Assembly: GCF_002162835.1 (NCBI RefSeq)
Contig: NZ_MAAX01000124.1
Location: forward strand, 1-48,115
Direction: 5' to 3'
Length of the DNA: 48,115 nt
DNA from: Nonlabens dokdonensis
GTDB taxonomy: Bacteria > Bacteroidota > Bacteroidia > Flavobacteriales > Flavobacteriaceae
Below the pieces are notes generated by a model. The model had not been told where the DNA came from. It saw only the letters and a program-made list of their open reading frames with translations, and ran no database searches. The position numbers and the translations under genes are program-made. Positions 1-48,115 of this stretch are shown in pieces. The number at the start of each line of letters is the position of its first letter. Positions within the stretch are counted from its first letter, which is position 1.

Positions 1-743
1 ACCTCAGGTTCAATCATCCAGAATTCAGCAAGGTGACGAGACGTATTAGAATTCTCGGCTCTAAATGTTGGACCGAAGGTATATACTTGACCTAACCCCA
101 TGGCATACGTCTCTGCCTCTAACTGCCCAGAAACTGTAAGGTTAGATTCTTTTTCAAAGAAATCTTCTTTATAGTTGATGTTGCCATCTTCATCAAGCGG
201 TGGATTCTTAGGATCTAAGGTAGAGATACGGAACATCTCACCAGCACCTTCAGCATCACTTCCTGTAATGATAGGTGTGTGTGCTTGATAAAAACCATTC
301 TCATTAAAGTATTTATGTACTGCAAATGATAAAGCTGCTCGCACGCGCATCACAGCACCAAAGGTATTAGTGCGTACACGTAGGTGTGCTTGCTCTCTAA
401 GTGTTTCTAGTTTATGTCTTTTAGGAGATAGAATCGTTTTCTTTACTTCTTCAGGATCTGCACCGGCAAGAACCTCAACTTTAGTAGCCTGTAATTCCAC
501 TCGCTGACCAGAACCTTCACTTTCTACTAATATACCTGTAACAGCAACAGCGCTGGCAACGGTAATTTGATCTAGCAGTTCTCGATCAAAACTCTCTGGT
601 TCTATCACAGCCTGTAAATTATGAATGGTAGAACCATCGTTAATCGCTATGAATCTATCGTTTCTAAAACTACGTACCCAACCTTTGACGGTCATCTCGA
701 TCATACTAGGATCTGACTGGAGTATGGTGGTTATTGTCTTCAT
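1..743 (-). CDS. asnS: asparagine--tRNA ligase, N-terminal part (C-terminus beyond window)
   Basis: Reverse-strand translation from ATG at 743: [46 protein letters not shown]...[15 protein letters not shown]...[26 protein letters not shown]; class II aaRS motifs. Partial ORF, absent from the supplied track. Confidence 0.95.
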   Translation of the reverse strand, partial: [247 protein letters not shown]

Positions 744-769
744 TCTGTTATTACATCTATTACAAGCGG

Positions 770-800
770 CAAATATAATTTTTATGCACCTATAGAACAA
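770..800 (-). promoter_or_regulatory. Bacteroidetes-type promoter of asnS (TTG-N20-TATATTTG)
   Basis: On + strand CAAATATA (770-777) and CAA (798-800); reverse strand TTG-N20-TATATTTG matches the -33/-7 consensus TTG/TAnnTTTG. Confidence 0.6.
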
Positions 801-858
801 TTATTACAGCTTGTAATACATAGAGAATGTAAAAAGGTGTAAGTGCTATTGATTATTT

Positions 859-874
859 CGCTTTCGCGAAAGCG
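859..874. repeat. palindrome CGCTTTCGCGAAAGCG copy 1
   Basis: Exact 16-bp match, intergenic between the RND exporter and asnS. Confidence 0.97.
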
Positions 875-891
875 GAAACAAGAACACTACT

Positions 892-3279
892 CTACTCTTC
901 TTCATCTTGGACAGGCTCCACTAATGGAATAGCTGGCTTTTTAAGAGTGCGCTCGTTTGCAATACTACGTTCTAACGACAGCAGCATACTAGGTAACAGT
1001 AATAAATTTGCTGCCATTGCAAAAAGTAAAGTCGCACTTACCAAAGCTCCTAACGCCACTGTACCTCCAAAACTAGAAATCGTAAACGTAGAAAAACCAA
1101 AAAACAAAACAATAGATGTGTAAAACATGCTCACGCCAGTTTCTCTTAAGGCAGCATAGACTGACTTTTTAATACGCCAGTTATTGGCGGTAAGCTCCTG
1201 ACGGTACTTGGCTAGAAAATGAATGGTATCGTCCACAGAAATACCAAAAGCGATAGAAAACACTAAAATGGTAGATGGTTTAATAGGGACTCCTAAGTAA
1301 CCCATTAATCCTGCGGTAATAAGTAAAGGAAGTAAGTTAGGAACGAGTGATACAAAAATCATACGTAGAGACTTGAACATCCATGCCATGAATAAGGCTA
1401 TAAGCACTATTGCCAGTGATAAGGAAAGTATCAAGTTATTGATCAGGTAATCGGTACCTTTTTGAAAAACCAATGCTTTACCTGTCAAGGAAACGTCATA
1501 ACGATCATCAGGAAAAATAGTTTTTATTTTTTCTCTTAGATTTTCTTCTACACGCTCCATGCGGTCGGTTCCCATATCTTTCATAAAGGTCGTGATACGA
1601 GCGTTACGTCCTGTACTATCTACAAAACTCTTCATTAAAGAAATATCATTAGAGCTTTTCTTTACCAGTCGCGACATCGTTACAGCATCATAGGTAGATG
1701 GTAATTCAAAATATTCTGGATCGCCACCATAAAAAGCCTGTTTACTAAACTTTACGGCGCTTACAATGGATAAGGGCCTTGAAAGCTCTGGTGTTTCAAT
1801 AATATGTTCTTCTAATTTATTGAGCTTTTTAAGTGTTTTAAGACCAGTGACTTTTTCATTTTTACTATAAACCACAATTTCTAGAGGCATGATTCCATCA
1901 AAGCTTTCTTCAAAGAACTTGATATCTTTATAAAATTGCATCCCTTTGGGCATGTCTTCAATAAGGCTTCCAGAAACTTTAATTTGGTAAATTCCTATAA
2001 AACTCAAGATCAACACGACTACACTTGTTATGTAAATAGGAATGCGCTGTCTTTTTACCATACGCTCATTCCAGTCTGTAAAGGAATTGATCCACGTTTT
2101 ACCCAAATGCTGTAAATGACGTTCTTTAGGAATAGGTAGATAGCTGTAAATGACAGGAATAATCATTAAGCTCAATAAGAAAATAGCTATGATGCAAATA
2201 CTAGCTACCACACCAAATTCCACGAGCAACTTACTCTCTGTAAAAATAAATGTAGCAAAACCGCTTGCCGTAGTCAGGTTAGTCATTAAAGTGGCATTAC
2301 CTACTTTAGTAATCACACGCTGTAACGATTTAGCTTGATTACCATGATTTTTAATCTCCTGCTGGTATTTATTGATTAAGAATATACAGTTAGGGATACC
2401 TATCACAATAATCAACGGTGGTATTAAAGCAGTGAGCACAGTGATTTCATAACCTATCCACCCTAGTATCCCAAAAGCCCACATAACACCTATTACAACT
2501 GTTACAATGGAAATAAATGTGGCGCGCCATGATCTAAAAAAGAAAAAGAAAATTCCAGAGGTTACCAGTAATGCTGCAAGCAAAAACATCCCTATTTCGT
2601 CAACAATATTCTGCGCATTCAAAGTCCTGATGTAAGGCATTCCAGATGTCCTGATATCTAGATCATATGTATTTGAATAAGAGTTGACCAAAGGAACAAA
2701 GTGATCTAAAATAAATTCTTTGCGCTCTACGGTATTAACAATATCCTTCTTTAAATAAACGGCAGTGCGTATAACGCTATCATTTTCTGAATAGATTAAA
2801 TTTTTATAGAATGGTAAGTCATTAAAAAGCTTTTGTTTAAAGTCTTTTAGATCTCCATTGCTATTCATTTTTTCTGAAAGCACAGGACTTACGATAAATT
2901 TTTTATTGTCTGGAGTTTTGGATAGGTTAGGTAAATTAGAAGTAGATAAAACCAGCTCAATCTCATTAAATGTAGCAAGTGAGTCTGCTAGCTCATTCCA
3001 GGCATTAAAATTTTGAAAAGTTTCTAAGTTTTTATTTTCTACACCTAGAATAATTAGGTTTCCCTCTTCACCAAATTTATCCAGAAACTGATTGTACTCT
3101 TCATTAATAGGGTGATCATCTGGCAGTAAGTTAGCCTCAGTATGCGTGAACTGCATGTGCTTCCACTGTGTAGTAAAAGCAATTGTGATAATTAAAATCA
3201 GTCCTAAAATTACCTCTCGATTACGCAAGATAAGTCTAGCGATACTGTTCCAAAATCTAAAACTGAATAACTTTTGCAT
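892..3279 (-). CDS. RND/MMPL-family exporter (SSD-like)
   Basis: ORF 892..3300; multiple TM segments, two repeated halves with GISVDDTIHFLAKYRQ motif. ATG at 3279 (MQKLFSFRFW) preferred because the upstream part overlaps a TACCTTTG promoter-like box. Confidence 0.85.
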   Translation of the reverse strand: MQKLFSFRFWNSIARLILRNREVILGLILIITIAFTTQWKHMQFTHTEANLLPDDHPINEEYNQFLDKFGEEGNLIILGVENKNLETFQNFNAWNELADSLATFNEIELVLSTSNLPNLSKTPDNKKFIVSPVLSEKMNSNGDLKDFKQKLFNDLPFYKNLIYSENDSVIRTAVYLKKDIVNTVERKEFILDHFVPLVNSYSNTYDLDIRTSGMPYIRTLNAQNIVDEIGMFLLAALLVTSGIFFFFFRSWRATFISIVTVVIGVMWAFGILGWIGYEITVLTALIPPLIIVIGIPNCIFLINKYQQEIKNHGNQAKSLQRVITKVGNATLMTNLTTASGFATFIFTESKLLVEFGVVASICIIAIFLLSLMIIPVIYSYLPIPKERHLQHLGKTWINSFTDWNERMVKRQRIPIYITSVVVLILSFIGIYQIKVSGSLIEDMPKGMQFYKDIKFFEESFDGIMPLEIVVYSKNEKVTGLKTLKKLNKLEEHIIETPELSRPLSIVSAVKFSKQAFYGGDPEYFELPSTYDAVTMSRLVKKSSNDISLMKSFVDSTGRNARITTFMKDMGTDRMERVEENLREKIKTIFPDDRYDVSLTGKALVFQKGTDYLINNLILSLSLAIVLIALFMAWMFKSLRMIFVSLVPNLLPLLITAGLMGYLGVPIKPSTILVFSIAFGISVDDTIHFLAKYRQELTANNWRIKKSVYAALRETGVSMFYTSIVLFFGFSTFTISSFGGTVALGALVSATLLFAMAANLLLLPSMLLSLERSIANERTLKKPAIPLVEPVQDEEE

Positions 3280-3358
3280 GCGGGAATTTAAGGCGTGCAA
3301 AGGTACTTAAAAGACCTAAGTTAGAATCAAAAAAAAGTTAATTATGAACAGTCCAGCA

Positions 3359-5548
3359 TTATAGCTCTAGGTAGAATGTAAATTTTAAAGCGAGGTTGTC
3401 TTCAAAATCAGGTAAAGTGTAAGCACCATATCGGTAACTAGCACTTAAACCAAAACCAAAAATTAACTTATTGAGCTCAAAACCACTTTCTAGATATCCT
3501 TTCTCTAGGGTGTTTATAGTTACATTTTGATGTCTTTCTATGTTATCTATATCGCCCCAAGCAATTTTAGAAACTAGCACAAGTTCTGGCTTTAAAAATG
3601 AAAAAATATCAAAAGGAGCAAATTTATGACGCACCTGCCCGATCATGATTTTATCAGAGAAGAATTCATTAAAATACATGGTTTCAAAACTGCGTCGCCC
3701 AGCCACTGAGAACCTTTGTAATACCTCATCTTTATTAGGTGCATTAGGGTAAGCATGAAAAAGGTGCGTTAATGGCACTTCTCCAGTGCTGTAATGTCCT
3801 TCTACAAGAAATTCTGTAAAAGAATTATCTGGTCGTTTTATAGCATACTCTGCTTTAGCCGAAAGTTTGAAGTAATTAAAGTTACTTTCTGCCAGACCTC
3901 TTATTCCTTGTGTTACTTGACCACTTAAAATAGGATACCCACGTGATATTTCTTGATAGCCTTTAGGTGTGCGCATAAAACTACTTAAAGGGCTCCATCG
4001 CGCGCCTAGAGCAACTTCTGCAAGAACATAATCAGAGAACACCTCACCTTCCTCAGGAATAAATTGATAACTAGTAGTTTGAGAAATCCGCTTTCGCGAA
4101 AGCGAGACCTCACTAATTACAGATGGAAATAAGCGCTGCTGCAGGCTCATCCCATATTGATTATATAAATAGAAGGTAGGTATATTAATTAATCGAGGCT
4201 CAAATAAAGAGTACACGCGAGCATCAGTAAGAAAACTTTCTGCAGCAAATTCTGTAATATCATCTTGCTTATAAATATTTAACCAGGTATTCTTTTCTTT
4301 ATTTAATCGATAACCGATCCCGATTTTATGCTTAAAAACTGCATCTTTGGTCCCGTAAGCTAGATAACCATTAATTCTAAAGTTTTCACTCAACTTCTCA
4401 TTTGTCTGACCACCCATTCCTACTCTAAAAGCCTCGTAATCATTAAACTTAACAAGATATTTCAAATCTATATCTACAAAACCCACAGGGAAGTAACCTA
4501 GTTTAAATTTATCAATAGTCTCTAGATTACGTGTAATTTTACTGGCAGCGACAATACTATCCAGATCCATGAATCTTGCCAGTTCTGTAGTAGAAAAAGC
4601 ATCGTCGCCGCGGTATTTATCCCAGTAAGCTTCTTTTTGAGTTAATGCGCTGTCTTGAATCTCAATGGTTAATCCTTTCCTGCCGTAGTCAATTTCTTTA
4701 TTAGTCTTAAAGTTTGCATTTATGGCCTCAATAATTAAATAAAGCTCTTCTGCAGCTTTATCATCATCATTCACTTTTTTCTCAATACCGACTTCTAACC
4801 TACCACCAAAAAGCTCTAATTCTTTCCTAGTTTTTTCTTGACGTACATATAGTTTTCTAGAACTATTATACCACAAAGCAGTCTGGTTATCATATGTAAA
4901 ATCATGATAAGCTTTTATATTCAGGTCTCCAGACTTCTCAAATACTGCCCTAGCAACAGCATAATTTTCTTGATCTATAAATAAACTCCCTAAAAAAAGT
5001 ACCTTATTATCATTTTTAGGTAAAAAATTTACTTTGAACACCTTTCTACCAGAAATGATAGAATCCTTTACAATCTCAAAATCGTAATAGGATAGAGCCT
5101 TTTTATTTAAAGGACTTATGTATTCTTGATCAAAAATGATATATCTAGTATCATAAACATTTTCTGACTGAAAATTAATATTATAAATAGGATACACCAG
5201 TTCTTCAAATCCTGGCATATTTGCCCCTGTAATGATCTCCTTATAACCTTCTTTCTGATTGTAGATATGTACAGATGTTTTCTCTGCAAAAAAGACTCCA
5301 GTCTTTTTGAGTGTTTTACGTAATTCTGTTTTTTTATAACCAGGTCCAGTAAGCGCCTCTGGATCTCCAGACACTTTTAAATTCTCATAAGCATCATATT
5401 TAAAGGACTCTAAGACAACAGTAGGATCATTAACTGTAGTCTTTTCCAAAACGTTCTGGATCAAGTGCTGAGCTTCTGGCATATTCTGACCTTGTGCGAT
5501 AGTAATCACAAAAAGTAAAAATGGAAAAACACAATTTAAAATTTTCAT
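3359..5548 (-). CDS. DUF5686-like outer-membrane protein
   Basis: Signal peptide MKILNCVFPFLLFVITIAQG, long beta-rich C-terminus ending in aromatic FTFYLEL; resembles the paralog at 18234..20828. Confidence 0.7.
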   Translation of the reverse strand: MKILNCVFPFLLFVITIAQGQNMPEAQHLIQNVLEKTTVNDPTVVLESFKYDAYENLKVSGDPEALTGPGYKKTELRKTLKKTGVFFAEKTSVHIYNQKEGYKEIITGANMPGFEELVYPIYNINFQSENVYDTRYIIFDQEYISPLNKKALSYYDFEIVKDSIISGRKVFKVNFLPKNDNKVLFLGSLFIDQENYAVARAVFEKSGDLNIKAYHDFTYDNQTALWYNSSRKLYVRQEKTRKELELFGGRLEVGIEKKVNDDDKAAEELYLIIEAINANFKTNKEIDYGRKGLTIEIQDSALTQKEAYWDKYRGDDAFSTTELARFMDLDSIVAASKITRNLETIDKFKLGYFPVGFVDIDLKYLVKFNDYEAFRVGMGGQTNEKLSENFRINGYLAYGTKDAVFKHKIGIGYRLNKEKNTWLNIYKQDDITEFAAESFLTDARVYSLFEPRLINIPTFYLYNQYGMSLQQRLFPSVISEVSLSRKRISQTTSYQFIPEEGEVFSDYVLAEVALGARWSPLSSFMRTPKGYQEISRGYPILSGQVTQGIRGLAESNFNYFKLSAKAEYAIKRPDNSFTEFLVEGHYSTGEVPLTHLFHAYPNAPNKDEVLQRFSVAGRRSFETMYFNEFFSDKIMIGQVRHKFAPFDIFSFLKPELVLVSKIAWGDIDNIERHQNVTINTLEKGYLESGFELNKLIFGFGLSASYRYGAYTLPDFEDNLALKFTFYLEL
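4089..4104. repeat. palindrome CGCTTTCGCGAAAGCG copy 2 (inside CDS, encodes LSRKR)
   Basis: Exact 16-bp match; protein reads EVSLSRKRISQ. Confidence 0.97.
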
Positions 5549-5628
5549 TTAATGATGTATGATTGTTTCAAATGTAAAACAAGGTGCCTTTTATAAATAA
5601 GCTAGTTAAGGAATTATTAAGAACATAA

Positions 5629-5660
5629 AAAAACGCCAGCTATTGCGCTGGCGTTTTAAT
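5629..5660 (-). terminator. Rho-independent terminator of frr
   Basis: ACGCCAGC-TATTGC-GCTGGCGT with flanking A/T tracts. Confidence 0.85.
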
Positions 5661-5677
5661 TATAACAATAACTATGA

Positions 5678-6232
5678 TTAAACAGTCATAATTTCTTTTT
5701 CTTTAACAACTAAGTGCTCATCTATTTTTGCCACATACTTGTTAGTCAGTTCTTGAACATCACCTTCGGCATTTTTTAATAAATCTTCAGAAATGTCTAA
5801 TTTCTTAAGATCGTTCATCGCAACTTTTCTATCATTACGCACTCCTATTTTTGCTTCTTCTCCTTCGGCTTTCGCTTGCTTTACAAGGTCTTTACGTCTT
5901 TCTTCAGTTAGAGCAGGCACGTTGATAATGATGCTTTCCCCATTATTCATAGGATTTAATCCTAAGTTTGCATACATGATTCCTTTTTCTATCTCAGTAA
6001 TCATCCCTTTCTCCCAAGGGGTAATGCTCAAGGTACGAGCATCAGGAGTAGATACATTTGCTACTTGAGATAGAGGTGTCTGGCTTCCATAATAATCTAC
6101 CATAACCGTACTTAACATCGCTGGCATCGCTTTTCCAGCACGTATACTTAATAATTGCTTCTCAAGGTGTTTGATAGCATTATCCATATTTTCTTTGGTA
6201 CTATCAAGTATAAAATTTATTTCTTCTGTCAT
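5678..6232 (-). CDS. frr: ribosome recycling factor
   Basis: Characteristic sequence (IRAGKAMPAML...YYGSQTPLSQVANVSTPDARTLSITPWEKGMI). Confidence 0.97.
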   Translation of the reverse strand: MTEEINFILDSTKENMDNAIKHLEKQLLSIRAGKAMPAMLSTVMVDYYGSQTPLSQVANVSTPDARTLSITPWEKGMITEIEKGIMYANLGLNPMNNGESIIINVPALTEERRKDLVKQAKAEGEEAKIGVRNDRKVAMNDLKKLDISEDLLKNAEGDVQELTNKYVAKIDEHLVVKEKEIMTV

Positions 6233-6274
6233 TGCAATAGTTTTATTAAATGCGCAGCAAATATATTGCCGTTT

Positions 6275-6982
6275 TTACAATTGTACTTTGGTTCCTATGT
6301 TTTCACCATTAAGCAACTTGATCAAATTACCATTAGTATTCATATCAAATACGATTATAGGCAATTCATTTTCTTGACTTAAAGTAAATGCGGTAGTATC
6401 CATAACCTTTAAACCTTTGCGCAATACATCGTCAAAGGTGATGTGATCAAATTTTGTAGCTGATGCGTCTTTTTCAGGATCTGCCGTATAAATTCCATCC
6501 ACTCTGGTTCCTTTTAAGATAACATCTGCTTCTATTTCTATAGCTCTTAAAACGGCAGCACTATCTGTTGTAAAATAAGGATTACCTGTTCCACCGCCAA
6601 AGATAACTACACGTCCCTTCTCAAGATGTCTCATCGCTTTACGTCTTATAAAAGGCTCTGCCACTTCATTAATTTTAATTGCAGTCTGAAGTCTGGTAGG
6701 AACATGAGCATCTTCCAGCGCACTTTGTAAAGCAAGACCGTTTATTACGGTAGCAAGCATTCCCATATGATCACCTTGCACGCGATCCATACCATTACTC
6801 GCACCTGCTACTCCTCTAAAAATGTTTCCTCCACCTATAACGATGGCTACCTCAACACCTAGATCAGTAACTTCCTTGATTTCTTGAGCATATTCGGCAA
6901 GTCTTTTAGGGTCGATACCATATTGTCGCTCGCCCATTAAAGCCTCTCCAGATAATTTTAGTAAAATGCGTTTGTACTTCAT
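6275..6982 (-). CDS. pyrH: UMP kinase
   Basis: [24 protein letters not shown]...[11 protein letters not shown]...; adjacent to frr as is typical. Confidence 0.97.
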
Positions 6983-7001
6983 AAGTATAAGATGTCTTGT
7001 G

Positions 7002-7009
7002 CAAATATA
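7002..7009 (-). promoter_or_regulatory. putative -7 element (TATATTTG) of pyrH
   Basis: CAAATATA on + strand about 20 nt upstream of the pyrH start; fits TAnnTTTG. Confidence 0.45.
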
Positions 7010-7047
7010 AATGAATTAGAAATCCTATTAAATATTTATTTTAAGTC

Positions 7048-7063
7048 CGCTTTCGCGAAAGCG
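7048..7063. repeat. palindrome CGCTTTCGCGAAAGCG copy 3
   Basis: Exact 16-bp match, intergenic between pyrH and the DUF3109 gene. Confidence 0.97.
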
Positions 7064-7176
7064 AGATAACCATAAGCTATAATCAATTTCCCACTCTGTA
7101 GCCCATCTTCTATCTTCCCATAGGGAAGAAACCTCTGAGAGGCTCTTTTCAAATTCGAATTCAAGTTCAAGGAGTC

Positions 7177-7243
7177 ATCGCAGAAAATTTGGCTTATGCT
7201 TCTACATTTTGTTTAAAAGCGCGTTCCAAATTTATCAGGGATC
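7177..7243 (+). repeat. 67-bp inverted-arm element, copy A
   Basis: ATCGCAGAAAATTTGGCT-N29-TTCCAAATTTATCAGGGATC; arms and spacing match 18163..18229 in reverse complement. Confidence 0.75.
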
Positions 7244-7341
7244 GGCTGGTAGTTTTCTCAGCGTTTGCTGATAATAGACTTAGATTTAAATTTAAGTTTA
7301 ACTTTTCAAAAGGTATCTTTGCAACTTTAATATCCCTTATC

Positions 7342-7905
7342 ATGTTTCAACTAGGAAAAACTATAGTTTCTGATGATCTTCTAGAAAAAGATTTTGTGTG
7401 CAACCTTACCGCATGCAAAGGCGTTTGCTGTGTCGCTGGTGAAGCTGGCGCACCGTTAGAAAAAGAAGAATTAGACATTCTAGATAAGGAATATGAAAAT
7501 GTAAAACCATATTTACGTCCAGAGGGAATTGCCGCGATAGAAGCACAAGGTACCTGGATAGAGAGAGAAAATGGAGAACTAGAAACACCTCTAGTTGATG
7601 GTGCTGAGTGTGTTTATGCTACCTTTAAAGAAGATGGCACCGCATTATGTGGTATAGAAAGCGCTTACAGAGATGGCAAAACCACCTTTTACAAACCTAT
7701 CTCTTGTCATTTGTATCCAGTGCGTATTCAAGAATACACAGATTTTAAAGCGGTAAATTACCACAAATGGCAAATTTGTGATGATGCGTGTACACTTGGA
7801 GAAGAATTAGGCGTTCCTGTATACAAATTTTTAAAAGAGCCTTTGACAAGAAAATTTGGTCAAACATGGTACTCAGAATTAGAGAACATTGCTGAAGATT
7901 TTTAG
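7342..7905 (+). CDS. DUF3109 family (cysteine-rich) protein
   Basis: MFQLGKTIVSDDLLEKDFVCNLTACKGVCCVAGEAGAPLEKEELD...; internal ATG chosen over the track start at 7189. Confidence 0.85.
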   Translation: MFQLGKTIVSDDLLEKDFVCNLTACKGVCCVAGEAGAPLEKEELDILDKEYENVKPYLRPEGIAAIEAQGTWIERENGELETPLVDGAECVYATFKEDGTALCGIESAYRDGKTTFYKPISCHLYPVRIQEYTDFKAVNYHKWQICDDACTLGEELGVPVYKFLKEPLTRKFGQTWYSELENIAEDF

Positions 7906-8269
7906 ATCCATTTTCTTGAAATATGCGTTCAAAAAAATCATTCTCTTCTTTTTTCACCCTTTTCAAAAGTGAATAACTTCTCAGGAAAAAATAAATTAAC
8001 GTTGTAGGATTTTACTTCAAAACTAGGCTGAGTAGTGATAAAAACTACCGTTCCAAAACTCTTGTTCTACAAATGAACCAAAAAATACGATAAACATTTA
8101 ACAAGCTGTTAATCTAAAGGTTACAAGCATATTTTTAATTTTTGTTAACTTTTAAGCATGTTGAAAACTTGTGAAAAATGTAATTGTTAAACTCATGGAA
8201 TCGCTCCAAAGTTGAGCCATATTTGTTAGTCCCGAGTATTAAGAAATAACAGAGAAAATTTACAGAAGC

Positions 8270-9262
8270 ATGCAAACGACGCAAGAACCTATTTTACAAG
8301 AGAACCCAAACCGATTTGTTATTTTCCCTATTCAACATGATGATTTATGGGAATGGTACAAAAAGCAACAAGCATGCATCTGGACTGCCGAAGAAATCGA
8401 TCTTCAAGTTGATCTTACGGACTGGCAAAATTCACTTAATTCTGACGAGCGTTATTTCATTAAACATATTCTTGCATTTTTTGCTGCTAGTGATGGTATT
8501 GTAAACGAGAACCTAGCAGAGAATTTTGTAAATGAAGTACAATATTCTGAAGCTAAATTTTTCTATGGTTTCCAGATCATGATGGAAAACATTCACTCAG
8601 AGACTTATTCATTACTTATCGATACTTATGTAAAAGATGAGAAAGAAAAAGACCAGCTTTTTAAAGCTATAGAGAACTTTCCTGCCATTAAATTAAAAGC
8701 AGACTGGGCAATGAAATGGATAGAGAGCCCATCTTTTGCAGAGCGTCTTATCGCTTTTGCTGCAGTAGAAGGAATTTTCTTTTCTGGTGCTTTCTGTTCT
8801 ATCTTCTGGTTAAAGAAACGCGGCTTGATGCCTGGGCTTACTTTTTCTAATGAGTTGATCTCTCGTGATGAAGGAATGCACTGTGATTTTGCCGTTCACT
8901 TACACAATCATCACTTAATTAATAAAGTACCTAAAGAGCGTATTACAGAAATAATTGTAGACGCGTTAAATATAGAACGTGAGTTCATTACAGAGTCATT
9001 ACCTGCTAGCTTGATAGGTATGAATGCTAAGTTGATGACTCAATATTTAGAATTTGTAACAGATAGACTGCTTGTAGAACTAGAATGCGATCCTGTTTAC
9101 AACGTTACTAATCCATTTGATTTTATGGATCTAATCGGTATGGAAGGTAAAACGAACTTCTTTGAAAAAAGAGTTGGTGAATACCAAAAAGCCGGTGTAA
9201 TGAATAGCACTAAGGAAGATAAGAGCACTATGGACTCATTCTCTCTTGATGCAGATTTCTAA
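8270..9262 (+). CDS. nrdB: ribonucleoside-diphosphate reductase, beta subunit
   Basis: R2 signature residues ([48 protein letters not shown]). Confidence 0.95.
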
Positions 9263-9411
9263 GTAATTCAATTTCAAAAAGATACAATCTGTAAAATAGA
9301 TTGTCCCATAAATAATTTAGAAGGTGTTTTTTGATGCTTTCGACACTGTTAACCCTAATTAATGAGAAAGGGAATGGAATCCTTTTCTCATAACCCAAAA
9401 CCGAGTTCATT

Positions 9412-12024
9412 ATGTTTGTAGTAAAAAGAGATGGCCACAAAGAGCCAGTAATGTTTGACAAGATCACAGCGAGAGTACGTAAATTATGTTATGGCTTGAG
9501 TAACCATGTAGATCCTGTTAAAGTAGCCATGAGAGTTATTGATGGATTGTACGATGGAGTTACTACAAGTGAATTGGACAATCTAGCGGCAGAAACTGCT
9601 GCAACGATGACTACAGCTCATCCAGACTACGCAAGACTTGCTGCACGCATCTCTGTTTCTAACTTACATAAGAACACAAAAAAGACCTTTAGTGACGTAG
9701 TAACTGATCTTTATGAATACGTTAATCCACGTACGAATAAAAAGGCACCTATGATCTCTGACGAGGTTTACAAAGTAATACAAGATAATGCAGACCGTTT
9801 GAACTCGGCCATTATTTATAATCGTGATTTTGGGTACGATTACTTTGGGTTTAAAACATTAGAGCGCAGTTATTTATTAAAAATAAACGGTCAGATTGCA
9901 GAACGTCCACAGCACATGTTAATGCGTGTGTCTGTAGGAATACATATCGATGATCTTGATGCTGCTATCGAGACTTATGAGTTGATGTCTAAAAAGTTCT
10001 TCACTCATGCAACACCTACCTTATTTAACGCTGGTACGCCTAAACCTCAAATGTCTTCTTGTTTCTTATTGACAATGCAAGATGATAGTATAGAAGGTAT
10101 TTATGATACATTAAAGCAAACAGCTAAAATCTCGCAAAGCGCCGGCGGAATAGGTTTGTCTATTCACAACATACGCGCTAGAGGTTCTTACATAGGTGGT
10201 ACTAATGGTACTTCTAACGGTATAGTTCCTATGCTTAAAGTATATAACGACACTGCTCGTTATGTAGATCAAGGTGGAGGAAAACGTAAAGGTTCTTTTG
10301 CTATTTATATGGAGCCATGGCATGCAGATATTTTTGATTTCCTAGATCTTAAAAAGAATCACGGTAAAGAAGAAATGCGAGCAAGAGATTTATTCTATGC
10401 CATGTGGATCTCAGATCTTTTCATGAAGCGTGTAGAACAAAATGAATCTTGGACCTTAATGTGTCCACATGAATGCCCTGATCTTTATAATGTGCACGGC
10501 GATGAGTTTGAAGCATTGTACACTAAATATGAACAAGAAGGAAGAGGACGCAAAACCATTCATGCACGTGAGCTTTGGGATAAAATTTTAGAATCTCAAA
10601 TTGAAACCGGTACACCGTACATGTTGTATAAAGATGCAGCAAATAATAAGTCCAATCAAAAGAACCTGGGTACTATTAGATCATCAAATCTTTGTACTGA
10701 GATCATAGAATACACCGCACCAGATGAGGTAGCTGTTTGTAATCTAGCATCTATTGCGCTACCTATGTTTATAAAAGATGGTGCTTTTGACCATAAAGCA
10801 TTGTATAAAGTTACAAAAAGAGTAACACGCAACTTGAATAAAGTTATTGATCGCAACTACTATCCTGTAAAAGAAGCAGAGAATTCTAACTTGCGTCATA
10901 GACCTGTAGGATTAGGTATTCAAGGACTTGCTGATGCTTTTATCATGTTGCGCTTACCATTTACAAGCGATGAAGCAAAAAAACTTAATGCAGAAATTTT
11001 TGAAACATTATACTTTGCAGCTTGTGAAGCCTCTATGGAAATGGCACAAGAAGAAGGTGCTTATTCTACATTTGCTGGTTCACCTATGTCACAAGGACAG
11101 TTTCAATATAACATGTGGAATATCAATGACGACCAATTAAGCGGTAGATGGAATTGGGCAGACTTAAGAACTAAAGTAATGGAGCATGGTGTAAGAAACT
11201 CACTTCTTGTTGCACCTATGCCTACAGCGAGTACATCGCAAATACTTGGAAACAACGAAGCCTTTGAACCTTATACTTCTAACATTTATACGCGTAGAAC
11301 TCTTTCTGGTGAGTTTATAGTAGTGAACAAACACCTGTTAAAAGACCTTGTAGATTTAGGGCTTTGGGATGATAGCTTGAAAAATGCTATTATGAGAAAT
11401 AACGGTTCTATTCAAGCAATTGAAGGAATCCCAGAAGACATTAAGGAACTATACAAAACAGTTTGGGAATTGAAGATGAAAGACATTATCGATATGTCTC
11501 GAGAAAGAGGTTACTTCATTGATCAATCACAATCCCTGAACCTGTTCATGGAAAATGTTACTACTTCAAAGTTGACCTCTATGCATTTTTATGCTTGGAA
11601 GAGCGGTTTGAAAACTGGAATGTACTACCTGAGAACAAAAGCTGCGGTAGACGCGATCAAGTTTACCGTAACTAAGGAAAAGAAAGCCGCACCAGTAGCT
11701 GCACCTGCTCCAGTGAGTACTCCTGTTATAAATACAGCAGCCCCAACACAGGCAGCAAATACCTTAAGAGCGCAACAAGTTCAAAAGCCTGCTCCTGTGA
11801 CAGCTCATACACCAGCTGCTCCGGCACCAGGACAGACACAATCGCTATTTGTAGATGATAGCGCGCCTGCTGCGGCAAATGTCATGAATCAAGCGCAACC
11901 TATCGTAAACACTAATGTGGTTACAGAGAGTGAAGAAATGAGTGCCGAAGAGTACAAACTCATCTTACAACGCGCCAAAGAAGCTGCCAGCAATGGTGAT
12001 GACTGCGAGATGTGTGGTTCTTAG
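9412..12024 (+). CDS. nrdA: ribonucleoside-diphosphate reductase, alpha subunit
   Basis: N-terminal ATP-cone ([21 protein letters not shown]), NLCTEI and CMCGS-like C-terminal redox Cys (DDCEMCGS). Confidence 0.96.
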
Positions 12025-12047
12025 AATAGCGACGATTATTCATATTT

Positions 12048-12078
12048 AAAAAGCCCGATCTTATTGATCGGGCTTTTC
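12048..12078 (+). terminator. Rho-independent terminator of nrdA
   Basis: AAGCCCGATC-TTATT-GATCGGGCTTTT. Confidence 0.9.
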
Positions 12079-12093
12079 TATTAATTGTTATTG

Positions 12094-12109
12094 CGCTTTC
12101 GCGAAAGCG
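12094..12109. repeat. palindrome CGCTTTCGCGAAAGCG copy 4
   Basis: Exact 16-bp match, intergenic, just downstream of the nrdA terminator. Confidence 0.97.
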
Positions 12110-12301
12110 GAATCATTTATATCTCTTTTGAAAATCTTTTAAAACACGTCAATAGTTAATTCATTTAACACATTTTGAATCTAATTTGTTCAAAGCCTAA
12201 ATTTATACTAAGCTTAGTGTAAACCTATCTTAATCGCTACTTTCTAACTGTACTATTAATCTATATTGTAGACATAATTAATAACCATACAAACAAATAC
12301 A

Positions 12302-12748
12302 ATGAATTACACAAAAGAAGTATCCCAAAAATTAAACGATTTACTAACTAAGAACTACGACGCTGAGGCTGGTTATAAACTTGCCAAAGAACAAGTTGAT
12401 AGCACTAGATTGCAAAATTTCTTTGATACACAAGCTCAAGAGCGTTACAACTTTGGACATGAGTTAAAAGAAGAAATAAGAAGTTATGGTGAAGAAGTTG
12501 ATAAAGGAACAAGTTTAAAAGGTGACGCCCATCGTGCTTGGATGAATTTGAAGTCGACTTTTACATCTGATAACGAAGAAGCGATTTTAGAAGAAGCAAT
12601 CCGTGGTGAGAAAACTGCTGTTGAAGAATATAACTCAGTTATTTCAGAAACGACATTACCACCATCTACAAAAAATATTTTAACTAAGCACAGAGATGAA
12701 ATTCTCAACTCATTAATTAGAGTAACTGCAATGGAAGAAATAGCATAA
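12302..12748 (+). CDS. PA2169-type four-helix-bundle (DUF2383) protein
   Basis: 148 aa helical ferritin-like sequence (LNDLLTKNYDAEAGYKLAKEQV...HRAWMNLK...AILEEAIRGEKTAVEEY). Confidence 0.8.
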   Translation: MNYTKEVSQKLNDLLTKNYDAEAGYKLAKEQVDSTRLQNFFDTQAQERYNFGHELKEEIRSYGEEVDKGTSLKGDAHRAWMNLKSTFTSDNEEAILEEAIRGEKTAVEEYNSVISETTLPPSTKNILTKHRDEILNSLIRVTAMEEIA

Positions 12749-12766
12749 GGAAATAGTAATTAATAT

Positions 12767-12801
12767 AAAAGCCGTCTCATTTTCATGAGACGGCTTTTTA
12801 A
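12767..12801. terminator. bidirectional terminator
   Basis: AAAAGCCGTCTCAT-TTTC-ATGAGACGGCTTTTT between convergent genes. Confidence 0.9.
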
Positions 12802-12817
12802 ATATAAATGAGTATTC

Positions 12818-15256
12818 TTATTTAAAACTAGCTACATTAGTATCTAGTTGCGCTATTTGAGCATTTACCTCAGCTTTAGTACCTGTAAAATGATGTGTTT
12901 TAGAAACGGTAGCACCATTTACCTTGCGTTTAATGGTAACATTTGCAGATACTAGTCCTGTTTCTTCATCGACTGTTTTTTGTATATCTATATCTTGTAT
13001 AACAGTACTATCATCATTTAAAGCCATTTCCTCAATAGTAATAACCTTTGAAGTATTAGGAGCAGCCGCTTGCTCATCAACCGTATGACCACCTAATATA
13101 GGAGCGATTACTAAACCTATCAAACAAGTCAACTTAATTAAAATGTTCATAGAAGGTCCAGATGTGTCTTTAAAAGGATCTCCTACCGTATCTCCGGTCA
13201 CTGCTGCCTTGTGTGCATCAGAACCTTTATAAGTCATCTCACCGTTAATTTTCACACCTGCTTCAAATGATTTCTTTGCATTATCCCAGGCTCCACCAGC
13301 GTTGTTCTGGAAAATTGCCCATAGCACTCCACTTACGGTAACTCCTGCCATGTAACCACCTAACATCTCTGCAATAGCAAGATGATCCATCCCAAAAAGC
13401 ATAGGAACAAAAGCAATAACTAAAGGAAATCCTATGGTAAGAACTCCAGGTAATAACATTTGTTTTAAAGATGCTTGCGTAGAAATATCTACACACTTAT
13501 CGTATTCTGGTTTACCAGTTCCTTCCATTATTCCCGGAATATCTCTAAACTGCCTTCTTACTTCTTCTACCATTTCCATGGCTGCTTTTCCTACGGCATT
13601 CATTGCAAGAGCACTAAATACCACTGGCACCATTCCACCTACAAATAACATGGCAAGTACTGGCGCTTTGAAAATATTGATACCGTCTATTCCCGTAAAA
13701 GTTACATAAGCAGCAAATAGAGCTAATGAAGTTAAAGCTGCACTAGCAATTGCAAAACCTTTACCAGTTGCTGCAGTAGTATTACCTACAGAATCTAAAA
13801 TATCAGTTCGCTCACGTACGATAGGTTCTTGCTCGCTCATTTCTGCAATTCCGCCAGCGTTATCAGATATAGGACCGAAAGCGTCGATCGCTAATTGCAT
13901 TGCTGTTGTTGCCATCATCGCACTAGCTGCAAGAGCCACTCCATAAAAACCTGCAAAAGCATAAGAAGCCCAAATCGCACCAGCAAATAACAATACGGAT
14001 GGGAATGTAGAAATCATACCTGTTGCAAGACCTGCAATAATGTTAGTTCCTGCTCCAGTAGAGGATTGTTGTACAATTTTTAAAATAGGCTTTTTACCTA
14101 ATCCTGTATAATACTCCGTAACTGAAGATATCACCGCTCCTACTACTAGTCCTACCAGCGTAGCATAGAAAACATTCATTGATGAGATCTCAACAATCCC
14201 TTCTCCAAAAAACTCCATTTCCATCGTTTCAGGAAGCATCCACGTACAAAGTCCAAAACATGCTGCAGCAACCAGTACTATACTAGTCCAGTTACCTACA
14301 TTTAAAGCTCCCATAACTTGAGCTTCTTTAGCATCATTACTTTTAATTTTTACAAGCATAGTACCTATTACGGAGATAATAATTCCTACACCTGCAATAG
14401 CCATAGGTAAAAGAACCGGACCTATACCACCAAATCCTTCACTGACGATATTGCCACCCATATCTTTAATGACATAGTTTCCTAAAACCATTGCTGCAAG
14501 AACAGTCGCTACATAAGAGCCGAATAAATCGGCACCCATTCCAGCAACATCACCTACATTATCACCTACATTATCTGCAATAGTTGCTGGGTTGCGAGGA
14601 TCATCTTCAGGAATTCCTGCTTCTACTTTACCTACAAGGTCAGCGCCTACGTCTGCGGCTTTGGTGTAAATTCCACCACCTACACGTGCAAATAGGGCAA
14701 TAGACTCAGCTCCCAGTGAGAAACCAGCCAGTGTTTCTAGAACAATAGTCATGGCATCTGTATCGGTCCATTCTCCACCCATAAAATAGTGGTAGAAAAA
14801 TATAAAGAATGCTGTGAGCCCTAAAACGGCAAGACCTGCAACACCTAAACCCATTACAGTACCACCGCCAAAAGATATTTTTAAAGCATTAGGCAAACTC
14901 GTACGAGCGGCTTGAGTAGTTCTTACGTTAGTTTTAGTTGCAATTTTCATCCCTATATTTCCAGCATAGGCAGAAAATACGGCACCAAAAATAAATGCTA
15001 TTACAATCAACCAGTGTGTAGTAGGTACTACAAGAGAGACTACAAAAAGCGCTACACTTACGATAGCTACAAAAATAGCTAGTAGTTTATATTCAGCTTT
15101 TAAGAAGGCAAGAGCGCCTTCATAAATGTAATCTGAAATCTCTTTCATTTTCCCATCACCAGCATCTTGTTTTAATACCCAAGATTTTTTGGTAAACATG
15201 TAAAGTAATCCTAAGGCTGCCAGAACGAGTGGCATGTAAATCATGTATGATTCCAT
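12818..15256 (-). CDS. hppA: membrane-bound ion-translocating inorganic pyrophosphatase with C-terminal extension
   Basis: M-PPase motifs ([66 protein letters not shown]). Confidence 0.96.
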
Positions 15257-15599
15257 AAATATGTAGTTTGGTTTTAAATTCTTGCTAATGTAATAAAATT
15301 ATGTTAACAAAACCATCCTTATGATAATCACAGATACGACTTGTTGCGAGAAACATATTTGTGTTAAGAACCACTTTTACGATTAGTTCTAGTTTGTCTA
15401 AAAATGCAAGGAGCCTATATGAAAACCACCTTTACCTTTAAAAGAATTTCAGCATCAAAAATTTATAAAACTCACACTTTATGACTTGCTCGCTTAGATC
15501 GTTTTGCCTTGATCTTTCTAGTAGCGCTATTATGTCCTTTTTAAATTTTACCGATAGCTCATAAAAAGAAAACAATGAAGCTGGTAAAAAGTGTGATCT

Positions 15600-15615
15600 C
15601 GCTTTCGCGAAAGCG
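15600..15615. repeat. palindrome CGCTTTCGCGAAAGCG copy 5
   Basis: Exact match within the extended form TGATCT-palindrome-GGAA. Confidence 0.97.
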
Positions 15616-15678
15616 GAAAATAAAGAAGCCCATTTACACTTAAGTAAAAGGGCTAGATTATTTTGAATTATTAGAAAA

Positions 15679-17922
15679 TTACTCTTTTATCAATTTTAAA
15701 ACAGAGCTACTTTGATTTCCTTTTACCTCAACAAAGTACAATCCTGAATCCAAATGATCTATTTGTATCTCTTGATTTAACGTTGGAACATCTAACTTTT
15801 CTTTACAAACGATTGCTCCTAGCGTATCATAAATCGTGTATTCCTTAAACGCTAAATTGCTGGTTAAACTAATCGAGTTTTGAGCTGGATTAGGATAAAG
15901 GCTCACTTCTAATAAATTATTATCATTTAAACTTGCAGTCATGTCTACGTTTGTCGTCTCAAGATTAGTAATGATTGGAAAGTTGAAATCAAAATAAATC
16001 TCGGCTTGATTAGAAAAATCATCACCTAAAACTAAGGTATCCACAGTTTTGATTTTAAACAATACATAACCTTGACTAGCTGGCGCGGTAAATGGCAACA
16101 TGATGTTGTCAAAAAAGAATTCTACTTTATTACCTTCAGTTATTGTAGTAGTATAGTCGTGACTCGCACTTAGTGGTGTTAATGTTGTAATATCATATTT
16201 TGTAGTATCTATATAATCTACTATTCTTACATTTACAGCGCTCGCCGTTCCTTCATTTTCAAATCGGATTCTATAATCCACATATTAACCTACCATACTT
16301 GGTGTTATTCTATTGCCTTGTAAACAAGTCTTGTCGTTAGGGTCGTAAGAATTCACAACCTGTTGTTTTATATTAAACACATTATCTAATGGCGTTGAAT
16401 CGTTAAGAGCAGGGTTAATTATAGCTGTAAAGTTAATAACATCATTACTATTTAAAGGAAAATTAGGATCTGTAGGTGTGTTGAGATTCATAGTGAATTC
16501 AATCTCACGAGTCTCAAATGGATCAAGATCTATAAAATCCCAACTCAACATTCCTGTACTTGAAGATGTAGTAGCTGGATTTGAATTAAGAAAATCCATA
16601 AAGTCATCTTCGTAAGTAAAATCTACAGAACCTGATAATCTTGTGTTTCCTTTGTTTTTATAAATGAGTTTGTAGTTCGTATCAAAACCTGGTCTGGCAC
16701 CTTCTAATGGTAGGATGGTTATTTCTAAGTCATCAATTGGGGTTGTTGCGGTGACGCAGAAATCTTGGTTGACAATTCCTGAAGGTGTAATGGTAATTAT
16801 TATTGAATCTGGAGTAATATTGAAAAGCTGAGAATCAACAATTGGAACAACCGTATAATTACCTGGTCTTAGGTTTGCGCTATAAGCGCCATCAATGGTA
16901 AAATAATTAAATGAATAATTCCCATCGTTAACATTTACAGCGATAGTATTTACATTTATATCTAAAAAATCACAACCATTCTGATCTCCATCTAAAAGAA
17001 TATTTCCGATCAATGTTTGATTAGAGCAATTAGAAGCTTGTCGATCATTAGTAATAGTCCAACCTCGATTGTTAAGCTGAGACCTTGAAAAAACATCACA
17101 ATATTCAAAATTTGAAATACCCAAATTCTTATTAATTAATTGAAGGTTTAAAAAATTGCGAATTAACGCATCATAATTATATGTATCTAAGTTTGCAGAA
17201 AATAGCATGTCTTGTAAATTCGCGGTTTGTTGAAAATCCCAAGAAGATAGATCTTGATTAAAATCTGCGGCTCCCAAAAACATGTATGTGAAATCAATCA
17301 CATTAGCAACATCCCAGCTCCCTATAGGTTGATTAAATAGTATTGCCGAATTAAACATCTCATCCATATTTATAACATTTGAAACATCCCAATTAGAAAT
17401 ATTGATATTAAAAGTCCAATTTAATCTGAAGGTACCGCTCATATCAGTAACGTTGGACACATCCCATGCAGAAATATCTGAATTAAAATTTTTAGCACCA
17501 TTAAACATGTTTGACATACTTGTTACCTGAGATAAGTTGGGATGGTCAACAGAATTAATAACTAGATTCTGACATCCTTCAAACGCACCTTCCATGGTTT
17601 GAAATTGTGAGAATCCCCATTGAACTACTTCTAATGGCTCATTACGATTAAAAGAGAAAGAATCAATTTGACCATTTAAATATATTGTATAATTACCGTT
17701 TATATTATATGTATGAGAAACAAGCCTATTTTGGCTATTAGGAAAAAAAGATGTTTGTCCATCTCCCCAATTGATACTAACATTACCTACGTGAGTTATG
17801 TAAAAATTATATGTAGAATTTCCAGAACTGCTTAAATCAACTTCAAAAACAAAATCATCAGCAGTCTGCGCAGTTGCAACAAAACCAAAAAACAAAACAG
17901 CCAGAAAAGTAAAAAGCCTCAT
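15679..17922 (-). pseudogene. BspA-like (DUF285 repeat) surface protein with T9SS type A C-terminal sorting domain, interrupted by in-frame TAA at 16285-16287
   Basis: ORFs 16285..17922 and 15679..16281 are in the same frame: ...RITPSMVG-TAA-YVDYRIRFENEG...; the C-terminal part ends SLYPNPAQNSISL...YFVEVKGNQSSSVLKLIKE. Confidence 0.8.
17233..17517 (-). repeat. DUF285/BspA-type repeats (about 25 aa units)
   Basis: MSNMFNGAKNFNSDISAWDVSNVTD / MSGTFRLNWTFNINISNWDVSNVIN / MDEMFNSAILFNQPIGSWDVANVID / FTYMFLGAADFNQDLSSWDFQQ. Confidence 0.85.
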
Positions 17923-17993
17923 AAAAATATAATTTGCGCTAAAATAGAAGATTATCTCGGCATATTCCTACAAAAGAGGAGTTTATACGATCT

Positions 17994-18018
17994 CGCTTTC
18001 GCCCTGAGCTGCCTCAGG
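17994..18018. repeat. hybrid: left half of the palindrome (CGCTTTCGC) fused to a different hairpin CCTGAGCTGCCTCAGG
   Basis: TCTCGCTTTCGC|CCTGAG-CTGC-CTCAGG read directly. Confidence 0.7.
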
Positions 18019-18162
18019 ATAAACGTCTATTTTCAAAAAAGAAAATAAAAAACGATAAAAAAGTAAAAAATAAGATTAGGATCATAGCTAGCCGATACCG
18101 CTATGCAGTGGTATGAAAGATGAAACGAATTGGTTAAAATCTATTGAAATAAATTTCTAACA

Positions 18163-18229
18163 GATCCCTGATAAATTTGGAAAAAGCAATTTCTTGAAGT
18201 TATAATTCTCGAGCCAAATTTTCTGGGAT
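18163..18229 (-). repeat. 67-bp inverted-arm element, copy B
   Basis: Reverse complement ATCCCAGAAAATTTGGCT-N29-TTCCAAATTTATCAGGGATC; same length and arms as 7177..7243. Confidence 0.75.
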
Positions 18230-18233
18230 ATAC

Positions 18234-20828
18234 CTAAAAAGAAAATCCAAAACTACCTGTAATCGCCATAGAACGTGCGTCAGGCAAGAAGTTATAGCCA
18301 CCTCTAAAACTGACGTCTAGTCTTAGAATTTTAAAAATGTTCCCTATTCCTGCACTGTATTCCCAAAATACATCTTCTGGAGCTAGGTAATTAATGTTTC
18401 CTGCATTAAGCGCAATGTTCTCATCGCTTATTTTTCCATACACCGCACGTATTCCTACAAGCTCTCTCAGGTTAAGATCACGCAATCCTGGAATTCTAGA
18501 AAATATACGACCGTTGAAATTGTGATTTAAGTGCATGGTAACATATTCATCAGTTACAAATTCGTAGAAATTGAGCGTATTAAAAGCACCTGTTAAATTA
18601 AAGTAAGTCTGGTTACCAGGGACAACATTTAATAAAGCTAGTGGTACCTCTCCAAAGGTTTTACCTGCTTCCACTCTTGCCGTTAATCTCCCAAAAGGAC
18701 CTAACTGAAATGGATGACTGTAGTAAAACTGGACTTTATCAAAATTAAAATCACTTTCTAAAAAACCGTCAAAACCCTTAGTATAACTAGCATAAAGAAT
18801 AGGATATTCACCACTGTTAATAAGCGTTCTATCCACTCCATAGTTAGACGTTTTACGGCCTGGAGTGTAAGTCATAGTTAAAGAAGCATCTGCTTGTCTT
18901 GTTTCTGTAGCGATACCATTAGGTGAATCAGGATCAAAGTAATCCAAACTAAAAATATCTGGTGCACCACTTTTTATAGTTCGATAACTGGTACCTAATC
19001 TAAATTCTAGATTGTATTTGGGTTCAAAACTAATTCCTAAAGTTGTCAAATTAATACTAGAAAGACTATTATTATTACCTGCAGTTATTAGTGAACTTGA
19101 AGCGAGACTACGTCCCAAAACATCATTTGTATTGGTCAAGCTAGCACCTAATTGCTCTATATCTCTGCGGTTCCCACCAGATATGGTAAGCCTACTTTTC
19201 TTATCAATCAACCATTTACCAGCTAGACCATATTTAAACTGATCATCTTTGAAACCATAAGCTAGATAACCTTCCAGTCGCCATAAATCATTTGAAGTAA
19301 AAAAGGTTCTTCCACCTAACCTCACTCGCATACCTTCTACCTGATTAAATCCTAAAAGTCCGAAAACAGGCCCTATATCAAAGTTATCTACCTCATAATA
19401 TCCTGAGGCAAGAATGGTTCCTATGTTATAAAGACGCTTGAACTTTTTATTAGTTTTGAGCGTGTCCAGCATGGTATAAATTTGCTTTTCGTCTTTATTT
19501 AATTTTTCTAATCGATTCTCGTCCCAATATTCCTCACTGCGATCATAAATCAAAGGATCATAATCATTTACCCTACGTTTGTAAAAATCGTCTTCTTTTT
19601 TAATGTCAAATTGATAGTTATCAAACAAGGTGGTACGCTTACCGTAAATACCTTTAGACTTCTCTTTCTTATTAAGTGCAAAATCACTCATGAAGTAATC
19701 TCTGGTAATCAAGAAAAGGCTGTCGTTTAGTACATCATATTCCTGCTCGATGTAAATTTCTTTTACCCAATTCACATTAGCACTTTTAGTTGCTTGTAAA
19801 TTAATTTCTTTGATGGCATAAGAATCGGTAGCCACCCAAAAGTCTCCTTTAAAAGTAAGCTCTCCTTTGCGACGCGGATAATAAATAATGTTATAAGCCT
19901 CTACTCCATCAACCATAGCCGTATCTCTAAGCACATAATTATAGGTATCTATTCCAGCTTTACCTACCGGACTCGTAAAACTCTTATCAAAAAACTTTAA
20001 GTAACGCTCGTACACGTCAATATCTGCATAGAGGTCTTTTACAAAGGCTATAATGGTTTGATTATCAGAAAAACCAGAGTTTTTATTTGCTTTAACTACT
20101 TCTTTCTCTTTATTTAATTCATTATCTCCATATACTGAAGCCAGCGATTCATTAATAAAAATGGGTAGATAGGTTTTTCCGGTCACTCGACTGGTGTCAG
20201 CATAATTAAAAATGAATTCCATTCCATTGAATAGCTTTGAGTTGATCATAGCACTATCAATCGTATTCATATCAAATTCTAGCTTCTCATACTTATCGTA
20301 CTGGTATTGTTTAAATTGAGACAGTCCATTTTTACGTCTATTTTCCCAGACTTTGCGTAAGATGTCAATGGCTGGGTTGTTTTTTTTAGAAGTTTTTCCA
20401 GTATATACCACTACAGCATCCAGCTCAGCAGTGTCAGTTTCAAGAGTTATTTTTAAATCTGTAGAAACTCTTGATTCTAAAGTAATGGTTTGCGTTTTAT
20501 ATCCTACAAAGGAGAACTCCACCGTTTTATAGGTTTGGTCAGATTGCAGGTAGAATCTTCCATTATCGTTAGAGATTGTTCCTTCACTAGAGTTAGGAAA
20601 AATAACATTAGCAAATGGTACTGGATCACCAAATTCGTCATAGATAACACCACCTACTTTGGTTTGAGCAACTACAGTAGCGGTTACTAACAAGAATCCT
20701 AATAGTAACACATGTTTTGAGAATAGACTGTAGGAGTCTCGCTTTCGCGAAAGCGGTATACTTACCTGTCCTTTATGCATGCAACTAACTTTTATTATAC
20801 CGGATTTTATATATTTTTTCATAAGCAA
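18234..20828 (-). CDS. DUF5686 / carboxypeptidase-like regulatory domain outer-membrane protein
   Basis: TKVGGVIYDEFGDPVPFANVIFPNSSEGTISNDNGRFYL (CarbopepD_reg-like) then long beta-rich domain. Confidence 0.8.
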   Translation of the reverse strand: MLMKKYIKSGIIKVSCMHKGQVSIPLSRKRDSYSLFSKHVLLLGFLLVTATVVAQTKVGGVIYDEFGDPVPFANVIFPNSSEGTISNDNGRFYLQSDQTYKTVEFSFVGYKTQTITLESRVSTDLKITLETDTAELDAVVVYTGKTSKKNNPAIDILRKVWENRRKNGLSQFKQYQYDKYEKLEFDMNTIDSAMINSKLFNGMEFIFNYADTSRVTGKTYLPIFINESLASVYGDNELNKEKEVVKANKNSGFSDNQTIIAFVKDLYADIDVYERYLKFFDKSFTSPVGKAGIDTYNYVLRDTAMVDGVEAYNIIYYPRRKGELTFKGDFWVATDSYAIKEINLQATKSANVNWVKEIYIEQEYDVLNDSLFLITRDYFMSDFALNKKEKSKGIYGKRTTLFDNYQFDIKKEDDFYKRRVNDYDPLIYDRSEEYWDENRLEKLNKDEKQIYTMLDTLKTNKKFKRLYNIGTILASGYYEVDNFDIGPVFGLLGFNQVEGMRVRLGGRTFFTSNDLWRLEGYLAYGFKDDQFKYGLAGKWLIDKKSRLTISGGNRRDIEQLGASLTNTNDVLGRSLASSSLITAGNNNSLSSINLTTLGISFEPKYNLEFRLGTSYRTIKSGAPDIFSLDYFDPDSPNGIATETRQADASLTMTYTPGRKTSNYGVDRTLINSGEYPILYASYTKGFDGFLESDFNFDKVQFYYSHPFQLGPFGRLTARVEAGKTFGEVPLALLNVVPGNQTYFNLTGAFNTLNFYEFVTDEYVTMHLNHNFNGRIFSRIPGLRDLNLRELVGIRAVYGKISDENIALNAGNINYLAPEDVFWEYSAGIGNIFKILRLDVSFRGGYNFLPDARSMAITGSFGFSF
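20740..20755. repeat. palindrome CGCTTTCGCGAAAGCG copy 6 (inside CDS, encodes LSRKR near N-terminus)
   Basis: Exact match; protein reads SIPLSRKRDSYSLFSKHVLLLGFLLVTATVVAQ. Confidence 0.97.
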
Positions 20829-20910
20829 TATGCAAAAATCAAATGTAGGACTACTGGATTAAATGCTAGTTGTATAACTATAAAAAAGTTGTGATATTCT
20901 TTGAGAAGCA

Positions 20911-20941
20911 AAAAAACCCAGCTTATCGAGCTGGGTTTTAA
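20911..20941 (-). terminator. Rho-independent terminator of pdhB
   Basis: AAAACCCAGCT-TATCG-AGCTGGGTTTT. Confidence 0.9.
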
Positions 20942-20963
20942 AATATAGTATAATGTATACTTA

Positions 20964-21944
20964 TTATTTTTTATACATTACTTTCTTTACACCTTCTATC
21001 ACATCTTTGTGATTAGGCAACCACTCTTCAAAAAGAACTGGAGAATACGGCGCTGGTGTGTCTTGTGTGTTTATTTTATAAATAGGCGCGTCTAGATAAT
21101 CAAATGCTTCTGCTTGAACCATATGAGAAATCTCTGTAGACACGTTACCAAATGGCCATGCTTCTTCAAGAATAATCAAACGGTTTGTTTTCTTAACTGA
21201 TTTTAAGATCGCTTCTTTATCATATGGACGTACTGTTCTTAAGTCAATGATTTCACAAGAAATACCATCTTTTTCTAGCTCATCTGCAGCTTTGTAAGCT
21301 TCTTTTATAATCTTACCAAAAGAAACGATAGTTACATCAGCTCCTTCTCTTTTTACCTCAGCTACACCTATAGGAAGTACGTATTCATCTTCTGGCACCT
21401 CACCTTTATCACCATACATTTGCTCAGACTCCATGAAGATTACTGGATCATCATCACGTATAGCTGCTTTAAGAAGTCCTTTTGCATCATAAGGATTAGA
21501 AGGAACGATTACTTTAAGACCAGGTGTGTTTGCAAACCAGTTTTCAAAAGCTTGTGAATGCGTAGCAGCTAGTTGACCAGCACTTGCCGTAGGACCACGG
21601 AAAACGATAGGACACTTAAATTGCCCACCAGACATCTGGCGTATTTTTGCAGCGTTATTAATTATTTGATCAATTCCTACCAGTGAGAAATTAAAGGTCA
21701 TGTACTCTACTATAGGACGGTTACCTGTCATAGTAGAACCTATAGCGACACCAGCAAAACCTAGCTCTGCAATAGGTGTGTCAATCACACGCTTAGGACC
21801 GAATTCATCTAACATTCCTTTAGAAGCTTTGTATGCTCCATTATATTCTGCAACCTCTTCACCCATTAGGTAAATGGCCTCGTCACGTCTCATTTCTTCA
21901 CTCATCGCCTCGCATATAGCCTCGCGAAATTGTATTGTCTTCAT
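20964..21944 (-). CDS. pdhB: pyruvate dehydrogenase E1 component, beta subunit
   Basis: MKTIQFREAICEAMSEEMRRDEAIYLMGEEVAEYNGAYKASKGMLDEFGPKRVIDTPIAE. Confidence 0.94.
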   Translation of the reverse strand: MKTIQFREAICEAMSEEMRRDEAIYLMGEEVAEYNGAYKASKGMLDEFGPKRVIDTPIAELGFAGVAIGSTMTGNRPIVEYMTFNFSLVGIDQIINNAAKIRQMSGGQFKCPIVFRGPTASAGQLAATHSQAFENWFANTPGLKVIVPSNPYDAKGLLKAAIRDDDPVIFMESEQMYGDKGEVPEDEYVLPIGVAEVKREGADVTIVSFGKIIKEAYKAADELEKDGISCEIIDLRTVRPYDKEAILKSVKKTNRLIILEEAWPFGNVSTEISHMVQAEAFDYLDAPIYKINTQDTPAPYSPVLFEEWLPNHKDVIEGVKKVMYKK

Positions 21945-22227
21945 ATATTATGTGTGTAGAATAGCATCCAATTATAAGAAACAAAAATAACCTACATATT
22001 AATAGGATGCGAAAAAAATTGATTAAAATATCTCTTTTAAATCACGATATCGTTTTAAATCTAAGAACTTTCTGTACTTCCACTCAACTTAAAGCTGGTG
22101 CGACATGAAAATGTAATTAATTGACAGATAAAATTTAAACAAAATTTTATTATGCATGCATAGTTTATTAGTTGTTTTTTACTTAATTTCGCAAACGATT
22201 GAAAAAGAAATTTAAAGACTTTAAAAT

Positions 22228-22974
22228 ATGAAAATATTAGTTTGTATCAGTCACGTACCAGATACCACTTCAAAAATCAATTTTACAGATAACGATTCTC
22301 AATTTGACACAAGCGGTGTACAATTTGTTATTAATCCTAATGACGAATTTGGTCTTACTCGCGCAATGTGGTTTAAAGAAAAACAAGGTGCTAGCGTAGA
22401 TGTTGTAACCGTAGGTGGTGCTGAGGTAGAACCTACTTTAAGAAAAGCACTAGCAATAGGTGCAGATACTGCAATACGAGTAGACACTCCAGCGGTAGAC
22501 GGTTATCAGGTTGCAAAACAATTAAGTGCTGTAGTTAAAGATGGTGGTTACGACCTAGTAATTGCAGGTCGTGAATCGATAGATTATAACGGTGGTATGG
22601 TACCAGGAATGGTTGCTGCCATGACAGGTGCTAGTTTTGTAAACACTTGTATATCTTTAGAAATTGAAGGCGATACTGCCACAGCAATACGCGAGATAGA
22701 CGGCGGTAAAGAAACTTCTACTGCTACACTTCCACTAGTTATAGGTGGTCAGAAAGGTCTTGTAGAAGAAAGCGACTTAAGAATCCCTAACATGCGTGGT
22801 ATCATGATGGCGCGTAAGAAACCATTAAATGTAGTTCCTGCAACTGACGCCAGTTCAGAAACTAATACCGTTTCCTTTTCAAAGCCAGAGCCTAAAGGTG
22901 CTGTTACTCTTGTGGAGGCAGATAATCTAGATAAATTAATTGACTTACTTCATAACGAAGCAAAAGCAATTTAA
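22228..22974 (+). CDS. etfB: electron transfer flavoprotein, beta subunit
   Basis: MKILVCISHVPDTTSKI...; IAGRESIDYNGGMVPGMVAAMTG. Confidence 0.94.
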   Translation: MKILVCISHVPDTTSKINFTDNDSQFDTSGVQFVINPNDEFGLTRAMWFKEKQGASVDVVTVGGAEVEPTLRKALAIGADTAIRVDTPAVDGYQVAKQLSAVVKDGGYDLVIAGRESIDYNGGMVPGMVAAMTGASFVNTCISLEIEGDTATAIREIDGGKETSTATLPLVIGGQKGLVEESDLRIPNMRGIMMARKKPLNVVPATDASSETNTVSFSKPEPKGAVTLVEADNLDKLIDLLHNEAKAI

Positions 22975-22997
22975 ATTTTAGGGATTCATATTAATCT

Positions 22998-23013
22998 CGC
23001 TTTCGCGAAAGCG
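22998..23013. repeat. palindrome CGCTTTCGCGAAAGCG copy 7
   Basis: Exact match between etfB and etfA. Confidence 0.97.
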
Positions 23014-23071
23014 GAATTACAAATAAAATATTAAGTAAACGTCCTCTTTATGGACGCAAAAAATAAAATAT

Positions 23072-24040
23072 ATGTCAGTACTCGTATATACAGAATCAGA
23101 AAATGGTAGTTTTAAAAAAACTGCTTATGAAGTAGCTAGCTATGCAAAAGGTGTTGCCGATATGATGGGAACAGATGTTGCCGCAATTTCTTTTAATGCA
23201 AATGATGCTGGAGATTTAGGAACTTATGGTGTAAACAGATTGCACAATGTAAGCGACTCAAAATTAGATAAGTTTAATGCCGCTGCTTATGCAAACGCTA
23301 TCGCACAAGCTGCTAAGGCAGAAGGCGCAAAAGTAGTTGTGATAAGCTCTAGCGCAGACTCTAGATACTTAGGCTCGCTAGTAAGCGTACATTTAGAAGC
23401 AGGATATGTTTCTAATGTTACAGAGCTGCCTTCTTCTACAGATCCTTTTACAGTAAAAAGAACAGTTTTTACTAACAAAGCTTTCTCAAATACCGCCATC
23501 ACAACAGATGTGAAGTTAGTAGGCTTGTCTAAGAACGCTTACGGTCTTAAGGAAAATGCGACAGAATGTGCCGTACAATCTTTTGAGCCATCCTTAAATG
23601 ACAACGACTTTTCAGTTACAGTTCAATCGGTAGATAAAGCAACTGATAAGGTAACAATTGCAGATGCCGAAGTTGTGGTAAGTGCAGGTCGCGGAATGAA
23701 AGGTCCAGAAAACTGGGGCATGATTGAGGAACTAGCAGACGTATTAGGTGCTGCAACAGCATGTTCTAAACCAGTAAGTGATTTAGGATGGAGACCCCAT
23801 GGAGAACACGTAGGACAAACAGGAAAGCCTGTTGCCTCTAATTTATATATCGCTATAGGTATTTCTGGAGCTATCCAGCACCTTGCTGGTATCAACTCTT
23901 CTAAAGTAAAAGTAGTTATTAATACTGATCCTGAAGCACCTTTCTTTAAGGCTGCAGACTACGGTGTGGTAGGAGATGCTTTTGAAGTAGTACCTGCATT
24001 AATTGACAAATTAAAAGCGTTTAAAGCTGCAAATGCTTAA
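23072..24040 (+). CDS. etfA: electron transfer flavoprotein, alpha subunit
   Basis: VVSAGRGMKGPENWGMIEELADVLGAATACSKPVSDLGWRPHGEHVGQTGKPVASNLYIAIGISGAIQHLAGI. Confidence 0.95.
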   Translation: MSVLVYTESENGSFKKTAYEVASYAKGVADMMGTDVAAISFNANDAGDLGTYGVNRLHNVSDSKLDKFNAAAYANAIAQAAKAEGAKVVVISSSADSRYLGSLVSVHLEAGYVSNVTELPSSTDPFTVKRTVFTNKAFSNTAITTDVKLVGLSKNAYGLKENATECAVQSFEPSLNDNDFSVTVQSVDKATDKVTIADAEVVVSAGRGMKGPENWGMIEELADVLGAATACSKPVSDLGWRPHGEHVGQTGKPVASNLYIAIGISGAIQHLAGINSSKVKVVINTDPEAPFFKAADYGVVGDAFEVVPALIDKLKAFKAANA

Positions 24041-24076
24041 TTTTCTCCTTAGTTAATTAAGATTTTATTAGATTTA

Positions 24077-24123
24077 AGGCTGTGCAATAAGAGAAAAAGC
24101 TCATTTTTGCACAGCTTTTTTTT
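24077..24123 (+). terminator. terminator of etfBA (long-loop hairpin)
   Basis: AAGGCTGTGCAA ... TTGCACAGCTTTTTTT. Confidence 0.75.
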
Positions 24124-24140
24124 ATCTAAGATTAAAACCC

Positions 24141-24752
24141 ATGAGTCTAAAACGACTTAACATACGCGGAATTTCTTATAGTCAAACTCAAAACGGCGCC
24201 TATGCGCTTGTTTTAAAAGAGGTAGATGGACCGAGACAGCTTCCTATAGTCATAGGAGCCTTTGAGGCGCAAAGTATTGCTATCGCTCTTGAAAAAGAAT
24301 TGAGCCCGCCACGACCTCTTACACATGATTTATTTAAAAGTTTTGCCCAACGTTTTTCTATAGTTGTAAAGCAAGTTATAATTCATAAACTTGTGGACGG
24401 TGTTTTTTACAGCAGTCTTATTTGTGAAAGAGATAAAATTGAAGAAATCATTGATGCTCGAACTAGTGATGCTATTGCTCTTGCCGTAAGATTTAAAGCT
24501 CCTGTATTTACGTATGAAAATATTCTAGAAGAGGCTGGAATACAACAACACATCAAACCAGATAAAGAGTTGCAAATGGAAGAGTTTGAGAAAGAAGACA
24601 TGATTGAAGATTTAATTACGTCTGCATCTCAAGACTCTAATGATTACAGTGAGTTTTCTTTATCTGACCTTAACAAAATGCTAGGTGAAGCTGTAGCAAA
24701 TGAAAATTATGAACTTGCCGCTCAAATCAGAGACGAAATATCTAAACGATAA
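24141..24752 (+). CDS. bifunctional nuclease family protein (DUF151) with UvrB/UvrC motif
   Basis: RQLPIVIGAFEAQSIAIALE...ARTSDAIALAVRFKAPVF; C-terminal NYELAAQIRDEISKR. Confidence 0.88.
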   Translation: MSLKRLNIRGISYSQTQNGAYALVLKEVDGPRQLPIVIGAFEAQSIAIALEKELSPPRPLTHDLFKSFAQRFSIVVKQVIIHKLVDGVFYSSLICERDKIEEIIDARTSDAIALAVRFKAPVFTYENILEEAGIQQHIKPDKELQMEEFEKEDMIEDLITSASQDSNDYSEFSLSDLNKMLGEAVANENYELAAQIRDEISKR

Positions 24753-24765
24753 CCTTTATAAACTT

Positions 24766-26481
24766 ATGAATTTCAATATCGCTAGATTTTTCACGCTTGT
24801 TGTATTCTTATTTACAGCACAAGTGTTATTCTCTCAGGAAAGCACACCTATAAATGGGACATGGATAATTGATAACGTACAAACCAGTGAAGAATTTGAA
24901 GGTTCTGTACACCAGCTAGACAGTATTACCTTTAAGAATCAGGACTATAATTATTATACTGGTGTAGACAGTTTAAACTCTCAAGGAAGATTTATTCTTC
25001 AAGGTGATTTTATTGCATTGTATCCAGATCAAGATAACCAAAGTTTCAAAAAGTTTGACCTTGAAAAAGTGGCTGGAGATAGCCTAAGTTTAAAAACTAA
25101 TGAGTCCACCTATAATTTACTTTTGAAAAAAGAAGTAGTTCTAGAAAAGAACGTAGAAATAAAGAATGATTTAGGATTCAGCTTTGAGAGTTTTTACCGT
25201 GGACTCATAGGAATGTCGTTTATTCTCGGATTTTGTTTTTTACTCAGTAAAAACAGAAAGAAAATAGACTGGAGACTTGTTATTGTTGGGATTACACTAC
25301 AAATTGTTTTTGCTATTTCAGTGCTTAAATTTGAAAGTGTCGCTTATGTTTTTGACTCCATTTCTACAGGTGTTGTTAGATTCCTTGCAGTAAGTGAAGC
25401 CGGTGCAGAATTTGTTTTCGGTAATTTGATAGACGTAAGAGGTAGTTGGGGTTATGTATTTGCTTTTAAGGTACTTCCTACTATCATCTTCTTTTCTGCT
25501 TTCACATCGTTATTATATTACCTAGGGATTCTTCAAAAGGTGGTTTATGTCCTAGCATGGATCATGAGTAAAACCATGAGATTAAGTGGTGCAGAATCAC
25601 TTGCCGCAGCCGCAAATATTTTTATAGGCCAGACTGAAGCACCTCTTGTGGTTAAACCTTATCTAGAGAAAATGACCAAATCTGAGATTTTATGCCTGAT
25701 GGTAGGTGGAATGGCGACCATAGCAGGTGGAGTTCTTGCCGCTTTCATAGGCTTCTTAGGAGGAGAAAGTGAGGCCCAACAAATTCTTTTTACAAAGCAC
25801 TTACTTACAGCATCAATCATGAGTGCTCCAGCAGCAATTGTCATTGCAAAAATGCTTTTTCCTGAAGAAGACAAAACAAAAATTGATCGATCTTTAAAAG
25901 TATCAAAAGATAAAATAGGGTCTAATATCTTAGATGCTATTTCACGTGGTACTACAGACGGACTAAAGCTAGCGGTAAATGTAGGAGCTATGCTTCTTGT
26001 TTTCACCGCACTTATTGCAGTGGTAAACTTTGGACTTAAAGACCTATTAGGAGAATACACAGGACTTAATTCTATCATTGAATCTTCCAGTAATGGTAGA
26101 TACGATGGTTTTTCTATGCAATATATTTTAGGAAATCTATTTGCTCCTATCGCATGGATCATAGGCGTTCATGCAGACGACATTGTTCTTGTAGGTCAAT
26201 TATTAGGAGAAAAAACCATTTTAAATGAGTTTATCGCCTACGGCTCGTTAAAAGATTTAAAAGAGGCCGGAAAAATAGCACATCCTAAATCTATCATTAT
26301 TGCCACTTACGCCTTATGTGGTTTTGCAAACTTTGCCTCTATAGGAATACAAATAGGAGGAATAGGCGTACTTGCACCAGGTCAACGTAAGACATTAGCC
26401 GCTTTTGGAATCAAGGCGCTTATAGGAGGAACCTGCGCTGCATTACTTACCGCAACAATAGCAGGAATGCTCTTCGGCTAA
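24766..26481 (+). CDS. NupC-type nucleoside transporter with N-terminal lipocalin-like/secreted segment
   Basis: C-terminal GQTEAPLVVKPYLEKMTKSEILCLMVGGMATIAGGVLAAF and GFANFASIGIQIGG (CNT family); N-terminal signal peptide plus about 100 aa beta-rich segment. ATG at 24766 used rather than 24700. Confidence 0.88.
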   Translation: MNFNIARFFTLVVFLFTAQVLFSQESTPINGTWIIDNVQTSEEFEGSVHQLDSITFKNQDYNYYTGVDSLNSQGRFILQGDFIALYPDQDNQSFKKFDLEKVAGDSLSLKTNESTYNLLLKKEVVLEKNVEIKNDLGFSFESFYRGLIGMSFILGFCFLLSKNRKKIDWRLVIVGITLQIVFAISVLKFESVAYVFDSISTGVVRFLAVSEAGAEFVFGNLIDVRGSWGYVFAFKVLPTIIFFSAFTSLLYYLGILQKVVYVLAWIMSKTMRLSGAESLAAAANIFIGQTEAPLVVKPYLEKMTKSEILCLMVGGMATIAGGVLAAFIGFLGGESEAQQILFTKHLLTASIMSAPAAIVIAKMLFPEEDKTKIDRSLKVSKDKIGSNILDAISRGTTDGLKLAVNVGAMLLVFTALIAVVNFGLKDLLGEYTGLNSIIESSSNGRYDGFSMQYILGNLFAPIAWIIGVHADDIVLVGQLLGEKTILNEFIAYGSLKDLKEAGKIAHPKSIIIATYALCGFANFASIGIQIGGIGVLAPGQRKTLAAFGIKALIGGTCAALLTATIAGMLFG

Positions 26482-26560
26482 AAAAAACAAGCATTTAGTA
26501 TTTTATAAAAAATTTAGCTTACTTTTATAATGATGTTAACGTTTTCCTAAAAAGAGTTTA

Positions 26561-26965
26561 TTGAAACCTACTGATTATAATAACGAGTTCATTTATTCCT
26601 TTGGTAACATGTATTGTTACGATAGTTATGTAATAGGTAGATTAAACTCTGGTATTAAAGTTGATAACGAGATTGCCATGCGCATGCTCACTGACATCAA
26701 CGACTGCTATGGTAAAGAAAAGATAGTTTTTATATCAAACCGTGAGTTTGGCCATGAAGTAGATCCTGCTGTTTACAAATTAATTAATGCAAAAACCATG
26801 ATAGGAATTGCAATAATAGGAACAACAAAGGAGCAGAGAATTCAGGCCGCTACAGAGCAATCCTTGTATAATGGCTCATTTGGTTATTTTAACAATTTAG
26901 AAAGTGCCGTTGAATGGGCAAAATCATTTACTAAAAGCGCCACAGACTTGAAGACCGGTTCATAA
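26561..26965 (+). CDS. hypothetical protein, possibly STAS/SpoIIAA-like fold
   Basis: 134 aa ORF with TTG start; no confident family motif. Confidence 0.55.
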   Translation: MKPTDYNNEFIYSFGNMYCYDSYVIGRLNSGIKVDNEIAMRMLTDINDCYGKEKIVFISNREFGHEVDPAVYKLINAKTMIGIAIIGTTKEQRIQAATEQSLYNGSFGYFNNLESAVEWAKSFTKSATDLKTGS

Positions 26966-27075
26966 AAGTTCTATTTTTCTCCATCTTTACTTTCTCTTTA
27001 CATTTAGATTTTAAGTATTTTGCTATCTCAATCATCAGGATGATTATTGGTATCAAATTATCGATAAATAAGTTT

Positions 27076-27091
27076 CGCTTTCGCGAAAGCG
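27076..27091. repeat. palindrome CGCTTTCGCGAAAGCG copy 8
   Basis: Exact match, 25 nt upstream of the thyA ATG. Confidence 0.97.
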
Positions 27092-27116
27092 AGACTTTAC
27101 AAACAATTAATAATAC

Positions 27117-27941
27117 ATGAAACAGTACCAAGATTTACTTCAAGATATTTTAGATAATGGCGTAGATAAAGGCGATCGTACAGGAACTGGAACACGCAGC
27201 CTCTTCGGTCATCAAATGCGTTTTAACCTTCAAGAAGGCTTTCCTTTAGTGACTACAAAAAAAGTTCACCTTAAATCTATCATTCATGAATTATTATGGT
27301 TACTATCTGGAGATACTAATATCAGGTATTTAAAAGATAATAATGTGCGCATATGGAATGAATGGGCAGATGAAAACGGTGATCTAGGACCTGTATATGG
27401 ACATCAATGGCGCAACTGGAATAGTGAAGGTATAGATCAAATAAAAGATGTGATTAATACCCTTAAAACAAACCCTAATAGTCGCCGCATGATGGTTACA
27501 GCATGGAATCCTAGTGTAATGCCAGATACCAGTAAGAGTTTTTCTAAAAATGTAGCCAACGGAAAAGCAGCTCTACCACCTTGCCATGCGTTTTTTCAAT
27601 TCTATGTAGCAAATAACAAATTGAGCTGTCAGCTTTACCAACGTAGCGCTGATGTTTTTCTAGGAGTACCATTTAACATAGCAAGCTATGCGCTTCTCAC
27701 AATGATGGTAGCTCAAGTATGTGAGCTCGAGTACGGAGATTTTATACATAGTTTTGGCGATGTTCACATTTATAACAATTTAAGAGAACAGGTAGAATTG
27801 CAACTTACTAGAGAGCCTCGAGATTTACCTACCATGAAAATTAATCCTGAGATCAAGGATATATTTGCGTTCAAGTACGAAGACTTTACCTTAGAAAATT
27901 ACAATCCGCATCCTGTGATTAAAGGTGTGGTTGCTGTATAA
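27117..27941 (+). CDS. thyA: thymidylate synthase
   Basis: [19 protein letters not shown]...[12 protein letters not shown]...[20 protein letters not shown]. Confidence 0.97.
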
Positions 27942-27950
27942 TTACGGTTT

Positions 27951-28610
27951 ATGAGGTTATTTATTATTATTTATTTACTCAGCTCTACACTTGTTTTTTC
28001 ACAACAAAATGTCTTTGATAATTATCAACTCGTAGATACCACACAATATAAAACTACAAGAGCCCTATTTCTTTACGATCTCACTTTAAAGGAATCCCAT
28101 AATGAAGGTAAGGTTATTCTAGAATGGAAAAACCAGCGCAATATCACTTTTCACCTCATTGAAATGCGTCATCCTATCACTGGTAAGCTTATATACAGAC
28201 AGAAACATTATACAAATATTGCCGAGTTTCCTAAGGAAGGTCATTTTACTATTTACCCACTTTTCAAGAAGCAAAAAGGTGAGCCCGTCACGATCACCTA
28301 TGAAGAGGCTTCTAAACGCAATTTTGAACCCATTTCTTCAGCAAGCTATTATACATTTTTAGAAAAACAAGCTGATGCAAATCAGAGAAAAGCTAGTGCA
28401 GCTGCAGCCAGAGAAAAACAAAAAGCCGCCCAAGAAGAATATGAAAATGCGCGAGCAAATCGCATTACGCCTAAGGTAGTAATCCTTATAGGAATACTTT
28501 TCCTATTTGCTTTTATCACTGTGTTTGTCATCTGGTTAGTAAGGTATCTCATGAAACCTAAAAAGTCTGAGCAATACTTAAATCGAGATCGTAGAAAAAG
28601 ATGGGACTAA
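27951..28610 (+). CDS. secreted/membrane-anchored hypothetical protein
   Basis: Signal peptide, single C-terminal TM (VVILIGILFLFAFITVFVIWLV). Confidence 0.65.
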   Translation: MRLFIIIYLLSSTLVFSQQNVFDNYQLVDTTQYKTTRALFLYDLTLKESHNEGKVILEWKNQRNITFHLIEMRHPITGKLIYRQKHYTNIAEFPKEGHFTIYPLFKKQKGEPVTITYEEASKRNFEPISSASYYTFLEKQADANQRKASAAAAREKQKAAQEEYENARANRITPKVVILIGILFLFAFITVFVIWLVRYLMKPKKSEQYLNRDRRKRWD

Positions 28611-28715
28611 AATTAGTTACTATTCATAAGAATATTTAGCGGACGATTACAGCTAGTAAACTTTTTTCAATCTGAGTTGGATGAGTCCTGTAAGAGTGTT
28701 TTAATATGAGATTAA

Positions 28716-28731
28716 CGCTTTCGCGAAAGCG
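28716..28731. repeat. palindrome CGCTTTCGCGAAAGCG copy 9
   Basis: Exact match, about 30 nt upstream of the egtB start. Confidence 0.97.
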
Positions 28732-28762
28732 AAATACATAAAAAGATCATAACTTTGAGAAA

Positions 28763-29932
28763 ATGATGACCTCAAAAAACCTTCTTGAACTCTTTACTCA
28801 AACTCGTTCAGATTCTGAGAAAATATGCCAGCCTTTACAAACTGAAGATTATGTGGTACAACCTATAGTTGATGTGTCACCACCTAAATGGCATTTAGGA
28901 CATACAACCTGGTTCTTTGAAGAGTTTCTACTTGCTCCTAATTTTCCTGGATACCAAAGATTCCATGAGCAATATGCTTATGTGTTTAATAGTTATTATG
29001 AAAGTATAGGTAAAAGAGTAGTACGTACTGATAGAGGCAACCTTTCTAGACCTAGTGTTCAAGAAGTATATGAATATAGGAAGCATGTTACTAAACTTAT
29101 GCAAGAATTAATCTCAAAACATTGGAATAAGGACTGGAATCCAGTGTTAGAGATAGGTATTCATCACGAAAAACAACATCAAGAATTATTACTTACTGAT
29201 ATAAAGTACATTTTAGGAAATAACCCATTGCAACCTATTTATGGTGCTGTATCAAATGAGGTTCTTATAGAGAATTCTGAAAGAGAATTTATAGAAATCA
29301 AAGACGGTATTTACCATATAGGTCATAATTCTGAATCATTTTGCTATGATAATGAACTACCTAGACATCGCGTATTTTTAGAACCTTATGCCATTTCAAG
29401 CACATTAGTAACTAATGGAGAATGGTTAGAATTTATGGATGATGGCGGTTATTCAAATACTTTGTTGTGGCATACTGAAGGATGGGATTGGGTAAAGAAA
29501 AATGATATCATTTCTCCTATGTATTGGTTTAAAAATGAGAATGGTATCTGGTCACAATATTTACTTAGCGGCTCACAAGCAATTGATCCTAAAGCAGCTG
29601 TAACCCATATTTCATATTACGAGGCTTTTGCTTATGCACAGTGGAAAGGACTACGCTTGCCTACAGAGTTTGAATGGGAAGTTGCGCAGTCAAAAATTAA
29701 TCACGGAAACCGATGGGAATGGACTGAAAGCGCCTATCTACCATATCCTAACTATCAAAAACCTGATGGTGCTCTAGGTGAGTATAATGGTAAATTTATG
29801 GTCAATCAAAAAGTCCTGCGTGGTAGCTCTATCGCTACACCAGCAAATCATGCGAGACTTACATATAGAAACTTTTTTCACGCACCTCTTAGGTGGCAAT
29901 TTACAAGCTTGCGTCTTGCCAAATCATTATGA
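28763..29932 (+). CDS. egtB: EgtB-like ergothioneine biosynthesis sulfoxide synthase (DinB + FGE-sulfatase domains)
   Basis: HLGHTTWFFEEF, HHEKQHQELLLTDIKY (HX3HXE), C-terminal VLRGSSIATPANHARLTYRNFFHAPLRWQFTSLRLAK. Confidence 0.88.
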   Translation: MMTSKNLLELFTQTRSDSEKICQPLQTEDYVVQPIVDVSPPKWHLGHTTWFFEEFLLAPNFPGYQRFHEQYAYVFNSYYESIGKRVVRTDRGNLSRPSVQEVYEYRKHVTKLMQELISKHWNKDWNPVLEIGIHHEKQHQELLLTDIKYILGNNPLQPIYGAVSNEVLIENSEREFIEIKDGIYHIGHNSESFCYDNELPRHRVFLEPYAISSTLVTNGEWLEFMDDGGYSNTLLWHTEGWDWVKKNDIISPMYWFKNENGIWSQYLLSGSQAIDPKAAVTHISYYEAFAYAQWKGLRLPTEFEWEVAQSKINHGNRWEWTESAYLPYPNYQKPDGALGEYNGKFMVNQKVLRGSSIATPANHARLTYRNFFHAPLRWQFTSLRLAKSL

Positions 29933-30891
29933 CTAAAAAAGAATCCTTCCGAAAGGAATTTGAAAATCACGTAACAGAAGGCCTTACCGCATTTCCTAAG
30001 TTTTTAAGCTCTAAATATATATATGATGATCGAGGAGATAAATTATTCCAAGACATCATGGCGTTGCCAGAATATTACCTGACTGATGCAGAATACAATA
30101 TAATTGACACCTACAAATCACAACTCAAAGAAATTTTTGAAAATAAGAAAGGTTTTGATCTTATAGAATTAGGCGCTGGAGATGGTAAAAAAACTAAAGT
30201 ACTTCTAGAAGAGCTGGTTAAAAGTAATGTAAATTTTACCTATATACCCATAGACATAAGCCAGAATGCTATCGATCAACTTACTGATTCTTTAACTACC
30301 TTATTACCTAAACTAGATGTACAAGGTGAGCAAGGAACTTATTTCAAAGTATTAGAAAAAATAGCAACTTATAACCAAAGACCAAAGGTCATTATAGTGC
30401 TAGGATCTAACATAGGTAACTTACCTCATGAAGATGCTATTAATTTTTTAAAACAAATCCAGCATAGCATGTCAACAACAGATTTGTTATTCATGGGCTT
30501 TGATCAAAAGAAAGATCCTTTAACAATTCAAAACGCCTATGCCGATAAAACTGGGGTTACTCAAGAATTCAATCGCAATTTATTACACCGTTTAAATAAA
30601 GAAATGGGTGCTGATTTTAACGTGAACCTTTTTGAACACTGGGAAGCATATGATCCTGAATCCGGAACCGCAAAAAGCTATCTCCTAGCAACAGAAGAAT
30701 GCGATGTAGAAATAAAAAAATTAGGCTTAAAAATTCATTTCAATAAATGGGAAACCATTCACACTGAAATTTCTCAAAAATACGACGACTTAATAGTTGA
30801 ATGGCTAGCAAAAGAATCTGGACTAGAAATAGATCAAATTTTTGAAGATGATAATAAGCTATTTAAAAATTATTTATTTAAGAAAAAATAA
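29929..30891 (+). CDS. egtD: L-histidine N-alpha-methyltransferase (EgtD)
   Basis: LSSKYIYDDRGDKLFQDIMALPEYYLTDAEYNII...LIELGAGDGKKTKVLLEEL; ATGA overlap with the egtB stop. Confidence 0.9.
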   Translation: MTKKESFRKEFENHVTEGLTAFPKFLSSKYIYDDRGDKLFQDIMALPEYYLTDAEYNIIDTYKSQLKEIFENKKGFDLIELGAGDGKKTKVLLEELVKSNVNFTYIPIDISQNAIDQLTDSLTTLLPKLDVQGEQGTYFKVLEKIATYNQRPKVIIVLGSNIGNLPHEDAINFLKQIQHSMSTTDLLFMGFDQKKDPLTIQNAYADKTGVTQEFNRNLLHRLNKEMGADFNVNLFEHWEAYDPESGTAKSYLLATEECDVEIKKLGLKIHFNKWETIHTEISQKYDDLIVEWLAKESGLEIDQIFEDDNKLFKNYLFKKK

Positions 30892-30895
30892 GACT

Positions 30896-31177
30896 ATGAA
30901 AGCAATCTGGAATGATCAAGTTATCGCAGAAAGTAATGATACTAAAGTAGTAGAAAACAACCACTACTTTCCTCAAGACGCAATCAAGAAAGAGTTTTTT
31001 AAAAATAGCGATACGACTTCTAACTGCCCATGGAAAGGTACTGCTAGTTATTACTCGATAGATGTAAACGGCTCCCTAAACAAAGATGCCGCATGGTATT
31101 ATCCAGACACTAAACACGCTGCCAAAGAAATAGAAGGTTATGTCGCTTTTTGGAAAGGTGTAGAAGTTACAGAGTAA
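30896..31177 (+). CDS. DUF427 domain protein
   Basis: MKAIWNDQVIAESNDTKVVENNHYFPQDAI...CPWKGTASYYSIDVNG...AAWYYPDTKHAAKEIEGYVAFWKGVEV. Confidence 0.9.
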   Translation: MKAIWNDQVIAESNDTKVVENNHYFPQDAIKKEFFKNSDTTSNCPWKGTASYYSIDVNGSLNKDAAWYYPDTKHAAKEIEGYVAFWKGVEVTE

Positions 31178-31300
31178 ATATAAATTACTTTTGAGCACGT
31201 TAACCGCATTAAGTAATCAGTGAACTCTTGAACAAATAACAATAAGAAATCTAGCAATATTGCTATAATAAAAACTTATTAACTCTTTAGACTTGAAACT

Positions 31301-31816
31301 TTAAATGCGAGTATAGACTGCGAGTAGCGAGGTAATATTTGCCGCAGGTGTTCCAGCCCTACCATTAATATAACGATTCAAATCTGCATCACTTACCGTA
31401 AAAGCTATCGTATTTGAGTTAACCGTTAATTGAATATTTTCTGTAACAGTTCCACCATTCACATTTGCGGTAACTGTTAAAAGATCAGTTGCATTAATAG
31501 AATAAGTTCCTGTCTGCGCGCTCGTGGGACATGATAAAACATTCATAGAATCAAATTCTGGCTCTGCAACAGTAGCTGTAAAATCACCATTGACCATAAA
31601 TGAAATATCCATGGAGGAGAAACAAGAAGCTTCATTAAGTAATTCCATCTGGCTTGTACCATCCTGATTAAAATCAACTGCAACATCTGCGGTTAAAGAA
31701 GTTAAAACATAGTTACCTGTTATATTAGACATGGTTACATTTGTACGCGCTGCATCTTTTTCACAACTAGTGACTATAAATAAAAGCATCAATATGGCTA
31801 TGGCATTTTTCATCAT
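31301..31816 (-). CDS. lipocalin-like lipoprotein
   Basis: Lipobox LLFIVTSC; ITGNYVLTSLTADVAVDFNQDGTSQMELLNEASCF. Confidence 0.65.
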   Translation of the reverse strand: MMKNAIAILMLLFIVTSCEKDAARTNVTMSNITGNYVLTSLTADVAVDFNQDGTSQMELLNEASCFSSMDISFMVNGDFTATVAEPEFDSMNVLSCPTSAQTGTYSINATDLLTVTANVNGGTVTENIQLTVNSNTIAFTVSDADLNRYINGRAGTPAANITSLLAVYTRI

Positions 31817-31903
31817 TACAATTTTGCTTGAAATATAATCAAAATAGGTGATGTGCTGATTTAAAAGAGATTAAATACTCTAGAATAAATTTATTTTTGA
31901 TCT

Positions 31904-31919
31904 CGCTTTCGCGAAAGCG
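31904..31919. repeat. palindrome CGCTTTCGCGAAAGCG copy 10
   Basis: Exact match within the extended form TGATCT-palindrome-GGAA. Confidence 0.97.
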
Positions 31920-32026
31920 GAACAAATTATAAAAAATTAAGAACGATTAAAATTAGTAAACGAGAGACTTACTAAATTGTTAATAGAGAGATTAAAACAA
32001 AATTTATATAAAAATAAAAAAGCCGC

Positions 32027-32056
32027 TTGTCATTCTAAATTAAAAGATTACATTTG
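32027..32056 (+). promoter_or_regulatory. Bacteroidetes-type promoter of rplM-rpsI (TTG-N19-TACATTTG)
   Basis: TTG 32027-32029 and TACATTTG 32049-32056. Confidence 0.75.
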
Positions 32057-32062
32057 CAGCCC

Positions 32063-32081
32063 GATTTTAGTTAGTAAAATC
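32063..32081 (+). promoter_or_regulatory. putative rplM 5' leader hairpin
   Basis: GATTTTA-GTTAG-TAAAATC at the predicted transcript 5' end. Confidence 0.5.
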
Positions 32082-32107
32082 AGACAAAGAATTAAAACTA
32101 TTTCAAG

Positions 32108-32563
32108 GTGAATACTTTAAGTTACAAAACAGTTTCAGCAAATAGCGCAACAGTAAACAAAGAATGGGTACTGATTGATGCTGCTGAACAGCCACTAGGT
32201 CGTATGTCTTCAATAGCTGCAAAGTTTTTGAGAGGTAAATACAAGACTAATTTTACTCCACACGTAGATTGTGGTGATAATGTAATTATCATAAATGCTG
32301 ACAAAGTAACGTTGAGCGGTAATAAGTGGAATGAAAAAACATACATAAGACACACTGGCTACCCTGGTGGACAACGTAGTCTTACTGCAAACGAACTTTT
32401 TGCTAAAGACCCAACTCGTGTAGTTGAGCGTGCTGTAAAAGGAATGTTGCCTAAGAATAAATTAGGAAGCGCTATCTACCGCAACCTAAAAGTGTATTCA
32501 GGTTCAGAACATGGTCATGAAGCACAACAACCTAAAACCATTAATCTTAACGAGGTAAAGTAA
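32108..32563 (+). CDS. rplM: 50S ribosomal protein L13 (GTG start)
   Basis: NTLSYKTVSANSATVNKEWVLIDAAEQPLGRMSS...KGMLPKNKLG. Confidence 0.97.
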   Translation: MNTLSYKTVSANSATVNKEWVLIDAAEQPLGRMSSIAAKFLRGKYKTNFTPHVDCGDNVIIINADKVTLSGNKWNEKTYIRHTGYPGGQRSLTANELFAKDPTRVVERAVKGMLPKNKLGSAIYRNLKVYSGSEHGHEAQQPKTINLNEVK

Positions 32564-32564
32564 T

Positions 32565-32951
32565 ATGGAAACATTACACAAAATAGGTAGAAGAAAAACT
32601 GCCGTTGCCCGTGTTTACCTTACAGAAGGTAAAGGTGAAGTAACAATTAACAAAAAAGATCTTACTGACTATTTCACAACTGGAACATTACAGTATAAAG
32701 TAAAGCAACCATTTGCTTTAACTGATACTACTGACACTTACGATGTAAGAGCTAGTGTAAACGGAGGTGGAATCACTGGACAAGCAGAGGCTATACGTCT
32801 TGCTATTTCTAGAGCACTTGTTGCTATAGATGAAGAAAACCGTCTTGCTTTAAAACCAGAAGGACTTATGACACGTGACCCAAGAATGGTGGAGCGTAAG
32901 AAATTTGGTCAAAAGAAAGCGAGAAAGAAATTCCAATTCTCGAAACGTTAA
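32565..32951 (+). CDS. rpsI: 30S ribosomal protein S9
   Basis: IGRRKTAVARVYL...GLMTRDPRMVERKKFGQKKARKKFQFSKR. Confidence 0.98.
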   Translation: METLHKIGRRKTAVARVYLTEGKGEVTINKKDLTDYFTTGTLQYKVKQPFALTDTTDTYDVRASVNGGGITGQAEAIRLAISRALVAIDEENRLALKPEGLMTRDPRMVERKKFGQKKARKKFQFSKR

Positions 32952-32968
32952 TATCACATTATTATCAT

Positions 32969-33000
32969 TCCCGTCTCGATGTATTTCAAGACGGGATTTG
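32969..33000 (+). terminator. putative terminator of rplM-rpsI
   Basis: TCCCGTCT ... AGACGGGA followed by a T-rich tail. Confidence 0.65.
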
Positions 33001-33143
33001 TTCTTTATTTATTTTTATTAATTTGCTGTCACGCCTGGTTGCCACCAGAGCTCAGTTTAGCATCTAAATAGTGGAGGCGATTAAGTAGTAACCTATTTAT
33101 GACCACTTCATTATTGCTATCGACAGAACGTAAACTAACAATT

Positions 33144-33944
33144 ATGGCAAATACTTCAGATGTCAAGTCACTACTTGACGCAGGTGTCCACTTCGGTCAC
33201 TTAACTCGTAAATGGGATCCTAACATGGCTCCTTACATCTATATGGAACGTAACGGGATCCATATCATTAATCTTTATAAAACAGCTGCAAAGCTGGATG
33301 AAGCAACTCAAGCATTACGCAAGATTGCTGCATCTGGACGTAAAGTTCTTTTTGTTGCTACAAAAAAGCAAGCAAAAGACATCGTTGCACAATATGCTGG
33401 TGACGCAAACATGCCTTACATCACAGAAAGATGGCCTGGTGGAATGCTTACTAATTTTGTAACTATACGTAAAGCGGTTAAAAAGATGGCTCTTGTAGAC
33501 CGTATGAAAAAAGATGGTCGTTATGAGACTCTTTCTAAGAAAGAACGTCTTCAAGTAGATCGTATGCGTGCAAAATTAGAAAAGAACTTAGGTTCTATTA
33601 CTGATATGACTCGTATGCCGGCTGCTCTTTTTATAGTAGATACAGTACGTGAGCATATCGCTGTTAAAGAAGCTTTGAAATTAGGAATCCCTATTTTTGC
33701 AATGGCAGATACTAATTCAAATCCAAGAGTGATAGATTATGTAATTCCTTCTAATGATGATGCTTCAAGATCTATTGAAATTATCGTTAAGGCAGCTACC
33801 GACTCTATTATCGCTGGTCTTGAAGATCGCAAGTCTGAAAAGAATGCAGAAGATCAATTAAAAGCCAAAGAGAAAGAAAACAAGGAAGCTGCAAAAGCTG
33901 AAGCTAAAAAAGCTGAAGCTGTTGTAAAGGACGAAGAAGAATAA
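33144..33944 (+). CDS. rpsB: 30S ribosomal protein S2
   Basis: VKSLLDAGVHFGHLTRKWDPNMAPYIYMERNGIHIINLYKT; ATG at 33144 used. Confidence 0.97.
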   Translation: MANTSDVKSLLDAGVHFGHLTRKWDPNMAPYIYMERNGIHIINLYKTAAKLDEATQALRKIAASGRKVLFVATKKQAKDIVAQYAGDANMPYITERWPGGMLTNFVTIRKAVKKMALVDRMKKDGRYETLSKKERLQVDRMRAKLEKNLGSITDMTRMPAALFIVDTVREHIAVKEALKLGIPIFAMADTNSNPRVIDYVIPSNDDASRSIEIIVKAATDSIIAGLEDRKSEKNAEDQLKAKEKENKEAAKAEAKKAEAVVKDEEE

Positions 33945-33982
33945 ATTAACAACACTAGGTAACTAGTATAAATCATATTAAA

Positions 33983-34945
33983 ATGGCTAAAATATCTGCT
34001 GCCGAAGTAGGAAAATTAAGAAAGACAACTGGAGCTGGAATGATGGACTGTAAAAAGGCCCTTGTAGAAGCTGAAGGTGATTTTGATAAAGCAATTGAGA
34101 TTCTTAGAAAAAAAGGTCAAAAAGTAGCTGCAAAGCGTGCTGATCGTGATTCTTCTGAAGGTGTTGTTGTTGCAAACATTAATGAATCAAACACGAGAGG
34201 TATTCTTTTATCTCTTAACTGTGAAACTGATTTTGTTGCAAAGAATGACTCTTATGTAGAGCTTGCAAATAAAATTGCTGAAGTTGCTTTTAACTGCAAT
34301 TCTAAAGATGAAGTACTTGCTGCTGATCTAGACGGAATGACTGTTGAAGAAAAACTTATTGAGCAAACTGGTGTTATAGGTGAAAAACTTGAAATAGGTG
34401 GCTTTGAAGCTTTTGAAGCGCCATTTGTAGGTGGTTATGTTCACGGTAATAAAATAGGTGCATTAACTGGTCTTTCTACTTCTAGCGATCATGCAGAAGA
34501 GGTTGCAAAATCTGTATCAATGCAAGTAGCTTCTATGGGAGCGACTACTTTATCTTATAAAGATTTTGATCCTGCATTTGTACAGTCTGAAACTGAGTCT
34601 CGTATTGCTGCAATTGAAAAAGATAATATCGAGCGTGGACGTTTAGGTAAAAACCTATTGAACATTCCTCAGTTTATCTCTAGATCTCAATTAACTGATG
34701 ACGCTATTGCAAATGCAAAAGCTAAATTTGAAGCTGAATTGAAAGAAGAAGGAAAGCCAGAAGCAATCTGGGATAGAATTATTCCTGGAAAAATCGAAAG
34801 ATTTATCGCTGACAACACTTCTCTTGATAAAGAACAAGCATTACTAGACCAAGACTACATCATGGACGACAAGAAAACTGTTGCTCAGTATGTAGAATCT
34901 AAAGGTGCTGATGTTGTAGGATTCAAAAGAGTTTCTATAGCTTAA
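33983..34945 (+). CDS. tsf: elongation factor Ts
   Basis: AAEVGKLRKTTGAGMMDCKKALVEAEGDFDKAIEILRKKG. Confidence 0.98.
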   Translation: MAKISAAEVGKLRKTTGAGMMDCKKALVEAEGDFDKAIEILRKKGQKVAAKRADRDSSEGVVVANINESNTRGILLSLNCETDFVAKNDSYVELANKIAEVAFNCNSKDEVLAADLDGMTVEEKLIEQTGVIGEKLEIGGFEAFEAPFVGGYVHGNKIGALTGLSTSSDHAEEVAKSVSMQVASMGATTLSYKDFDPAFVQSETESRIAAIEKDNIERGRLGKNLLNIPQFISRSQLTDDAIANAKAKFEAELKEEGKPEAIWDRIIPGKIERFIADNTSLDKEQALLDQDYIMDDKKTVAQYVESKGADVVGFKRVSIA

Positions 34946-34967
34946 TTGGATTTTTTATTAAATATAT

Positions 34968-35007
34968 AAATCCGATTTAGTCATGTGACTAAATCGGATT
35001 TTTTTAT
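34968..35007. terminator. bidirectional terminator (16-bp stem)
   Basis: AAATCCGATTTAGTCA-TG-TGACTAAATCGGATTTTTTT between convergent tsf and ATL. Confidence 0.92.
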
Positions 35008-35342
35008 TCTTGAAATCCTAATTCTTCTGTAGGATCCCAAAATCGCTCTTTAAAATTTAAAATTTGATCGGCCTCAACCTTTAGACCTTCACTTTCCAGC
35101 AGCTGCTGCATTAAATGAGTTCCTGCAAAATGGTGTTTACCAGTTAAAACACCATTACGATTTACCACTCTATGAGCGGGAACATCAGGATCGCTATGTG
35201 ATGCATTCATCGCATATCCTACTGCTCGACTACTTTTAGGAGTTCCTAATGCCTTAGCTATAGCTCCATAACTTGTAACCCTACCGTAGGGTATTTGTTT
35301 CACAACTTCATAAACTCTCAAGAAAAAGTCTTGATTACTCAT
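35004..35342 (-). CDS. alkyltransferase-like (ATL) MGMT-family protein lacking the catalytic cysteine
   Basis: IPYGRVTSYGAIAKALG...RAVGYAMNASHSDPDVPAHRVVNRNG: PAHRVV instead of PCHRVV. Confidence 0.9.
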   Translation of the reverse strand: MSNQDFFLRVYEVVKQIPYGRVTSYGAIAKALGTPKSSRAVGYAMNASHSDPDVPAHRVVNRNGVLTGKHHFAGTHLMQQLLESEGLKVEADQILNFKERFWDPTEELGFQE

Positions 35343-35965
35343 CCGTAAATTCTATAAATTGTAAATAGAGCGATGAATAAAGTAAGACCTGCCAAAACAT
35401 AATTTATTTTGCGAGCAAATGTGTTGCTATCAAAAGCAAATTTCTTTATATACTTTATATAGGCAAGCAACATCAAAAATGTTCCTATAGCAGCTCCTAA
35501 GATAAATAAATGAGCCATGGGATAGGTGAACTTGAATAAACCTCGACTTGCTAAAAATGAGCTGAAGCCTATATAAAAAGGAATAGGAAAAATATTGAGC
35601 ACTGATAAAATAATCCCTTGACCGAAAAGCTTAATAGGTGATTTATCAATTTTTTTAACCTCAGGACTACCACTATCAAGCATAGCTCGTATAAAGAAAA
35701 ATATAGATAACCCAATAAATGCGATAACCGCAAATTGCTCCAGCATCAAGAGCGTGTCAGGGTTATCGTTAAGTAATTTTGAAAAAAAAACACCGATATA
35801 AACCTGGCCTATAACAACGATAGAAGCTCCTAGCGCAAACATTACCGCCGCATTTCTAGTTTGCTTAACACTTATCTTAGCAGCTGTTAGGTTAAGTAAT
35901 CCAGGTGGTATAACGCCTATAAAACCTATGGTAAGACCAAATAATAAGTGCAAAACTATACTCAT
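35339..35965 (-). CDS. LysE-family amino acid exporter-like protein
   Basis: GLTIGFIGVIPPGLLNLTAAKISVKQTRNAAVMFALGAS; 6 hydrophobic segments. Confidence 0.8.
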   Translation of the reverse strand: MSIVLHLLFGLTIGFIGVIPPGLLNLTAAKISVKQTRNAAVMFALGASIVVIGQVYIGVFFSKLLNDNPDTLLMLEQFAVIAFIGLSIFFFIRAMLDSGSPEVKKIDKSPIKLFGQGIILSVLNIFPIPFYIGFSSFLASRGLFKFTYPMAHLFILGAAIGTFLMLLAYIKYIKKFAFDSNTFARKINYVLAGLTLFIALFTIYRIYG

Positions 35966-36633
35966 TATTTAAGCCTAAATTTTATATAAGTTATTGCCTT
36001 ATCAACTTCTAGATATTGCTTTTCATAAAATGTTTGAGTTCCTGTTACTTCTTCAGGAGACTCGGTATTTGAGTAAATATCGTGATGCGCATATAATATC
36101 TCCTCACCTCTAGCTTGTAACAATCCTAAGGTATAACCATGCATGAACTCAGAATCGGTTTTTAAATTAACAACACCATCAGGCTGTAAAATCGACTTAT
36201 ACTTTGCAAGAAAGTCAGGATTTGTCATTCTGTGTTTAGTGCGCTTGTATTTAATTTGTGGATCTGGAAAAGTGATCCATATTTCTTGTATTTCCGCTTT
36301 CGCGAAAGCGCGATCTACTAACTCAATCTGGGTTCTCATAAAGGCCACGTTATCTAGACCTTCTTCTATTGCTGTTTTTGCACCACGCCAGAAACGCGCT
36401 CCTTTGATATCTATACCTATAAAATTACGTTCCGGATACTTGCGTGCCAATGCCACTGTATATTCTCCTTTACCACATCCTAATTCTAATGTAATAGGGT
36501 TATCATTTCCAAAAAAAGTATTCCACTTTCCTTGATATTTAAAGTCATTTAAAACCTCTTCCCTAGTAGGCTGAATGACATTTTTAAAGGTTTCATTTTC
36601 GTGAAATCGTTTGAGTTTATTTTTACTTCCCAA
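35965..36633 (-). CDS. trmB: tRNA (guanosine(46)-N7)-methyltransferase
   Basis: LELGCGKGEYTVALARKYPERNFIGIDIKGARFWRG...IWITFPDPQIKYKRTKHRMTN. Confidence 0.95.
   Translation of the reverse strand: MGSKNKLKRFHENETFKNVIQPTREEVLNDFKYQGKWNTFFGNDNPITLELGCGKGEYTVALARKYPERNFIGIDIKGARFWRGAKTAIEEGLDNVAFMRTQIELVDRAFAKAEIQEIWITFPDPQIKYKRTKHRMTNPDFLAKYKSILQPDGVVNLKTDSEFMHGYTLGLLQARGEEILYAHHDIYSNTESPEEVTGTQTFYEKQYLEVDKAITYIKFRLK
36295..36310. repeat. palindrome CGCTTTCGCGAAAGCG copy 11 (inside trmB, encodes AFAKA)
   Basis: Exact match; protein reads VDRAFAKAEIQEIWITFPDP. Confidence 0.97.
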
Positions 36634-36687
36634 TACAATTATTTAAAGATTACTTAATAGCTACAAATATACCTGATTACAAAGTCA

Positions 36688-37812
36688 TTGTATATTTACC
36701 TTGTGCAAAAATCTAAAAACATTTTGATAGCGCCTTTAAATTGGGGCCTTGGACACGCCACTAGATGCATTCCTATTATAGATGCTGTACTAGAAAATGG
36801 CGATATACCTATTATCGCAAGTGATGGACAAGCACTGCATTTACTTAAAAAAGAATATGCAACTGCAACATTTATTGAGTTGCCATCATATGATATAGAA
36901 TATGCCAAGGAAGGTGAAAACCTAAAGCTCAAAATGCTAAAAGACTCTCCAAAAATCTGGAAAGCTATTAGGAATGAGCACAAAGTCCTTCATGAGATAA
37001 TTCATGAATATAAAATAGACGGTATTATCTCTGATAATAGGTTGGGTTTGTACAGTAATCTAATTCCATCTGTAATTATCACTCATCAATTGCAGGTGCT
37101 ATCTGGCAGTACTACGTGGCTAAGCACTCAACTACATTTACATTACATAAAAAAGTACGATTATTGCTGGATTCCTGATATAGATGAAGTCGAAAATTTA
37201 ACCGGAAAGCTGTCTCATAATGACGATTATGAAATTGAAAAGGTATACCTAGGACCCTTATCAAGATTTAAAAAAACTGGTTCTTATCAAAAGAAATACG
37301 ACCTTATGGTTCTACTTTCTGGACCAGAACCTCAACGCAGTATATTAGAAAAAAAATTAATAGAAGAGCTCAAGCGATACTCTGGTCAAGTATTATTTAT
37401 TTCAGGAAAGATAGAAGAGGAGCAAAAGGTAACTAAGAAAGGTCATATCACATTTTACAATTATCTATCTACATCTGGTTTACAAAAAGCTTTAGACCGC
37501 AGTGAACTAATATTGAGTAGAAGCGGTTATACTACCATAATGGACCTTCAAAAGTTAGGCAAAAAAGCTTTCTTTATTCCTACACCAGGACAATTTGAGC
37601 AAGAATATCTAGCTCAACTGTTAGAACAGAAAAATATTGTGCCTCAAGCTTCACAAAGTGATTTTAAAATAGAAATGCTAGATCGAGTTGATGATTACAG
37701 AGGTTTATCAAGCATTCAGTCTTCAATGACTTCTATATCTTCTATATTAAAAGCTACTTTTTCAAGTGTGAATGAAAATTCAGATCCTATACCTAATTCA
37801 CTATCTACATAA
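36688..37812 (+). CDS. glycosyltransferase (GT28/MurG-like C-terminal)
   Basis: ILIAPLNWGLGHATRCIPIIDAVLENGDIPIIASDG...LILSRSGYTTIMDLQKLGKKAFFIPTPGQFEQEYLA. Confidence 0.8.
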   Translation: MYIYLVQKSKNILIAPLNWGLGHATRCIPIIDAVLENGDIPIIASDGQALHLLKKEYATATFIELPSYDIEYAKEGENLKLKMLKDSPKIWKAIRNEHKVLHEIIHEYKIDGIISDNRLGLYSNLIPSVIITHQLQVLSGSTTWLSTQLHLHYIKKYDYCWIPDIDEVENLTGKLSHNDDYEIEKVYLGPLSRFKKTGSYQKKYDLMVLLSGPEPQRSILEKKLIEELKRYSGQVLFISGKIEEEQKVTKKGHITFYNYLSTSGLQKALDRSELILSRSGYTTIMDLQKLGKKAFFIPTPGQFEQEYLAQLLEQKNIVPQASQSDFKIEMLDRVDDYRGLSSIQSSMTSISSILKATFSSVNENSDPIPNSLST

Positions 37813-38804
37813 ACACGCTCGTTGTGCGCTTCAACAATATGTTTAACTATAGATAACCCTAGACCTGAGCCACCTTCCTTGCGAGAGCCAGTTCTATCTA
37901 CCCTAAAAAACCTTTCAAATAGTCTAGGAATATAATCCTTTTTAATTCCTTCACCATTATCTGTAACTCTCACAATAACTTTATTATTGATAAGGTCTTC
38001 AATTGCAACTTCTGTCGTACCATTTTCTTTACCGTACTTTATAGAATTTACTACGAGGTTTGCAACCACTTGAAGGATGCGCTCCTTGTCTGCATGAACC
38101 ATTATCTTGTCCTCGTATTTCATATCAAAGACTAGAGAAATATTATTTTTTGCAGCTTTCATCTCAAATTGATCAAAAACCTGTTCAACTAGTTCTACTA
38201 TATCAAAATCTTCCTTGTCTAAACTCATGTCACCAGCTTCTAACCTGGTAATCATATCCATATCTTTTACAATGTAAGTAAGACGGTCTACTCCTTTTTG
38301 AGCACGTAATAAATACTTCTTACGTATAACTTTATCCTTATGCGCACCATCTATTAACGTGTCTATATATCCTTGAACAGTAAATAATGGTGTTTTGAGC
38401 TCGTGAGAAATATTACCCAGAAACTCTTTGCGATAATTCTCCCTTACCTTAAGGGTCTCAATTTCTGTCTTTTTATTACGGGCAAATCGCTCCACCTGTT
38501 CTTTAAGTGTACGCATATCAGTTGCGATCTCTTGATCTTCAAAATTAGAAGACTCAATTAAAGAAACATCTTCATAAATACGAGCTATCCTTCTGTATAT
38601 AAACCTTTTAACTCGATATTGAATAACAGAAAAACAAATCGTAAAGCTTATCAATAATAACCCTACTAGTATGTAAACCGGTACGGAAATAAGAGCTAAA
38701 TAATCTAATAGCGTGAGTAGTGTAACAAAAACTAGAGAAATATAGATCGAAGATCTAAATGCAAACCGATAACTGTTTTTTTGTGGCGCTTTATTATTTG
38801 ACAT
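37716..38804 (-). CDS. sensor histidine kinase (PhoR-like)
   Basis: FLGNISHELKTPLFTVQGYIDTL (H-box), N/G boxes NSIKYGKENG, DNGEGI, GGSGLGLSIVKHIVEAH. Confidence 0.92.
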   Translation of the reverse strand: MSNNKAPQKNSYRFAFRSSIYISLVFVTLLTLLDYLALISVPVYILVGLLLISFTICFSVIQYRVKRFIYRRIARIYEDVSLIESSNFEDQEIATDMRTLKEQVERFARNKKTEIETLKVRENYRKEFLGNISHELKTPLFTVQGYIDTLIDGAHKDKVIRKKYLLRAQKGVDRLTYIVKDMDMITRLEAGDMSLDKEDFDIVELVEQVFDQFEMKAAKNNISLVFDMKYEDKIMVHADKERILQVVANLVVNSIKYGKENGTTEVAIEDLINNKVIVRVTDNGEGIKKDYIPRLFERFFRVDRTGSRKEGGSGLGLSIVKHIVEAHNERVYVDSELGIGSEFSFTLEKVAFNIEDIEVIED

Positions 38805-39492
38805 ATTTATAACCTACACCTTTGACAGTTTTAAAACTATCATCTCCTAATTTCTCACGCAGTTTTCTAATATGCACGTCTATAGTACGGCCTCCCACGA
38901 TTACCTCATTTCCCCATACTACATCTAAGATTTCTTCTCTTTTAAAGACTTTTCCTGGTTTTGTAGTAAGTAAAGAAAGAAGTTCAAATTCCTTGCGTGG
39001 CAAGATCATCTCTTCTTTTTTGTAAATAATCTTATACTGGTCCCTATCAATTACAAGATCACCTAATTTAGTAATATTACTAGCTGCAGGAGCGGTATTA
39101 TCCTTGCGTCTTAAGAGTGCTTTTACCTTAGAAACGAGTACCCTAGGTTTCACTGGTTTTGTAATGTAATCATCGGCACCAGCGTCAAAACCAGCAATCA
39201 TTGAATAATCTTCACCACGAGCTGTTAAGAACGTTATTACAGTATGGTCCAGTTCACTTATGCGTCTCATTTTCTCACAAGCTTCTATACCATCCATTAC
39301 AGGCATCATGACATCAAGGATGATTAAATCTGGCTTTTTCTTCTTGGCCTTTTTAATAGCTTCTTCTCCGTTTTCGGCAGTATATACTTGATAACCTTCG
39401 TTTTTCAAATTATAACTAACGATTTCTAAAATATCTGGCTCATCATCCACTAAAAGGATTTTGGCTTTGGCGTCTTTCATTTCTTCTTGCAT
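38794..39492 (-). CDS. OmpR/PhoB-family response regulator
   Basis: ILLVDDEPDILEIVSYNL...LIILDVMMPVMDG...VWGNEVIVGGRTIDVHIRKLREKLGDDSFKTVKGVGYKYV. Confidence 0.93.
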   Translation of the reverse strand: MQEEMKDAKAKILLVDDEPDILEIVSYNLKNEGYQVYTAENGEEAIKKAKKKKPDLIILDVMMPVMDGIEACEKMRRISELDHTVITFLTARGEDYSMIAGFDAGADDYITKPVKPRVLVSKVKALLRRKDNTAPAASNITKLGDLVIDRDQYKIIYKKEEMILPRKEFELLSLLTTKPGKVFKREEILDVVWGNEVIVGGRTIDVHIRKLREKLGDDSFKTVKGVGYKYVK

Positions 39493-39608
39493 ATACTTAA
39501 AGTGCTAAGTTAGTAAGATGGTGGTACAACGATTTTAATTCCATGTTAGCTTTAGGTTAACTCAATGTTTTAAAAAATCTAAGTTAAGGAAATAATTTGT
39601 GTTGATCT

Positions 39609-39624
39609 CGCTTTCGCGAAAGCG
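39609..39624. repeat. palindrome CGCTTTCGCGAAAGCG copy 12
   Basis: Exact match within the extended form TGATCT-palindrome-GGAA. Confidence 0.97.
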
Positions 39625-39763
39625 GAACCTCTAACATAATAATCATAACGGCTAATTTACACTATATCAGACCTGTTAAACGCTATGTTATCTTAGTATT
39701 AAATAAAAACATACACTCAGTCAAGACTTAATAATCCCGTATATTTGCAAAAAATCAAACACA

Positions 39764-41518
39764 ATGAAACAAATTTACTTATCAATTTTAATTTTATTTA
39801 CCGCTGCAATCAGTATGAATGCACAAGTAATGTATTCAGAAGATTTTGATGCTGCAAGTGTAGCAGACGGAAGTGGTGTAGAAGGATCTTCAGGTAGTGT
39901 ATTAGTGAACATAGGAGATTATCCTGCCTTAGTAGACTGGACAATCGATGCAAGTGCTGCTGATTTATCTGCAAGCTCTGACTGGGCAAAAACAGATGGT
40001 GGTCAATTCTCTTTCAGAGATACTGACGGTGATATTATTTGGGACTCAGAACTAATTGACATCTCTACGGCAACTGGAGCATTCAACTTCTCTGTGGACG
40101 CATCTAATAACAATGGTGGCTTTGAAGATTCAGATTACCTTGATGTATTATATTCTATCGATGGTGGTGCATTTGTATTAGTACAAGACTGGAACGGTTT
40201 AGGTGATACTACTCATACATTTTTAGGAGAAAAAAATGGTACGGACTGGGATGGAAGCGTTCCTGAAGTGGTAACAGTAAGTGGCCTTACTGGTTCAAGC
40301 ACTTTACAAATAAGAGTGATAGGTAATGTTAATGCTGGTGGAGAACAATTATTCTTTGATAATATTAATGTATTTGAAGGCGCTCCTGCTCCATCTCTAT
40401 CTATCACAAGTCCTACTGATAATGAGGTACTAGCTTCGGGAGATTTTAATGTATCTTTCTTAGTTAACAACTTTATGGTGGCACAAACTGGTGGTGATGG
40501 ATATGTACAGTACTCACTAGATAGCGCTCCTGCTACTGATAAATTTGATACTACTGATATAGCTTTTACTGGCGTAACTTCTGGGCAGCACTCTTTAACT
40601 CTAGAGTTAGTTGATAATACAGGAACTTCACTTACTCCTTCAGTTGTACAAACAGTAAACTTTGAGGTTGCTGGTGCGTTACAAGTACAAGATCTTGCTG
40701 GATTAAGAGCAATCACTCTTCCTTCAACTGATGTGATTACAGTAGCAGGTGAAGTATTTGTTACACACACAGAAAGTTTTAGAAATCAAAAATGGGTTCA
40801 AGATGCTACTGCAGGTGTTCTTATTGATGATAATGCTGGTATAATAACTACTGCAATAGTAAGAGGTGATGGTCTAACTGGAATTACTGGTACCATTAGT
40901 GAATTTAACGGATTATTACAATTCACTCCTACAGCAGATACTGGCGCTCCTACATCTACTAATAACATGCCTGCTCCACAAGTGGTAACTCTTGCAATGT
41001 TAAATACAAATGCTGAAGATTATGAATCTGAACTGGTTCAAATTAACGGTGTTTCTTTTGATAATGCAGATGGAACGGTTGCATTTTCAAATGGGTCTGA
41101 AGAGCCTATTTCTTTAGGTGCTGACGTATTCACTCATAGATCATTATTTAATGTAGACTACATAGGTCTTCCTTTACCTACTGCACCTTCTGACATCGTA
41201 GGTTTTATAACTGAAAGAGCAAATGGTTATTCAGTACAAGCTAGAGATCGTAGTGATGTTTCTACTTTATCAAGCGCATCTATTGAAGCTACATCTTTTA
41301 AAATCTATCCTAATCCTGCAACAGGTAACACGGTAAACATCACTTCTTCTAATGGAGAAGCTGTAAATGTTGTGATTTACTCTACTTTAGGTCAGAAAGT
41401 TTTAACTGCAAATTCAATAACAAATGAAATAAACATCAGTAATTTAGATTCTGGTATTTACATTGTTAAAATAACTCAAGGAACTGCAGCACAAACACGT
41501 AAGTTAGTTATCAAGTAA
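39764..41518 (+). CDS. secreted multi-domain protein with T9SS type A C-terminal sorting domain
   Basis: Signal peptide; C-terminal FKIYPNPATGNTVNITSSNGEAVNVVIYSTLGQKVL...ISNLDSGIYIVKITQGTAAQTRKLVIK. Confidence 0.85.
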   Translation: MKQIYLSILILFTAAISMNAQVMYSEDFDAASVADGSGVEGSSGSVLVNIGDYPALVDWTIDASAADLSASSDWAKTDGGQFSFRDTDGDIIWDSELIDISTATGAFNFSVDASNNNGGFEDSDYLDVLYSIDGGAFVLVQDWNGLGDTTHTFLGEKNGTDWDGSVPEVVTVSGLTGSSTLQIRVIGNVNAGGEQLFFDNINVFEGAPAPSLSITSPTDNEVLASGDFNVSFLVNNFMVAQTGGDGYVQYSLDSAPATDKFDTTDIAFTGVTSGQHSLTLELVDNTGTSLTPSVVQTVNFEVAGALQVQDLAGLRAITLPSTDVITVAGEVFVTHTESFRNQKWVQDATAGVLIDDNAGIITTAIVRGDGLTGITGTISEFNGLLQFTPTADTGAPTSTNNMPAPQVVTLAMLNTNAEDYESELVQINGVSFDNADGTVAFSNGSEEPISLGADVFTHRSLFNVDYIGLPLPTAPSDIVGFITERANGYSVQARDRSDVSTLSSASIEATSFKIYPNPATGNTVNITSSNGEAVNVVIYSTLGQKVLTANSITNEINISNLDSGIYIVKITQGTAAQTRKLVIK

Positions 41519-41542
41519 TTGATAATACCCTTTCATTATATC

Positions 41543-41575
41543 AAGCGTCGCAATTACATTGCGGCGCTTTTTATT
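41543..41575 (+). terminator. Rho-independent terminator
   Basis: AAGCGTCGCAA-TTACA-TTGCGGCGCTTTTT (one G-T pair). Confidence 0.85.
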
Positions 41576-41599
41576 TACTTTTGTTTTTAAATATTTCAT

Positions 41600-42571
41600 T
41601 TGAGATTTTCAGTATTTACGATCGATTCTAAGCAAGCATTTGAAAAAGCAGCTTTAGACATATACCGCTACCAGTTGCAAGAAAATAAGGTATACGGTAA
41701 GTACTGCCGTTTGATCAATAAAACAAACGCAAAATCAATAGAAGACATCCCTTTTCTACCCATTCAGTTTTTTAAGTCTCATAATATTATAAGTACTAAT
41801 AAAACAGCTGAAACAACATTTACAAGCAGTGGTACAACAGGAAGCACAGTTTCAAAACATTATGTGACTGACTTAAATGTTTATGATGCAAGTTTAGACC
41901 ACAGCTTTAGACAGACATATGGCTCGATAGAAGATTATGTTGTTCTAGCTTTATTACCTCATTATCTAGACCGTACCGGATCTTCTTTGGTTTATATGGC
42001 GCAGCGATGGATAAATCAATCAAAAAAACCGGAAAGTGGTTTTTACTTAAATAATCTTGAAGAACTTTCTCAGGTTCTTAAAAACCTTAAAAAGTCAAAA
42101 CAAAAAGTTATTCTTATAGGTGTCACCTTTGCCCTATTACAGCTTGCCGAGCATTATGCGATGCCTTTAGAAAACACCATTGTTATAGAAACTGGAGGAA
42201 TGAAAGGCATGCGTAAAGAAATCGTGAAACCAGAATTACATCAAATTCTCAGAAATGCTTTCCCAAAAGCTAGTATTCAAAGTGAATATGGTATGACAGA
42301 GTTACTTTCACAAGCTTATGCTAGCGATGGTATTAATTTTACCACACCACCATGGATGAAAGTAATCACTCGCGATACAAACGATCCATTTTCAAGAATT
42401 GGTAATGGTAAAACTGGCGGTTTAAACATAATAGACTTAGCAAATTTTAATTCTTGCTCCTTTATTGCCACACAAGATTTGGGCAAATCTTTTCAAGATG
42501 GTACGTTTCAGGTTCTGGGAAGGTTTGATCATTCTGATATTCGTGGTTGTAATTTAATGGCTGTCAATTAA
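41600..42571 (+). CDS. LuxE/acyl-protein synthetase-like protein (TTG start)
   Basis: TFTSSGTTGSTVSKHYVTDLNVYDASLDHSFRQTYG...IVIETGGMKGMRKEIVKPELHQILRNAF...SEYGMTELLSQAY. Confidence 0.8.
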   Translation: MRFSVFTIDSKQAFEKAALDIYRYQLQENKVYGKYCRLINKTNAKSIEDIPFLPIQFFKSHNIISTNKTAETTFTSSGTTGSTVSKHYVTDLNVYDASLDHSFRQTYGSIEDYVVLALLPHYLDRTGSSLVYMAQRWINQSKKPESGFYLNNLEELSQVLKNLKKSKQKVILIGVTFALLQLAEHYAMPLENTIVIETGGMKGMRKEIVKPELHQILRNAFPKASIQSEYGMTELLSQAYASDGINFTTPPWMKVITRDTNDPFSRIGNGKTGGLNIIDLANFNSCSFIATQDLGKSFQDGTFQVLGRFDHSDIRGCNLMAVN

Positions 42572-42596
42572 GAGACAGTTTTTATTTTAATAAAAA

Positions 42597-42629
42597 AAGG
42601 CCGTTTAATAGTAAACAGCCTTCTTTTTA
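42597..42629. terminator. bidirectional terminator between convergent genes
   Basis: AAGGCCGTTTA-ATAG-TAAACAGCCTTCTTTTT. Confidence 0.75.
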
Positions 42630-42649
42630 TATACTTATTAATCAGTGTA

Positions 42650-43948
42650 CTATTTCAATACCACTAAAAAGTAATTCTTCTTACCTCGTTGCAATAGAAT
42701 CATATTGCCAGCAATCACATCTTCCTCAGATACTACTTTGGAATCATCGATTTTATTTTTATTGATGCTCAAGCTATTTTCTTTTAATGCTCTACGCACT
42801 TCCCCGTTGGACGGTAAAAAACCAGTAGTTTCATTCATAAACTCAACAACCTCAACTCCATTAGAAATTGCGCTTCGTTCAATTTCCACCTGCGGTACTC
42901 CTTCAAAAATTTCTAATAAGGTAGCTTGATCCATTTTACCCCATTGCTCTGGTGTCACTTTCTTAGAAAAAAGTATTTTAGAAGCTTCTACAGCTGTTTC
43001 AAAGGCCTCACGACCGTGAACCATTACGGTTACTTCCTCAGCAAGACGTTTTTGCAATACACGGAATCCAGGATCTTTTTGATGCTCTTCAATTAACGCG
43101 TTACATGTTTCTTGATCTAAGAAAGTAAAAATCTTTATCCAGTTCACAGCATCGTCATCTGTAGCAGTAATCCAGAATTGATAAAACTTATAGACACTTG
43201 TTTTATCTGCATCGAGCCAGATGTTGCCTCCTTCTGTTTTACCAAATTTTGTCCCATCAGCTTTAGTAACTAATGGTGTTGTGAGTGCATAAGCTTTACC
43301 TCTTGCTTTACGGCGTATCAATTCTGTACCTGTGGTAATATTTCCCCACTGGTCAGATCCACCTATTTGTAATTTACAACCTTCATTTTCATAAAGATGT
43401 AAATAATCATAACCTTGAAATAACTGGTAAGTAAACTCTGTAAAACTCATGCCATCACCTTCTCCTGAGACACGCTTCTTTACAGATTCCTTTGCCATCA
43501 TATAATTAACGGTAATATGTTTACCAATATCTCTAGCAAAATCTATCAAACTAAAATCCTTCATCCAGTCATAATTATTCACCAGTTTTGCACGAGTTGC
43601 CTCATCGCCTCCTTCAAAATCAATAAATCTAGAAATTACACTTTTTACTCCAGCAATATTTTTATCTAGAATATCTTGAGTTAGTAAATTGCGCTCTGCA
43701 CTTTTACCGCTAGGATCACCTATCATACCAGTTGCGCCGCCTACAAGAGCAATAGGTCTGTGACCAGCACGTTGTAAATGCATTAATAATATAATTTGCA
43801 CCATGCTTCCTATATGCAAAGAATCTGCAGTAGGATCAAAGCCTATATAACCAGAAACAAGTTCGTTCTGTAACATTTCTTCCGTATCGGGCATGATATC
43901 ATGTATCATACCTCGCCATTCTAATTCCTTTACAAAGTTATAAGCCAT
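42650..43948 (-). CDS. tyrS: tyrosine--tRNA ligase
   Basis: [72 protein letters not shown]. Confidence 0.97.
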
Positions 43949-43967
43949 AAGTGTCTTTTTAGCGCTG

Positions 43968-43975
43968 CAAATATA
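43968..43975 (-). promoter_or_regulatory. putative -7 element (TATATTTG) of tyrS
   Basis: CAAATATA on + strand about 20 nt upstream of the tyrS start. Confidence 0.45.
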
Positions 43976-44030
43976 TGCGTTTGGCTGTTTTTAAACATTT
44001 TTTAAGGCTGGTATTGTTTACTTTTACTGC

Positions 44031-45038
44031 ATGATTTTAATCACAGGTGGTACAGGATTAGTAGGTGGACATTTGTTATACCGCTTTCGCGAAAGCGGAA
44101 AAAATATCATAGCCACGTATCGTAATATAGACGCTATTGAGAAAACGCGTGAGATTTTTGAATCTTATGAAGTAGGAGCGAGCTCTATGGTAGACGGTTT
44201 TCAATGGATGGAAGCGGACATTCTTGAAATTCCTAGTCTAGAGAAAGTCATGAAAAATGTGAAATACGTATATCATTGTGCTGCAGCAATTGACAATTCA
44301 TCTTTTGAAGAGCTTAAAAGTATCAACATGCGTGGTACTGAAAATGTTATTAATGTAGCTCTACACTATGGAATTAAAAAATTATGCTATGTAAGTAGTA
44401 TCGCTGCCCTAGGAGACCCAATAGGAGCAAGACTAATAAACGAAGAGGACTTTTTTAATCTTGATGGTTTAAATACGGACTATGCGATTACAAAATTTGG
44501 TGCAGAAATGGAAGCCTGGCGCGCCACTCAAGAAGAACTTGATATTATAATCGTAAATCCAGGTATCGTGCTAGGAGAGGGAAACTGGAAAAATGGTTCT
44601 GGTCAATTTTTCAGTAAAACCGCTACGGGAAATAGATTTTATACTAAAGGTTCAAGTGGTTTTATAGACGTGAGAGATGTTACTTCATTAATGGTAAGGT
44701 TAATGGAAAGCTCATCACATAACGAACGTTTTATTTTGATTTCTGAAAATAGAAGTTACAAATCTATACTTGATAAAATAGCACTAGCCTTAGAAAAAAA
44801 GAAACCTAATATATATTTGAGTAAGAGTCTTTTACTTATGACCTCCTATTTTCTCAAAGTATTAAATATTTTAGGTTTTAAAAGAACATTAAGCACTGCA
44901 AAAGTAGAGTCACTCACCTCAACGACTAATTATTCTAATGATAAAATTATAGAAGCAACTGATTTTAAATTCACACCTATTGATGAGACTATTTTAAGGA
45001 TAGCCACTTGTTATTTAAACAAATCTAATCTAGAATAA
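44031..45038 (+). CDS. NAD-dependent epimerase/dehydratase family protein
   Basis: MILITGGTGLVGGHLLYRF...YVYHCAAAID...YAITKFGAEMEAWRA (YxxxK). Confidence 0.9.
   Translation: MILITGGTGLVGGHLLYRFRESGKNIIATYRNIDAIEKTREIFESYEVGASSMVDGFQWMEADILEIPSLEKVMKNVKYVYHCAAAIDNSSFEELKSINMRGTENVINVALHYGIKKLCYVSSIAALGDPIGARLINEEDFFNLDGLNTDYAITKFGAEMEAWRATQEELDIIIVNPGIVLGEGNWKNGSGQFFSKTATGNRFYTKGSSGFIDVRDVTSLMVRLMESSSHNERFILISENRSYKSILDKIALALEKKKPNIYLSKSLLLMTSYFLKVLNILGFKRTLSTAKVESLTSTTNYSNDKIIEATDFKFTPIDETILRIATCYLNKSNLE
44082..44097. repeat. palindrome CGCTTTCGCGAAAGCG copy 13 (inside CDS, encodes RFRES)
   Basis: Exact match; protein reads LLYRFRESGKNI. Confidence 0.97.
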
Positions 45039-45039
45039 C

Positions 45040-45456
45040 CTATTTTTTCTTGCTAGGCTTCTGTGTTTTCTTACTTGTATTTTTAGGATCAGTTACTTTT
45101 TCCTTATCGATCCTTTCTTGTCTAACTTTAACAGAGTCTTGTAATGATTTTAAATCATCTTGAATTTTATCCATTATGAAAAGATAATCTTCTACCCTAT
45201 CATTATAGTAATTGAGATTTTCTTTAAACACAACACTGTCTATATCATACTTATCATATATATAAGAACTAGGCTGGACACCAGTTTCTATATAGGAGGA
45301 TCTATTTGAAGAGATTGCTCCTTCTATTATATATAAATCACTCAAAATAATTGCCATTTCTTCTTTTGATAGTAATTGCTCAGGCTTCGGTGCTTTTTCT
45401 ACGTTTGAACAAGCTGCAAACAAAACAAGAAATGATATTATGAGAAATCGCTTCAT
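45040..45456 (-). CDS. DUF4296-type lipoprotein
   Basis: Lipobox LVLFAACSN; KPEQLLSKEEMAIILSDLYIIEGAI. Confidence 0.8.
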   Translation of the reverse strand: MKRFLIISFLVLFAACSNVEKAPKPEQLLSKEEMAIILSDLYIIEGAISSNRSSYIETGVQPSSYIYDKYDIDSVVFKENLNYYNDRVEDYLFIMDKIQDDLKSLQDSVKVRQERIDKEKVTDPKNTSKKTQKPSKKK

Positions 45457-46793
45457 CTGGTAAAGGATAGTTCTTGAGCATTCTTTGAATCTGTAACCTT
45501 AAAGTTTTTATAGGCTAACTCACCATTAACAAAGGTTTGCATGATGCGACTTTTAAAAGTAACTCCTTCAAAAGGCGACCAGCCACATTTAGCTAATACA
45601 TTTTCTTTTGTAACTGTCCATGGATTATTAGTATCCACAACGACAAGATCTGCTTTATAACCTTCTCTAATGAATCCTCGTTTATCGATATCAAAAAGTA
45701 ATGCTGGGTTATGACACATTTTTTCTACAACCTTCTCAATAGATATTCTCTCGTCATAAACAAATTGCAGCATAGCAGGTAGTGCATGTTGTACAAGTGG
45801 ACCACCACTAGGACATGAGGTATATAGATTTTCCTTTTCTTCAATGGTATGAGGAGCATGATCTGTAGCAATTACATCTATACGGTCATCTAAAAGCGCT
45901 TCCCACAGTTGTTCTCTATCGCTAGCTTTCTTTACAGCTGGATTCCATTTTATGAATTTGCCCTTAGTGGCATAATCTTCATCACAGAACCATAGGTGAT
46001 GTATACATACCTCAGATGTTATTTGTTTATCTACAATTGCTTTTTTATTATCAAATAAAGCTGTTTCCTTACCTGTGGACAGATGAAAAACATGGATTCT
46101 AGCACCAGTTTCTTTGGCAAGCTCTACAGCACCACTGCTGCTTAAATAACAGGCTTCTTCACTTCTAATAATAGGATGTTGATCCATAGGAATATCATCA
46201 CCATACTCTTCAAAAGCTTTATTAAAATTTGCTTTAATAGTGTCTTCGTCTTCACAATGAAGAGCAATCCTAAGATTAACATTAGAAAATATCTCTCTTA
46301 ATACCTCTTTATCGTCTACGAGCATATTCCCTGTAGATGAGCCTAAAAATAACTTTAGAGCTGGGACTCTAGATGTATCTACTTTTAAAATTTCTTGTAG
46401 ATTATCATTACTTCCACCGAACATGAAAGAATAATTTGCATGACTGTCTCTAGCTGCAATAGCCATTTTATTTTCCCATTCCTCGATGGTAGTAGTTTGT
46501 GGATTTGTATTAGGCATTTCCATGAAGGTAGTGATTCCTCCAGCGACGGCAGCAGCACTTTCTGTAGCAATGGTTGCTTTGTGAGTAAGTCCTGGTTCTC
46601 TAAAGTGTACCTGGTCGTCTATTACACCAGGTAGCAGGTAATTTCCTTCTACATCAATTACTACTGTATCCGCATTTTTTGCACTTATACTTTCTGACAC
46701 CTCAACAATAGTATCTCCTTCCACGTATACGTCGCCTTCTTTAGTAACTCCATCAGTAACTATTTTGGCATTTTTAAAAAGTAATTTTTTCAT
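45453..46793 (-). CDS. pyrC: dihydroorotase
   Basis: LLPGVIDDQVHFREPGLTHKATIATESAAAVAGGITTFMEMPNTNP; VIATDHAPHTIEEKE. Confidence 0.93.
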   Translation of the reverse strand: MKKLLFKNAKIVTDGVTKEGDVYVEGDTIVEVSESISAKNADTVVIDVEGNYLLPGVIDDQVHFREPGLTHKATIATESAAAVAGGITTFMEMPNTNPQTTTIEEWENKMAIAARDSHANYSFMFGGSNDNLQEILKVDTSRVPALKLFLGSSTGNMLVDDKEVLREIFSNVNLRIALHCEDEDTIKANFNKAFEEYGDDIPMDQHPIIRSEEACYLSSSGAVELAKETGARIHVFHLSTGKETALFDNKKAIVDKQITSEVCIHHLWFCDEDYATKGKFIKWNPAVKKASDREQLWEALLDDRIDVIATDHAPHTIEEKENLYTSCPSGGPLVQHALPAMLQFVYDERISIEKVVEKMCHNPALLFDIDKRGFIREGYKADLVVVDTNNPWTVTKENVLAKCGWSPFEGVTFKSRIMQTFVNGELAYKNFKVTDSKNAQELSFTR

Positions 46794-47521
46794 ATCTCAA
46801 GTTTCCCTAACAAACTTTTTATTTTCATTATAAAAACACCGGTAACGGCTTCTTGTATTATACCGCCACTCATCTTAGACTGACCTCTAGATCTATCTGT
46901 AAAAATAACTGGCAGTTCGATAATTTTTGCACCCAATAAAAATGATTTAAACTTCATTTCTATTTGAAACGCATATCCTACAAATTTAATCTTATCTAAA
47001 TTAAATTTTCTTAAAAGAGATGCCCTATAGCAAACATAACCTGCTGTAGTATCATGAATGTTCATTCTAGTAATAAAACGAACATATTTAGACGCAAAAT
47101 ATGATAATAACACTCTGGACATAGGCCAGTTAACCACATTTACACCTTGCACATACCTACTACCTATTGATAAATCTGCACCTTTTAAAGCGCATACATT
47201 ATATAAATCGATTATATCATTAGGATCATGAGAAAAATCTGCATCCATTTCAAATATATACTCATAAGCGCGCTCTAGCGCCCACTTAAATCCGTGAATA
47301 TAGGCAGTACCGAGTCCTTGTTTACTACTACGCTCTTCTAGATATAAACGACTATTGTATTTCTTGATATTTTCCTTTACAATCTGACCAGTTCCATCAG
47401 GTGAACCATCATCTACAATGAGTAAATGCAAATTTTCATTTTGCGAAAGCACCGCATCTATCATTAACTGAATATTCTCCAGCTCATTGTACGTAGGAAT
47501 AATGACAAGCGTATTTTTCAT
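46790..47521 (-). CDS. polyprenol monophosphomannose synthase-like glycosyltransferase
   Basis: MKNTLVIIPTYNELENIQLMIDAVL...LLIVDDGSPDGTGQIV...FEMDADFSHDPNDI; ATG at 47521. Confidence 0.92.
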   Translation of the reverse strand: MKNTLVIIPTYNELENIQLMIDAVLSQNENLHLLIVDDGSPDGTGQIVKENIKKYNSRLYLEERSSKQGLGTAYIHGFKWALERAYEYIFEMDADFSHDPNDIIDLYNVCALKGADLSIGSRYVQGVNVVNWPMSRVLLSYFASKYVRFITRMNIHDTTAGYVCYRASLLRKFNLDKIKFVGYAFQIEMKFKSFLLGAKIIELPVIFTDRSRGQSKMSGGIIQEAVTGVFIMKIKSLLGKLEI

Positions 47522-47600
47522 AGCGGATGGCAAAAATAGACAATTAATCAACTAGCAGAGTAAACGTTTGTTAAATCATGTTATTTTTACAGCATAAATT

Positions 47601-48115
47601 ATGGAACTAGAATTACGCCAAATAGAATATAACAGCTGGATATCATTTATCTTTCTTACTTGCATAAGTGCGATTGCTATATCTAGGTGGTTATCTTCCT
47701 ATCGCATTAGTGATTTGCTCAGTTCTTTTTACAAGGATAGGTTTATAAAAATTACAAGAAATAGCGATAAAAACCTTTCACTGCTCGTGGTAACGAGTGT
47801 TATCATTTATACAATACAAATAGCCTTACTAATTTATTTATGGCTTCAAGAATCTGGTGATAAGTATCAAGGTTTTATTTCATATTTGATTGTACTCACT
47901 GTGCTATCTGTATTTTTATTATCTAAACATTATATAGGCAAATTAGTGGCCGAAATTTGTGGGTTTCAAGATGAGCTACATATCGTGGAGCATCACAGAA
48001 ACATCTATAGAGCTATGCTTGCTTATATGTTACTTTTTATCAATAGCATAGTTATTTATAGCACTAGTTCAAGCTTTCTAGCACTTCAAATAGCCACTGT
48101 TTTCACATTATTATC
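47601..48115 (+). CDS. DUF4271-type membrane protein (partial, runs off window)
   Basis: MELELRQIEYNSWISFIFLTCISAIAISRWLSSYRISDLLSSFYKDRFIKITRNSDKNL...; syntenic with the polyprenol-P mannosyltransferase/DUF4296/pyrC block. Confidence 0.8.
   Translation, partial: MELELRQIEYNSWISFIFLTCISAIAISRWLSSYRISDLLSSFYKDRFIKITRNSDKNLSLLVVTSVIIYTIQIALLIYLWLQESGDKYQGFISYLIVLTVLSVFLLSKHYIGKLVAEICGFQDELHIVEHHRNIYRAMLAYMLLFINSIVIYSTSSSFLALQIATVFTLL

Follow-up and report, generated by a model that had tools for sequence, protein, structure and literature searches.

A 16-bp palindrome in trmB of Nonlabens dokdonensis belongs to an evenly spaced, conserved motif family and is a possible self-DNA recognition site

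Results

The palindrome within trmB and its other copies in the window

The window, i.e., the whole stretch of 48,115 nucleotides of Nonlabens dokdonensis DNA analyzed here, contains a trmB ORF at positions 35965-36633 of the minus strand. Its translation and orthologs indicated a tRNA (guanine-N7)-methyltransferase of 222 aa with a TTG start, and the best named TrmB matches were from Nonlabens. Within the gene, at exactly positions 36295-36310 of the window sequence, lies the 16-bp palindrome CGCTTTCGCGAAAGCG, which provides the codons for AFAKA, residues 109-113. The initial annotation had placed it there, inside a quoted TrmB segment, and the translation of the ORF agreed with this.

Thirteen exact copies of the 16-mer were found in the 48-kb window, where about 5e-6 would be expected at 35.5% G+C, and the core TTTCGCGAAA did not occur in the window outside full 16-mers. 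Sequence matching located intergenic copies at 859-874, 15600-15615 and 31904-31919, and comparison with genome G004 showed that those at 7048-7063, 12094-12109, 22998-23013 and 28716-28731, also intergenic, are conserved there, as is the intergenic copy at 27076-27091, despite flanks that are only 77% identical. One more intergenic copy, at 39609-39624, has one mismatch in G009 and G010. The remaining copies fall within called ORFs: at 4089-4104, inside the minus-strand ORF 3359-5548; at 20740-20755, near the start of the minus-strand ORF 18234-20828, whose start codon is uncertain, and conserved in G004; and at 44082-44097, near the start of the plus-strand ORF 44031-45038, exact in 7/7 relatives compared with flank identity down to 71%.

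Distribution among genomes

The whole genome contained 602 exact copies, and the reversed control pattern none. All 23 Nonlabens genomes carried the motif, with 180-737 copies each, establishing it as a family. When 400 Flavobacteriaceae genomes were analyzed, hundreds of copies were present in only three genera (Nonlabens, g192 and g208); the others had 0-13, and most of them had no copies. With up to one mismatch allowed, the counts were 510-863 in three Dokdonia genomes, 879 in g208 and 377 in g192. Odd empty-site sequences in G009 and G010 raised the possibility of another iterated motif or a dialect core there, which k-mer counts ruled out. No paper containing the 16-mer was found among openly licensed papers, and their titles and abstracts yielded no relevant literature on HIP in Flavobacteria or on palindromes in Nonlabens or Dokdonia.

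The scattered low-copy hits in other genera (L237-L245) lay, where examined, in metal-resistance islands encoding an AcrB-type RND pump, an outer-membrane efflux protein, a multicopper oxidase, a heavy-metal P-type ATPase and an ArsP-like permease. These motif-bearing islands share 75-97% identity between genera, which makes a motif-bearing genus their probable source. Separately, a stretch of G001:C4 at about 298-353 kb is nearly site-free and holds one of the rare strong PilB/T2SSE-type ATPase genes (336408-337520); this stretch may be an island.

Substitution origin of the trmB site

In an alignment of 102 TrmB orthologs, none had an indel in residues 97-126. Site-bearing orthologs read D-x-AFAKA-E, and motif-less orthologs of equal length read DYAFAENEV, DFIFAENEV, EYAFGKNEI and similar. 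It had been proposed from the sequence alone that the segment kept its length and that the 16-mer replaced native sequence, which motif-less orthologs shorter by at least five residues would have refuted; no such orthologs were present among the 102, and the proposal held. The AFAKA residues had a mean entropy of 1.33, compared with 0.64 for the whole protein, and the replaced residues ranked 7, 18, 24 and 32 of 222, among the most variable of TrmB, while the invariant F and E were retained in the site-bearing proteins. The orthologous 16-mers of outgroups averaged 8.8 mismatches to the motif versus 12.1 for same-phase trmB 16-mers. On this comparative evidence, the trmB site arose by point substitutions in a stretch that was already near the motif, and these fell on its most variable residues. 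This origin fits a selected motif, in agreement with the preference of the initial annotation for a selected or converted motif (HIP1- or DUS-like) over a transposing element. Conversion, i.e., copying from another site, is unnecessary to explain this copy, though it is not formally excluded.

Among 22 Nonlabens trmB genes, 14 contained the exact 16-mer, two had one mismatch and six lacked the site. The trmB genes of three Dokdonia genomes had one mismatch each in the same codons, and those of g192 and g208 had the exact motif in identical codons. In the Dokdonia, g208 and g192 loci L045, L051, L081, L259 and L262, the same trmB codons carry the site and TrmB does not group with that of Nonlabens. 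A TrmB tree built without the segment separated Nonlabens from Dokdonia and g208, a topology that requires several gains or losses of the site; the position in common may be ancestral or may reflect parallel gain or transfer. Another site within the 3.7-kb trmB locus was present in 0/16 genomes with the trmB site versus 4/6 without it (p ~0.002, phylogeny ignored).

Conservation, spacing and placement of the sites

Comparison of sites across species demonstrated strong conservation: 172 of 244 pairs (70%) were identical at 16/16 bases, where flanks 74% identical gave a neutral expectation of 2.7%; these pairs share history and are not independent. The numbers of sites with 0, 1, 2 and 3 mismatches were 266, 56, 20 and 9, versus 0, 0, 0 and 2 in a Markov control, and the variants clustered at the outermost base and one inner base. 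In G005:C1, a region at about 1.95-2.23 Mb, near the maximum of the cumulative GC skew, had unusually degenerate sites (12 exact and 17 near, versus 243 and 56 elsewhere); this region was chosen after the data were seen.

The sites were evenly spaced. In 219 gaps from 1.22 Mb of G005 and the window, the coefficient of variation (CV) was 0.51, compared with 0.88 under uniform placing; no gap was shorter than 500 bp, where 27 were expected, and 25 were shorter than 2 kb, where 92 were expected. The pair-correlation ratio ran through 0.0, 0.1, 0.21, 0.35 and 0.5 up to 2 kb and exceeded 1 beyond. Even spacing was also observed in G000, G004, G006, G014, G017 and g208 (CV 0.43-0.63 versus 0.83-0.92), some of these samples being small. 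All species sampled showed mutual exclusion of sites at distances of less than about 2 kb. The same test applied to Chi in 200 kb of E. coli gave a CV of 0.86 versus a null of 0.90, i.e., Chi was not evenly spaced.

The motif occurred once per 4-5 kb, about 0.2 per kb, with no significant ori-ter axis and a uniform density along G005. Intergenic DNA held 39% of the sites versus 9.6% of the bases, and ~60% of the sites lay within ORFs. The ORFs came from simple greedy calling and sites piled up in their first tenth, so the intergenic share is probably underestimated. The intergenic density was 0.97, 0.89 and 0.97 per kb in divergent, tandem and convergent gaps, respectively, and this equality across gene orientations indicates that the sites have no tie to transcription.

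Anatomy of the element

The core is a perfect 16-bp palindrome, and the flanks are symmetric too. On each 5' flank, C was almost missing at -3 to -11, A was favored at -4, and T was favored at -3, -6, -9 and -12, with frequencies of 0.87, 0.56, 0.75 and 0.64 in the genome under study. Coding and intergenic sites alike showed this pattern, as did every Nonlabens and g208 sample. The periodicity of T by three bases was also seen outside any reading frame (293/416 versus 272/728 in the same genome). Bases -1 and -2 were species-specific, being pyrimidines in G000 and G004, TT in G005 and TA in g208. Judging from these profiles, the true element extends beyond the 16-bp core: it is symmetric and ~40 bp long, with a rigid core and weaker flanks; in trmB, the core with 12-bp flanks would span approximately 36283-36322, an extent taken from profiles over many sites. 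Left and right flanks showed no stem covariation except for the two bases adjoining the core, which indicates dyad symmetry of the DNA rather than pairing in RNA; an extended RNA hairpin was dismissed for this reason.

Sites in phages

No site within three mismatches occurred in the 35.7 kb of P12024S, a cultured Nonlabens phage with genes for ERF and YqaJ recombination proteins. Some tailed environmental phages of unknown host (IMG/VR contigs L118-L158, e.g., L138, L155 and L132) carried several sites at a density near that of the host genomes, and these sites were retained even between phages with an identity of only 67-72%. The terminase of one motif-bearing phage related it to Peternella, a Mu-like Winogradskyella phage that is itself site-free. 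This pattern is compatible with a motif acquired by chromosome-resident DNA and also with the Chi pattern of E. coli phages: phages carrying the host Chi at host density are known, and those with their own recombinase and a RecBCD inhibitor avoid Chi (PMC3784561). For a DUS-like function, the motif-bearing tailed phages count against and the site-free P12024S counts in favor.

Discussion

Our preferred reading, which we hold tentatively and with substantial doubt, is that the motif is a self-DNA recognition site tied to DNA transfer or recombination, similar to DUS or USS and kept by selection or biased uptake. Both this driver and the existence of a reader protein are inferred, and no function was assayed. 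In the proposed mechanism, an unidentified, probably dimeric protein would read the symmetric ~40-bp element on DNA fragments, and site-bearing fragments would be preferentially taken up or recombined within the species. One site per fragment would suffice, and a second within about 2 kb would gain nothing and would not be kept; the even spacing suggests such a saturating local benefit, with one site per few kb being enough. In trmB, point substitutions made the site out of a stretch matching about 7/16 bases, at residues that the enzyme tolerates. In Neisseria, a single DUS is sufficient, a second one close by brings no gain, and the spacing of DUS matches the length of conversion fragments (PMC2397512). 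Uptake sequences have been modeled as a gradual point-mutational build-up in permissive places (PMC1939737), and in the Flavobacteriales, competent Riemerella columbina shows a preference for its own DNA, for which no motif has been identified (PMC7965970). We favor a self-DNA motif because of the saturating spacing, the Neisseria parallel and this competence in the wider group.

The hallmarks of DUS and USS were only partly found. The mismatch spectrum shows strong over-representation, a tight core and near-matches that fall off by degrees, the gaps satisfy spacing limits with avoidance of close pairs, and a substitution origin in permissive places holds for trmB, the only gene where this was analyzed. 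Known DUS and USS are non-palindromic and their readers are part of type IV pilus machines; here, the motif is symmetric, and a type IV pilus machine for uptake, judged by its ATPase, is not a general property of the carriers. A strong T2SSE/PilB-type ATPase was detected in 2/10 Nonlabens tested and in 3/3 Dokdonia, and it was absent from G213 and G229. ComEC was present in all tested genomes, equally in motif-free ones, and thus does not discriminate. No reader protein was identified, and no report of Nonlabens or Dokdonia transformation was found in the openly licensed literature. The motif is therefore not shown to be a DUS or USS, as it is palindromic and most Nonlabens tested lack the pilus ATPase.

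The choice among uptake, Chi-like recombination and chromosome structure rests on the spacing and on analogy. A chromosome-structuring site, bound at intervals of a few kb by a dimeric nucleoid-associated or topology-related protein and selected so that no loop or domain is left without one, seems unlikely to us, without being set aside. It would account for a palindromic element with extended symmetric flanks, for the even spacing, for the uniform density without a clear ori-ter axis and the irrelevance of gene orientation, and it is in line with the site-free cultured phage and the lack of a pilus ATPase in most Nonlabens tested. However, this role would not obviously call for a hard exclusion below 1 kb, and ~600 near-perfect 16-bp copies exceed the site numbers known for Noc, SlmA and MatP. 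Most carriers, like the motif-free genomes, have one copy of the chromosomal ParB, no further Noc-like paralog is shared by the carriers, and no parS or NBS sequence was found in the sampled DNA; a parS/Noc site, which would call for a sequence match there and a dedicated ParB/Noc paralog, was rejected. We consider improbable a Chi-like role, in which the motif would stop degradation by an exonuclease/helicase of the AddAB/RecBCD type and load RecA; the presence of AddAB here was not checked. A palindrome would work from both directions, the C-avoiding, T/G-rich 5' flanks with period 3 would favor RecA, the density of one per 4-5 kb equals that of Chi, and the phage distribution, with the recombinase-encoding P12024S site-free, parallels that of the host Chi. 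On the other hand, known Chi sites are read as single strands and are short and non-palindromic, unlike the 16-bp palindrome, and the evenness of its gaps was not shared by E. coli Chi.

That the motif is kept, like HIP1, through a DNA methyltransferase recognizing an inner sequence such as TCGCGA or CGCG is quite improbable in our judgment. It is indeed a highly iterated palindrome, as HIP1 is, but its recognition reaches well past a methylase site, and TCGCGA outside the motif is little over- or under-represented (o/e 1.12). In the only two methyltransferase families screened, none was common to all carriers: C5 methylases (PF00145) were missing from 6/10 Nonlabens, G213 and one Dokdonia, and N6/N4 methylases (PF01555) from several carriers. 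The initial annotation had named HIP1 and DUS as analogies; we retain the DUS/USS side and not that of HIP1, on account of the even spacing, the one hit per few kb, the preference for permissive places and this lack of a common PF00145 or PF01555 enzyme. A transcription terminator or regulator site is very improbable: intergenic sites often lie just past stop codons (median 34 bp in tandem gaps) and the RNA could form a 6-bp hairpin, but no T-tract follows the sites, a terminator scan called none in the stretch scanned, ~60% of the sites are in ORFs, density is equal whatever the orientation of the flanking genes, and the flanks do not covary beyond the two core-adjacent bases. An intrinsic terminator, i.e., a hairpin with a U-tract at gene ends, was rejected. 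Finally, hundreds of near-identical, often intergenic copies could point to a mobile or REP-like element inserting copies of itself. We find this hardly credible, as it is refuted in trmB by the unchanged length, native flanks surround each site, copies are mutually exclusive at distances below 2 kb, sites are fixed at orthologous places across genera, and the RAYT-type transposase (PF01797) is missing from several carriers (e.g., G001, G005, G006, G008 and G213). REP/BIME or other mobile repeats, with their insertions and linked RAYT, were discarded.

A self-DNA recognition site of this kind could be part of an undescribed Nonlabens/Dokdonia system in which a symmetric ~40-bp element is read by a protein with no relationship to type IV pili. 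Bacteroidota would thereby have their first genome-wide tag for uptake or recombination, common to some resident phages and exported to other genera on metal-resistance islands; we regard this whole reading as possible and rather doubtful. To our knowledge, only two bacterial families offer well-documented cases of genome-wide self motifs. The reason for their existence is debated between safe sex and molecular drive. If the proposal is true, a third, independent case in Bacteroidota would allow this debate to be tested anew: the motif is a palindrome, its exclusion zone of 2 kb has been measured, and orthologs that have a site can be paired with others that lack one. Such a case would further suggest, in abundant marine bacteria, a DNA-binding protein not yet known and possibly a so far unknown route of DNA transfer.

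Comparison with known systems

Among known systems, parS and Noc-binding sites are alike in being 16-bp palindromes with a TTTC...GAAA arm; compared with parS, the arms of the Nonlabens motif are one base nearer the center, its hundreds of copies are chromosome-wide, and carriers have no common Noc-like ParB paralog. HIP1 (GCGATCGC) is a highly iterated palindrome across the genes and gaps of a whole clade, the cyanobacteria. The HIP1 octamer itself is a different sequence from a different phylum, and the Nonlabens motif differs in its 16 bp plus flanks, its even spacing and the absence of a common methylase in the two families tested, and it is about 5 times rarer than HIP1. A link between HIP1 and orphan methyltransferases has been reported (PMC4390886). 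Chi resembles the motif in its one copy per 4-5 kb, its presence in the host and some phages, and its T/G-rich neighborhood, whereas the Nonlabens motif is palindromic, longer and evenly spaced. The DUS of Neisseriaceae and the USS of Pasteurellaceae differ in being asymmetric, 9-12 bp long and present at about 0.9-1 per kb, versus a 16-bp palindrome at about 0.2 per kb here; unlike them, the Nonlabens motif has Bacteroidota hosts, most of its carriers lack the pilus ATPase, transformation has not been demonstrated, and it occurs in some phages. It is with DUS and USS, nevertheless, that it shares hundreds of copies with a near-perfect core and weaker flanks, a bias toward permissive and intergenic places, gain by point mutation, few close pairs and one motif per few kb, scarcity in islands and in a lytic phage, and outer bases that vary by species.
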